Source: Heterotrichella gracilis (taxonomy: Eukaryota; Sar; Xanthophyceae; Tribonematales; Xanthonemataceae). From it: a stretch of 64,000 nt of DNA. Within the stretch, counting starts at the first letter, position 1. The number at the start of each line of letters is the position of its first letter. A model generated the notes under the pieces. The model was not told the origin of the DNA and did no database searches. It saw only the letters and a list, made by a program, of their open reading frames with translations. A program made the position numbers and the translations under genes. Where the stretch lies: assembly GCA_032358255.1 (NCBI GenBank), contig JAULBX010031039.1:112728-176727 (forward strand), given 5' to 3'. Of this stretch, positions 1 to 64,000 are shown one piece after another.

Positions 1-1256
1 GTACTCCCAACCCACAGTGGGGCACCCAATTGCAATACTGCCAGCCCGCACACCAATACTCCTAGCACCGTGTCTTCGTATGCACAGGCCACACACCGCA
101 GAGGCCCAACGGCGGTGGGTGGTTGGGGTTGGGTGGAGGATGGGGTTCCACCCTAGCTAGGGTAGCCCTAGGGTGGACCCTAGGGTTTTGGACACATTGC
201 AATGCCTGCATGCATGTTGTTTAAAACCCAGTACTGGTCGTGCATTGCGGCAACTCCCTCGGCATTTTATAGCGCTTGTTGAAATCCGGTTGCCCACCCT
301 GTTGTCGTGTCTTGACTTGCGACAAGATACCGCCCCTGGACCTCGCCCAATAACCTTGAGTTTTAACACAATTGCCTCAACTGCCCCGTGAAAATATATA
401 TATGCTTCGTTTGCTCTGTGTTCACCCTGATCAGCGGTTTCTTGTATATATGTGTGAAGCTCCGAGTAAACCACAGACGTTCACAGGTAGAGGTGCGTGT
501 GTCACAAGGTAAGGCTTACCGCCTAGATATCTCGCAGTGGGTACAGTGGGAGTGTAGTCCAAGGGGCCAAAGAGCCCAAACCTGGAGTGGTCGTTGTACA
601 AGGGACTGCTGTGCAGGACGCCCATTTCCACCCGCTCCCTCTTGCGATCCTCCACCACCTTGCAGTGTCTGGTATGGCAGGCGTGTGCAGGAGCCTCTGC
701 ACAGGCCCAAGACTGCAGGCCCACAGGTGTGCTTTGAGTGCCAGCCCACCAGCTTGTAGCTTGATACTGAAGTGTGCAGAAAACTACAGTGCCTTCTCGG
801 GCGCACATTCCTTGCTGCAAGATAGCTGTGGGCTTTGTGCCGTGGAACTGTATGGTAACATTGCGCCGTTTGTGCAGGAGCCAGGGGAGCTGGAAAACTA
901 TTAGCAAGGTATCAACTGCTGCGAGCGGCAGGGTAAAGCAGGGTGTGCGTTGCATGGCAATGTGGCTTATAATATGGGCTCTTGGTTCCCGCGCAGTGCA
1001 GCGTTAGTGTGGGCACCTGAGACCCTGGATGTGAGAGGGGGACGCTGCTGTTTCCTAGCAGTTCCTGTGGCAAGTGGAAGTGTGCTGTGCCCGTTTTGGC
1101 TTGGCACGCAGTATGCCTACACCTGACCCTGCCTTTTCCAAAAACACTCCTTTTGCATTTCATTTGTATTCCAGTCACAGCATTTATATTTTTTATCTAA
1201 ACAAGTTAAGTCAACACATTAAGCGAGGCCAACCCCTGCCCCTTTTTGCACTGCAG
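1..1256. other. Left flank with no supported coding exon apart from a possible 5' region of family A
   Basis: Open frames here are short and lack a recognisable family. From about 1030 onward the sequence resembles the region upstream of the inverted family A copy (14525 downward), so it probably holds the promoter, 5' UTR or an unresolved first exon of the gene starting at 1257. A relic of the OMA1 5' end lies at 66-190. Confidence 0.4.
66..190 (-). pseudogene. Degenerate relic of the OMA1 5' end
   Basis: Read against 8141-8290 and 15097-15240, this stretch keeps the order of the OMA1 start region: a segment like gtgtcttcggatgcccagg, a degenerate middle, the gggtgggtggagga run, and then the paired CCCTAGGG motifs. 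The ATG and reading frame are not preserved. It looks like a third, older copy of the OMA1 first exon and 5' flank. Similarity was judged by eye and is imperfect. Confidence 0.4.
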
Positions 1257-3491
1257 ATCAATATCGCTTTTTTTGCCAGCCCAGTACTGCGCTGCGCAAC
1301 CTTTGGTAGGGACACTTCACCGGCCGGCAGCAGTGGCAGGCGCCAGCTCATCCATGCATCCCCTGACGCCATTGAGCAAGGACAAGCAGAGCAACCCAGT
1401 GACTCACCTTTGCAGCCATGTGTGAGTGCTCTACTCAACCCAACTTCCCTTCTGAGTTGTGTAAGCTGCATGCATACCTGGAACAGCCAGGCTGATGTCC
1501 CACTACAGCCCTGGTCAAATATTAATCCCGCAAATCAGGGTCCAACCTTGGGTAAAAGTCTCCAGCATTGAAAATTGAGGGAAGGAGACATTGAATATGC
1601 AGTAATAATTTAAAAACTTGAGTAATTGCTCTAACACTCTGGCTGGTTTTGCATGCAGTGGTCAGCTCATCTGCTGAAGATGGTCTCTGCATTTATCAAG
1701 GATGACGAGGCAGATGTGGCGGATGTGGAACGTCGCCTGCACACAGTAAGGGAGAAATGTGCCAAAGCGCTTGCTGATGGCAACCAGGAGCTGGCGGAGC
1801 ACTGGCAAGAAGCAGTTGATCAAGATGAAGAAATTTTGAAGGTCGTGGTGGACAGGGTGGATGCGTACCGTGCAGGTACTGACTGCTGCTGTGTCGCACT
1901 ATGGTCTGCCAACCATTGTCTTCTGTCTGCCTGGAGGTTTCAATCCCAGCCACGGTACCCTCCAGAGTTGTGGCTGCTCCTTCCTTGCTGCTGGTGCCAG
2001 GAAGTTCCTTCTGCGCGGCACGCACGAGTGTGTGGGTGCATTACATAGGTGTGTACAGGAAAGTAAACACGCGAGTCAGTGCTTTCCTGTGTGTTTTGCA
2101 GTGGCCGCAGTGGCGAGTGGGCCTAAGCCGGGGAAGGACACAGGTCTCCTGCCGTGCCCTTCTGGTGACATCAACTCCAAGCTTGCAAAGTTGGAGTGGG
2201 TGCGCAACAAGGGTGCTGGGTTCTTGAAGCTCCTGGGGCATTCGCTCCACTTTCACCTGGGCCCATCAATCAGGGCTGGCAGTAATGGACCGGGCCTTGG
2301 TCAGACCCTCAAGGTGAGCTGTTCAGGGTTTATGGTTTTAGGGTTTAGGGTCAACCCTAAACCACCCTAAAACAACCCTCAAGGTGAGCTGTGGCTAGCT
2401 GTGAGTTCTACAGGCTCCCTCATATTTATGTCTGCATTAATTGCAAGTGTGGACTAGTCAGCTCTGTCAAATTGCATGCTTGAGAAGTGACGCTGTCAAC
2501 ACAATTGTGGATGTTCCAACACCCACCCAGAGGGTGCCCGACAGGAACTGATGACATGTATTTGCATTCACGGTGCAAGGTATTACTTTTATGTGTTGTT
2601 TACTGTATCTGCTTGGTATACAACAATGCACAGGCTCAAAACGACCACTGTCCAAGGTAGGCACAATAAAGGATTTACGTACAGCCCCAGCCCTAGCTGC
2701 AGTGCACTACTGTAAGTAAGTAAGTAAGTAAGTATTTGCTTTCCAGCTTTGAAGCCAGGTTAGCCAGGTGCACTACTGTGCTTGTACAATAAAGTCACTG
2801 CCTGACTGTGATGTACTCATATTTCCCCTCACTGATCCTGCTTATGCGCTTTGCTGTGAAGACACTAGCATACGTACGGGTAATTCAAGGGAGCATGCAT
2901 GCCGTGTCACTTGAGTTACAGTCTCAACGGTGGTTGGCCTGAAATATAATCCCATGATTTGATGGCACCTGATTGGATTTATATACCAGGAACAGGAAGT
3001 GCATGGGTGCCGTTCTAATTTCCCCAATTTGCGTTTCCTTATTGGATGTTTGTGCTCTGCAGAGGATGGGGGCGCAGGCAGTTGACATCGGTGGGGAGGG
3101 CTGGTGGGATGCGGACTGGTCGCAGGTCATCCTACACCATCCACACCATTCACAGGGCCAGTATGCGCAGGCAGTTGATGACTTTCGGGCAATGGCAGCA
3201 GAGGGCAAGCCAGCAGAGTTTCTGGTGGCGCAGCTGCACATCTGCTTCTGGTGGATCACATGCAATGCAGGGGAGGGGAATGACCTTGCTCCCATTCTTG
3301 AGAAATACCCCTTTGCGCCCCTCGTTGCCATGGAGAATTTGGTGTTCAACATCTGGCAGGAGGTGCCCGTCCTCGCTAAGCCCTGCACCCTCTATGAATG
3401 GTGGCATGATGAGGATGACTTTGATGATGATGCTGACGAGGAGGAGGAGGAGGGCATTTGGTTCAGCAGCGATGAGGTGGCGGGGGGGTGA
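1257..3491 (+). CDS. Family A protein, copy 1 (uncharacterised, paralogue of the inverted gene at 11964-14295)
   Basis: Four exons can be supported: 1257-1421, 1659-1875, 2102-2313 and 3063-3491. All junctions keep codon phase with AG acceptors and GT donors. The start codon was not found and at least one 5' exon is missing. I do not recognise the family. Conserved blocks shared with the second copy include SSGRRQL, CPSGDIN, KLEWVRN, LGHSLHFHLGPSIRAG, LQRMG.QAVDIG, VAQLHICFWWI and ILEKYPFAPL. The second exon is charged and helical (many E, K and R). The C-terminus ends in a run of Asp/Glu followed by a stop just after a seven-G run at 3482-3488. Exon lengths match the second copy where they can be compared (212 nt for the third exon in both). 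Conservation is concentrated in exons, which suggests past protein-level selection. No signal peptide or membrane segment was seen in the supported part. Confidence 0.6.
2711..2733 (+). repeat. (GTAA)n microsatellite
   Basis: Five to six GTAA units in the last intron of family A copy 1. The unit resembles a repeated splice-donor core. Confidence 0.8.
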
Positions 3492-4166
3492 GCACCAGGT
3501 GAGTTGATGCATTGTGAACCTTTGTACCACAATCAGGATACTAGTTACTTACTTAAAGCAGAAGATATAACAAGCCACGAATTTAATGCATGCACGGCAA
3601 TGTGTCACACGTGTCATTACATGCAAAGTACGCAGTACCAGACAACATTGCAATTGGATTATTGGCTGCATTGCAATTGGATTACTGACTGCAGACCGCA
3701 TGCGCATACGCCGCACAGGCTGCAACTTGGATGCCATGTGCAGTGTGCATCATGGGTATGCCAGGGCTGCTCCTTCGCACTGAGTACACACATGCCTTTT
3801 GCCTGCCTGCAGGCAAGGTAGAAACCTCAAGGGATCCGAGCTAGGTCATGTAGGCCACTGCGGCTGCGCACACTGCTGAACTGCTCAAGCTTTTAAGATT
3901 TATGTGCCGCTGCCTGACTACTCAGGAGGGTTTACCCTATACTACTAGATCAGCATAGTACCCCATCTCAACCAGGCTCAGGCTGGGTAGTACCTGCTGG
4001 ACCAGGTACCAATGTTGCAGCCTTTGAGTCAACTGGAGCGCACTGCTGCTCAACTCAAGTGCTCTTGCAGAACACCTATGTTTTGAAAAGATCATTTCAG
4101 CACCTGTCATTTGCAACCCAATAATTGGGTTCACCAGTCCTGACTTTACACCATCCACGATTGCAG
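3492..4166. other. No supported gene
   Basis: A/T-richer stretch between the family A stop and an orphan exon-like segment. It contains a short direct repeat around 3652-3685 (gcaattggattattgg / gcaattggattactga). Nothing else is recognised. Confidence 0.4.
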
Positions 4167-4364
4167 ACGTTCACAATTTTCAGGACATTTGACAGACAGC
4201 TAGCAGACGACGTTGAGCGCAATTGCCATGTTCTACATGATGAGATACCAAACCCATACAGGCTCACCAATGAGATTGGCAAAGGTGGAAACTCAGAAGG
4301 CCCACCTGGAACCGAGTACTACGTGAACATGTGCATTGGGCTCAATGGCTTGGCCTTGGACTGA
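4167..4364 (+). CDS. Orphan exon-like open frame, possibly the 3' exon of family A copy 1
   Basis: A clean acceptor (ttgcag ending at 4166) opens directly into a 65-codon frame that ends with TGA at 4364. The composition is protein-like, with blocks such as FRTFDRQLADDVERN and LHDEIPNPYRLTNEIG. It has no partner exon except the family A gene upstream. If the seven-G run at 3482-3488 were one base longer, the family A frame would bypass its stop and reach a good donor (CACCAG|GTGAGT, near 3500). The family A copy 2 C-terminus is unrelated to it. It could also be an exon fragment of another gene. The family is not recognised. Confidence 0.35.
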   Translation, partial: TFTIFRTFDRQLADDVERNCHVLHDEIPNPYRLTNEIGKGGNSEGPPGTEYYVNMCIGLNGLALD

Positions 4365-5587
4365 AATGTGAGACAGGATGTGTAGTACAGAGAGCAAGTT
4401 AGTCAAAGTGACTTATTATTCAAAGCATCCATGCAATACTGGCTGCAATTACTACCAAGCAATATTGTACCACAAACTACCTGGATCAACTTGTCGTCAG
4501 CTTCATGGAAGTGACCGGGTTCTTCACCCAATGATTGACATAGCAGAATTTTCTTGTGAAAAACAATGTTTTTTGCAAGTGCATAATCAAAGCGCAACTT
4601 GCCCGGCAACTTGCCCGTTGAACGCAATGCGATGCGATGCGCATGCCATGCACCATACATTGTCATTGACAAGAGCCAGAGAGTCACTGATTGCTAGCAG
4701 CTGGTCACCAACTGTTCACAACTGCAGTACGCTGTCAAGCCTTGCAAAGGGCTCAAAACGTTTGGTACCAAATCCAGAGCTGGGCCTATAGGCCTTTTCA
4801 AGCAGTGTTTTCCGATAATATAATTTGATTGCACAGCTGTGGCACATATTAAATTAATCGTGTGTGTGTCATGTGTTGGCAAAGTTGAACTGTAAATTTT
4901 GCTGGGCCAGGCCACGGTCATCGTAGTGACCGCATATCATTGATCAGGATGTTTCAAAAGCTGTGCATACAGCGTATCATCAATGATCAATTATGTATGG
5001 TACGCACTGACAGCCTGTGCACTGAGTGCACATGTGGCAAATGAGGCGTGCACATAAAGTCAGCCTGAGGGGGGGTATGGTACAGCCACCAATTTGAAAT
5101 TGCCACTCTCTAGTCCACCAACAGTGTAAACACGAATTGGACACCTGGTGGTCCATCAATGCTACATGTATAACCACAATTGTTGTAGGAATTGTTTTTT
5201 AAACAATTCAGCTGCCCTGCTTGTATGCATGCATGCAAGAATGAAGTGCAATTCATTTTGCCAGTGGCAGGCCCTGGGGTTCAGCTGAATTGCAGGTCAA
5301 AATCAGTGCCCTTTTCAATAGCATTACCAAGTTTTGGGCTATAGTACACAGGCAGGCTGCACGGGCCTGGAACAATCTTATAGAACACTAATGTAATGCA
5401 TGGCACTGAAAGTGTGGGGGAATGATACACCTGTGCTCCACCATGCTCCAATATCGGAGATCGCCTCACGGCCACCCACACACCCACTGCCCCATGGCCC
5501 ATCCTACGGCACACTGCTGTGTCACAGTCACTGACACCTCAAAACCCTTTGGCCAGGCCTAGGGTAATGCTACTCCAGCATCTACCC
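4365..5587. other. Intergenic, low G/C, no supported gene
   Basis: Only short open frames with no family match. The OMA1 3' end lies just to the right, so 5300-5587 probably contains its 3' UTR on the minus strand. Confidence 0.4.
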
Positions 5588-8208
5588 TCACGAGGGTTTC
5601 ACCTCCAACGTGCCCCTCCCAAAGCCCAGGCGGAACCACACCCTCTCCCTCTCCCGGCACCCTGATTTGTTGTAAACCCCTTGCAGCTCGGGCATGGCTT
5701 CCTGCAGTGCACCCCGTCGTTCCTGCATGCAGCACCCTTGCTTAGGGTAATGATTATGTATAGTTCCAATCATTCATAGAAATAGAAATAGATTTCCCAG
5801 GGGGCGTAGTTGGACACCTTCACCGCAACAGTTTAAAGAAAAATGAGAACCTGTTCCATATATATTCCTAGGGTTTTACAGTGGGACGACAAGGGTTTGT
5901 TGGGCTCTGATGGCCTTAGGCATCGCAACTGCACCTGTCCTTTCCATGCGCGAGGGTTTCTATGTGCGAGGGTTCAGCGCAATGACAACGCTGTACATGA
6001 GTGCGCGTGCTTCAACCCCTTGCCCCTTGCCCCTCTCAATTTCTCCCGGAGGCCCTTCTGCTTTTGTCCCCCTGTCCCTGAGCTCTTTCATGATCCCTCA
6101 AAATTGTATAACAATCCCCAACCTGACTATACCAGACTCGACTCAACAGGCCACAATGTAACAACCAGGCAAGAAAATGACACATCATTCCTGCAACCAT
6201 TCCCACCTTGTGTGGCGGGTGGGTGTGTGGATGGCCGCCCCCCTCGCCCCCTGCCCACCTGCAGTGGCAGGGGAGGCGTGTCATCGTGCACCTTGAAGAA
6301 TCGGTCCATTTCTTATGGGTGGTAGCATGCGCGCGCCATGATGCGGAAGGCAAGGGCATCGGCCTCAAGCTCCTGCTGCCTGGGGTAGGGGGGTGAGGGG
6401 TTAACCGCAGGATTTCTAATAGGGTTTGGGGATAGGGTTATGGTGATAGTTCTGTCAAGCTCGTGTGCGCCATGTGATGCGGAACGCGGGCGCGTTGTCC
6501 CAAAGCTCCTGCTGCCTGGAGGGGTGGGGTATGGGGCTAACAGCCATCCTTTTGCAAAAGGATGTGGAGATTGGGTTTAAAGGTAGGGTTTTGGAGCAGG
6601 GTTAGTTTGAGCTCATGTGCGCCATGATTCAAAGGGAACATGGAAGGCACATGGAAGGCAACATGCACGCACATGTTCATCGCACATTCGGAAGGCAGAG
6701 GTGTTTTTCTTTTTCTTTTCAAGAACACCAATTTCCAGCCACTGCCTCCTGTAGGACTTGGGGGTAGGTTGGCAGCACCTAATTCAACTACCACTGTGTG
6801 TGCAAAGCATGCATCGTATGCAGCAACATCAGCATGGCCCTCCTGTTCCACCTGCTTGAAGGGTGCAGAAAAACCACCATTCTTGGCTTTGCCTCCAGTT
6901 GCTGAAGTTGCCAGTTGTGGCAACACCAATGTTATTCAAACAGGTTGTCCCTCACCTGCTCAGCGGAGCCACCTCCTGCAACAGCTGCCTCTCCAGATCG
7001 CTGACCCCCAGGCCGCTGCCACTGATGCCCCCCCCCCCTTCCCCTCCCCCCTGCAGCGCCTCCCGAACTGCCTGCCATGCCTGCACCAACTGCAGGCACA
7101 GCAGCAGCCATAGCCGCAACTCGGTGCCTTCCATCTGTGAGCCAGGGAGGGGGTATTGGGCAGGTTTTGGGGGTTTGCAGCCATAGCTGAAACTCAGCGC
7201 CTTCCATTTGCGGGCCAGGAAGGCGTATTGTGTAGGGTTTTGTAGGGTTTGCAGCCATAGCCGGAAATTGGTGAGCTTATATCGAATATAAAATTTAATC
7301 AGAATTGCCCTTGCAGAAGGGACATTATAATCCACAGTGACCATTCATATGCACTTGTAATTACCAATTACCAACACAAATACAGGAGAGGCTTCCACGC
7401 CAAGCGTGGGGCAGCACATGCCATATCGCTTACCACATGCCTGGCCATAACGTGCGCCACCTCGTGCGCCAGGATGCCTGCAATCACCTCCTCCCCCTCC
7501 CGCAGCACCCCGCTCCACACAAACACCTTGCCGGAGCCGGTGGTCAGTGCATTGGCCTGGGGCTGGTCCACCACTGCAAACTGCCACTCAAGGTCCTGCG
7601 GGGGGGTGGGGGAAGAAACAAGGGGATTGAGCGGATGCGCTGGGACCGGGTGGGTGGGGAGGAAGGGGGGGGGGGGCAGCTGCACCCACAGCTCCGTCCC
7701 AGTACTTAGCCTTGACTCTGGCACTGGTTTTATCTCCAAGACAATACGACAAATTATTATTCGTTAAATATATGTGTATCAGTGTATGCCAAGCTCCTCG
7801 CGGCTGTATGTGCATTCCTATGTAGCTGTAACCTTAGTCCCCTCGCCATCTCTACCTGACATGCTACAAGGGTAACCATCCACCCTGACCAACGAACCCT
7901 ACATCCCACACCTCTAACCCCCCTCCCCGCACCTGTATGTGCTCCCCAAACCCCAGCTCCCGCACGAGGCCCGCCGCCGCCGCCACCACCCTCCGCCCCA
8001 CCGCATCCAGCTGCTTGCTCTTCCCCAAAGGGCCATGCACACGCTCCAGCCTGTGCTGCTGGCGGCGCTCTGATCGAAGCGCAAGCGCCTTGCTGATCGC
8101 CAGGGGGGTGTAGATTCGGCGGAAACGGGAGCTGTAGCACACGGTGTCTTCGGATGCCCAGGCCCATGCCCCGCACAGGCCCAGGGCAGCGGCCAGACGG
8201 GTGGTCAT
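5588..8208 (-). CDS. OMA1: OMA1-type M48 metallopeptidase with one in-frame TAA
   Basis: Minus-strand gene in five exons: 8208-7933, 7595-7434, 7134-6956, 6379-6259 and 5722-5588, with codon phase kept at every junction; about 290 codons. Exon 2 carries the zinc-binding HEVAH motif (HExxH) after GSGKVFVWSGVL. Exon 4 carries the third-ligand motif QQELEADALAFRIMARA (EAD), and exon 3 ends with PLSR directly before it, as in OMA1 proteases. OMA1 is a zinc protease of the mitochondrial inner membrane involved in stress-induced processing. A helical segment follows HEVAH in exon 3 (LWLLLCLQLV), but the N-terminal region does not show a clear targeting sequence. In exon 4 a TAA (6313-6315) interrupts the frame right after YHP, while the downstream frame (EMDRFFKVHDD, then exon 5) still looks coding. 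It may be a recent pseudogene or an assembly error. This is the only copy retaining exons 2-5. Confidence 0.75.
6313..6632 (-). repeat. OMA1 EAD exon with two decayed tandem copies in the preceding intron
   Basis: The functional exon begins with GCAGCAGGAGCTTGAGGCC on the minus strand (6379 downward). A second copy at about 6522-6457 keeps the acceptor (ccctccag) and QQEL but reads WDNAPAF instead of EADALAF and soon meets a stop. A third, shorter copy (about 6632-6611) keeps only the ATCATGGCGC core. All are spaced roughly 130-145 bp apart. Confidence 0.7.
7104..7272 (-). repeat. 74-bp tandem repeat across the acceptor of OMA1 exon 3
   Basis: Two full units (7104-7176 and 7177-7250) and a partial third (7251-7272) begin with gcagccatag. 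Each unit contains the start of exon 3. Only the unit nearest the exon body keeps an AG acceptor (cacag|ATGG); the next one reads cgcaaATGG. Confidence 0.8.
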
Positions 8209-9890
8209 TGGGCCAGGGGTGGGTGGAGGAGGGGGTGTCGGGTTTTGGCCTAGAATAGCCCTAGGGTGGATACTAGGGTTTTACCCTAGGGGGGTGTCGT
8301 TGTGGCGTTGGGGCGATGGAAGGGAGTTGTGCTGCAGGAATGGACGGGTTGGCAGTGAGTTCTCTGGACTGGTGCTTTCTTTCTTGACCAATGTTTTATT
8401 GCCTGCGGGGATACCCCCACGTACAGCTGTGTGGGACAGGGTGTCACAAGGGTGACTAGGGTTCAACCGAAATGAATTCCAAGGGGTGACAAGGGCAGAC
8501 TCCTAACCCAAGCATGCCTTACAGCAACTTATGGGATGCCAACCAATCATTGAGGAAAACAGGTTGCCCTCACTACGCCAACCCCATTTGGTTGTGTGAG
8601 GGTTTTGTTCGAACGCTTTAGAAAACGCCATGTAGGCGGCGTTCCGCAGAGGGAATCACCGGTATTGGACACGCCAACCTCAACAAAACCTCGCGGGCCT
8701 TGCCTTTCCAGCCCCGTAGCTGCCCCTTGCGTTGCAGCGCATATGCAGGCATTGCGCCCACAAGTGCACCACGGACCTTGTGTACCGCCACTGGCTGTCG
8801 AGCCGAGGTACAATACGGTATGTTTAGTGCAAGCGCTGTTGTAAGTGTGTCCCTTCTGCCCCGTGTGGTGTTCGCATAAGACCTTACGGTGCTTCAGTCT
8901 GAACTTGTAGCGTTGCTGCCAACACCAGTGAGAGGACTTGCCGCAACCACTTGAACCACCTGTGGTTAACGGTCGAATCTACTTGGTACGCGGTTTGTAA
9001 CTCTTGCTCTTCCTATATGCCGCACAAGGCTTAAAAAACAGCAGATTGGATGCACGCCCGCCCGGCCAAGGTCGGTTTCAGACCCTAGGAGAGGGTTTTG
9101 TACATACCCTAGCGGTTCACCACCAGCAAGAACTGTTTTAACCAGTCACTGCTCTGCGGCTAGCCAGTCTGTGGGTGGTTCGACAAAATCAAATACTCAC
9201 TGCCTGGAACACCATTCAATGGTATAATTTATTCCGCAACTGTTTTGATTGGGTTATCGCACTGCAGGGCCCAACATCGAGAATGTTACCCTGGGATTCG
9301 AGACCGCCGGGAATTTCGCCCGAGGGCGGCTTTTTCGGCCGAGGGCGAAATGTGTGCCTGTACTTTAACAAAATGTTACACTTTGGCAGTGCGATATCCC
9401 AGTTTGGCAGTGCAATATTCCAGTTTTGGCAGTGCAATATCCCAGTTTGGCAGTGCAATATCCCAGTTTGGCAGTGCAATATCCCAGGTTTGGCAGTGCA
9501 ATATCCCAGGTTTGGCAGTGCAATAACCCATTCCTGGCAAGGTGACAAATGGACTGATCTATTTGACGGGAGGTATCCCCTATCTGGGGGGGATAATACG
9601 ACCTCACCAAACCCTGTAAAATTCAGTAGGAATGCCATTTGGCAGTGCGATAAGCAATAATATTACTTGCTGTAGCTGGCTGGTTTCAAGCTAAGGTGCG
9701 ATGTGGTACAATTCTGGGCAAGCAGAGAATAATTGAACCACATACGAAAAATATTATTAGTTCCAAGAGGGCTGCACACATCGTACACCGAAGTTTGCAA
9801 CAGGGAATGGCACATCGCAGTGCGATTCCGCTCATCAACTGTATTAGAAGTGCAGCTCTCATATTTGGGTATGAACCATTCCATGCGATA
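8209..9890. other. OMA1-BASS4 intergenic region in copy X1
   Basis: Upstream of OMA1 exon 1 and downstream of the truncated BASS4 copy. Long blocks (for example 8540-8850 and 9060-9110) align with 15480-15800 and 16010-16060 in copy X2, so this is duplicated promoter and 3' flank rather than new sequence. CCCTAGGG palindromes occur at about 8242 and 8283. No coding frame is supported. Confidence 0.5.
9383..9526 (+). repeat. 21-22 bp minisatellite, about 7 units
   Basis: Head-to-tail units of consensus TTTGGCAGTGCAATATCCCAG with single-base changes and one- to two-base T/G spacers. A solitary related half-unit lies at about 9639. Units are contiguous, with no spacers, and the array has no counterpart in copy X2. 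Confidence 0.9.
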
Positions 9891-11426
9891 TCATGCTTTG
9901 ACTGCTTCAACACTGCCCTGTGCACCGTCCACCCCCCCCGCAGCCGCATCTCGCTTGATCCAGAAGCTGACCAGCATTGAGTCAACCACTATCTGCAGGA
10001 GGTGCGCCATGACGCAGGTCACCACCGCACCCCCCGCGGCGCCCCCCAGCTGCTGTAACACGGTTATGGCCACGGGGAGGGTCTTCTGGCTGCTGGTGAG
10101 GATGACTGCGCGCCGGATCTTGTCGGCTGCAGGGGGGCAAGGGGAGGAGGGGTTAGTGTGCCTGGCACTCATTGCAATGCATGATTCCCCACCCAGTATC
10201 AAAACGCAGAAATGCAAAGCGTTTCTCAATTTAACCATGTGGTGTGTCGTCAGACAAGTAGGCACTTTATAAACGCTGCAAAACACCCTAGAAAAAATGA
10301 TCACTTGGCAAAATGGTCATCCCCCCACCCCCCACTGGAGCAACCAAGTCCCTACTCCCCACCTTCTCGCCCCCGCTGCCCCCCCACTCCCAGCCCCCAC
10401 GTGAGCGGCATGTTCATCCCCAGGAAAGCCAGGTGCAGCCCCAGGGATGCAGCCGCTGCAGCCAGCAGGGATCCAATCCCCAGCTGCAATCCCGAGCTGG
10501 CGGCTGAGGACACCTGGAGGGATGGAAACACTCGTCGGAGGTAGTTGCCTAGAATAATATACTTAAAACCCACTCCATACCCTGGATCACAGCTGGAGCG
10601 TATGGGTATGAGGTGGGTGTTGGATAAATATTTTTCCTTGTGCAGAAAGCCAGTGGACAGCAGCGCCGCATCCCAAACAAGGGTACGGAGCACACAGGTT
10701 GCAGGGATTTGGGACCAGGGTCCAGGGTTTGCTCCATCCTGCCAGCATCGGCTCTTAAGAAAATTATCACTATGTTTTGTAAGCGCTTGCACACCTGCGC
10801 CACATTTTGAGCAAGGGTATACCTGCTAGGGTACAGGGGCTAGGGTTTTAATGGCAGCAAGGATGCAGGGGTTTGGGTACAGGGCAAGGGTATAGGGTTT
10901 GCCCCTTCTTACCTGCATCCATGGCACCATGACCAGGAAGCCTGTGGACACAAGCGCCACACCCCGCCTGTTGCCGTCCACTGCCCTGGCAAGGCCTGCA
11001 GGGCAAGGGGCGCGGGTGGCGGGGCACGCACATGAGGCATGCAGGAGGCTGCGCATGGTCATGACTCATGATGGAGCACAAGCCATGTCCTGAAGTTATA
11101 TAAACATAAATATAATAAGTACATGGTATTATATTTTTGCGTCAAACATCAGCGCAGAATTTCCACTATATTAGCGCAGAAACCCCAATACCTACACCCT
11201 ACCACAACCCTACTCCACCCGGTAGCGCCGCGCGCAGCCCCGCCCCCACCAGCAGCGGCACCAGTATGGTCTGCACCAGCGCGCGCAGCAAGGGGGCTGG
11301 TTGCAGTGAGATGGATGCGGAGGATGCGCCCAGCACCCAGCACAGCATGTAGGGCATGGTGGCCACCCCAAGCAGGTTGCTGCCCACGGTCAGGAGCAAC
11401 GCAAGGGCTGCATTGCCACCCACTGC
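9891..11426 (-). pseudogene. 5'-truncated BASS4 copy (exons 4-7 only)
   Basis: Four exons match the intact gene at 16475-19519 with identical lengths: 11426-11219 (208 nt), 10995-10913 (83), 10513-10363 (151) and 10126-9891 (236, including the stop). No frameshift or stop is present. Sequence blocks include AVGGNAALALLLTVGSNLLG and LTSSQKTLPVAITVLQQLGG, as in BASS4-type Na+/metabolite symporters. Exons 1-3, which encode the transit-like N-terminus and the first membrane segments, are absent; the DNA beyond 11440 is unrelated. It therefore lacks its promoter and plastid targeting. The donor after exon 5 is GTAAGA here, whereas the intact gene has GCAAGA. The intact frames suggest either a recent origin or residual expression from an adopted promoter. 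Confidence 0.8.
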
Positions 11427-11963
11427 CTGGAGGAAAGGGGGAAGGCTGGTCATGAGGAATAACCAATTTAAAGACATAAATACCCACATAAAAACAATCG
11501 ATACACCAAAACACTGTTGCAAAAGATACCTCAAAAGCTGAGTAGCACTCCTCCCCCATGCCACCGCACAATCCATTCAAGACCATACACATCTGTGCTA
11601 GGTAACCAACATTTTCCAGTCTTGACTGACTTAAGAATCATGCCACTGCTGGTTGCTCATGACTAGCCATCACTGCAATGCTGGCCCATGTACGCCACAG
11701 CACTCCAGGCCAGCAGCTTGGATGCAAGTTTGCAACAACATGCAGCAACATCTCATGGCTGCATAAACTCCTTGCCCATCGCCTGGCGCACCGCTGATGC
11801 AAATGCAGGTAATAGCAGCCCCGCTGGCACCACCATGCTGCAGCTGCGCTTGCCGCCAAGGACACCACCACTCTTCCAGCTGCTGCCGTTGCTCCTCGGC
11901 ATAGTGCTTTGTGGTGCCCAATGCGTAATGTTACCTGGCGTGCTGGTGCTCCTGGGCTTTGGC

Positions 11964-14295
11964 TCAAACTTTCGCCGAGTCGCGGCGGCTGAGGCGTTCG
12001 GTGATGTGCTGGTTCCTGGGCTTTGCCTGCTTGTGGGCCCTGTTGTCTGCAACCCCATTGGTACCAAAGCCTGTGAAATGCCCACTCCTGGCCCGCTGTC
12101 TCCCCCCTGCTTGCGTAGCTGGCTTGGGCATGCATGGCTCAGTCAGGACGGGCACCTCCTCACAGATCTTCTGCAACAAATCCTCGGTAGAAAGGAGGGG
12201 TGCAAAGGGGTATTTCTCAAGGATGGGAACAAAGCTGGGATCCCCTGAAGACCACATGCGGCTGATCCACCAGAAGCAGATGTGCAGCTGCGCCACCAGA
12301 AACTCTGCTGGCTTGTCCTCTCCTGCCATCACCAAAAAGTCACCAGCTGCCTGGGAGCCTCCGTCCTGGGAACATGGATGGCGTAGGATGGCCTGCGACC
12401 AGTCCGCCTCCCACCAGCCCTTCCCAGGGCATTCTGTGGCGCCAATGTCAACTGCCTGAGACCCCATCCTCTGCAGAGCACAAACGTGCAATTTAGACAA
12501 GCAAGAATGGCAACCATGCACTTGCTATTCCTGGCAATTTAATCAGTTTAGATGCTAAAATTTCCAGGGGAATTTTAGGTCCACCACCCTCAAGATCCAA
12601 ACCACTGACGTGGCATGCATGCTCCCTTTAATGACCCATACGCATGCTATTGCCTTCACCAGTGAAGTGCATGAGCAAGATCAGCAAGGGGACACAGGAA
12701 AACATCCCAGCAGGGAGGGGCTATATTGCAAAAAAAAAATTTTGTGCACTGCAGCTAGGGCTGTATCGCTGTGGGAGCAGCAGAAAGTTTCTCCTTTATT
12801 TCCATTGAAAATGGTATGTTACAAATGCGCTCGTTTTAAACCAGGCAAAAACAGTATCAAGACAGAAACGAAACACCTTGTAACATGAATGCAGATACAT
12901 GCCATCAGCTCCTCTCAGGTACCCTCTAGGTGCATGTTGAACACCCACAATCATTTCGACAGCCTCACCTGATAAGTAAGCAGGGCTGATGTAGTGCACA
13001 CTTGCATTTCAACCCATTTATTTAGAGGTGATCAATCCCTGTGGGAGCAGCATTTCTGCTGCTCCCACAGTGTTTGATAGCCTGCAGCAAACGCAGCTAG
13101 CCACAGCTCACCTTGAGAGCCTGACCAAGGCCCGGACCATAGCTGCCAGCCCTGATTGATGGGCCCAGGTGAAAGTGGAGCGCATAACCCAGACCCTTCA
13201 AGGAACCGGCACTGACGTTACGCACCCACTCCAACTTTGCGAGCTGAGAGTTGATGTCACCAGAAGGACATGGCAGGAAACCTGTATCCTTCCCCAGCAG
13301 ACGCGCACCTGCCAAAGACGCCACTGCAATAGACACAGGGAAGCAATGAGTCACGTGCTTATTTTCCTGTACACACCTTGATGATGCACCCACACCCTCG
13401 TGAAACGCACAGGGAACTTGCAGGCACCAGCAGCAAGGTAGGAGCAGCCACAACTCCCGAATGGAGGCTTCCCCCAAGCAGACACAATTCAGTGGCTCGC
13501 AACCATATTGCAACGAGGCAATTTGCAAAGACGGTGGTGCCCCTGTTGACCTAAGGTCCACCCGGCCCACACCAATACATATTGTTGAAGACTTTTAGAA
13601 AGAAAAGGCAGAACCCTAGACCCTAAGTCCTAGGGACCAATACCCTAAACTCCATTTAGTTTCAAAACAATGCCCCCAAAAAAGATTATTTTTAAAATTT
13701 GAAAACGGCATAGGTATGTGGGGGCGAGTTATGTATGTATCCAGAAGGGCCGGGTTTTGTTCAAGGTCAACAACCTGTTCATGCCAGAACCCCGCCAGCT
13801 CCTCGTTGCCATCAGCACGCGCCTTGGCACAACTGTCCCTTGCTGCACAGAGGTCGCGTTTTACAAGAGCCACCTCTGACTCCTCCACTACAGCTGAGTC
13901 CTGCATGCAAAACCAGCCAGAATGTTTGAGTAACTACTCAAAAGTTGACATTTATACTCCAAGGATATTCCCCTAAACTTTTCCAACCAGGAAAAGAGAT
14001 CCACCTATCCAAGGTTGAACTCTGGTTTGCAGGAGTGGCTTTTGATAAGGGGCTGTAGTCAGATATCAAGCCACTGTTTCAGGTTTGTAGGCAGCTTGTG
14101 CAGCTCAAGGGAAGTGGCAATGAAAGGAGCACTCACACGAGGCTGCAAAGGTGAGTAGTTGCAGGGTTGCTCCGCAAGCCCTTGCTTGATGGCATCAGGG
14201 GCTGAACAGGTGAGCTGGCGCCTGCCACTGCTGCTGGCCAGTGAAGTGCTCTCACCAAAAGTTGCGCGGCGCATTGGGGTGGCAAAAGGAGCAAT
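11964..14295 (-). CDS. Family A protein, copy 2 (inverted paralogue of 1257-3491)
   Basis: Exon-like blocks on the minus strand at 14295-14137 (159 nt), from 13900 to about 13775, 13323-13112 (212 nt, same length as copy 1) and 12470-11964 (ends in a stop). They parallel copy 1 in order and content: SSGRRQL, CAKARADGNEELAGFWHEQ, CPSGDIN, KLEWVRN, HFHLGPSIRAG, LQRMGSQAVDIG, VAQLHICFWWI and ILEKYPFAPL. The donor of the second exon is unclear: the best GT gives a phase mismatch with the next exon, so this copy may be damaged. Its C-terminus (after EEVPVLTEPC) is basic and unrelated to the acidic tail of copy 1. No start codon was found. It lies exactly between the two direct copies of the OMA1-BASS4 segment. 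Function unknown. Confidence 0.5.
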
Positions 14296-14888
14296 CTGCA
14301 GTGCAAAAAGGGGCAGTAAGTTAGCAGCTGGGTTGGTTTGCCCTCGCTCAGTGTGTGGACTTGGATAAAAGGTTTATGAAAGATTGAAATCGGAACAAAA
14401 CACATTGCAATAGATGCAGGCAATAGACACAGGCAGATAGGCCGACAATCAATGGCAAAGAGGACACAATACACTTGCACCTGCCACCGGAACTACTGGA
14501 AAAAGGCAGTGTCCCCCTCCTACGTTCAGGGTTCAGGGTTTCAGCTGCCTTGGGGTTGAGCAGGGACATGGGGGGAGGAGGGGGGGGAGGAGGGGGGGCG
14601 CGCGCACCGACAGCTTCGGCCAAGCACTTGCCACGACTCTTTCACGCATTAGATCTCCAGATTTGATTAAATTTGGATCCTTTATCGGGGGACTATGCGA
14701 CTATAGTTGGGTATAAATAATAGTTATATCAATATCAATATATTAATATGTGTACCTGTCAAGCTCCCTGTGTTGTATGTGCAGCTGCAACCCTAGCCCC
14801 TTTGCCAGCTCCACTGGACATGCCACAAGTGCAAACCTAAACCCTGCTCCACACCCCAAATCCCACCCTGTAACCCCCCTCCCCGCAC

Positions 14889-15164
14889 CTGTATGTGCTC
14901 CCCAAACCCCAGCTCCCGCGCGTGGCCCGTTGCCGCCGCCACCACCCTCCGCCCCACCGCATCCAGCTGCTTACTTCTCCCCAAAGGGCCATGCACACGC
15001 TCCAGCCTGTGCTGCTGGCGGCGCTCCGATCGAAGCGCAAGCGCCTTGCTGATCGCCAGGGGGGTGTATATTTGACGGAAACGGGAGCTGTAGCACACGG
15101 TGTCTTCGGATGCCCAGGCCCAAACCCCGCACAGGCCCAGGGCAGCGGCCAGTCGGGTGGTCAT
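14889..15164 (-). pseudogene. Isolated OMA1 exon 1 (3'-truncated copy)
   Basis: A 276-nt exon of 92 codons starting MTTRLAAALGLCG, with its donor (ATACAG|GTGCGG) intact. It differs from the exon at 8208-7933 by only a handful of residues (for example GAW/GVW, RRIY/RQIY, GKSK/GRSK). No OMA1 exons 2-5 follow; the DNA downstream on this strand runs into family A copy 2. It cannot encode the protease, but its promoter region is duplicated too and could drive a chimeric or non-coding transcript. Confidence 0.8.
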
Positions 15165-16474
15165 TGGGCCAGGGGTGGGTGGAGGAGGCGGTGCGGGGTT
15201 TTGGCCTAGGGTCGCCCCATGTGGACCCTAGGGGTTTACCCTAAGGGGGCGCCTTTGTGGGTGGTGTAGGGCCGTTATGCTGCAGGAAGGGACGGATTGA
15301 GGGGTGGGTTACCTAGATGAGTGCTTTACCTGGACCGGTGCTTTTTGCCTGTGAGGATACCCACATACAACGTGAGACGGGGTGTCACAAGGGTTTACAA
15401 GGTTGACTAAGGTTCAACCGAGGTGAGTTCCAAGGGGTGACAAGGGTAGACTACCAACATATGCAAGTCTTACAGCAACTTATGGGATGCCAACCAACCA
15501 CTGAGGGAAACAGGTTGCCCTCACTACGCCAACCCGTTTTGGTTGTGTGAGGGTTTTGTTCGAAAACCTTAGAAAGGGCCATGTGGGTGGCGTTCCACGA
15601 TGAAACCAACGATATTGGACACGCCAGTCTCAACAAAACCTTGCGGGCCTTGCTTTTCCAGCCCCGCAGTTGGCAACCCTTTATTTGCAGCGCATATGCA
15701 TGCATGCAGTGCGCCCACGGACCTGTGTATCGCCACTGGCTGTCGAGTCCTGGTACAATACGGTATATTTATTGCAAGCGCTGTTGTACGTGTGCCCCTT
15801 CTGTCCTGTGTGGTGTTCGCATGAAACCTCGTGCTGATTCAGTCTGATGCCTATAGCGTTGCTGCCAACAGCACTGAGAGGACAAGTGACCAATCACTTG
15901 ACCCACATATATTTGAAGCTACATGGTACGCGTTTTGTAGCTCTTGCTTTTTCTTTATGCCGCATAAGGCTCAACAAGCAGCAGCACCGATAGATGCATG
16001 CATATGCATATGCCTGGCCTAGGTCGGTTTCAGACCCTAGGAGAGGGTTTTGTACATGCCTACTCTAGTACCTAGAGGTACCCCGGGGACCCCGGGGGTC
16101 ACCATGTTCATCCAAAAAGCCACCAACAAGGAGCTGCAGCTTTAACAAGCCACTGTCCTGCGGCTAGCCAGCCTGTGGGTAATTCGACTCCCAAACAAAC
16201 ACTCACTACCACTGCAATGGAGTACTGCAACTATCTTGGAAGATTTGCTTCAGCATGGTTTCAAGTTGAGGTGCGATGCGGTACAGCTCTGGGCAAGCAG
16301 TAACAAAAGAAGAAATAAAATACGTGGTACAAAACGTAATTTGTTCGAAGAAGGCTGCACACAATGTACACCTTGGAGTGCACCAGGAGAGCTGTTCACA
16401 TCTCAGACACGAGTCTGGTCACCAACTGCATTTGAACCGCAGATGGCACCGAGTATGAGCCACTCCATATGGTA
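15165..16474. other. OMA1-BASS4 intergenic region in copy X2
   Basis: Aligns with 8209-9890 apart from the minisatellite. It contains the 5' flank of the isolated OMA1 exon and the 3' flank of intact BASS4. No coding frame is supported. Confidence 0.5.
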
Positions 16475-19400
16475 TCATGCTTTGCCCATGTCAATACTGC
16501 TCTGTGGACCCTCCACCCCACCCGCAGCCGCATCCCGCTTGATCCAAAAGCTGACCAGCATTGAGTCCGCCACTATCTGCAGGAGGTGCGCCATGACGCA
16601 GGTCACCACCGCACCCCCTGCGGCGCCCCCCAGCTGCTGTAACACGGTTATGGCCACGGGGAGGGTCTTCTGGCTGCTGGTGAGGATGACTGCGCGCCGG
16701 ATCTTGTCAGCTGCAGGGGGAGCGAAGGGGGGAGGGGTTACTCTGCATATTCCATGGCATATTCTCCCTCATTTCAGCAATTGCAGGTTTGCTATACCTT
16801 TGAGTTGTGGTATGACGTCAAAGAGAGGAGGCAGTCTTCACATGCTGCAAAAACACCCCAGGCAAAATAATACCAAAATGGTCACACACACCCCACTGCC
16901 GCCCACAGTAGCAACCTAGTCCCTACTCCCCACCTTCTCTCCCACGCTGCCCCCCCACTCCCAGTCCCCAGGTGAGCGGCATGTTGATCCCCAGGAAAGC
17001 CAGGTGCAGCCCCAGGGATGCAGCTGCTGCAGCCAGCAGGGATCCAATCCCCAGCTGCAATCCCGAGCTGGCGGCAGAGGACACCTGGAGGAATGGATAA
17101 AAGCCATTGGAGGTAGTTATCTGGAAATATAGTGCCCAACACCCACCGCATACCCAAACCCTTGTCTACTGCAGCTCTGATTGACGGAGAACATGGGTAC
17201 GGGGTCGTGTTGAGTACATTAATTACCTTTGCAGTGACAGCAGCACCACACCCAATACTACAAAGCACACAGGTTGCAGGGATTTGGGACTAGAGTCAAG
17301 TGTTTGCTCCACGTTGCCAGCACATTACTTCTTAAAGAGATTGTCACTAATTTTGGTGCCCTGTGCCACGTACAAGGCAAGGGTATGTCCAGGGATTAGG
17401 GTTCAGGAGGCAGCAAGGATACAGGGGCGCAGGTACAGGGCTAGGGTACAGGGCTAGGGACTAGGGTTTTCCACCGTCTTGCCTGCATCCATGGCACCAT
17501 GACCAAGAATCCTGTGGACACAAGCGCCACACCCCGCCGATTGCCGTCAACTGCCCTGGCAAGGCCTGCAGAACAAGGGGCGCGGGTGGCGGTGCACGCA
17601 CATGAGGCATGAGGCATGGCCGCAGGGGGCTGCACATGGTCATGAGGGAGCACACGGCATGTCCTGAAATGGTTGATGCGTGGCAGAAACTTGTGCGTTA
17701 CATTTCGCGCCAAATGACAAACGTCAGCGCAGAAACTCGCTGCATTAACACGCTGGAGTGCAGAAACCCCAATACCTGAACCCTGCCGCAACCCTACTCA
17801 CCCGGCAGCGCCGCGCGCAGCCCCGCCCCCACCAGCAGCGGCACCAGTATGGTTTGCACCAGCGCGCGCAGCAAGGGGGCTGGTTGCAGTGAGATGGATG
17901 CCGAGGATGCACCCAGCACCCAGCACAGCATGTATGGCATGGTGGCCACACCCAGCAGGTTGCTGCCCACTGTCAGGAGCAGCGCCAGGGCTGCGTTGCC
18001 ACCCACTGCCTGATGGAAAGAGGGAAGGGTGGTCACGAGGATGAATTAAATTTCCAATTTTTTTGTTATCTGATTTCAATTTATTTTATTATTTTTGTTT
18101 CAGTTTCATTTCATTTTGCGCATCGTGCTTTAATTTTCTGAGTTTGGGAACTGCTTCTCAGCAAATAGGTTACTGAATTGTTTCTCGGACAATTGGTTTA
18201 CAAATTGTTTCTCAGCATATTAACAATAAAACCTACAATACTCGCCTGCGTCAGCGAAATGCCTGTGGAGAGCGTGGTGGGCACACACGCAAACACCGCC
18301 AGCCCCAGCGCCAGCTCCGGCGGGTGCAGGGGGAGGCGCAGGGCCACCATGCCCAGCAAGGGGGTGATGATCAATATGGCCACCAGGCCGTACAGGGTGG
18401 CTCCCCAGGATGACAGGGCGCGCAGGGCGTCCCCGCGCTTCATGGCCACCCCTGCAAGCAGTGGTTGTTCCTTTTCTATGCACCAGGAATCATTGTGCGA
18501 TGCGGGAAGTAAAGTACATGAATAAATTAGGGATTACTACTGGTCTTGTATTTACTGGAGACATATGTTTCCAATCGTATGGCGCTTGTACATGGTATGA
18601 TGGTCAACACCTATGTATAGCCAGGCCTGCAAGCGTTGGTGGCATGGGTAAAGAGGTGGCGACTGGATGTGGGCTGCCAAGGAAGCGATATGAATTAGAC
18701 AGCTGACATATGCACTATGCATTGCCATGCCATAGCGCAGCATGAGCCTTTGGCGATGTTTACTGCAACGCAGACTTGTACTGGACATATTGGGACCCGC
18801 ACTGACAAACTTGTGAGTTGGAGGAGGTTCAACGCGTTATAACAATGACGTGCCTTGCATCCCCGCTGCCACGCCCGCTCTGTACCTGAGACTACGAATA
18901 TGCCAGTGGTGGTCCAGCGCTGCAGGCCCTGCTGCGCAGCCCACACACCGGGAGGGGGGTGTAGGTAGCTGCAAGGAAAGGTGGGGGGTACGCCGTGAGT
19001 CAACAGCGGAGGGTGTTGCGTTTGCAGCCTAAACCGCATTGGCAGCGACATGCATGCATATGGCATGTGCAGGGGTAAGGTCTTGGGAGAGAGAGACTGT
19101 CTCGCAGGTTATGTACAGGGGTTTTGATGACGTTGGTATTATGTGTAAGCTTACCCAGATAGGCAAGCGGATAGGAGACCTATGGGGATGAACTGCTCCG
19201 AGATGAACTTGCGCATGGCTTGGAGGGCAGTGGGCTTGGCGCTGGGAGCAGCAGCCTGTGCCTTGACACAGGGCCGGTGCACGTCACTCCATCGCCGTGC
19301 AGTTGAGGCTCGTTGGCACGCAAGGTGCAATCTTTGGCCTAGAAAGGGCTGCTGTTGACGGGGTCTATGCCATCTGGGGGACACACAACCTGGCTGATGC

Positions 19401-19519
19401 CCTGAAGTGGTTGGTAGGGCTGCTGCAAACTGCAAGGCTGCACCCCTGCTGCACGGCCGGGCATGGTACATACAGGGTTGGAAGGGTGGTGCTCGGGGAA
19501 AGGTTGCACTGCTTGTCAT
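16475..19519 (-). CDS. BASS4: BASS4-type sodium/metabolite cotransporter, plastid
   Basis: Seven exons with phase kept at every junction: 19519-19155, 18968-18886, 18451-18246, 18009-17802, 17565-17483, 17084-16934 and 16710-16475; 443 residues, close to plant BASS4. Bile-acid:sodium-symporter superfamily members carry organic anions or related metabolites across membranes. The first ~100 residues are rich in Arg, Ser, Ala and Pro and acidic-poor, consistent with a plastid transit peptide. Landmarks are FISEQFIPIGLL, TTGIFVVSG, FACVPTTLSTGISLTQ, AVGGNAALALLLTVGSNLLG, FLVMVPWMQ, and the C-terminal LTSSQKTLPVAITVLQQLGG with CVMAHLLQIVADSML. Introns 3 and 5 start with GC (CAG|GCGAGT and CAG|GCAAGA) instead of GT. 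The start is the first ATG of the long exon 1 frame. It is divergent from the CCDC148-like gene. Confidence 0.88.
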
Positions 19520-19924
19520 TGTAGGAGGGGCCCAGCTGGCTTAGTTAGGGTTAGCCTTGGATGGCTGTGTCATTTGCAGCTATTGCGTAACCTGCCAACC
19601 CTTTGTACTCTTCTGGAGCTGTTCGGAAGGGCGCAAGGTTGGCGAAACGTTCTGCTCAACAGGTGTATGTATACCATATGCAGATGACCTGCATAGCGCA
19701 GTCTCGAGTGCTGGCAGTGGAGGAACGAACGCATTGCATGCATATATATGTACCACTTAACGTGTGCGAGCGTGGAACCGTTCAACTTATCTACGATACC
19801 TCTGAGTGCCGACGTTGAGTTCGTTGTTGCTGTTTGTATGCGTTTGATCCCACTCCTTTCGGCATCCCAATCCGCCCACATGCCGTCCAGGTGAAGTTGA
19901 CAGTCCGGGACGAGCGCACGCAAG
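19520..19924. promoter_or_regulatory. Shared head-to-head promoter region of BASS4 and CCDC148
   Basis: 405 bp separate two divergent start codons (19519 on minus, 19925 on plus). Both genes must take their core promoters and 5' UTRs from here. No TATA box or specific motif could be assigned. Confidence 0.5.
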
Positions 19925-22900
19925 ATGAGAGCTGCCGCGCAACCGAAACGTCCTACAGATCAATATGCCTTAGACCAGGTACCACACCCTACTTTTGGGC
20001 AACTCAACCTTCGTGTCAATGGCACAATGTTTGTGTGAGGTTTGGAGGCATTCCTGCTTTGCAGGCAAACAAGATCGAGCAGTTCCTGCAAGGTCAGCGA
20101 CAACGAAGCCACACTCTGGCCAGTACCAGCAGCTGGGTAGTACGGTCTGAGCAGCTAGAAGTTGAAAGGTGGGACAAGATGCAGCTCGCCTAACTGTACC
20201 TGGCCAGTACTGCGCAAGTACACAACTTGCGAGAAACACCTGTTCATCCAGGCTGTCCACAGAGGAAGACTTGCGCACCTATGTTCAGCAACTACACAGA
20301 AATCTTAGAAGAAGTTTACTTGGTGATGACGGCTTAGTGGTGTTTGAAGGCCAGGCCTGGGGCAGTGCCACACAGGAGCAAGACCTGTTCGAGGCGGTGA
20401 GTAGAGCCATTCCTTGCCTTCTTCTTTCAACAAGGTTCTGCTGCTTGCTTGGCGAAGCGTACCTGCTTTCAACATGCAGTCACAGCAACCGAATGTATCT
20501 CCCAAAGTTGACTTTGCCTCCAGGTCCGGGAGGTGCATCAGCTCGTGACCCAGTTGGAACAGGATGGTGGTGGTGGTGGCGGTGGTGGTGGTGGTGTTGG
20601 TGGGAGTGGGGCACTGCACCACGCTGCTGAAACAGCCAAGGCCTTGCTGCTCGAGGAGCTGAGGTCACAGGTGGAAACGTTGCGTAGCGAGCTGGAGGGG
20701 CTGTGCACCGCCTCTGCAAAGCAGGCCTCTGAGTTGGAAGGGTGTGTCCTAGGTGTGCTCCCGCTGTGCATCAGGAAGGGATTGGGGCGTGGAACTTCAC
20801 TCAGTCGGCTACAATCAGGTCCGCATTTGGCGCAGCTTAACTGGCATTGCTGCAGCTCTTTGGGTGAACATCAGAAACCTCCCCAAGGAGCTGTCCCGTC
20901 TTGACAACAGCGCATACCCTAGCCAAGGGTTTGCTCCAGCGGGTCACCGCGCCACTTACCGGCCATACCACGTGCACACATGTATTGAGCTTAATACACG
21001 TGAGCAGCTCCTCCTGCACCTCGCTGTGCATCACCACTTCGTTACCCTCCATCCACACTGGTCTGATAGCTGCCACCCCCCCATCCAGGCCACACCGCGA
21101 TGGCGCAAACAGCACCTTTGTTTTGTACCCACAATACTGTATTTCTTTCAGGAAAGTCCGATGGGTCAAGCGTCCTGGCAGTAGAAGACCTTCTACACAG
21201 CAGCACTCAGCCAGGATCCCTGGAGAGCTTGCTGCAGGCGTACCCAGGCGCTGATGATGGGCTGAAACATCAGCTTGTATCCAGCTACCAGGACATCCAG
21301 ACCGCCTTTGAGGAACAACACCAATCCATATACTCAGACATTGACTCTTTCGAGCAGCGTCATGGCGAGCTCGGGGGCTGGCCTGCAGCCGACCACTCCC
21401 TGTTCATGAGTGTGTGGTCGGAGGTGATGCGGTGCTGTGTGCACGGGGGGGACAGGCGCCAGCTGGAGGTCATGGCGCAGAGCATCCCCACCAAGACGCC
21501 GCAAGAGCTGGCTGATCACATGGCATGGTGAGCAACTTGGATTGGAAGTAATGATCGCATCAATCACCATTGTGTGTGCTCATGCACGCGCTCTTGAGCC
21601 ATGTGCCAGTCTGGCTCTGCGGTGCGGGGCTGCCGCACTTGCTCGTTATGGCACGCACCTGCCTTTGGGTGACCGACAACCGTCTGGAATGAAAAAGTTG
21701 TAATGGCTTGAATGTAATGTCACAGGAGTATTTATCGAGGATGTAGTGTTTTTAGGAAAACCATGAAGCTAAAATTAAAGACAATAAATTCAATAAGAAA
21801 AATATAAAGAAGAAAAAAGAATTTGAACGTGTGCTATGACTCTGAAGGTGAGTCAGCAATGACGGACATTACCCTCCCCCCTTGTCCCCCTGCAGGGTCA
21901 AAGGGCACCGCCTGCTGCACACCAAGCGCACCAGCACCTGCGCAGCACACCACCACCAACTCCAACAACTGCTGACAACCGCCAGGGACGCACTCGCGCA
22001 GTCCGCCGCCGCCGCCGCCAGCCGGGTGCACTCGGCCGCCGAGCTGCTGCAGCGCCAGGCCCTGGCGGAGCATGTGCACGGCCAGCTGCAGGTACTGCGT
22101 GGTGAGCGGGAGGCAAGGGAGGTGGTGGCGGCGGCTGAGAGGGAGCAGAAGGAGCAGGTGGGGATGTAATCACACGTGTACCGGATGGATGGATGGAATG
22201 GGTAATGCGCAATACCATTTAGCAAGGTTACAGAGTCTGCCTGGAGTGTAGCGATGAGAAATAGCACTTGCGTTGGCAGCGTCATTCCTTGCAATGCAGT
22301 GATACACAAATGAGAGCAATCCATGGTGCATCACAATGTGTCAGCATGGTTTGCCTGATGCAGCAAAGTGGTGTCATATTGCACAATACCTCCACCCTGA
22401 TAAACCCTTGTCTACTACACCTTTGCACTCTATTTTGTGTGTGCATCGCTCATGTGCGGGATGCAGTTAAGTTGGCGCCCTCTGCGCCGGAGTACAACCA
22501 TGTTCAATCTTCCTCCACGCAAGTGCACATCACTTGTGTGTCGTGCACCGCCCCCATCCTTTCTCTCAGTGCATGCATTCTCCAGGAGGCCGCTGCAACC
22601 CAACGCGAGGCCTGGCGGGTGTGGCGGGTGGAGCAGGCCCGCAAGCGCCGCCTGGTTGCCGCCTACCATGCCCAGGAGGCTGCGCTGCGTGCTGAGCAGC
22701 AGGAGGCGCTGAGGCAGGAGGAGGAGGAGAGGCAGGCGCAGGTGGGAGGAGGGGACTCCCTGGGGTGCTGGGGTTCAGGATTGAGGTTAGGGTTTATGGT
22801 TTAGAGCAATGCTATATGCCATATGCATTGGGGCTTGAGCTAGGGTGCATTGATCAGTCGATGGTCCATATGCATGCCATAGCAGCGGTAGATCTATCGA

Positions 22901-24202
22901 TATCAAAATCTAATTCTTGACAATGTCTAGATGCACATGTGCACGCAGGTGGCGCTTATGTTGAACACAACACACAGACAAGTGCTTCCGTATGCAGCTA
23001 GCCTGGTGTGTGATCAAAGTCTCTGAGAATTTCAACGATGTAGACTCTACAAAGCCTCTGAGGTTCGAGGCTAAGCAGCACTGCGGTTCCCTTCCTTCCC
23101 ACAGGCCCAGCAGCATGCCGCCCACCACCAGGCGCGCATTGAGCACCGCCGCAAGGAGGCCACACGGCGCCAGGAGGCGCGGCTGTCCCAGCTGGCGGCA
23201 CTGCGTGAACAAGTGGAGGCGCAGCAGGCTAGGCTGGATGCGCTGAGGGCCACGGTAGGCCCAATGCCCGGGGCATTGCACTTCACACATATTATTAATG
23301 GTCATAACTCAATTTCCTCTGTGCAGGCCATCATATGCTGCATGCATGCGTACTGTCACAATCCCCATACATTCTGGGGAGTCGGTGCGCTGAACACAGT
23401 GTCCCAGTGACCTATTGGCAGCAAGAAGCTGCCGATACTCATGGCCGGCAATGAATTGTTACAGATGTCCTAAAGTTTAACAATAATTCAACAACCATAT
23501 CCCGCTGATGTGACACGCACACACATGTTAAGCAACCTTGATGGAGCAAGTCATAGGTCGACATGCTGCCATGATGATTATAGTCTGAACCAATCAACTA
23601 GCCCAGGTGGCCAGCAACATAATGGTGTTCACATGATGACTGGAACTTGCAGTGTCATCCCCCCTCCTCCCCTGCCCCCCCAGGTCCAGCCCCACGTTGC
23701 CCCCGACCCCCAGCGCCTGCTCCGGCCCACCGCCGCATGGGCCGCCGACCCGCCCCCTGTGGCCTCGGCATTCAACCCGGTGCATGGCTTCACCACCGCT
23801 GATGTCATCAGGGATACGCGCTTCAGGGTAGGCCTGCCATGGGTTGAGGTTGCTGGGCCAGGCTTCCAGCAGGACCTGTCCACGAATGCTGGTCCACATG
23901 TGTTTAAACGCGGCAAACACGCGCCCTCAATTGCGAAGAGTGTGGCCAATTAAACACCGCTGTTCAGTGTTTGGCTGATGGCTGGATGTGGGCTGGGTGC
24001 ATATGACAGTACGTTGTAGCGCTGCTGCCAGCACCACACACCTGCCCTTGCTGACCAGCTGCTGTGTGTGCAGGTGATGGAGGCTGTGCGGCGCGCAGGG
24101 CTGGGTTCATCAACTTACGCGCGCCACGCCATTGCTGCCGCCGCCCCCGCCACACAGACCCGCAGGGACAATTTCACTAGCCAGCAGCTGGGCCGAGGGT
24201 GA
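19925..24202 (+). CDS. CCDC148: CCDC148-like coiled-coil protein
   Basis: Ten exons: 19925-19978, 20065-20168, 20252-20396, 20524-20752, 21152-21527, 21896-22157, 22586-22741, 23105-23254, 23684-23827 and 24074-24202, all phase-consistent, giving 582 residues (human CCDC148 is of similar size). The N-terminus starts MRAAAQPKRPTDQYALDQ. A central block, GGWPAADHSLFMSVWSE, resembles the conserved W..DH.LF segment of the family. It is followed by long charged coiled-coil stretches (REVVAAAEREQKEQ, EAALRAEQQEALRQEEEE, ARIEHRRKEATRRQEARL). A poly-Gly run encoded by (GGT)n lies near residue 115. The family occurs mainly in organisms with cilia or flagella, although its molecular role is poorly known; it is probably axonemal or basal-body associated here. 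The last exon ends only 219 bp from the convergent ZCCHC10-like gene. Confidence 0.75.
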
Positions 24203-24421
24203 CGGAGCTGAACTTCTGCCGCCAAGCAACAACGCCAGGCTGGCTGGGGTTCAAGCATGTTTCTGGCGCCGGACATCCCCCAAGTTCTTCACCTACCCAC
24301 AGGACCTCAACGGCCTCCCTCTTGCCCACACAAGCGTTCTCCCCCCCCCCCCCACCATGCCCTTGGAGTGCCCTTGCCGCTGCACCACATCTGGCAAACC
24401 ACTAGGGCCTCATCCCTCCCC

Positions 24422-27049
24422 TTAGTCTGAAGCGCCGGAGCTGGTGCCACTGTCACTCCCGCTGCTGCTGCTGGTGCCTGAGGAGGAGCTGGAGGAGGAG
24501 GGGGAGGGGGGGCGGCGGCTGCGCACCGGACTGGGGGCAGGCGGCGCCTCCGCTGGGGGCTCCGCCTCTCCCTCCCCGCCCATCTCCCAGCGGTCATCCA
24601 CATCGCCAGCCCTGCGGGGTGCGTGAGATCAGCATCAGTCTGAGGGGCTTTCGTGTGATGAGTTCAGCGTCCGGTGGTCATGCTAGCTCACAGGTGGTGT
24701 CACACTGGTGGTGTGGCGAGGAAATACGTGCACTTGACACAAAGGATACCAACCTAACCTAGGGTATTGGCCCTTGACGCAAGCGCATCTGCATGTACAG
24801 TAGGGATGCCTGTAACTACATGAGGGTATCTGCATGTGCTCTTGAAGGCTGGTAACTGCATGAGCCACCATTGGCAAACAGGCCGCTGGAGTGCTCCCAG
24901 CACGTACCCTGCAAGTGGTATGTATGCCTCGTCCTCCTCCTCTTTTTCCTCCACCTCCACCCGCCTATCACCCCCAGCCACACGATCAGCCTCGCGAGAG
25001 TGGCGCCGCGCATCCTGCGCCCGGCCCCCCTCCACCCGGGCGCCAGCCTTGGCCTCCCACACAATTGCTGCATGGCCCCTGCGGGGAGCGCCGGCGTGGG
25101 GAGGGGACCGCTCCCGCCTGCTGCGGTCGCCTGCGGCGCTGCCATTGGGGTCCAGTTCCTGTAGCATTGGCGAAAATCCAGGTTGGGGTGGGTGGGGTGA
25201 GGTGACACATGGACGACGGATGCAGGGTGGTGCAGTGCGGGGTGGTGCAGTGCGGGGTGCTGCAGATTGGTTTGGTGTTGAACGGTAGTACACACAGGAT
25301 GCCAATTCGCATGTCCCATGTCGCTGCACATCCCAAGGCAGCCCTGCCTGGCCTTTGTTCAAGCAACCGCCACAATGCCAATGTCAACCGGCATGTGCAG
25401 ACAAGCCACCAGCTCGCACCTTGGCCCGTGCGCCTGGAGGTGAGCGCCGCCGCTCCTCATGCCCCCTCTCCCTCTCCTGGTGCGGCCGCCGCTCCTCATC
25501 TCCCCTCGCCCTCTCCCTGTGAGGGCGCCGTTCCGCTGACACCTCCCTCTCCCCATCCCTGGCATGCCTGCTGTTGGAGTGCGGGCGACCCTCCTCCCCA
25601 CCTTCTCCCCGCCTGCACTCTTCAGTCTTATCCCCCTTGCGGTGCCTCTCCTCCCCTCTTTCCCCAGCCATACGCTCCTCGCGCTGGTCCCGCTTGCCAT
25701 GCCCCTTGTCCCCTTCCTCTGGCATGCCGCCGTCATGTTTATTCCCCTTGCGATGACCCCTCTGTTCAGCCTTGGCGCTGGGCTTGCTGCGCTTGCGGGG
25801 CGGGGAGGGCGCGGGCTCAGAGTCACTGTCAGAACCAGAGCTGGAGGAGCTGTCACTGTCGCTGCTGGAGGTGTCAGAGCCTACGGTGCAGGGGGCAAGG
25901 TGTGATAAGCTACACTACGGCCGCGCACAGTGGGCACACTGCAACAGGAGTAGCAGGTTGCAGACGCAGCGGCGAAAAAGCAGTGCATTTGATTGGGACA
26001 GTGCAGGGCCTCGGTCCGCAAGGCGAAGAATAAACACACCCAATGCGGCCGCGGCTGATGCTGAAATCCAGCAAAGCCCATGATTGATGCTATGCGATAT
26101 GCGTTATGCACAGGTCCCTAACTAGTGCACCGTCACGCAGTGGCATGGCCCCAGCGCAGCTTACCCGAGCTGCTGCTGCTGCTGTCCGATCCAGAGCTGG
26201 AGGAGCTGCTGGTGGTGCCACTCCCACTGCTGCTGCTGCTGCCGCTGCTGCCGCTGTCACTGCTGCTGGTGTCAGACTCGCTGTCACTGCTGTCTGAGTC
26301 TGAACTGCTGCTGCTGCTGCTGCTGGGGCTGGGCTTGCGCTTTTTGGTCTTCCTGGCTGCCAGTGCCTCCTGCTGCTGCGCCTGGCGCACCTCCCGGGGG
26401 TCCAAGGGGGCCTCGCCGGGCTCCATGAAGCGCTGCCGCAGCTGGGGCAACACACAGGAGACAGTGGGCAGATGAAGTGCAAACAACAAGGAATATGCAG
26501 GATTTAGGTGTATGCAGGAATATCATTATAGAGGAGTATGCAATGTGGCACGTTGGTACGAAGTGCAGAACGGAAGAAGTTTGCTTTTGCTTTAACAGCT
26601 TTGGCGTGTGGATGGGGACAAGGAGGGTGGTTAGTACCTTTGGGTTGAGGAGCTGCTGTGTCCTGGAGGGTCGTGCCGCATACGCAGGCTCATTTTTGCA
26701 CTCGTACGTCCAGTGGCCGAGCTAGAGACATGGGGAGCAGGGTTGGCGGCCAGTACACAGCAAGAGGGCAAGCCCATATGCATGCATATGCAAAACTGGG
26801 GAGAAGGCCCACGAAGACCGTGGCAGCGTGCGACATAACGGAGCAGAGTTAAAGGAGTTACCTGTAGACAGCGTTGGCAGGTTTGGTTGTTTGCAGCCCT
26901 CGAGGTCACCTTGGCCTGCGGTGGGCGACAGGCAGGATCAGGTTTGGTGTGAAACAGGACAAGTAGCAAGCGGTGTAGTGAAGAGATGCAGAGAGACAGA
27001 GTGACCCATAGAAGCACATGCGACGTACCCGACCATAACGGCCTGCCAT
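24422..27049 (-). CDS. ZCCHC10: ZCCHC10-like zinc-knuckle protein with long Ser-rich and RE-rich tail
   Basis: Seven exons: 27049-27029 (seven codons), 26915-26862, 26721-26638, 26441-26165, 25880-25420, 25158-24908 and 24611-24422; phase is kept throughout, giving 445 residues. Exons 2 and 3 form the zinc knuckle CQRCLQLGHWTYEC (C-x2-C-x4-H-x4-C), split by an intron. It is followed by RPSRTQQLLNPK, the block that marks ZCCHC10. Then come KKRKP and long runs of Ser/Asp, PPRKRSKPSAK, a very charged RE/RH/ER region, and a Ser-rich C-terminus. Human ZCCHC10 also has a Ser tail but is under half this length. The RS/RE composition suggests a nuclear, RNA-associated protein. The tail exons were placed on phase and composition rather than homology, so their boundaries are slightly less certain. 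Confidence 0.8.
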
Positions 27050-28832
27050 GTGCACAGAACCACTGCCTAGCAGGCTCATCGTGGCGCTTGATGGGTTGCA
27101 CTCAAACGGTTGAACAATAGAGGGGTCTCAAACTCATGGAAGTCGTACTACAGCATGTAACGTTTAACCACACTGGAGTCTACTACTGCAAAGCAGACGA
27201 GCGCCTGCCGTTTAACTAGATTAACAACTTTGCACCATCCACATAAATTGTAAGTCCTTTATTATTGGTTTATTCTGAACTTTTGCCAATAGCTGACAAC
27301 CTTCACAGCCAGCGACCACTTGGGGTTCCTATGATTGATGCTGTTTCTCTTTCAAACAGGGTCTTGCACGCAGTTCGGCCCTTGCCCCCTCCAAACGCAA
27401 GAGTTTTATGCACTTGTAACATGGCAAGTTGGCGATAGCTTGAAAACTTAATGTCCCAGACAAATGCGGCGGCACCATTCTCCTTTCACCATTAATGACA
27501 AGGTCTTCTCCATTACAAATATGTGTGAGCCAGTAGGGCGTGCATATCCGGTGAAGCATGAACACCTACTTTTGCGTGCTGATCCAATACCTGTACATAT
27601 GTTTGGATCTTGTTAGAAGTAACCTCCGGTACCGGGTACAAACATACTGTTGCACAAATTGGCGTTCTGTTATCGGCCATATGATGAAGATGTGTAATAT
27701 AAAAAACAAGTAATATGAAACAGAAACATCACTGGTAATTAATTGGGCAGTCCACAGTACCAACAGTTTTAGGGCATAATATCACATAATTGACTAGGAG
27801 CAATGTCAGCTTTTTCCTCGCTTGCCCCTCCTTTGAAAATTCCACGCCAGACCAGGAAGTGCTGCTGGCTGCCTTCAGGGCCGTGTGGCTAAAGCCTGGC
27901 TCAAATGTTGCATGCAGTTAGGCGAACTTCCCTCAGAACGGCAGGTAGCACGCAGTCAAGAACGCCTCCCTGCAAAGCAGCGGGCGGGATCATCAGGTGG
28001 GGTCGGCAGATTTATCAAGGCTATGCCAACGCAAACACAAGCTAGCTACATATCATTGACAGAAGACATTCAAATACGGCATTGCCAGGCATTCCAGCTA
28101 TTGAAGCGCTCAACAATCCATCAGTTCCATGCAGTCACAATGCTGCCAATGTTGACGCACGGCATGCCACTGCTAGCTATACGGCACTGGACAGCCACCT
28201 TGGTGCACTCCCACAGCCTGTGCAATGTGCCCCAGGCCCAGCGCTACCTCCCGACACACACAGTGGGCGCAGTCTCGGTGCAGCAGCGAGCATAAACCAT
28301 ATGACTTGCACAGTGAGCGCAGGTGTGGTGCAGTCCTGTCCCCGTGTATACTTACAGTGCAGGCCCGTACTGGCCTGGCAGAGTGATGAGTGCTGAGCGG
28401 CAGGACTTTGGCAACTGCAGGCATGGACACGCATACGTCAGCGATGGTTGTGCATAAAAGGGAAGAATTGATACATTATTCTGATGTGATTTATATGTGC
28501 AATGCTCAATCACATGTGCAAATTAACCTGGTCAGGCAGGATCACAAGTTGGTGAAAGAAGGCCTATGCACAGCAAACCCGCCCTAAGAGTTGCTCCCAC
28601 TACCGCATGCATCCACTGACACAGGCTTGCAGGCGGTGGTCCTTATCAACAAATTTCTGTTATGGTCAGCCTGTCACTGTCATTGCACACCCAGTAATCA
28701 CGTCACTGCATGCCATGAACCACCCTGGTATGCCAGCAATCTGCCTCACGCAAACCAGCATCCCCTCCCACCACCCCTCCGCATCCCCACACAGCAAACA
28801 CCCCACCACCCCTAGCCCCCCGCCATTCTTAC
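27050..28832. other. No firmly supported gene; may hold 3' exons of the secreted-protein gene
   Basis: 27120-27800 is notably A/T-rich. The secreted-protein gene on minus ends its last clear exon with a good donor (CTTG|GTAAGA at 28832), so its terminal exon or exons should lie between here and ZCCHC10. I could not identify them. An open minus-strand frame at 27565-27329 is protein-like but has no recognisable family. Confidence 0.35.
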
Positions 28833-30628
28833 CAAGCCGTACGCCGTCTTGCACACGCTGGGGCAGATGGCGCCCCCCCTGGGACCAGCAATCGCTGCAC
28901 TGCACTCACTGCTCCCCCTGCCAAACCTCCCAGTCAGATCCGGGCTGGCCACCAGCGCTGCATTGCATTGCTGCACCAGGGCCGCCTTAGGCTTGGCCAG
29001 CCACACCCTGATTTCATTTTCTCCCAGGCCCAGCACCCGCCCAATGGCTATAAGGTTGTCTGCCAGGCTGGGGGTGCCGCAGCTCCCCTGGGGACCAGTA
29101 ATTACCGCGCTGCCCATCTCGAAATCGATGCCGCAGTCGTCAAGGAGCTTGGAGCTGGGTTGGGGGTGGAGGGGGGTCAGGGCTTGCGTGCAAAGCGGGG
29201 TTGAGGTTGGGGGTGCAACCAATGGTGCAGAGCACGTGGCGTACCATGTGACATTTGGCTCATGTACATATGGTAACATGGATGGTACCAGTATGGTGTA
29301 TACATGTCATGTGATATTGTCACACAATCATACTGCCAAAGCTATTAAACCCTAAACCCTAAACCCTCAACCTTAAACCCTAAACCCTAAACCCTAAAAC
29401 CATGCATTCCAGCAGTACAGCCAAGTTGGCGGTCAGCCTGCACCGCCTTAAGCCAACCAGCTCTCTCCTGGCACTGCTTATATCATCTCTGATGGATGGT
29501 ATGCCCCAGCGGTGACAATGCAGCCAGATGAATGATATTAGTTAGATAGTTACATGCATTCCAGCAATACAGCCAGATGAATGATATAGTCCATGGCAAT
29601 GAGACAATGTGGGTGATGCATCAGTGCATCACATGTGTCAGACGCCAGGTTGTTGCATGGGTTCCGTTGCACTTACTAGATGCATCCCATTGGGTATGGC
29701 GCGGTGGCAAAGGCATCTCTGCACTCAAACGACAGCTGCACAAGGGGGGGGGTCACAGTCAGAAAGAAGCAGGGGAGGACTGCGGCCCAAAGTAATACAA
29801 CATACCCATGGGATAAAACCGACAGCCACCCTGCTGCCAGGGTCTACCCCAGCAGATTGTGCCTAGTCCCGCAGGCGTCCAATGCCGCATGAAACCCTGC
29901 GCATAACCCTACACAGCGTACCCTTACCGCCAGCAACTTGTTCCTGCACCTTGCCCCATGTTTATTTGCCACCACACAAGACTGTAAACTAACCTTATCC
30001 AAACCCCAGACAGCAACCCCTTACCGCCTGCAGGTTGGTCTCGCACTGTGCCCCGCAGGTGTCCGCCGCCACCTGGCAGTAGCCGCTGAGCTGCCACTGG
30101 TGGGGGAAGGCGGCCAGCTGCTGCTCAACGCACCCAAGGATCTGGGTGCCGGTGAGGTTGAACCAGGCGTCAACCTGAGGCGCAGGGGGTGGGTGGGTGG
30201 AGGTCATCGTCTGTGTCTGGTGAGTGGTGGCAGTAGCAATAGCAATGCAATTTGAGCACCTCAATCCAGAATGTGAATGCCTCAGGGGCTGAGCAAGCCT
30301 GGAGTTGCCGCATTCCTATGTAGCCAAAGGAGAGCCAACGGTAGGATATGTGCACCACGTGGCCTACCTGCGCGTTGTCCCAGTTGTAGAACTTCTGCAG
30401 CGTCTGGATGTAGTTGAGGTCCTCGTAGGGGATGTCGATCACGTCGCCAACCTCCAGCGCCAGGCGGGGGGTGGAGCGGCTGTGGGTGAGGCTGGTGGCC
30501 AGCTGGGACAGCCGCCCCCATGCGTTGGGCAGCACCCCCGCGCTGCTGTGCTCCTCAAGGAGGGAGGCGTGGGCCAGGGGGGAGAGGGAGAGGGCGAGGA
30601 CGAGGAGGGGGAGGAGGGAGAGCCGCAT
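28833..30628 (-). CDS. Secreted Cys-containing protein of unknown family (3' end unresolved)
   Basis: Three exons are supported: 30628-30368, 30174-30025 and 29147-28833, in phase, giving 242 residues before the unresolved 3' end. The start MRLSLLPLLVLALSLSPLAHA is a classical signal peptide. The mature part contains VGDVIDIPYEDLNYIQTLQ, a potential N-glycosylation site in NLTG, and at least nine cysteines, including CQVAADTCGAQC and the segment CKTAYGL near the end. It looks extracellular, vacuolar or cell-wall. I do not recognise the family. The acceptor of the third exon (ctccaag) is not ideal; a small 16-nt exon-like segment (29957-29942 region) with good signals was not included because it breaks the frame. 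Confidence 0.55.
29346..29400 (+). repeat. Interstitial telomere-like repeat (CCCTAAA)n
   Basis: About seven imperfect CCCTAAA units within the second intron of the secreted-protein gene. This corresponds to the TTTAGGG plant/green-algal telomere repeat. Confidence 0.85.
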
Positions 30629-33600
30629 GGTGGCCAGGCGAGCGGGGCTGCAGGAGTGGGGCACAGGTGGGGTGGGTGGGTTGCGCGCACAAGGGGTGTG
30701 AGGGTGCCACTGCTGCATATGCAGGGCTATGTCAGGAAAATAATGCGATTTGTTCAAGAAAGGTACTACTGCAACGGCACTGTCCACGCAGGACCTACAA
30801 CTGGAGTGCTTGCCAGGTTGAGGGGAGTGCCGTTCGGGACAGCAGAACGAGCTTGCGCCCAATAGGAGTGTGCACTGGTTATGTTAGTGAAGATGGATTT
30901 CAATGTGTCTCAAGAGGAGGGAAGGTGTTGCCAGCGGCCGTGACGGCACAGGTCGTTGCGGGCGGAGTGACATGGGGACACATGCACACATGCATGCATG
31001 CATTGTGCACAGTGCCACTCGACACCACCCACAAGCTGCCCAAATACCAGCAACACGCGTAAAACAGCCCCAGTAATAAGGCGTGAAAGATAGGATGATT
31101 ATGCTGGTGCATACTTACAGCCGACGAAAGTAGGTTCTGTGACGGACCAGTTGTCCACTGCAATGTGCGCCAGAGGGGCCCTTGCCCTCGCACCAACGGG
31201 GCCACCCACGTTCTAAAGACAAAACCGGGATCAAGATGTCACTTCAAACGTGGTGAAGCTGGACGATCTGGCTGAACCCGTGGTGTGCGTCGCATGCCCA
31301 GTTGGATGCCAGCTACCCCTGCTGGAAACCCCAGACTGCGCGCGGAACAAAGGCGGTGGGAAGGTAGCTTTGGAAAAACAACCAAGTTTACGTGCTAAAG
31401 GGACTACTTGTGCTCGATGTGGTGCTCGATGTTGGTTTTGTTGACGGCAATGTTTTGGCTCGTCTAGGCGGGAAAACCTGCCCTGGTGACAAGGCACCAC
31501 CAGGCTGGACTTTCAGTGCCACCAGTGGTGTTTGCAAGGCTCACCTCACACGGAGCCTTCTTTGCCTGAAGCAGATGTTTGCACTGCACTGTTGAGGATG
31601 TGCAAACCTGGAGTGCAATGCACAACCACCAGAGCAGTTGCCACTAACCGCCAACTTATACCAGAGTGGTCCTGAATGCTTGCAGCAAACAGCAGCAGCT
31701 GCTGCTGGCTCACCATTGGCGATGGGATCCAGCGCCCAGCCCTTAGCACACAGGCTGAAAGCGGTGCATGTAATGCCACCGCATATATGTGCACTGGGTG
31801 CAACCACTCCATTTCAAAGGGCTACAATTGGTTACAAGTCGACGCGAAGATGGGAAGGGTCCAGCGAAGCGACCACACTGCCCAACTAAACAAATTGGGT
31901 TCAGCACCAGCTGCCAACAAACAAGTGGCACAACAAAATTTAAAGCACAGGTCAGCAAATGTCCTGGTCCCTCCAAGAATAGCAAGCCAGCTGGGTCAAT
32001 CGGAAAAATGCTTTGGCCCTCTTCAAGGGACGGTCGGCATCCAACGCAAGGGGTTTGTCATCGCAAGGCGCACGATGCAGCCTTGGATACCCTGCGCATG
32101 GGGACCAGTGGGGTGTTGGCATAAACATCGTGGCAAGGGGTGTAGCCACACGTTGCCTATACACGCAAGCGTGAGCAGGGTGCGTGTATGTGGCTTATGT
32201 GTGTGGCTTGTGTGTGTACTGTGCAGCGCTGCTTTTCCTGTCTGTGGTCAGAGTGGTGCATGAAACAAGTATCGTCAACGGGCAAACCCGCCCTAGGTAC
32301 AGGTCTGTGAGTGAGTGAATATCATCGTCCCACAGCAGGAGCAGCAGGCAGCGGAGTGATGCAATGTATGTGAATAAAGCGTGGCAAGGGAGGCAGCGTG
32401 AGTGGGAGCAGTGCGTGTTGAGGTGCCAGGGGGTTATGTGGGGGAGGCAATGGCAGTGGCAGGAGGTGCAGAGACTGGCCGTCAGATAGTGGTGCATGTA
32501 GGTTGTAATCACAGATTATCAGAACCTGTTGGAAATGGATGTTTATCATCACCCGGCCATGCAGTGCCAATAACGAGTGCACAACCAGGCACTCCAGTGT
32601 GGTGCATCGAAGCTACCGACACCAACATGTACCTACCGTATTGGCACAGCCGCTGTTGCTGGGAAGACCGAGGTGCTCATGGCCACCCAGGATGTGTGGC
32701 AACAGCCACCAGATAAGGTCCATTCTGGCATGGTGGCTGGCATTCCCCTGTCAACAGTGGCAATGGTTCACTGCTGCTACTCTGGAGGTGCACCACTGGC
32801 GTCAGCACGGTGGCCCGTCAGCGCTCCTGTCTTGCACCTGTGTGTTGGGTAGGGCGTCAGTGCTAGAGTAAGCCCCGTTGAGTTGGAGGACAGGCATCCC
32901 AGGGGGGCGCCTGGCCCCTGGCCACATAACTGTCGCTATAGTGCACTGCTCCGAGGCACTGGGGGGTGCGCAAGGAGGTCTCGCCCTTTCAGGCCGGCAC
33001 TCTCTGCCTCAGCACCCGGGGACTTTCGCCCGGTAGTTCAATCACGTGTGCAAGGTGCCCCGCTGCAGGTGCAGCGGTTTTGCCATGGGTATACCGATGG
33101 TGGCCTTTAGCGCTGCGCCCTACCTGATAGGTGAATGGGAAATAAAGCCCTCGTGACCAGAGGCAGCCCATGAAGCAGGGCCTTGAAGCGAATTGGCCTT
33201 GGACACCGCCTCCATGGCAATTGCACTTGCAGTCCCTCGGTGGTGGTGGGAGTTGGGAAAGAGATCGTGACGGCTGGTACAGGTGCTTACGCCAAACGCT
33301 GACGAGGCAAGGGTTGGGAAACAAACACTTTCTAGCGGTAGTGGCTTTCAGGGCTCTAAGACGCGCCACCACACCACTTGTGGGCATGACGGCAGGCCGC
33401 CGCCTGTCTCATATCAATGCACTATGCCGCAGTTGCTTAAAACCGTGAAAACAAACGTGCTATATACCAACGTCAGGAGACACAAGCGTGGTACCTATTT
33501 CGTGGCAACAACGTGGTAAGGGAGTCGATAGCAGTGCATGGCCCTGTTGCAGCAACTTCAAAGAAGCTTGGGACCAATGACCAGGGGTAATCTTCACCTT

Positions 33601-34757
33601 TTTCAGTCAAATTGAGCTGAAAGAAGGAAAAGGAATCAATCCCAGTCACAAGTACCAACCTTCTTCCAGGTTGCGTGCACACTGCATCGTAGACAAGTAT
33701 CAGTTGCATGATGATGGGCAACGATGGGAATGATAGAGGGCAGGTGCAAGGCACACGGCTGCCACAACGCCACTGAAGCAGGGCAACCAATGTCGCCCTG
33801 CGCTGTGAAGAAAGATACGTTTTGGCTCGTGGAACTTGCTTATGTTCGCCGCCATTGTGCAAGTGCAAGGGGGGTTGGTCAAGAGTGATCAGGAAATGCG
33901 GGAGGGCGCCCTCTGGGGGATGCACACCAAGTTAACCAAAACCTAAAGCCAAAGGCGGGCGTGTGTGGCATTGCGTGAGAAAACCTCGGTTATAAACGTA
34001 GTCTGGGCATGTGTGTTGTGTGGGATAGCCAACAGGTCTGTAGATTGGCTATGCTTGCTAATCCATCTGGCCCCATGCCCCGCAGCGGCTGCAGCCATTC
34101 CCCATTAACATGTTCAGAATATTCATATGCATATGGTCCCTGACAACTTGTCAGTGACAAGGCCATTCAAATACTATGCTGAGTAACATTAATAGCGGCG
34201 CACTGGCGTCAACATCATGACGCATAGTTTATGCAGTCACCTTGCCAAGTGTACCTGCTCAGGGTAAAACAGTTGCCCACACACCTCAAAACCTTTGCCT
34301 AGAGTGGCATGCCTGTAGCATCAAGCCTCAGTCCCCATACGGGGCCATACCCACAATGGAAAGTAATGCCCACCGCTCACTTCCAGATTGCACCATGCCG
34401 CAAAGTATCTGCCAAACGTGGCCCTAAATTCTACGCTCTGAATGCCACCAAAGCTGTGAGAAACATTCATGCCGCAGTCCTCAAACCCTTGCTAAGGGCG
34501 GCATGCCCGGCATGCGGGGGCAGGGTTTGCTGCAGGTTGGGTGCAGATTGCAAGCAGGTGTGGGTCGTCCTGCGGGACTATGCTACCAGCCATCTATCTA
34601 AAAACCCTTGCCTAGGTTGACCTGACCGGTGGCAGCACGTTGCCACCAACAGCCTCTCCTGCGCACACGCTCAAAGTGCCTGCCCCAGGGTGCCATGAAC
34701 GCCGATCGCCTGCGTGTGCTCAACACCCTTGCTTGGCCACCAAGCGCAAACCCTTGG
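30629..34757. other. 4.1-kb region with no supported gene
   Basis: Several open frames of 60-195 codons occur on both strands, but none has paired splice sites with consistent phase or a recognisable family. The most protein-like is a minus-strand frame at 33925-33473. Imperfect palindromes of the CCCTtGctaAGGG type occur near 34485, 34600 and 34749. It may hold decayed repeats or unrecognised exons. Confidence 0.4.
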
Positions 34758-37700
34758 TTAGGGTGCCATGACCGCCGTGGGGAACATTGCCCCCACCGCC
34801 CGCTTGCGTGCGCGCGCCACGTGTTCAAACAGGTGCGGCACCTGGAAGTGGTGCTGGATCTGCATGACAGCCTCGTCACCCAGGGGTGTGTGCAGCCTGC
34901 GGGAAAGGAGTATGTAGAGTGGCTTTTATCACAATGGGTAGTGGTGTGACTGACCAGGGAGGGGGGTTTCACCTTGGCGAGGATATTGACAAAGCAGGTG
35001 GGGAGATAACTGGTCACACCTTTTCTAAGAGCTATGGTGCAGTGGGGGTGGAAGCAACACCCTTGGCAACAGTACATGCGCATGGGGAGGAAAACATTCC
35101 AAACAAAGGTTTGGTGCAGTACAAAAGGAAAAGGTTTCGGCGCAGCAGGTTCGAGGTGTGAGCCTTGTGCATGCATTGCAAATGCGAGCCTGTGGCTCCC
35201 TCCCACCCGCACTATGCCCCCCCACCATCCAAACCCCACCTGTCCTTTGGCTGCACCATCTCATCCAGCTTTGGGTCTGGCGCCCACCTCGGCACGTAGT
35301 CCTCCCTGCTGCGCCCGCTGTAGAAAGAGCGCACCTTGACCTCAACGCCCTCAAGGATGTCGAGGTACCTGCACACGTGTAGCAGCAAATATTTGATACT
35401 TACATATATATAATATTTACAAGGAAAATTAAATTAAATACATCGCGTGAGGCATCGAGCTCTGGTGCGCATGGCATGAACGATTCATTGTTGCATGAAA
35501 AAGGTACGCACCAACCTGGATGTGGTCCGCATGCAATGCCAACGCTCTCCTCCTACACCGCGTACCCCATTCATACCCCTGACCTGGGAGGCCAATCGCA
35601 AACAAACCGAGGGGTTGCCAGGGCGGGTGGGGCATACAGGGCCAATGCACCAGTGCACCAGGGGTGCAAGCCGCCACTGTGCAGCTGGCCAAATGCCTCA
35701 TGTAAAATGCCACCAGACTCCTCCTACACCACACACTCCTTGCACCCACCTTGATTCACTGCGGATGAGGCGCGCGGGCCAGGCGTCGGGCGCAAACTCC
35801 CACCCCGCCCCCTGCAGCGCTAGCAGGGACCCCCTCAACCGCTGCAGCTCCTCGGCGTCCTGGTGCGCAAATGCCGAGGCGAGGCTGCTGCAGCCGCCCA
35901 GGGCCTGCGCGTGCGAGTAGATGCGCCAGCCCGCGTAGTAGACCGGGATGTTGGGCAGCGGGGTGAGCTGCGAGGGTGGGGGCGATGGTGTTGGCGGGTA
36001 TAGAATGGAGCAGTTAACTAGAACTTCTGCAAGCAGGCCTTGTAAGGGATAGGTGGATCACTGTGCGCAAGTTCTGCAATTGTTGCTAGGATGATGGCGG
36101 GATGCACGTCATTGTGGTGAATTTGACATGTGGAATGGTGGGACTGAGTGTGCATGAATTCACAGGAGGTTTACGCTCAAACCCACACAGGGTTTACCCC
36201 ATTAGGTTTGCATACATATGTCCAGGGGTACGTACCAGTAGGGGGAGGAGGGGGAGGACACCCACGGCCCACGCCACCTGGGGGACCACAAGGGGGCGAG
36301 GTTCGTCAAGCAACTGGGGAACAAAGCACATCCCAACCCTAAACCCAAACCCTAATCACCAAGCACTGGGGCGCAGTGTGGGGTGGACCCGGCATAGGTT
36401 GTCAGCTGAGAGGTACGTGTAAATTAATTGCACAGCCATGCGAGCAGCTCTGGCCCCACATTGTTGATTCCAACTGCTGTCGACCGATTGAGGAACGTGT
36501 GCACAGCCAGCACCAGGCATGAACCTCGCAGAGGCTGGCGCTCATGTTCACACCATCAGGCAACCATGCATGTCCTGCACATGCATTCCCTACCCTTGCC
36601 ACCATCCTATCACACCATCAGGCATCGCCCCCCGCCAACTCCCCCCTCGCATCTGGTGCCCGTGCCCTCACACCCTAAAACCCTACCCCCCCACATCCCC
36701 GCACACCCTTACCCTGACCATTCTCATCTGGTGCCTGCGCGTGTGCTCCCGCCAACCAAAACCCTAAACCTAACCCCACCCACCTCCTCTCGTACCATTC
36801 GCATCTGGTGCTTTCTCGTGTGCTCCCGCACCATCAACCGCAGTCGCCGCCGCACGTACCGCGCGGGATAGCTGGACTGCAGGGTGGGCGGTGGGGGGTG
36901 GGGGGTCAGGCAGCGCATCTGATGATGCCAGCACATACTGGAACTGCGGGCATTGCTGAGGTTGCATGGCAATGTAGTTCGTTGCCAGATTTTGCAGCTA
37001 CCCCCTTGGGATGAAAACAGTGCATTTTGTACATTACAGGAAAGTGCACCCAGGAGATTGCCTGCTCGTGACCACCCATGATTGCACGCAGAGTTCCCGA
37101 GATGTTTGGAGTTTCAAGGGAGTGCAGGACCAGCAATAGGTAAAGTATGTGTGCACGTTGCTGGTTGCTAGGAAAGAAAACCTGCCCTCTCACCGGGTAT
37201 ATTATCTCCACATGGGTTGTGTCCCGGGGCACTGACTTCAGGAAACTCTCTTCAGGATCCTCCCGGGAGATGACAGACTGGGCAAGCCTGCGCACAAACA
37301 CACCCTAGCTTAGGGTGCCACCAAGGCTTTGGGCGTGCGCATTTGTGCGGTTTTAATCTGGGATTGTGGATGTGATTGTGGGGTTACAACCCCTTGATTC
37401 CTGAGTGCTGCTGTGTCCCCCATCACACCACGGAGAGTGCGCCACATGGAATACTGAGAGCAGCTGTTAGGGTCTTGCATGGGGCACCGGCAAAGCCGTG
37501 TTGGGCTTTGCAGGGGACGTGTAGCGGCGTGCATGTAACAGGGGGTTGAACACACACACGCATACACACATGTACACATACATGCAACACGAGTGCAGCC
37601 ACGTGCACACCTGTATAGCCTGTTTTTGAACGACCCCTCCTTTGCCTTCTGCAGGTCCTGCCACTGCTTCAGCAGCTTGCCATGCAGCTGCACACATAAA

Positions 37701-38137
37701 ATAGGCTTCTCAGTCCCAACCATCCCAGCGACACGGTTGCGTGACTCACAACAGCAATGTATGTGCCCAACTGAATGCCGCAGGCAGCATGCACACAGAA
37801 CAATTACATGCACGCCTAACTAAAGCATGCACGAGGTTGTTAGGGCAGTCAGTGAGTTTAACGGGCACAGCCACACCTATGTCAACCCACTGGCGAAGCC
37901 TGCATTTGTGCCTAGGTTTTAGGGTAATAATTAGGGTTTGTGCAGCCGCACCGTGGTGGTGACCTGCTTGGTCAGCAGGTTGACCTTGTCCTCCAGTGAC
38001 TTCCCCTCGCGCCAGTGGAAATTGACGGTCCCCCCCGCCGCAACCGCCACAGCGGCATCCCCCCCTGGTTGCCACGCGTGGTACAGCCAGTAGCGCCGGA
38101 AGACAGGGAAGCTCAGGATCTTCACCGGGTTGCTCAT
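34758..38137 (-). CDS. Mitochondrial K+/H+ exchange-related protein (Mit_KHE1 family)
   Basis: Seven exons: 38137-37964, 37687-37611, 37287-37194, 36876-36796, 35967-35750, 35368-35240 and 34896-34758, phase-consistent, giving 303 residues. The start is MSNPVKILSFPVFRRYWLYH. Family-type blocks are KVNLLTKQ, QWQDLQKAKEGSFKNRLYRL, ESFLKSVPRDTTHVEIIYP, PNIPVYYAGWRIYSHAQAL and, near the C-terminus, HTPLGDEAVMQIQHHFQVPHL. The family includes yeast YDL183C, an inner-membrane protein tied to mitochondrial K+/H+ exchange; members are found in plants and algae. I see no strong membrane helix except the PVYYAGWRIYS region, so the protein may be a regulator or subunit rather than a channel itself. Assignment is from motif memory and should be confirmed by a profile search. 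Confidence 0.7.
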
Positions 38138-39618
38138 CCCCCTCCCCCTGTAAACCCTTGGGTAGGGTCTGGCGGTAGCAAACCGAGCTAGCTAGGTACG
38201 TCTGCTGGTGGAAACCCTTGGCTAGGGTATTTCTGCTCCGGCTGGCGAGCAGGGTGACCCCTGGGATGGGCCTGTGGTGCTGGCTCAAGGGCAAGGCTGT
38301 GTCGAGGCAGTATTGGTGCTAGGTTATGTGGTGGTGTTGACTAGAGGGTTCAGGATGGTTAGCCAAACGCTGGGTAGGAAGCTGATGGGTCCCTGCTGCA
38401 CACTGGAGGCTGCTCTAAAGGACCACAACCCATAGCTGCCGATCTGTGACGATGTACAGTAAAATAAGCCGCTAAACAGGCTTTTCAAGGGCATGGGCCA
38501 GTGAGGGCACGTATACGAGAAAAGGATAGGTCAAGGGAATATGCTACCGTGTGCATTACCGCTGCATACCACCAACTAAGCAGGGAATGGGCACGCAAGG
38601 ATAATGCCTTTGATGAAGACGGGTTATCCTTGTCAACCGTACGTATCACAAGCCAGGTTACACAGTCGCTGCTATAGCCTCGCTGGTACCATTAGCAATG
38701 GCACATGCGGTGCGGCAAGCAATGAGTTGGTGGGCGTACGACCGCTGGAGGCTGCACAATGGAACTGCAACAGACGTCTGCGGGGAGTGTGTAGGCTGAC
38801 GCGGGGTATGGCGTTCCTGGCACCGCCTGTATGCATCCCTTATGGGGGGGCAGCTACTCTGGTGCTGCATGCCACGGGGTGACTGGGTCATATTCTAGTC
38901 CCCCTTGCAGTTGTGATCCCCCCCCCTAAGGCCCTTAGTAAGGGCCTTAAGCTATAGCCCAACGGGTAATATTTGTACTATTCAGTTAATGTCTCAAAAC
39001 CCCTGCCTGTACAAACCACAGGCCACACAACTAGCAAAGGGGCAAAAGCACCACTTGGCGCCGATGCCATCAACTTATCGAGATTCAGAGACAGGTTTCA
39101 GCACAGTCTCAGACTGCTCTGCAGCCTTAGGAGGCGGTGCATGGCCCTTGCCAACCATCTCCAATTGCACAGCACCATCAGCCAATTTGATGGACAAGCG
39201 TGGCAATCAGCCTTACACTTCAATGCACCCATTGACCAGCACAACACTGCAAGTGCACTTGCGGCCCCCGCCAACACCTGATGGTTCACTGGTGGTCACC
39301 AATAACTGGGTTGAAACCCGACTATCCAAATGCAATACTTGCCCTGCTAGCTACTCGGTCCCAGTGGCACTGGCTCAGCCCTTTAGTTATGCCGCAGCCC
39401 ACTAACCCACTCCCGCCACACAAGTGGAGGACAAAACAAAACCGCTGAGATACGCCAGAGCCTCCATGCCCCCTCTTATTCAAATGAATGCCAGCTGGCA
39501 CCTCTGGCAGCCGATGCAGTATCACCCCACCAGGTTGAGTGGGCCAAGTTCCACGGTGACATAGCTGCGTCAGAACCCCTAAACCCTAAAACCCCATGAC
39601 ACCTCCCCGATGCGGTCA
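38138..39618. other. Intergenic, no supported gene
   Basis: Lies between the SEC63 stop and the Mit_KHE1 start on the same strand, so it holds the SEC63 3' UTR and the Mit_KHE1 promoter. It contains a 23-bp perfect palindrome at 38927-38949 and palindromic CCCTTGG.TAGGG motifs at 38153 and 38213. Confidence 0.5.
38927..38949. repeat. 23-bp perfect inverted repeat
   Basis: Two 11-base arms, TAAGGCCCTTA and TAAGGGCCTTA, flank a single G. No adjacent T-run or gene end makes it look like a terminator. Confidence 0.8.
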
Positions 39619-42600
39619 TCATTGCACCTTCTTCCCTACTGCTTCCACAGCAGCCTCAACCAGCGGTGACCCCTCATTGTCCCCCACCCCCTCCTCCGCT
39701 GCCGCTTCACCCCCCTCCCCCCCCGTCTCATCAGCCCCCTCTGCCGCCACCTGTGCAGTCGACTCCGCCTCCCCTTCCTCATCGCTCTCATCCTCCCCTC
39801 CATCCGACACCTCGGTGCCTGACTCCTCACTGTCGTACTCATCCTCGTCCTGAGGGGTGGGGGGGTTTAGGGAGGTCAGCAAGGGCACGGAGCATGACAT
39901 GTGTTGCAGCATGACATGTGTTGCAACATTGCAACGGGGGGCCCCATGGAAGGTAGCATGCGGCCGGCATGTGGGGATGCAAGCATGTAAAGTCGCCATG
40001 GAAAGTAGGGTGCGGAGCAGTAGTTGGAATGTAAGTGTGCCATGCGAATGGCCTGGCAGCAGTATATAGTGATAATAATCCTCATGACTGTGATGATGCT
40101 AGTAATAGAACACCGTGATGGACAATGGATAAGCAGCGACAGCCCACATCATCCTGAATGTGCGACGGCCCCCTTGTCCCTCCCCTCACCTCCTCCTCTT
40201 CCGACTCCTCATCCTCCGCCTCACTCTCCCTCTCTTCCCGCTCCTCATCCTCCTCCCCTGGCACACTTTTGCCGCGGTTGGTCCGTCCCTCACGCTCAGC
40301 ACGCGTCTGGGGAACGGTCTGCAGGGGGGCATACGGGGGGAGGTATGAGAGATGAACAGGAGGGGAGGTACAGATTTAAGGCTCCCTTGCAATTGTCGCC
40401 GGCTCTATGGCACATTGCTTGCAGCAACCGGATTTCAAGGTCCCCATCACCCATGTCTGCATGCAGGGCTGTAGGTACATCTTGATGGGCCAATACATCA
40501 ATTGGGCTCGCGCTGTTTGGTGGCCTATCATGGCTGCCACAAATAGCATGCACGAACAACATTGTGCCTGCACCACCCTCACACCCTGCTCCACCACCTG
40601 CAGGTCTCCCCACCCCCTCCCCTCACCTTCAGCTTGATGGCAATCGCCTTGTCAGCACCAATCCACGCGTCGCACATGCAGAACAGCGTGAGGTCATGCC
40701 GCCCCGCGGGTGGCGCCCTGAAAGCCAGCTTTATGTGCTGGCCAGGGGGGTCGCCATCCGCCCCCTCCACAGCCGCATCCCCAACCACCTCCAGCGGGGG
40801 TGGGGAGGCGCCGTTGGTGTTGCCAGCTGCGTCCTTCTTGCCGGCCTTGGAGGCGGGCTTGGGATTTGTTTGGGATGCGTCAGGGAGCTCCGGGGTCCCC
40901 GGGGCGGTGGCCGCCGCGGCCTGGGAACAGTGCAGGAGTGCGGTGGGGATTGGGAGGGGGCGACGCTGGTATGTGACATGACTCACACCCGGCATAATTT
41001 GCATGCAGTGGAATGTGTAAATGGCCTAAGCACATAGCCATTGCTATGCTCATACAATGAGTTGAGCAGATGTTATACATTTTCTTCTACCTAGTGTGGT
41101 GGGGTAAAGCAACCTCTGGCCACGCAGAGCATGTGAGTCAACATCACATCTCCCCAGGGCAACACATGCATGTCTGCAGCACCCACAGAAGCACACCACC
41201 AAACACCAACCTACTCCCCACCCGCCACCCACCTTCTCCCCCACCTCCACCCCCGCCCCCTCCGCCTCCACCAGCCCCTCCTTGGTCAGCCCCAGCACCT
41301 CGTTCTCCGCCACGTCAGCAACCACAAACCACCAGGTCTCCTCCTTGGCAAAGGGAAGCGCGGGGGTGTAGGCCTGCGCCGCCTTGGTCTTGGACCCGCG
41401 CGGGAGGGAGTAGCCGGGCTGCGCGTGTGCGGGGCGCGACAGCAGGGCCCAGATGTCCAGCGTGACCACGTCGTTCTCCATGATGTCGGACACGTCCTGT
41501 GGCGCGGGTTTTAAGGTGTAGGGTTCAATCTTAGGGTTCAGGGCCCAGATGTCCAGCGTGACCACGTCGTTCTCCATGGTGTCGGACACGTCCTGTGGTG
41601 GTTCTCTTTAGGGTTTTGAGTGTCCAACTTTTGAAATTTACGGTTGCGGGGTTCATGTGGGTTTGTGGCTCAAGGCACCTCATACCCCTTTACCCGCACT
41701 CCCATCATGACGCGCATCAAGAGGACATGGTGTGGTTCAGCCTGCAGGACATTGCGATTCCAGAATTCCAGGGTTAGGATTTCATTCCAGGGTTAGGATA
41801 TCAGGCTAAAAGATTTTGGTTTTGATAATGCAAGGTTCAAGGCCGGGCACGCACCTCGTAGCCCTCCACCCGCACCCCCGTGGTCACGTGCAGCGTTGGG
41901 AACGCAGACAGCGCGGTGGAGGCCTCCTCTGCCTGCGCCTCTGTCAGCCCAGCCACAGCCAGCGCCAGCTGTCGCTCCCCGTTGTCCAGCTGAAGCAGCT
42001 CAGACAGGCTGCGGATCTGCATGGGTGGGTGGGCGTGGTGGTGGGTGCGGTGGTGGATGGGAGGCGTGCATGGGTGGGGTATACCCCTGGCCGCAAAGGT
42101 GGCATGCCAGGGGCCAACCCTGCAACATTACTAACCAATCGCCCTTGCCACCAATCACAGGGCATCAAAATGGCTGCAAAATTTTGTCACAAAAGAATGA
42201 AATAAAGGACACTAGAAACGGCAACTGCACCACTAAAATACAAATAAATACTAGTCAAAGAAAGCAATAAAAAATAGAATGTACATGTATATACAACAGC
42301 GCATCATAGCACAGCGTGCATGCTCGTTGCTATTGCACATGCCACAAACCCATGGTCTGGCATGCCGCCACAACCCCACCCACAAAATCGCACACACACT
42401 GCCATTTCAGCATGTGCGCACTGCATGCATGCACCCACATCCCCCAACTAGTACCGCACCTTCTTCCTGTTGAGCCTCTTGACAACGTCATAGTCAAAGT
42501 GCGGCAGCTGCAGCAGCGGCGCAAGGGTCTCGTTGGTGCCCTTGCCTGCGGGGAAGATGGGGGGGGGGGGGTGCTGAGCGGGTGGGTTGTGAATGGTGGG

Positions 42601-44447
42601 GCGGTGATGATGGCGGGTGGTGGGGTGGTGGAATGTAAGAAAGGGTGGCCTGCAACCAGCCTGCGGTGAATGCACGTGCATGGTCACCTGCTTTCCCCCT
42701 CTACATCCAACAACCCACACAGCTCCACTGGCCACCCACCCCCGCCGCCCACCCACCTACCACCGGCAGCCGGCACACATTGCTCGCCAACGCCCTGCTG
42801 ATGCACTGATACATCTCCATTACCCCGAGAACACCACAACTATGCATCCTACCCGTAACACCCTGCCAGTCCATTCCCCCTCCCAAACACAGCCACCCAT
42901 GTCCCACCAGTGTTCAGTGCATGTCTATTACCCCCCTCCCCCTCCCCTCCACCCCGCAATTCATCACTCCCGCCACCTACCTCCCACCGGCGGCCGGCGC
43001 ACGTTGGTCGTGACCGCCCTGCTGATGCACTGGAACATCTCCACCACACCCAGCGTGGGCGCAAGCCAGCCGTAGTTGTGCGCCGAGCGCGGCAGGTTTG
43101 CGATCTTGGCCATCTCCTCCAGCAGGATGAGGCAGCGCTTGAGCACGAACACCAGGTCCTTGTGCAGGATGGCGGGGATGGGCTCGCGCGCAAGGTGGGC
43201 AAGCAGGAGCATGTGCACCTGGAGTGGGGTTGGGGGTTGGGGTGGTGGTGCGGGGCGGGTCAGCGCATGATGGGGAAGTGCACCAATGGGGTGATTCAGT
43301 GACACATGCACATGCCCAACATGCTGCGCACTGGGACAAAATGCACACATGAGACCCTGTCTTTGTTCCCTTCAAGAATGTGCCATACACGCACCATCGC
43401 CATGCAATCTAGATGAGCCCCGCCCATTCATCAAACACAGCAGAGCTAGGAGAGCACCATGCACCCGCCACCGCACAGGACAACTCCCCCCCATCCCACC
43501 CGCCACACTCCACACGCCAGGACCCTACCCAAAACCCTCCCCGGCCCCCTCCCTACCTTGAGCACGCTTGTCTTCCGCTTCCAGAACACCGACTTGTCCT
43601 TGAGCTCGGGCTGCAGCCGCAGGATGGTTTTGCGCAGCTCGTCCAGCGCCCCCTGCTGCTCGTGCGGCACCGGCATCTGGATGAATTCCATGGCGATGAC
43701 CAGCGTCTCGGGGATGCGCCCCAGGGACTGCGCGGGCTTGACCGCGTACTGGGAGCGGTAGAACATCTCCAGGGTTTCCGGCAGCAGCTGGTTGGGCCCC
43801 ACAAACTTGTTGGAGTTCATGAGATAGCATGCTGCAACTAGGAGGGGCAGCATGATGCCGCACCCCACCAGGCCCGCCAGCAGGAACGGCGCTGACTTGG
43901 AGTCCTTGCTGAAGATCCACTCGGGCAGGGCTACCCCAATGTTGATGGCCTGGCGCCCGTCTGGGTGCCCAAACTCCTGCCAGTTCTTGCGCGAGGTTTC
44001 GTCTGTGAGGGCTTGATAGGCCTTGTTGATGTGCTCGGTGAAGTACTTCTGTGCGTCTGGGTCGGGGTTTTTGTCAGGATGGAAGATAAGGGACAGGCGC
44101 CTGTACGCCTTTTTGATCTCCTGGTCTGTGGCTGTGGTCTGCAGCTGCAGGATCTCGTAGGGGTCAAAGGGCTTTTGCTCCTGGAGACCCTTCTGCACCC
44201 AGCCCAGGATCACAAACAGCAGCAGCCACAGCAGCAAGATGCCCACATTGCTCACAGTCAGCTGCCTCCGCAGCTTCTCCGCCAGTGCTGACTTCTTCTG
44301 CTTCTTTGAGACCCAGCCCTGCACGGCCTCGTCCTCCGCTGCGCCCCCCCCGCAGCACTTCCATATGGTGGCGGGGACCAGGAAGAGCGCCATGATGGTG
44401 ATGATGAAGATGCCAAAGAGGGCTGAGTTGCCCCTGTGCTCCTCCAT
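39619..44447 (-). CDS. SEC63: SEC63 / ERdj2 J-domain subunit of the ER translocon
   Basis: Eight exons: 44447-43557, 43218-42981, 42545-42460, 42016-41855, 41496-41233 (or 41592-41233), 40920-40627, 40318-40190 and 39849-39619, phase-consistent; 764 residues (796 with the longer exon 5). Hydrophobic segments lie at about 12-29, 68-83 and 187-210. Between the second and third is a J domain (about 93-160) with HPD at 123-125 (YRRLSLIFHPDKNPD). The rest matches the Sec63/Brl region, and the C-terminus is strongly acidic (EEDEEREERESEAEDEE...). SEC63 sits in the ER membrane, uses its lumenal J domain to stimulate BiP, and assists post-translational translocation through Sec61. Exon 5 has two in-frame acceptors created by a 96-nt duplication, and part of exon 2 is duplicated in intron 2. 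Confidence 0.92.
41401..41592 (-). repeat. 96-nt in-frame tandem duplication at the start of SEC63 exon 5
   Basis: Both units begin with an AG acceptor followed by GACGTGTCCGACA and encode MENDVVTLDIWAL. The distance between the two acceptors is exactly 96 nt and the frame through both units is open, so use of the distal acceptor adds 32 residues. Confidence 0.85.
42750..42838 (-). repeat. Partial duplicate of SEC63 exon 2 within the following intron
   Basis: About 230 bp downstream of the true exon 2 end, the minus strand again encodes GVMEMYQCISRALASNVCRLP, compared with GVVEMFQCISRAVTTNVRRP in the exon. It retains an equivalent donor (GTAGGTGGG) but starts mid-exon, with no acceptor. Confidence 0.75.
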
Positions 44448-45400
44448 GGTGGCAGGCTGGTGGGGTGGTTAGCCAGGCAGGTGGTGGGGAGCGGTTAAGG
44501 GTCAGTCATGACCACAGCCAGGAGTGGCAGCCCACCTGCGCCAAGGGACAGCCATGAGTCATAGCTGCACCAAAAGCAAGACTGGATGATCGCCAGTATA
44601 GGACTGATTATGCACTGATACACTATGCTACTTGGTACCCGGTGGAGGCCACAGTGGGTGGCTATTGACTGCGCAAGTCCCAGGCCCCTGTGCAGTGTTG
44701 GGTGCGTGCATGCTGCATGGGGGAACCTTGCCACATTGATTGACTTACACGCAAGGATCAGCGCTCCGCAATGATGTATCGTATGTAAACGCCTTCAGGA
44801 CTCGGAATCCCAAGCAGATCACTGGCCTGCAGGTGCACCGTTCTGATTGCAACCACCCCCGGTATGCAGATGAAGCATGCTTCTGTGATAGCGAACTCCA
44901 ATCGCGCCTGATATCCAATGTGACAAGGGCTCCAGGCAGGATTTCAAAGTGAGCAACGTGGACAGTACGTTCTTCACGTACTTTATGCGGCAATCAGCTG
45001 TGCAAGCGGAATGTGCCGCCGCCGTGTGCCACCCGTCCGCCAAGGTCCGCCTGCAATATGCATGCATACGACACTTGTTTGCAGCCAATACTTATTGCAA
45101 CAGGAGCCCAACCAGCTTGCCAAAGTGCGCAAACCTCGTTAGGTTTTTTACTGCCCACATATGGTCTTCGTCACTATCACTCGTAAGCCCAACGAAACCT
45201 CTGCGCCCACCCATGTCCCCCTGACTGCATTGAGAACTGACCACTACTGTTGAAAACCACGCTGAAGTGAAGAGTCTTGAAGCTGGGCTGTTGCGTGGAC
45301 ACTACCCAGTTGTGATTCTGGTCATACTTCTCTGTGACAAACGCAAGTGTCCAACTTGGAGACGTGCGCAACATATAGAACACCCCGTGAACAGACCAAG
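44448..45400. promoter_or_regulatory. Divergent SEC63 / PFD6 intergenic region
   Basis: 953 bp between the divergent starts of two protein-folding genes. It includes several short open frames but none with a recognisable product. Specific promoter elements could not be assigned. Confidence 0.4.
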
Positions 45401-46044
45401 ATGGATGCACTGCGCAACGTGCAGTCGAGTTTGAAGCGAGAGATCGACGAATACAATTCGATAGAGAAAGGTGTGTACGTCGTGCAACGACCGTGTCCTT
45501 GTCACCCTGAGTGTCTCTAATACGTATGTTGGCGTGCAGATGTTGAGAAGAACGCGACTGCACGACAGCAGTATGTCCAGCAACTCAACGAAAACGAGAT
45601 GGTCTTCAAGGTAGGGCAAACAGTGTTACAGTTATTCTGAGCCTGGGCACAGTCGTCTTTGATCTAGCAACCTGGACTCATCCCATGTTGCCATGTAGGA
45701 GTTGGAGTATGTGGAAGAGGATGCCAACGTGTACAAGCTGATTGGCCCCATTCTGGTGAAGCAAGACCTGGTTGAAGCAATTGCAAGCGTCAATACAAGG
45801 CTGGAGTACATCAAGGGTGAACTGAAGAGGCTTGATACCCAATTACAGGGGTTCATGGATAAGCAGAGCCGGAAAAAGCAGCAGGTGTGTGTGGATTTGT
45901 TTGGTTCAAAATGCAGCTCGTATTGCTGCACACATTGGTGTGGCACTCAGCGCATGCTTTCCCACTGCTACTGTCCTTATGCAGATTGTCAAACTCCAGC
46001 AAGACATGCAAAAGATCCAGGCAGCAGCTGGCGTCGCTTCGTAA
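45401..46044 (+). CDS. PFD6: Prefoldin subunit 6
   Basis: Four exons: 45401-45470, 45540-45610, 45699-45884 and 45985-46044, all in phase, encode 128 residues, the usual length of a beta-class prefoldin. The start is MDALRNVQSSLKREIDEYNS. The conserved centre includes ELEYVEEDANVYKLIGPILV and KQDLVEAIASVNTRLEYIKG, followed by the second coiled-coil helix ending in KIQAAAGVAS. Prefoldin is a cytosolic hexamer that hands nascent actin and tubulin to the CCT chaperonin, which suits an organism with flagella. Two heptad-rich helices flank the short beta-hairpin region, as expected. The gene is divergent from SEC63. Confidence 0.93.
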
Positions 46045-46918
46045 GAGGAGTGCTTCGGAGGATGTGACCTGCCGCTGCCTCTGCTCTCCTGCGCTGCAGC
46101 TTGCTGCTCTTTATGGTGGTGCAGAATAACATCAGTTATTGTCAGTATATGCCAACCTTTTTAGTGGGGATCCAGTATGGCACTGCTTGGGTGGCAACCG
46201 GGGCAGCAGCAACCGGGGCATCTGGCTTGCTGTTGACAGCGGTGACAATATGAATCCTGTTGATTGCTGAACAACCACACTAGTTCTCAACTGGTTCAAA
46301 ACAATAACCGTCGAATAATCATATGAACTGCTGTGGAAATAGCCCATATGCATGCCGGCTGGACAGTCCTTGCAGAAACCCTGGCACTTTTTCTTGAAGA
46401 GACCCAGCTTGAGCTGGCACATCTGGGTGTCCCTATTTCATGTTCGTTTTCCTTGATACGCGGCACCAGTATGCCTGGCTTTTAGCCGTGGTCTTCAGTG
46501 CTACCTGGCAATTTAACACTCGCATTGCAAAGGCAAATCTAGGTTTGTAATCCAGTAAGAAATGAGTCTGCACCCCCGGTGCTGTCCAGTAGAAAGGAGT
46601 GGGCAAAAACGAACTGATGGTGCCCCACCACGTTACATATTATTGCAGCATTTGAGTGAGTTCAGCAGTAAACCAGCAGCAGAAAGTTTGCGCGTGGCAC
46701 GAGCTTCCCCACGCCAAGCAGTCAACCGGGCAGCAAGAGTGTACAATTATGCAATCCTGTAGTGTGTCAAGGAACTAGAAATCAGGTGGCAACTTGACAG
46801 TGCGGGTAAATTTTGTGTGCCAGTCAGGTGTGGACCAGGTTTTAATCCCAAGGTCCGGCTTGTTGGCCACATAGGTCACAGGTCATCTTGTCTGTAGGAG
46901 TTGGCTGGAACGTGTCTG
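46045..46918. other. Convergent 3' intergenic region, no supported gene
   Basis: Lies between the PFD6 stop and the stop of the minus-strand gene at 46919, so it carries both 3' UTRs. A TGTAA at 46545-46549 could be a poly(A) signal for PFD6, but it is 500 bp away. Confidence 0.4.
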
Positions 46919-47498
46919 CTACGAAGTGATTGAAAGTATATCTCCAGACCCAACAAAGTTCTTGGTTCTACTTTGCAGCGTGTTTGCGTGGTTTGCTGCC
47001 AGGTTGTCAGCATACACCCCAGCCGCAAAACCAGCAGTTCCCACCTAGCAGAGTGTAGAGGACCCAGGTTAGCTTGTAAGGGTTTATGAAGTGGGGTTGG
47101 TCTAACATAAGACCTGCAACTGAGACATGTATCGGCAAAGTTACCTTTTCAGTCAAAGTCTGAGCCTCCTTCAAGTGTCTGCATGAGGCATCCACCACCA
47201 GCTCAGTCACTTTGTCCAGTGCATACGGGCCATCTGTGGAGCAGCTGTGCTTCACCATACCTACACAGCGCCGTCAAAAAGTCAAGTGAGAACGTTCAAC
47301 TTTCAAATTGTTGCCAACTGGGTAAATTTTGTTGGGCGAACGAGGCAGGCCGAACCTTTGCCCGTCCTCTTGTCATCCTCTACACCTTCACCGTGGTCAT
47401 AGATGAGGCATTTTGCCGCACTGAAAGACGTTTGTTTGCTTGCGTGCACGGAGGCAACATCTTCTTCGCTCATCTTTATCTGTTTGGTCAACTCTTCC
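46919..47498 (-). CDS. Small protein of unknown family (5' end unresolved)
   Basis: Three coherent minus-strand exons: 47498-47356, 47260-47145 and 47044-46919 (TAG), with good splice signals and consistent phase, giving about 127 residues. The first of these needs a preceding exon ending in phase 2; I could not locate it, although it must lie between 47499 and the divergent B3-SET start at 48109. The C-terminal half (ALDKVTELVVDASCRHLKEA, then LTEKVGTAGFAAGVYADNLA) is amphipathic-helical, like a small helical-bundle or histone-fold-sized protein. I do not recognise it. The exon-phase consistency is the main support. Confidence 0.55.
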
Positions 47499-48108
47499 CT
47501 GGCAGTGTACGTGCTTGGTGCAGGCTCGATGGAGTGCAGTGCAGACGTGCTTCTGCTGACGTATATGAAATCAACACTTGCAAGAGAGTCTTATGGTATT
47601 GACCCCGTTGCCAGCCCCAGTTTTAAACTTCACATTGCATGCCGTCTTGGACCAAAAAGTCCAGGGGGTATATTATTTCCTCCTCGTTGAAAGGCGTTTG
47701 GATGTTGCATGTTGAAAAGCAGCAAATCCTTTTTAACGCCTCGACTTGCCAACACCCTGTTACAATCTGGCTCTTTTTGCTGGTCAATCCTTCTGGGTGC
47801 CACCTGAGCGCTTACTACTGTGAGGTGCGCATGGTTTTGAGCTTGATAACCTTTGAAATCTGCATGCATGCATCAACCTATCTTGTTGAACAAACCCTGT
47901 CCTATCGCATCTTGTCCTTTCTGGGGTCCTCTTTCACGTCTAACTGTTCCTTGGCTGTAACTTTGCAGTGTAGCTGTCTTTCCTGCTTCCCAGAAGCCAA
48001 GTGTTCCTTTTTCAGCGACTTCTATGGTGAAAACCGGATTTTCTGGCTTGCTGGGTCACTAATCTCTCAGCATCCACGCAACTTTGGTCTCGGGGAGGAC
48101 TGAGTACC
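47499..48108. promoter_or_regulatory. Divergent upstream region of the unknown small gene and B3-SET
   Basis: 610 bp between the most upstream exon found for the minus-strand gene and the plus-strand start at 48109. It should contain the missing 5' exon of the former and the promoter of the latter. Confidence 0.35.
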
Positions 48109-51100
48109 ATGAAGAAGGCAGGGGTGGTCCAGGAGGGGCTGAAATCTACCCGGAAGAGGACCCGGGTCACTAATCCAGCCTACGAGGACTATGGCCCAGA
48201 GGATCAGTACGAGGAGCTGGATAACCTCTACAAGCAAGACGCAGACCAGCAGCTGGGCCTCCAGACCTACGAGGAGGACGAGGAGCCCCCATACTATGTT
48301 GCTGAGGGGCAGCAGTCTGACGGGTACCAGTCAGATGAGCCCCCTGCCCCCAAGCCCAAGTTCGTCGAAAAGAGGAGAGCAAAGGGCGTGGCGTACGACC
48401 CCAACGCAGCAACTCCTTCGGACGCCTACCAGGACGTGATAGGCAAGCACCGCCGCAAGAAGCAGCGGGTCATCATGCTGCCTACCGCGCTCGCTGGCGT
48501 CACCAAGAAGCAGCGGACCACCAAGCACAAAAGGGCCGCTCGAGCTCCTGAGGCGCTGGCACAGATGCAGCAGCCGTTTGAAGACTACGAACCCCCCGCC
48601 AACGTCGCCCCGCCGGAGCAGCATGCTCACCACACCGGTGGGCCGCAGCTGGGAGCCTTTTTGAGGCCGCTGGACTATGACACTTTCTACTTCCGGCTGT
48701 TCCTGACCAAGGTAGGCACATGTCGAGGGTTTTGCGTGCCCACATGTCGGCCTGCCATCACAACGCACAGGCACGTTGCACACACAGAAAGCGTGGGCAC
48801 TTGAAAGGCACGCTTTCCTTCGCCGTTTGCAACAACATCGAAGCCCCTGTTATCACGTTTGCTCCTGCATGCACCTTTTTACATCCTGCAGGCGGACTTT
48901 TGCATGCATGCACAGGTGCTTGTGATCCATCCAACGGCCTTTTGCATGCATCCGGTCAGTAAAGCCATGTTTTCTTGGTCCTTCTTGACAACGTGTTGGG
49001 CAGTTGTAAACTTGCCACACTGTTTTTTTCAAGCTTGCTAAAGAGCAGCAAGCCAAGGCATCACAGGGTGCTCCACATTCAGTAGTTTTCCTTAGCATCT
49101 CCTGCTGCACTGCACTCTGTCCAGCTGTTTGGGTGCCCTACTTTCACAATTCAACGTCCCTGAGCACTACCCACAACGTCAAGTTTGAATTCGTCAGCTT
49201 CCACTAAGCTTGTTAAAGACCAGCAAGCAAACGCAACACCTGCACCTCCACATTCAGGAGGATTTTCTTTGCAGTCCCTGCTGCACTGCACTGCATTCAG
49301 CTGCTTGGGTGCCTTATTTTCACAATTCAACGTCTGTGAGCAATACCCACAACGTCAAGAATGAAATTGTCAGCTTGCCTGTGCTCTGGAGGTGCAGGCA
49401 GGTAGATAGGCGCACCCTCTTGTCCCCACACATTCTGCACACCTTTCTCCTTCTGCAGCTCCCACCCACTTTTAGAACCCACTCTAGTGATGCACCCACC
49501 TGCTCTTCATATTTTTGCTTAATTATGCTTGCCAGACACTTGGATCCTGGCTCCCAACTGCACAGCACTCCCCTCACCCCTCCCTCATCTCCCTCCCCAC
49601 AGCCTGTGGCCGAGAAGTACCTGCCCAAGCGCCACAACGCGCCCATCGAGCTCATCTGCGCCACCACCGGCCGTGCTTACCTGTGCAAGCTGTACTACAA
49701 GCCCGAGCACCGCCAGTACGCCATCTACGGCTCGCTGTGGAAGAAGTACCTGCGCGAGAACCAGGTCACGCGCGGCTGCGTGCTCAAGTTTGAGCACACA
49801 GGCATCTCGCACTCCTCCGAGGTCACGGGCAGCCACAGCTACCGCGTGTCGGTCGAGTCCCGCTCCCTGGACATGTTTGGGGACGACCTCACCTCCTCGC
49901 GCGAGGCCCGCCAGACACGCCCCAAGACCAAGTCCACCGGCAAGGGCACCCCCAAGATGCGCGGTGGCACCAAGGCCTCGCCCAAGCCAAAGACACCCGC
50001 AGCTGCCATGGGCCTGCTCACCCTCGCAGGGTCACGCTCGCCGGGGGGGACCAAGCGCGGCGGGCCCAAGGGCCTTCCCAAGCCTCGAGGGGCAACCACT
50101 GCGAATAAGCGGGCTGGCGCGGGTGGCGAGATGATGGGGGTGCCCGGGTTCTGGGGCGGCGGTCTGACGCCTGAGACGCCAGGCTTGGAGGAGGTTGACG
50201 GTGCTGGGCGCGGCGAGGAGGGCCGCACCGCCAGCCGCCTGCTTGACTACGGCAAGTGGGACGACTGCCTCATCATCACCAAGGTGGGGGCGCTGGGGCC
50301 AGGGGGGGGTTTTGCGCTGGCGCTGCACATGTGTCATGTGTAGGCAAACAATGGCCCATTTATGGTGCAGCGCAGGTGCTGGCGACAGCCCTTTGGCTTC
50401 ACCTGCCTGTGCGCAGCGCCCCATTTGAACCATGTACCCCAACCCCTGCACGCACATTTACCCCACCCTGCCTGATCATCACCAAGGTGGGGGTGCTGGG
50501 GCTGCGCACGTCTCATGTGGAGGCAGCGATGCATTATGTTGCACCGAAGATGCTGGCGACACAGCTCTTTTGCTCCATTGCCTGTGTGGAGCAACCCATG
50601 GCACTTCACTCCAATCATGAACCATGCACCCCACCCCAAGGCCACCGCACACATATCTTCGCCACCCTGCGTTCCCAGCAGATGTTCTCCATTGTCCCCT
50701 TCCTGCTCCCTCCAGCCACCACCACACGTCTCACACGCACCTGATCTCCCCGGATTTGCAGGAGATGTACCCCATCTTCCCTTTCCCCGAGGAGCCCATG
50801 CCGTCCGATGCCCCCTCCTTCACCTCCAACTTGCAGCTGGTGCACGCATCCATCGTGTACCCAGTCAAGTACTTTGCATACCCCACCGGGGCGCGCGTGG
50901 TGACCAAGGGGTGGAAGGAGTTTGTGTCGGCTGTGGGGCTGGAGAAGGGGGACCTGCTGCACGTCACCTTCCTAGGGGAGGAGAAGCTGCTGAGCAGCCC
51001 AGATGCAGTGCACAGGTGCGGACAGTGCGGGGGTTGAGCAAGCTTAACTGTTTATTCAAGTGGTACCTTAATGCACTGGTGGTTCCTTATGAACTGGTTG

Positions 51101-54100
51101 CTGTACATCATGGGTGCTTGGTTCATGTGTATGCATCCATGCTTCAGTAGCTGCCAGTAATTATACCACCTCAGTGCCTCTGTGTGTCTGAGACACTGAA
51201 CACCCGCCCTCGGCTCCCCTCCCCAGGTACCACGTGCGCTTCACCCGTGCAGCTGACCTGGTGGACGGGGAGCCAATGGATGCAGATGAGCAGGTGAGGG
51301 GTATGCCCGCACAGTCTGCAGGGGTGCTTGCGGTGGAGGCAGGAAGGGTGGGTGGGCAGGTCCTGGTTTGCGGAACAGTACCCTAATGAGGCGACGTAGG
51401 GTACTGTTTCATGTGTCAGTACCCTCGTCGGCCACTTGTGGCATGTTTCACGGTGTACTCAGGTGCATGCATCACCACCTTGCATCGATCCATGCCCGAA
51501 CCAGCCAACTATGCACATACGCTGCAGTAGCATTGCCACTGCTGACGTGGGGTACCATCACACCTGTGCCCATATTGCCGCAGCAGCACATATCCCCTGA
51601 CAATCTCCTCTCCCACCCCCCCAGGGCACCGACCATGATCCCCTGGCCCTGCTGCCGCACCCCTCCCATGCCCCTCTGCCCCAGTTTGATGGCGAGCCAA
51701 GCGCCCTGGGGGATGCGCTGAGGCAGGTGCATCTGGTGCAGGCAGAGGTGAGGAGGGCAGAAATCCTTGCTTAGGGTTGGTGCAGTGTTGAAGAGCACTG
51801 GGAAATATTGATATTTCATTGCACAATCCTGTAGGATCTGATGCATCCCAAATGTACCTCAGGTGCCAGGCAACACGATTGGAACCTGCCTAGCTAGGGT
51901 TTGTGGTTGCTCAGCCACAAGACTGATTATGTCTGGGTTTAGTTGATCTCAGTTGCCAGGGTCACTCTGAAGGTTCCCACATTCTCAAGTGCATCCATAC
52001 AATGAACCCGTTGTGCTGTTCTGTGCAGTACAATCTTGTGGCAATGAATTCGCTCAAGCAATGAGTTCTTTAAATCCACGAGATTCAATGACCATTCCTT
52101 TCAAGGGCATCCCAGCTGGGCCATTCCCTAGCACCAGTCTGCCCCACCCACTGACCCCCTCCCCCCCCCCTCTCCCCCTGCCGCAGCAGCAGTACATGGT
52201 CCAGTGGATGGCCGGTCTGCCCCCCACCCCCGTCACCAAGCAGGCTGTGCTCAAGTGCAAGAAGCAGCTGGGGAGGGTGCTGGATGGGGTGATTGCAGGT
52301 AGGAGGACAGCAGCCTGGAGTGGTAGGGGCACGCCATGGCCTGCTGTGTTGCCCAGTAGATGTGATCCAAGGGGGAAGGGTGGATCAGGATGTGCATGTG
52401 CAGATATGGCGCCAGAACTGGAGGCCGACAATTGAGCCTGCGTGGCTTTGCTCATGACCCCCTGTCTTGGTGGACTGCATGTAAATAGCTTGATAAACTA
52501 TGTTTTAAGGAAGAAAAGCATGTGCTCATCACCTCAGCACCCCATCCGCTCCTCCACCCCCTCCCACCCACATCCACGCCACCCCCACCCGCAGGCTCCC
52601 TCCAGCAGGCCGCCCCTGGGGTGTGGCTTGACCCCCTGCTGCTGCAGCGCCTGGGTGTGACCTACCTGGCGCACTCGCAGTGGCGCGGCAGGGCCATGGA
52701 GCCGGGCGATGGTGTGCTGGATGACATGCGCAGACACGTGGACGGGACCCTGCTGGCGGTGCTGGGGGGCGAGTGCCCATTCAGGCTGGCGGTGAGTGGT
52801 GCTTACGTGGTGGGAGCAGGGTGCACTTCAGGCAGGCCATGAATGGTGGGAATTGTGAGGGGAGTGTGTGTATGGATGCTTGGAAGGCTGTGGGATGGGG
52901 CTGGTGGTGGTCTCCTGCGTTGGTGGACTTGCAGCATGTTTTAAATTCACCAGGAAGGCAACAGGCGTGCATGCCCAGGGGGCTGCTGGTGTGGGGTGTG
53001 TTGAAGGGGGGTGGGGTGGAGGTTGCCATGGTCATGTGGCATGTGGTACACCAGGAGGGACAGTGTCAGGAGGGTGTTGCACGGAGTGTCCAGTGCGTGT
53101 CTAGAGAAACATACCAACGGGGGTGTTGTTAGAGTCTTGATTGCTTGGCATGAGCTAGGGTTTACATCTCCAACGTATCTGCAGGTGATGCCAGTGACGC
53201 AAGCGCCAGAGAAGGGCCACGGCGTGTTTGCCATGCAGGACATCCCGGCAGGTAAGAACGGAGCAGAATAGCCTGACAAGAACCCTGCATCCACTCATGA
53301 AACCTGGCAAGGACCCTAGCAAGGCGTGTGCATTACTGCCAAGCGTGCAATTGCCTGCATGCCCAATGGCTCTCAAGTGATCACAGCGGTTCAGACTATC
53401 GTATGCGCATGCCCTTTCCTGGCAAGTCTACATCCCACCCCTTGGTTCACCCACACACACACACCCCATTCGCACCCCCCAGGCGTGTACATCTCCTCCT
53501 ACGAGGGCGAGCTCATTGACAAGAGCCAAGCTGAGCCCAGGGAGGTGCGCTACTCAAAGAAGAGGGCGGTGAAGAACAAGAGCTACATGTGGGAGCTGGA
53601 CCCTGCTTACGTGGCGGTGGAGGCGGTGCACACAGCAGGTGGGTGGTCATGCCCTACACCCTCATCCTGCATCCTAATCCCTGAATCCGTGTGTCGTGGC
53701 GGAGGCGATGCAAACGGTAGTTTGGCAGGAAACCCTACAATCTGATCTTGGAACCGAAATTCTACATGTCGGAGCGGGTAACCCTAGTGTAACCCCTGCC
53801 TGTTCACTGCCGGTTAGCTACATGCATTGCACATCCTCAATGGAGGAGTCAGCTTTTGCATACGCGTTACTGTGGGGCGCCGTGTGGTATCCTTTGTGAA
53901 TCTGTATATGGCTGCCACATTGGTGCTGCAGCAAGTGCTCTGCTTGTCAGGCTAATCCCTTCCATGCACGCCTACCTACCAGGGGGAATGCATGTAACTA
54001 ACTAACTAACGCCCACCTACCAGTTTGCCCGTGCACTCCCACCCACCACCCATCCAATGCCCCCTACCCCCTGCTCCCACAGACCAGCAGATCCAGTGCC

Positions 54101-56041
54101 AGCCAATTCCCACTGCGCCCCTCGTCGTGCCCCCCCTCTCCACCCTCCCACCCGCATCGGGGCCCCTGGTCACCGAGCCAGGCACCTCCCTGGCGCCAGC
54201 CTCGACCGCCATGCTGCCGCACACCAGCGACGCCCTCCCCGCAGCATTCGCAGCGTCCAACATCACCGCAGCCACCCTCAGCCTGGCGCTCTCGGCATCC
54301 ATGCCCACCGCACCACTGCTGACTATGGCGCCACCCGAGGGGGCGGTGGCGGGGCTGGGGGCGGCTTCTCCGCTACCCGCGGGAGGCGTGGGGGCCAAGG
54401 GCCCATCCGCCGATCTCATGGTGTCGCCATCACAGCCCGGGGCCGCGCTCCAGATGCTGGCGCAGGCCTCCGAGCGCGCGCTCGACTACCGCGCCACCCA
54501 CGGCGTGAGCGCAGAGCCCTCCCCTGCACCCCTGGCCCCACAGGCGCCACCACCGGAGGGTGCCGTGGCTGTGCAGGCGTCGCCAGTGGTGGGGGGTGAG
54601 GATGCGACTGGCCTCCCTGTGGAGGTCTCTCCCCAGGGCCCAACCCTCACGCTGGCTGAGCTCCTGTCAGGGGAGGAACCAGAGCCACCAGCTACCTTTG
54701 AAGTGGCTGCGCCAGTGGCTGCCGCGCCGGAGGATGCGCCACAACCACCGCTGCCGCCACCAGCGGAAGCGCCTGCACCTGAGGCTGGTGCTGTGGAGGG
54801 TGGTGGGGATGTGGCTATGGTGGAAGCTGCAGAGGAAGCTACGCCCGAGCAGGCACCGGCTGCGGAGGTCCCATTGGGGGATGGTGGCGCAGCGCAGCCC
54901 GCAGGGGAGGTGGCAGCGCCAGGGGAGGAGGGTGTTGAGGGTTCAGGGGAGGAGAAGGACGCGGCAGGGGAGGAGGTGACAGGTGTCGCTTTCCCTGCCT
55001 TGGCACCCCAGCTGGAGCTGCCTACAGGTAGGATGCCGGCGCAACTCCTGTCTTGTTTTCACCCCTACGTAAATGGCATGATGTGCATACAGAATTAAAA
55101 TCCTATGTTATTGGGGAAATGCCTACAAATTGGTATTGACAAATCAATCTTGAGATATTGGCGGAGCATACCTTCATGTATCTGCTCCATTGAGCATCTG
55201 CTGCGCCGTTTGGAAATGCCAACCTCTGCTCACAAAGTGTTGAAGCATCCATTGGGTACAGAAATTGAAGGCCATCGTGGCTCGTTCCGAAAACCTCCAC
55301 ACCCCAGTCCATGCATGCTTCCCCTTGCTGCCCCCTCCTCTGAGCCCAACACCATCTTCTGAACCTGTCGCCACCCCCCGCAGCCATGCTCAACCCAACC
55401 TCCACCCACGGCCTGGTGGGTGCGTCAGCCGGGGCCAGCGGGGAGGGCGCCCCCGCACCTGCGCCCGTCAACTTCCGCCACAGCGGCGAGCGGTGGCTCC
55501 AGTTTGCCGGCTGCCACATCGACGCCACCATGTGCGGCAGCGTCAGCCGCTGGCTCAACCACTCGTGCAATCCCAATGTCAGGTGGGCGGGTGGGGAGGG
55601 GGCATGGGGGAGGTGGCTGCTAGTGGGTAGGGCCAATGGGGGTGGAGTGAGGTGGCAGAAGAAATGACAGCTCTGCATGTCAAAATGGTGCAGGTTCCAA
55701 TGGCTTGAGAGTGTAACCTGATATCAATGCATATGTGACAATTGCTGGGTGTGCCATGCAATGCAAAAGTATTGACCATTTGCCACCACTGCTGCTCCTC
55801 CCACACGCCATCAGCCCCCACTCACCCCCCACCCCCCACCCCCCACTCCTGCAGGGGCGTTGAGGTTGACGTGCCCTGGGCCCCCACCAAGGTGGTGTTC
55901 CATAGCCTGAGGCCAATCATGGCGGGAGAGGAGCTGACCATCAACTACCAGCCAAACGCAGCCATGGTGAACGGGGTGAACACAGGGGGGGCAATCGCGT
56001 GCAAGTGCGGGGAGCCAAACTGCACGGGGTGGACCATCTGA
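48109..56041 (+). CDS. Predicted histone-lysine methyltransferase with two B3-like DNA-binding domains and a split SET domain
   Basis: Twelve exons: 48109-48711, 49603-50283, 50762-51015, 51227-51293, 51625-51747, 52187-52298, 52595-52791, 53185-53251, 53483-53638, 54083-55027, 55384-55582 and 55855-56041. Every junction has AG/GT and matching phase; 3,591 nt, 1,196 residues. First B3-like domain about 190-272 (YDTFYFRLFLTK, then YAIYGSLWKKYLRENQ and GCVLKFE). A basic linker with TKSTGKGTPKMRGG follows. Second B3-like domain about 420-511 (VVTKGWKEFVSAVGLEKGDL). SET: KGHGVF (689-694), SSYEGEL (706-712), RWLNHSCNPNV (about 1124-1134), GEELTINY (about 1159-1166), and post-SET CKCGEPNC (1184-1191). 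Exon 10 inserts 315 Ala/Pro/Glu-rich residues inside SET. It is probably a nuclear, DNA-targeted lysine methyltransferase. SET is certain; the B3 assignments are from fold-pattern recognition. Confidence 0.85.
49032..49378 (+). repeat. Tandem duplication inside B3-SET intron 1
   Basis: Two units of about 172 bp (49032-49203 and 49207-49378), each starting AGCTTG.TAAAGA.CAGCAAGC and ending near the words CACAACGTCAA and GTCAGCTT. Roughly 80-85% alike by eye. Confidence 0.8.
50265..50670 (+). repeat. 203-bp tandem duplication spanning the exon 2 donor of B3-SET
   Basis: Copy 1 (50265-50467) covers the end of exon 2 (CTCATCATCACCAAG|GTGGGGG) and the start of intron 2. Copy 2 (50468-50670), entirely in the intron, repeats CTGATCATCACCAAGGTGGGG, so a second donor-like site lies 203 bp downstream. 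Confidence 0.85.
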
Positions 56042-58090
56042 GGAGGGAAACCCTAGGAGCAAACCCTGGCGGCAAACCCTAGGGAGGGGCGTTTGCGGAG
56101 CTTGTGGTCAAGGTGATGAGAAACCCTGGGTAGTGTTGGTGGGAAGGGGCAAGGGGTGGGTCCAGCTGGCGCCACCAGGCAGCGCCTTGGTGGGGCAAGG
56201 GGCGTGGAGGGGAGGGGGTGGGGGAGGGGAAGACCCCTGCCACCTTGGACGTCGGAGGTTGGGATGGGAGTATCTATTATCCCCCTGGCAGGTTCAGCAT
56301 CTGGACCCCAGGGGCTGGCTGGGCAAGGCAGCTGGGAATGGCTGCTGGCATTTGCAGCATTGTGGTGTTTTCCAAAAAAGTTAGCATTTTCAAGGCACCC
56401 CGCAGGGGTTCCATCCTGACGAGCAGTACCCCATGCATGCATTTTCCACTGAGGCATGCCTGTATGCATGGCTGACGCCCTGATGTGAGACTGATAGGTA
56501 CTTAGTTGCGGGTGGCATGGCATTGCATCAGTCCCGCAAAACCAGCTACTGCCCTCAATTGTGCGCATCCCCTTTTTTTCATTTGCACTCACCACTGCAT
56601 GCTGCACCGCACTGCATCACTGACACACACCGCTAGCCGAACCGCTGCACATGGCAGTGGCTTTGGGCTGGTTGGTATCGATTGCTGAGCCATGGTTTTC
56701 GTGTGTCAGCACCGCCAGTAGACATGCACCCTGATCATCTATAGGGTGGGTGTACTTTGGCGGACTACATCTTTGCATGGGGCATACAATTGTGACATTC
56801 GACACAGGACTGCACACCAGGGTGGGGGTGTTTCAAGCTGCCTGTTTTTTGCCCTTGCGTGGGGAAACGTTAAGCCATCTTTAAGCTGTGAAACCTTGTT
56901 TTGCTCAGCATATCCTGTGACTTATACCATTGTGTTGGCATTGTTTGTAAAGCTGTGACTTAAAACCAGTTCAAGCTGTGTAGGCCTGAATGTATTGGGG
57001 TTCATGGCCCTCTTTGTGGCGTGGGCCTGCCGGCTTGGTGCGGGGGGCGCCTTGCATGTGTGCATATGGCTGCAGCGCCTATGTCTGCGCTGTCCCTGTA
57101 ACGTACAGATGGGAGTGTGCCGCTGCTGATGTATGGTATAAAACTACAGTCGAAGCATTCCATGGCGGGCACCCTAGGGATCCATTGCATGCGCACAGGC
57201 CAGCTGCCAACGAGCGCATATGGGCAGCCCTGGCGGTGGGAGTGTGTGCCCACGGGCTGTATGCTCAACACGGTGCCATGGTACACCGTCAAGTTGATAA
57301 ACCCTATGCCAGGTGTCTTTAGAGACACAAGTGCTAATGCCACCTGTGCACACGCTAGCTAGAGTCTCGGGGGCCTGCTGCCAGGATGTGCATGGTGAAA
57401 CTAGAACTTGACCCAAAACCCTAGGGGGTATCACCCCGACCCTGCAAGCGGGGAGGGTCAATCAAGACCTCACACAAAAGTACATGGGCGCCACACACCA
57501 CCAGCTTCCGTCCACGCTTGCTGCAGCGCTAGGTGCCCCGAACTGGTGCTTTCATGCCGTTTGCTGACACGCCATCCCACCAGCATCCATCCAAGGATGG
57601 ATACCCTGCAGTGACGGGACAACATCCACTGGTGCCAAAGCTATTGCACTTTTTGTTTGACAAGCAGGGCGTATTGAAAACACCTCTGGCCTCCCTTCAA
57701 TCTGTGAGGTCAACCCCTTTGGTAAGGGTTACCCCTGGCGGAGCTGTTGGCGTCAGCATCTTCTCGGCAGCGCCCACCCAGGTACGCTTGCATGCCATGA
57801 CGTGGGTCACCACCTTGCGTACCGTGCGGTGTACGATTAGGGGAAAAGGCAGTATTTGCTCTTCTTGTGTCTTGACCAAGCGCGCATATGTATGTGTGGC
57901 GCTGTGCACCATTGTGGCTGGACTGGATGGCCTTGCACCCCCCCCTCAGTGCACACCCCAGTGTGACACTATTGTTAAATGAAGCTAGTAACCCCCTGGG
58001 CACCCCTCTGTGAGTGATGTGTTCCACCCCTTGTGCCCCACCCACCCACCCATCTCACTCCACCACCGCCCCACCCCGCAACCCCAGGCC
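56042..58090. other. Intergenic, no supported gene
   Basis: Follows the B3-SET stop and precedes the F-box gene on the same strand. The first ~900 bp is likely B3-SET 3' UTR (see the TGTAA at 56946); the rest should hold the F-box promoter and possibly a 5' UTR intron, since an AG acceptor lies three bases before its ATG. Confidence 0.45.
56946..56950 (+). terminator. Candidate TGTAA poly(A) signal for B3-SET
   Basis: TGTAA is the dominant poly(A) signal in chlorophyte green algae. This one lies about 905 bp after the stop. Confidence 0.35.
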
Positions 58091-61000
58091 ATGGACGGCG
58101 CGGCCCCCTCCGGCGCCCCCCACCCCACCCCAGGGGAGGCGCAGCAGTATCAGTTTCAGTGGGAGGACAGCGGGACCAGCACCAGTGGCGCCAGCAGTGG
58201 CAGTGCAGGGGGGGGAGGCGGATACGGGGCAGGGGAGGAGCAGGACTTTGAGCTGGATGCACAGGTGGGTGGGGGGGGTGGCCACAGGGTTGTCTAGGAT
58301 TTTGGGGCGGGTGTGGGGGTTTCTTCCCCAATGATTTTCTATGCATACAGTGTGTTGATCTTGCATACCTCTACTGCATTGGCGCACGCTCCGCCTGGGA
58401 AATTTACTGGAATTCCTGTGTGGTTGTATCATGTTTACTTTTCTTTATTATTGTCCTTTTTTCCCCAATTGTATAAAAGGAGCAATGTTTTATTTTGCTC
58501 CTAATAAAAAGAGTTGATCTTGCATACAATCCACAAAAGTGCACTAGATTGTGCGGCTGGCCAATATTCTCTACCCTGCTATTGTGCTGCGCAGCTGTTG
58601 GAGGCCCTGGGTGGAGACAGTGGGGATGAGGGGGGGAGCGATAGTGCCGAGGACAGCGGGAGTGACAGCGACGCCTGGAGTGAGGAGGTGACTGAGGTGG
58701 CGGTGAGCCAGGTAGGGTCTGGTGAGGGTCTGGAGGGTTTTATGTGGTGGGGTGGGGGGTGTATTGCCTGATGCAGAGCAGAGCCTAGGGGATGCTGCAG
58801 CAAGATTAGAGTTTGGGTAGGATTTTGCAGGATTTCAAGTTGAAGACTGTCTTGCTGTGGTGCATGGTGTGAAAACGTGGTTTGGCATGGGGCGCATCTG
58901 TTTCATATACCCCAGGCCATTGCGTACATGCTCCAAAACCTTTCTGCTGGGTTCAGGACTCACCCGCCGCACCCTGTGTTAGAACTCTTGGTTCTACCCA
59001 ACTCACTTTTTGTCCCCTTCCACCACACACACACCACGCCACCCTCCCCCTCCCCAGGACGCCTTCGCCTCCCCTCCACCCCCCGCCAAGCGCGCGCGCA
59101 CCCACGTGGTAACCGCCCCTCCCGCCGCTCCACCCCCCACCACCCCCGCCCACCTCCCCTGCGGCCCCTTTGACTCCCTCCCCCCCGAAGTGATCTTCCG
59201 GCTGCTGTCCTTCCTTTCAGCGGAGGATCTGTCTGTGGCAGGCCAGGTGTGCCAGGGGATGCGGGGGATGGCAGGGGAGGACGTGCTGTGGCAGAGGCTG
59301 TTCACGGCAAGGTGAGCGCGCTATGTCAGGCTTGATAGGCAGTCGCTGGTGGATGTGTGGGTGGGTGGGTGGGTGGGTGGCTCACCCGCCGTACCTATGG
59401 TGGTTCCTAGCTGTGGCAAGCTCTGCATCAGTATTGGGATGTTGGTTATTCTGGCACACATGGTGGGAGTGGACAGGGGGCAGATGCAGGGGGCGCAGGG
59501 GACAGACGCAAGTCCCTGGTAGGCTTCCGTAACAATGCACAAATCTTGCAATTGCCCTTAATAGCACTAAACCATGTCGTGAACGGTGCTGTTTTATTTA
59601 TCATGGTATAGGAGGATTGGGCCAGCCGCTGCAGGCCAGTTGCGCTGCCGTTGGATTTTGTCGGGGGCAGGCGACAGCAGAACGCGCCACCCATAAGGAT
59701 GGGCCCGAGGCAGCGCTACCTAAGACAACATCCTGGCTGCACAAAACCCTACTTGCGCAGTCTGCCCTGTCCCTAGCGTACACCAACCCTAGCTCGATAC
59801 CTGTAGGTGGGGCGCCACACGCGAGGTGCAAGGGGGTTGGAAGTGGGCCTACATGGATCAGGATGCACTCGAGGTGAAGGAAACCCTGAGGGCTGCACCC
59901 GAGCCGCTGCGCCACCTGTATGTGCAGGTGAGGGGCTGTTCTTGCAGGGTTTTCTAGCTATTTTCCCATTCCTGTGCATTCACTCTCAGCGGGAAAGGGG
60001 AGGAAGGGGCTGGGAAGCGAAGACCTGCCTGGTATTGTGGATTTTTGTTGGATGTTATATATTTAAAAACATAAAATATTTTTTACAAATACTTTTCGTA
60101 CTAAAACATAAAATGCAAATGTTATCCACTTTCCTTTTTGTATATTAAAAAGTTAAAATGTGCTCCAATTATCACCCCCCTTTGTAGATGGCCACCGGCA
60201 AGCGCTCCCAGACATTCAGCCCCCGGCGAGATGAGGAGGTGTGGGCTCCACGGCAGGGGGTGGGGGGTGAAGTGGGGGGTGAGGAGGCGATTCGGCGGTG
60301 GCGCGTGTTCAACGGGATGGGGGTGGAAGGGGGGGACAGGGGGGAGGTGCATGTGTGCAGGTGAGGAGGATGGGGGGAGGGTTAATGGGCGTGCTCGGGG
60401 TTGTCACGAGAGGGAGGTGTGTGGTTTTGCATGTGCCATGTGGTGGTCCGCCTGCGCATCGCTCTGAGTGCTGGTGCAAGAAACGATGTGGATGGCTGCA
60501 AATTGGTGCTGAGGACACACTCTGACCTCAACCTAAACCTCAGAAATCTCCCACCTAAAACCCAATCCCGCACCCCGCAGGCCGCCCGGCCCCATGACCC
60601 GGCTCACCGACAACGTGTATGTGTGCGAGCGATGCGGCTGGGCGCACGTGTGCGACGAGGGCTGCCGCGAGTGCATCATTGCGGGCGATGGCGACCTGGC
60701 GGTGTGCCCCATCAGCGGGCGCTGCTTTGAGCGGCTGCTGACTGTGTGGGAGGAGGAGGACGGGGGGGGCAGGGGGGGGAAGGGCGAGGGGGAGGCAGGG
60801 GAGGAGCTGGAGGAGGGAGGTGAGGGGAGGTGCACGTGGGGGGCTGGGGCAGGGTCAGGCATGCGTGTGCTTGGCTAGGATTTAAGCCATGTGTGTGCAA
60901 TTATTTGGGTCAAATTTGGCGGGGAGTACAGTAGTGGCGCATGGGGTCTCTACCTTGTGAAGTTGGTGGGGTCTCCTGCTGGTGCAGCCGGCACTCCCCC

Positions 61001-61247
61001 CCCCATTACACCCACCCACCCGTATACTCTTGTGCTTTGTGCCATTGCCTCCCCTATACCCTCCACTGGATGGTCAGGTTGCCCCTGCTGTTCTCAACTC
61101 CCTCCTGCATTGTCCATTCTCTGATTTTTTTCCTCCTGTGTGTCCCTCCCCTCAGGCCCCGGCCGCCTTGGCGCCGCCTACCTTGCCGGCTACAACTGCA
61201 ACGACGAGGAGGAGCTGAGGCGGGTGTGCGGGGCCATACTCAGATAG
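58091..61247 (+). CDS. SKIP31: SKIP31-like F-box protein
   Basis: Seven exons: 58091-58264, 58595-58711, 59058-59311, 59807-59927, 60188-60360, 60581-60819 and 61156-61247, all phase-consistent, giving 389 residues. The N-terminus is Ser/Gly/acid-rich and unstructured. The F-box lies at about 135-180 (FDSLPPEVIFRLLSFLSAED ... VLWQRLFTARW), the SKP1-binding element of SCF ubiquitin ligases. The C-terminal part matches plant SKIP31: TRLTDNVYVCERC, then the Cys/His cluster (C295, C298, H302, C304, C308, C311, C322) with CPISGRCF, and the end GRLGAAYLAGYNCNDEEEL. The cluster probably binds zinc. As an SCF adaptor it selects substrates for ubiquitination, in nucleus or cytosol. The frame at 59612-59697 is intron and not coding. 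The start is the first ATG after an intron-like acceptor, so a 5' UTR intron is likely. Confidence 0.85.
59357..59380 (+). repeat. (GGGT)n run with G-quadruplex potential
   Basis: Six consecutive GGGT/GGTG units in the third intron of the F-box gene on the coding strand. Confidence 0.7.
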
Positions 61248-61488
61248 CCGGAGCCTCTTCAGCGCATGCTTGAAGGGGATTGGCCACGTGGGGCTGGGTT
61301 GCACTGGAGTGCTCGGGGCGGATTGGTGTGGCGTGGGATGGTGCGTGGAGGCAGAACCACCACCCTGGCATGCAGCGGGGGATGGGGTGGCAGGGCTTGG
61401 CATTGTGCCAGGCAGAACCAGTGTCCCTTTTTCAAGTTGGTAACACTCCATTGCCGCAGCGGGCGACGTATTCGTTTGGGCAATCCCC

Positions 61489-61493
61489 TGTAA
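61489..61493 (+). terminator. Candidate TGTAA poly(A) signal for the F-box gene
   Basis: TGTAA about 240 bp after the stop codon, a typical distance for chlorophyte 3' UTRs. Confidence 0.5.
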
Positions 61494-62578
61494 AACAATT
61501 CCCAGCCTGAGGTGCTCATTAATGCTCCGACAATCATTGCAAGTTGGCAGCTGGGCGGGCAAATTGCATTGACTCACAGTGTGCCAAGCCTGCAGCCGGA
61601 GCACTGCACTGTAACACGCTGGCACTACAATTGTTAACTCTGCCACTGTCACTGCCACAGTGTGCACATATGGGCTGCAGCGGCCGGATAGTGTTGTATT
61701 GATTGCCATTGGCAACTTCATTTTGGATTGTGTCAATGAATTGATTGTTACAGCCACTGTGTATGCTGGTTACTGCAACAATTGCTGTAGCACTTACTGC
61801 AGCTGCTGTGACATTTGAGAGTCATTGAAAGCTCTCGAGCACGTCCTGCCAGGTAGGGTCAAGCTGATTCACTGCCAGTACGGTTTCGATGATTTGGCAC
61901 TCAGTGTGTACGACCTAAGAAAAAGGACACGACCTACAAAAAGGACACTACTGGTACCCGGTGACCCTTAGGCTAAGGGCCACCATCCTGGACCACCCCC
62001 GGCCCAGGGTTCTCAATCATGACAGTGGCTGGGCCCAGGGGGCACATCACTGGCACCATCATGGCATTCTGTTATCGCTACCAGGCTGTGGTGGGCCAAG
62101 GCAATGCCATGTAGGTCATGAGTGCAGTTATGAGCTGGGAAAAATATGAATATTTGGCCGCAATTCATGTGCAATTGAAAGCTTGCTAAAAGGTTACCTA
62201 TGTTAGCTTAAACATGGGCCCCATCATGGTCGGACCACTGTGGTATGCCACACTTAATGATTTGATTCTGGGCATGCAGCGCATGCTGCTGCCAGTCAAC
62301 CTTGGGCCAGTGTGTAGTCTATACTCAGTCTGTGTACATTATTATTCTATATACAAGGTAAATGGTGCAGGCCCCCGCGTGGTGAAACGCTGCCAAAAGT
62401 TGAAACAAAAGAAAGAAAACAAGTTTGCCTACAAGATTCCTATGCCATTTGGCCTAATTCCTATACCCAAGGCTTTTCACATGCACCAGTAAGTTGTAGG
62501 ACACAATCCGGAAAGAAGGTGAATTCTCACCTGTCCTAGGAACTGATGGCACAACCACTGGGGATGAGAAAACGCCCC

Positions 62579-62600
62579 AACCCTAAACCCTAAACCCCCC
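62579..62600 (+). repeat. Short telomere-like (CCCTAAA)n
   Basis: Two to three CCCTAAA units immediately downstream of the minus-strand terminal exon. Confidence 0.7.
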
Positions 62601-62606
62601 CTGGGA

Positions 62607-62914
62607 CTAATGCCGCGTGTGTGTCTGCTCCCCGCCCGGGTGCGTGTGCAGGCAGGAGGCCTGCGCCACCAGCTTGACACTTGGCACGTCCTCCTCCACC
62701 TCCATCTCGTTCACCAGCGCCAGCAGCGTGTCGGTCACGCTGCCCTCCGCCTGGGTGGCGGCGCTGAAGCGCTGGCGCAGCGAGGGCGCTAGGGTTTCCC
62801 GTAGGGCTTTCAGCTCCTGGGCGGTGGGCTCGGACAGGACCGGGGGGCAGAAGAGGTTGGCGTCGAACTTGAGGCCCATGATGCCGTCCTTCACGCGGTA
62901 GTCGGTGAGGTTGC
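62607..62914 (-). CDS. Terminal exon of an unknown gene (5' part not found)
   Basis: Starts after a pyrimidine/C-rich tract and CAG acceptor (ccccccag|GCAAC) and runs 101 codons to a stop. Residues include NLTDYRVKDGIMGLKFDANL, LKALRETLAPSLRQRFSAAT and LLALVNEMEVEEDVPSVKLV. The composition is clearly coding, with helical, acidic stretches. It needs an upstream exon ending in phase 1, which is either in 62.9-64 kb or beyond the window. Family not recognised. Confidence 0.5.
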
Positions 62915-64000
62915 CTGGGGGGGGGGAGGGGGGGGAAGGGGCGGGCGGGGTCAGCGGGTGGTGGATTAGAGGGGTGCTAATGGTAAGGCATTGAACCCTA
63001 AAACCTAACACAAAACCCTAAAACACTCAAATCTTGCAAAGGCAAGCCTATGAGAGTCATGATCCTTGGTGAAAGGAGGGGGGGGTTGGGCAGGGAAGGG
63101 ACGGGGCAGCGGGTGGTGGATCAGAGGTAGGGGATGCAGAGGTGTAAGGCCCTGAAACCCTAGGTGTGTGGTGGTTGGTGGGTGGGAGAGGAGGCAGGGC
63201 AACAATGTGCGTGGTAATTGTACTGAGGAGGTATCACCTTGGTGCGGGGTTATGTACGAGAGGGGGTAGCACTGTGTGTCTGCGGGTAGGGGTATGGTGG
63301 GGCAGGATATGTGCATGCGGTACAGGGAGTGCAGGGGGTGCAGGGAATGGATGATGGGACAAAGGGGCAACGCAGTGCGTGTAAGAGGGTTTGCAGAAGG
63401 TGGGGTGACTCATGTTACAATTTGGTGTTACAAGGGATTATCAGGGGCACCCAGGGTTGTGCAGCGTTTCTATGTGTATTGTGCACAGCATTTATGCCAT
63501 GCAATTTGGTTGCCAAGTTGGGTATGCTGCATGGGGGGAAGTGGCAATATGGTGTGTGTGCCGCTGACAACAAATGTGCCCTGTGGCGTCCGCTGCTGGG
63601 CATCCCAGGTGATCATGCGACAACTAACACGGGGCATGGGTTTTTAAGAAAGTGCTGGATGGGATGAGATGCGTCTGGATTTGCCGGTTTTCCCATTGTG
63701 AGGGTGGGCACAAAGGGGCAGGTGCACATTGGGATGAGAGCCGTTGCCAAACGATGGTTGCGGATCAGGGTTTGTAGCTGGCAATGGTGCGGAATGGTGC
63801 CATTTGTTAAGGTGACCCATCAAAATAAATATCTAAAGCTGGCGTGCATTGTTGTTAATTGTTCAAGGCAAGTTGAGTGCTTGAGGTTGTGCAGGACCTT
63901 GGCATTGCTATTGCTTACAAGGCAGATGGCCAGTTGTATAGGGCCTCGTCTCGTACCGTTAAGGATAATTTGCAGCTTATCGTTTTCTTGATTATGTATG
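62915..64000. other. Right flank, no supported exon
   Basis: G-rich non-coding stretch with a diverged repeat of the 62925-62975 segment at about 63075-63125 (ggggaaggg... gcgggtggtggat). Probably intronic to the minus-strand gene ending at 62607. Confidence 0.35.

Follow-up and report, generated by a model that had tools for sequence, protein, structure and literature searches.

A predicted gene joining B3 and SET domains

The window (the whole stretch of algal DNA that was analyzed, 64,000 nt) holds a gene model in which two B3-like regions lie upstream of a SET domain. As the first-pass annotation had claimed, a model of 12 exons with perfect phase could be rebuilt at 48109-56041 on the forward strand. 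When the exons were spliced in silico, all joins were in phase, all 11 introns followed GT...CAG, and the 1196-codon frame ran without an internal stop to a single terminal one. The model opens with M1 (48109), no other ATG intervening after an in-frame stop further upstream. The features, all on the forward strand, are listed below.

48109-48711, +, exon 1 (aa 1-201): charged N-terminus, ending in the first strand of B3-1 (YFRLFLTK)
48682-49803, +, B3-1 (aa 192-268): crosses intron 1; Pfam stretch 192-268
49603-50283, +, exon 2 (aa 202-428): B3-1 core, basic Gly-rich linker and first B3-2 strand (CLIITK)
50762-51015, +, exon 3: B3-2 core; Pfam stretch aa 461-501
51227-51293, +, exon 4: final strand of B3-2
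51625-51747, +, exon 5: bridge (codon score, gene finder)
52187-52298, +, exon 6: bridge (codon score, gene finder)
52595-52791, +, exon 7: bridge (codon score, gene finder)
53185-53251, +, exon 8: SET-N (GHGVF)
53483-53638, +, exon 9: SET-N (SYEGEL, YMWELD)
54083-55027, +, exon 10: 315-codon Ala/Pro/Gly-rich insertion within SET
55384-55582, +, exon 11: SET-C (HIDAT, NHSCNPN); Pfam SET stretch aa 1109-1167
55855-56041, +, exon 12: SET-C (EELTINY), post-SET (CKCGEPNC) and stop
56946-56950, +, first TGTAA 3' of the stop (motif scan); the next is at 57097

Exon 1 also encodes short basic clusters at residues 15, 88, 115 and 133. TGTAA is the chlorophyte poly(A) motif. The earlier proposal that two B3-like domains and a SET share one polypeptide is confirmed at the level of an open, phase-consistent gene model; that a single transcript carries all of the exons is something we infer.

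Exon content and the question of one gene or two

A gene finder was run under 18 settings, its training set being drawn from genes other than this one. The outermost start (48109) and stop (56041) were found in every setting, as were exons 1, 7, 8, 9 and 12. Exons 5 and 6 were recovered exactly in 17/18 settings and exon 11 in 11/18. Exact recovery of exons 2, 3, 4 and 10 was 0/18, so the boundaries of those exons are without independent confirmation; the gene finder ended exon 2 at 50339 or 50343 (50283 in the model), started exon 3 at 50716 or 50765 (50762) and ended exon 4 at 51347 (51293). B3-2 and SET-N fell within one gene in 17/18 settings. Seven of the 18 split the model, severing SET-N from SET-C in each case; three of these also severed B3-1, and one severed B3 from SET.

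Bridge exons 5-7 were scored with a codon model from which they had been held out, trained on eight other exons of the fusion gene and ten domain pieces from elsewhere. Their scores were matched by 4.1% (exon 5), 0.5% (exon 6) and 1.6% (exon 7) of 2000 random open segments, and all three look coding, with one antisense frame of exon 5 scoring slightly higher. The weakest coding evidence is that for exon 10, whose score is matched by 6.05% of random open segments and which no gene-finder setting recovered as a whole exon.

Two earlier analyses were dropped: a codon model whose training contig (C1) turned out to be bacterial-looking, and a gene-finder run in which splice bonuses generated micro-exons. 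The dropped run gave one gene in 8/9 settings and two in 1/9, where the second gene was a 24-aa piece past 57 kb.

Forcing a break within 51294-52186 cost 8.7-14.7 bits. Since this is about the size of the gene finder's own gene penalty (12 bits), exon content does little to distinguish a single gene from a pair in this interval, and the preference for one gene is little more than the prior. A forced break in intron 6 cost 25.1-31.1 bits; this intron contains a TGTAA, at 52480, and none occurs in 51294-52479.

Under the most stringent setting (intron penalty 18, gene penalty 6), the prediction was two adjacent genes on the same strand: a double-B3 protein whose stop, at 51774, falls just past exon 5, and a separate SET protein whose ATG, at 52088, shortly precedes exon 6. 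The cost of a forced break at that place is mostly gene penalty. However, the 313 nt between them (51775-52087) would have to accommodate a 3' UTR, a poly(A) signal, a promoter and a 5' UTR. No TGTAA was found in 51775-52087, although a 5-base motif missing from 313 nt is weak evidence, and the stop of the 12-exon model sits 905 nt upstream of its first TGTAA. Furthermore, splice sites are strong at all three bridge introns (donors 3.3, 3.3 and 2.5; acceptors 6.0, 6.0 and 4.2); across the region, the 90th percentile is 1.2 for all GT dinucleotides and 1.8 for all AG. We regard two genes as unlikely.

The two B3 regions are unequally secure

Pfam B3 matched the whole protein at 32.5 bits (cut-off 30.1, E 8.6e-8) in two stretches. 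Trimmed and searched separately, B3-2 scored 23.9 bits (E 4e-5) and B3-1 18.3 bits (E 0.0023), each below the curated cut-off on its own. When both regions were used in a profile search of PDB, all four sequences at E ≤ 10 were B3 proteins: TEM1 (E 0.0089), RAV1 (0.06), NGA1 (0.2) and At1g16640 (0.71). We take the last to be a B3 protein; an NGA1 B3 piece matches it at E 0.019.

The score of B3-2 was reached by 0/1000 shuffles with each of three profiles, and its membership in the B3 family is firm. Support for B3-1 as a B3 domain is weaker, and here the first-pass annotation, which had described two B3-like domains, was more confident than the scores allow. While none of 1000 shuffles reached the B3-1 score with the own-genome B3 profile and 4/1000 did so with a mixed profile, 302/1000 did so with the plant-only profile, which thus fails to separate B3-1 from shuffles. 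None of the three matches in a direct PDB search with B3-1 alone was a B3 protein. These results would fit B3-2 as the one true B3, with the B3-1 region an unrelated fold or a disordered stretch. Against this, Pfam at E ≤ 1 offered LGFP (E 0.18) as the sole family besides B3 for the trimmed region, the own-genome profile separated it from shuffles, and the predicted order of strands and helices fits, at low confidence, that of the B3 fold. In addition, a phase-0 intron follows directly after the LTK/ITK strand in both regions. A direct comparison of B3-1 with B3-2 was not significant (231/2000 shuffles). On balance it is improbable that B3-1 is something other than a B3 domain.

Structure prediction, which the first-pass annotation had suggested for both regions, gave low-confidence exon-only AlphaFold models (mean pLDDT 60 for B3-1 and 50 for B3-2). 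In Foldseek, the B3-1 model had the NGA1 B3 as its highest-probability match (prob 0.60, E 0.24) among the best 50 of 364, and there was no B3 among the 27 matches to the B3-2 model. As matches to low-confidence models, these weigh little in our assessment.

A SET domain with a long insertion

Pfam SET matched at 62.0 bits (cut-off 22.4, E 8.3e-17). The tested motif set (GxG, NHSCxPN, the catalytic Y and the post-SET CxCx4C) was found in full, at GHGVF (residue 690), NHSCNPN (1127), EELTINY (1160) and CKCGEPNC (1184), positions that we take to mark SET, post-SET and catalytic motifs; SYEGEL is also present, in exon 9. The SET and post-SET had been called complete, which holds for the motifs. 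It does not hold for contiguity, as YMWELD (residue 736) and HIDAT (1113) start 377 residues apart. The interruption of ~370 residues is chiefly the symmetric, 945-nt exon 10. Because both of its ends are in phase 1, a transcript without this exon would stay in frame.

At E ≤ 10, the Pfam scan of the whole protein returned SET, B3 and PRDM2_PR only. In the SUV39/SET2-type subfamily, a Cys-rich pre-SET or AWS precedes SET; neither was listed by Pfam for the whole protein, and the region between B3-2 and SET holds only two cysteines. The one NCBIfam match, a SET-containing family at 29 bits (cut-off 550), is read as generic SET similarity.

The separation of YMWELD from HIDAT and the lack of a detected pre-SET could suggest a fusion protein that is a DNA-bound scaffold, with a SET that is catalytically inactive or has a target other than histones. 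In EELTINY, too, the residue two places ahead of the catalytic tyrosine is isoleucine; Y or F stands there in 6 of 7 translated algal SET places (L001-L004, L006, L008) and I in the seventh (L005). However, the core motifs are all intact, as are the three post-SET cysteines, exon 10 could be left out without a frameshift, and SETDB1 is active with a bifurcated SET. A scaffold of this kind is quite unlikely.

Other B3 and SET loci

The same genome has a second candidate fusion (contig C148), in which the frame of a SWI/SNF-type ATPase continues in phase into a clear B3 and then a weak one. The B3 is C-terminal to the ATPase on C148 and N-terminal to SET in the window. It may be, and we offer this tentatively, that B3 in this alga is a reusable targeting cassette fused to different chromatin enzymes. 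If so, direct B3-enzyme fusion would be an alternative, possibly older, answer to the land-plant logic in which B3 recruits Polycomb.

No relatives were found among the viral contigs or prokaryote genome contigs searched, and a plasmid search with exons 11-12 gave no match. A search of the assembly for rbcL was negative. No paralogue was found in the same genome with the first 753 residues as query; 9 of the 12 matches were the gene itself, and the remaining three lay on C890, C382 and C292. C890 and C382 also carry SET matches. Neither has a B3 place at E ≤ 1, in a search that missed B3-1 of the window gene too.

A putative self-targeting methyltransferase

We think it fairly probable that a single nuclear algal gene encodes a histone lysine methyltransferase with its own B3 DNA-reading domains. 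The 12 exons, as the model supports, would encode one 1196-aa protein. At least B3-2, and probably both regions, would fold as B3 and presumably bind DNA. The SET and post-SET, whose motifs are present, would fold around the long insertion and may be active. Binding of B3 to DNA would then put SET on nearby nucleosomes, and the mark would be laid at sequence-chosen loci with no separate recruiter. The best reading is thus a self-targeting histone lysine methyltransferase, PRDM9-like in logic.

Such an enzyme could find its own target sites on DNA, a task for which land plants use separate proteins. Should the protein exist, selecting the DNA site and writing the histone mark would fall to a single polypeptide, and a one-step test could connect DNA motif and chromatin mark. 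The protein would also be relevant to the question of whether ties between B3 and chromatin enzymes predate the land-plant VAL-PRC2 partnership.

Comparison with known systems

The VAL/HSI2 family carries a CW zinc finger, which Pfam did not list at E ≤ 10 for the complete 1196-aa sequence. The PDB matches, with weak E-values, are RAV/NGA/TEM and At1g16640 chains, with no VAL1 chain among them. In the land-plant repressors VAL1/HSI2, DNA reading by B3 leads, through engagement of PRC2, to histone methylation at that site (PMC8948837). The alga model is similar in that DNA reading by B3 would be tied to histone methylation, but PRC2 is engaged as separate proteins, whereas here SET and B3 lie in one model. 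The proposed VAL/HSI2 parallel survives in logic only; this genome has its VAL1-like B3 gene at a separate locus, on another contig (L010, E 6.1e-11 to VAL1).

The B3-2 core (VxTKGWxxFV...L..GD) resembles REM/NGA/RAV-type B3 proteins. Those are transcription factors with no enzyme domain, in contrast to the alga model with its SET. SETDB1 likewise has a large insertion within SET, but it carries MBD and tudor domains and no B3.

Among Orphan-class SET proteins of Archaeplastida, unusual partners including bHLH-MYC are described and some SETs are interrupted, both features being shared with the alga model; B3 is not among the SET partners named in the portion of that 16-species survey used here (PMC5725981). 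Our literature text searches returned no description of a B3-B3-SET architecture.

A parallel in logic is PRDM9 of animals, a single protein that combines a SET-type methyltransferase with domains for sequence-specific DNA binding. The DNA-binding domains of PRDM9 are C2H2 zinc fingers C-terminal to PR/SET, whereas in the alga model B3 is N-terminal to a SET with a post-SET. Since sequence-reading SET proteins are thus known outside plants, the novelty of the predicted protein would lie in its B3 partner.

Gene model and genomic setting

The assembly around the window totals 68.5 Mb in 903 contigs, with the window at C846:112728-176727. Re-splicing the 12 in-phase exons on the plus strand gave 1196 codons from 48109 to 56041, with a sole, terminal stop, exactly matching the interval and exon number of the first-pass annotation. 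Codon third positions of the exons have a GC content of 0.68-0.88, compared to 0.50-0.60 for the introns. We conclude that the predicted fusion of these known domains is credible and probably real. The main weak points in its domain content are the first B3 domain (B3-1), which is weak, and the large insertion in the SET domain.

Other features in the window are:
43449-44468, minus strand: DnaJ-domain exon (74 bits) with a membrane-like N-terminus, Sec63-like by eye
9733-10269 and 16146-16916, plus strand: two open frames with a common near-identical peptide of about 70 residues, a repeat dispersed in the window

Elsewhere in the assembly, the 894-kb contig C1 (L007, L024-L027) carries long AT-rich open frames of bacterial look, and there appears to be a bacterium within the assembly.

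One gene or two

The B3-SET fusion depends on exons 5, 6 and 7. The codon model used to score them had been trained without them, on exons 1-4, 8, 9, 11 and 12 (eight exons) and on ten domain pieces from elsewhere. Of 2000 random open segments, 4.1%, 0.5% and 1.6% scored at least as high as exons 5, 6 and 7, respectively. One antisense frame of exon 5 scored slightly above the sense frame.

As an independent approach, we ran a gene finder based on dynamic programming at 18 settings; its training set was 944 codons from other genes, and its splice models were generic. All 18 placed the outermost start at 48109 and the outermost stop at 56041. The second B3 domain (B3-2) and the N-terminal part of SET (SET-N) fell in the same gene in 17 settings, B3-1 and B3-2 in 15, SET-N and the C-terminal part (SET-C) in 11, and all four parts in 11. 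Exact recovery was seen for exons 1, 7, 8, 9 and 12 in 18/18 settings, exons 5 and 6 in 17/18, exon 11 in 11/18, and exons 2, 3, 4 and 10 in 0/18. Among the models listed, the alternatives were an exon 2 end at 50339 or 50343, an exon 3 start at 50716 or 50765, and an exon 4 end at 51347.

With intron penalties of 8, 10, 12 and 14, a forced intergenic point at 51294-52186 cost 14.7, 12.7, 10.7 and 8.7 bits, respectively, close to the gene penalty of 12; exon content therefore barely discriminates between one gene and two between exons 4 and 6. A forced break in intron 6 cost 25.1-31.1 bits. What favours one gene across exons 4-6 is the splice sites, the phase, the intergenic space of a two-gene model, which would be 313 nt, and the lack of TGTAA. 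This lack is only mildly informative; TGTAA occurs in introns 1, 6, 9 and 11 of the model.

Two predicted B3 domains of unequal strength

For the whole protein, Pfam reported SET (8.3e-17) and B3 (8.6e-8; 32.5 bits against a cut-off of 30.1, in two stretches), with PRDM2_PR sub-threshold (0.087). Trimmed and searched alone, B3-1 (18.3 bits, E 0.0023) and B3-2 (23.9 bits, E 4e-5) were both below the curated cut-off. A profile of the two matched four of 177635 PDB sequences at E<=10, all B3 proteins. In single-sequence PDB searches, B3 proteins made up three of four matches for B3-2 (E 0.32-1.3) and none of three for B3-1.

Shuffle tests used profiles made without the window gene. B3-2 scored above 1000/1000 shuffles with each of the three profiles. 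The B3-1 score was reached by 0/1000 shuffles with the four own-genome B3 pieces, 4/1000 with all twelve pieces, and 302/1000 with the eight plant pieces only. Each domain has a phase-0 intron immediately 3' of its LTK/ITK strand; direct similarity between the two was not significant (reached by 231/2000 shuffles). Based on the Pfam scores, PDB searches and shuffle tests, the B3-2 assignment in the first-pass annotation is firm at the sequence level, and B3-1 is probably a B3 domain.

The structure search proposed alongside that annotation was run on partial models, built from contiguous window exons only, each folded without an alignment. The B3-1 model lacks the first strand (pLDDT 60, order H-E-E-E-H-E-E-E-E), and the B3-2 model lacks the first and last strands (pLDDT 50). 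With these low-confidence models, Foldseek returned no match at E<=0.001 for either domain. For B3-1, the NGA1 B3 domain was the highest-probability match (prob 0.60, E 0.24) and second by E-value among the 50 best of 364 matches, which include more B3 chains; for B3-2, B3 was found in 0/27 matches.

An interrupted SET domain

Without the insertion, the SET query matched histone methyltransferases in the PDB (best 1.6e-14; 113 sequences at E<=0.001, 60 of them listed), and the protein carries the motifs GHG, SYEGEL, NHSCNPN, EELTINY and CKCGEPNC. This SET domain had been called complete; it is in fact interrupted, with 377 residues from the start of YMWELD to the start of HIDAT, 315 of them from exon 10. 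A post-SET is present, and no pre-SET or AWS was found in the protein. The position before the catalytic NY is isoleucine; in the algal SET places translated, it is Y or F in six of seven and I in one.

Exon 10 (54083-55027, 945 nt) is symmetric, with phase 1 at both borders, and the frame is kept if it is skipped. Skipping could yield a more compact in-frame SET, and alternative splicing could act as an enzyme switch. Exon 10 has the weakest coding evidence in the model: its codon score was reached by 6.05% of random open segments, and no gene-finder setting (0/18) returned it whole. Some frame was open throughout its length in 48/1000 composition-matched simulations, but the 362-codon open frame observed in the surrounding 2215 nt was reached in only 1/500 simulations of that stretch.

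Another SET gene lies at C382:25000-27199 (L046), with a Cys-rich, pre-SET-like stretch on the N-side by eye; its SET-N is 37% identical to that of the window gene.

Other B3 genes in the genome

A search at E<=1 gave five B3 places (the window, C148, C200, C60 and C24), none of which exceeds the cut-off as a single exon. They include:
C200:118867-122136 (L010): VAL1-like B3 gene (6.1e-11 to VAL1)
C60:77252-80416 (L012): VAL-looking B3 exon (Pfam 6.1e-5)
C148:71932-77372 (L045, L009): candidate SWI/SNF-type ATPase-B3 fusion, 13-exon hand model

By eye, L010 has an AP2-like stretch downstream in the same open frame, and L012 has a second B3-looking stretch further on; Pfam reported neither.

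The C148 hand model has 1119 codons in 13 exons with no stop, all joins in phase and one GC-AG intron; one junction is 1 base off on both sides, leaving the spliced sequence unaffected. A Helicase_C lobe (73.3 bits) is followed by B3 (34.0 bits; cut-off 30.1) and, near the model end, a weak second B3-like stretch (E 0.028). The ATPase part matches BRG1 (5.8e-53), STH1 and SNF2. The gene finder recovered only 3/13 exons exactly at its most lenient setting, which counts against the hand model. It gave a single gene at intron penalties of 6 and 8, and a cut between the long linker exon and B3 at 10, 12 and 14. With the window gene, the C148 model suggests, without proving, that B3 domains are joined to more than one chromatin enzyme in this genome.

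Comparison with known systems

If the fusion acts as predicted, B3 binding would set SET on adjacent nucleosomes, and the histone mark would follow DNA sequence directly. PRDM9 is the animal analogue of such a DNA-guided SET mechanism. The predicted fusion would be a variant within the known kind of DNA-reading SET methyltransferases.

Among the papers listed by literature text searches, judged by title and abstract start, no B3-SET fusion was described; an unannotated relative may exist. In its available text, a survey of 506 SET proteins from 16 Archaeplastida names bHLH among odd partners and does not list B3 (PMC5725981). Excerpts of other papers describe single B3 genes in Chlamydomonas and Volvox (PMC2688026) and term B3 domains Viridiplantae-specific (PMC11685440), on which basis the source of the window was read as a green alga; that of PMC6652019 holds nothing further on such a fusion.

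In land plants, according to PMC8948837, VAL1 and VAL2 place a mark at B3-read DNA by engaging PRC2. Whereas VAL1 and VAL2 read the site and mark it through an engaged complex, the window gene would carry B3 and SET in one predicted polypeptide.
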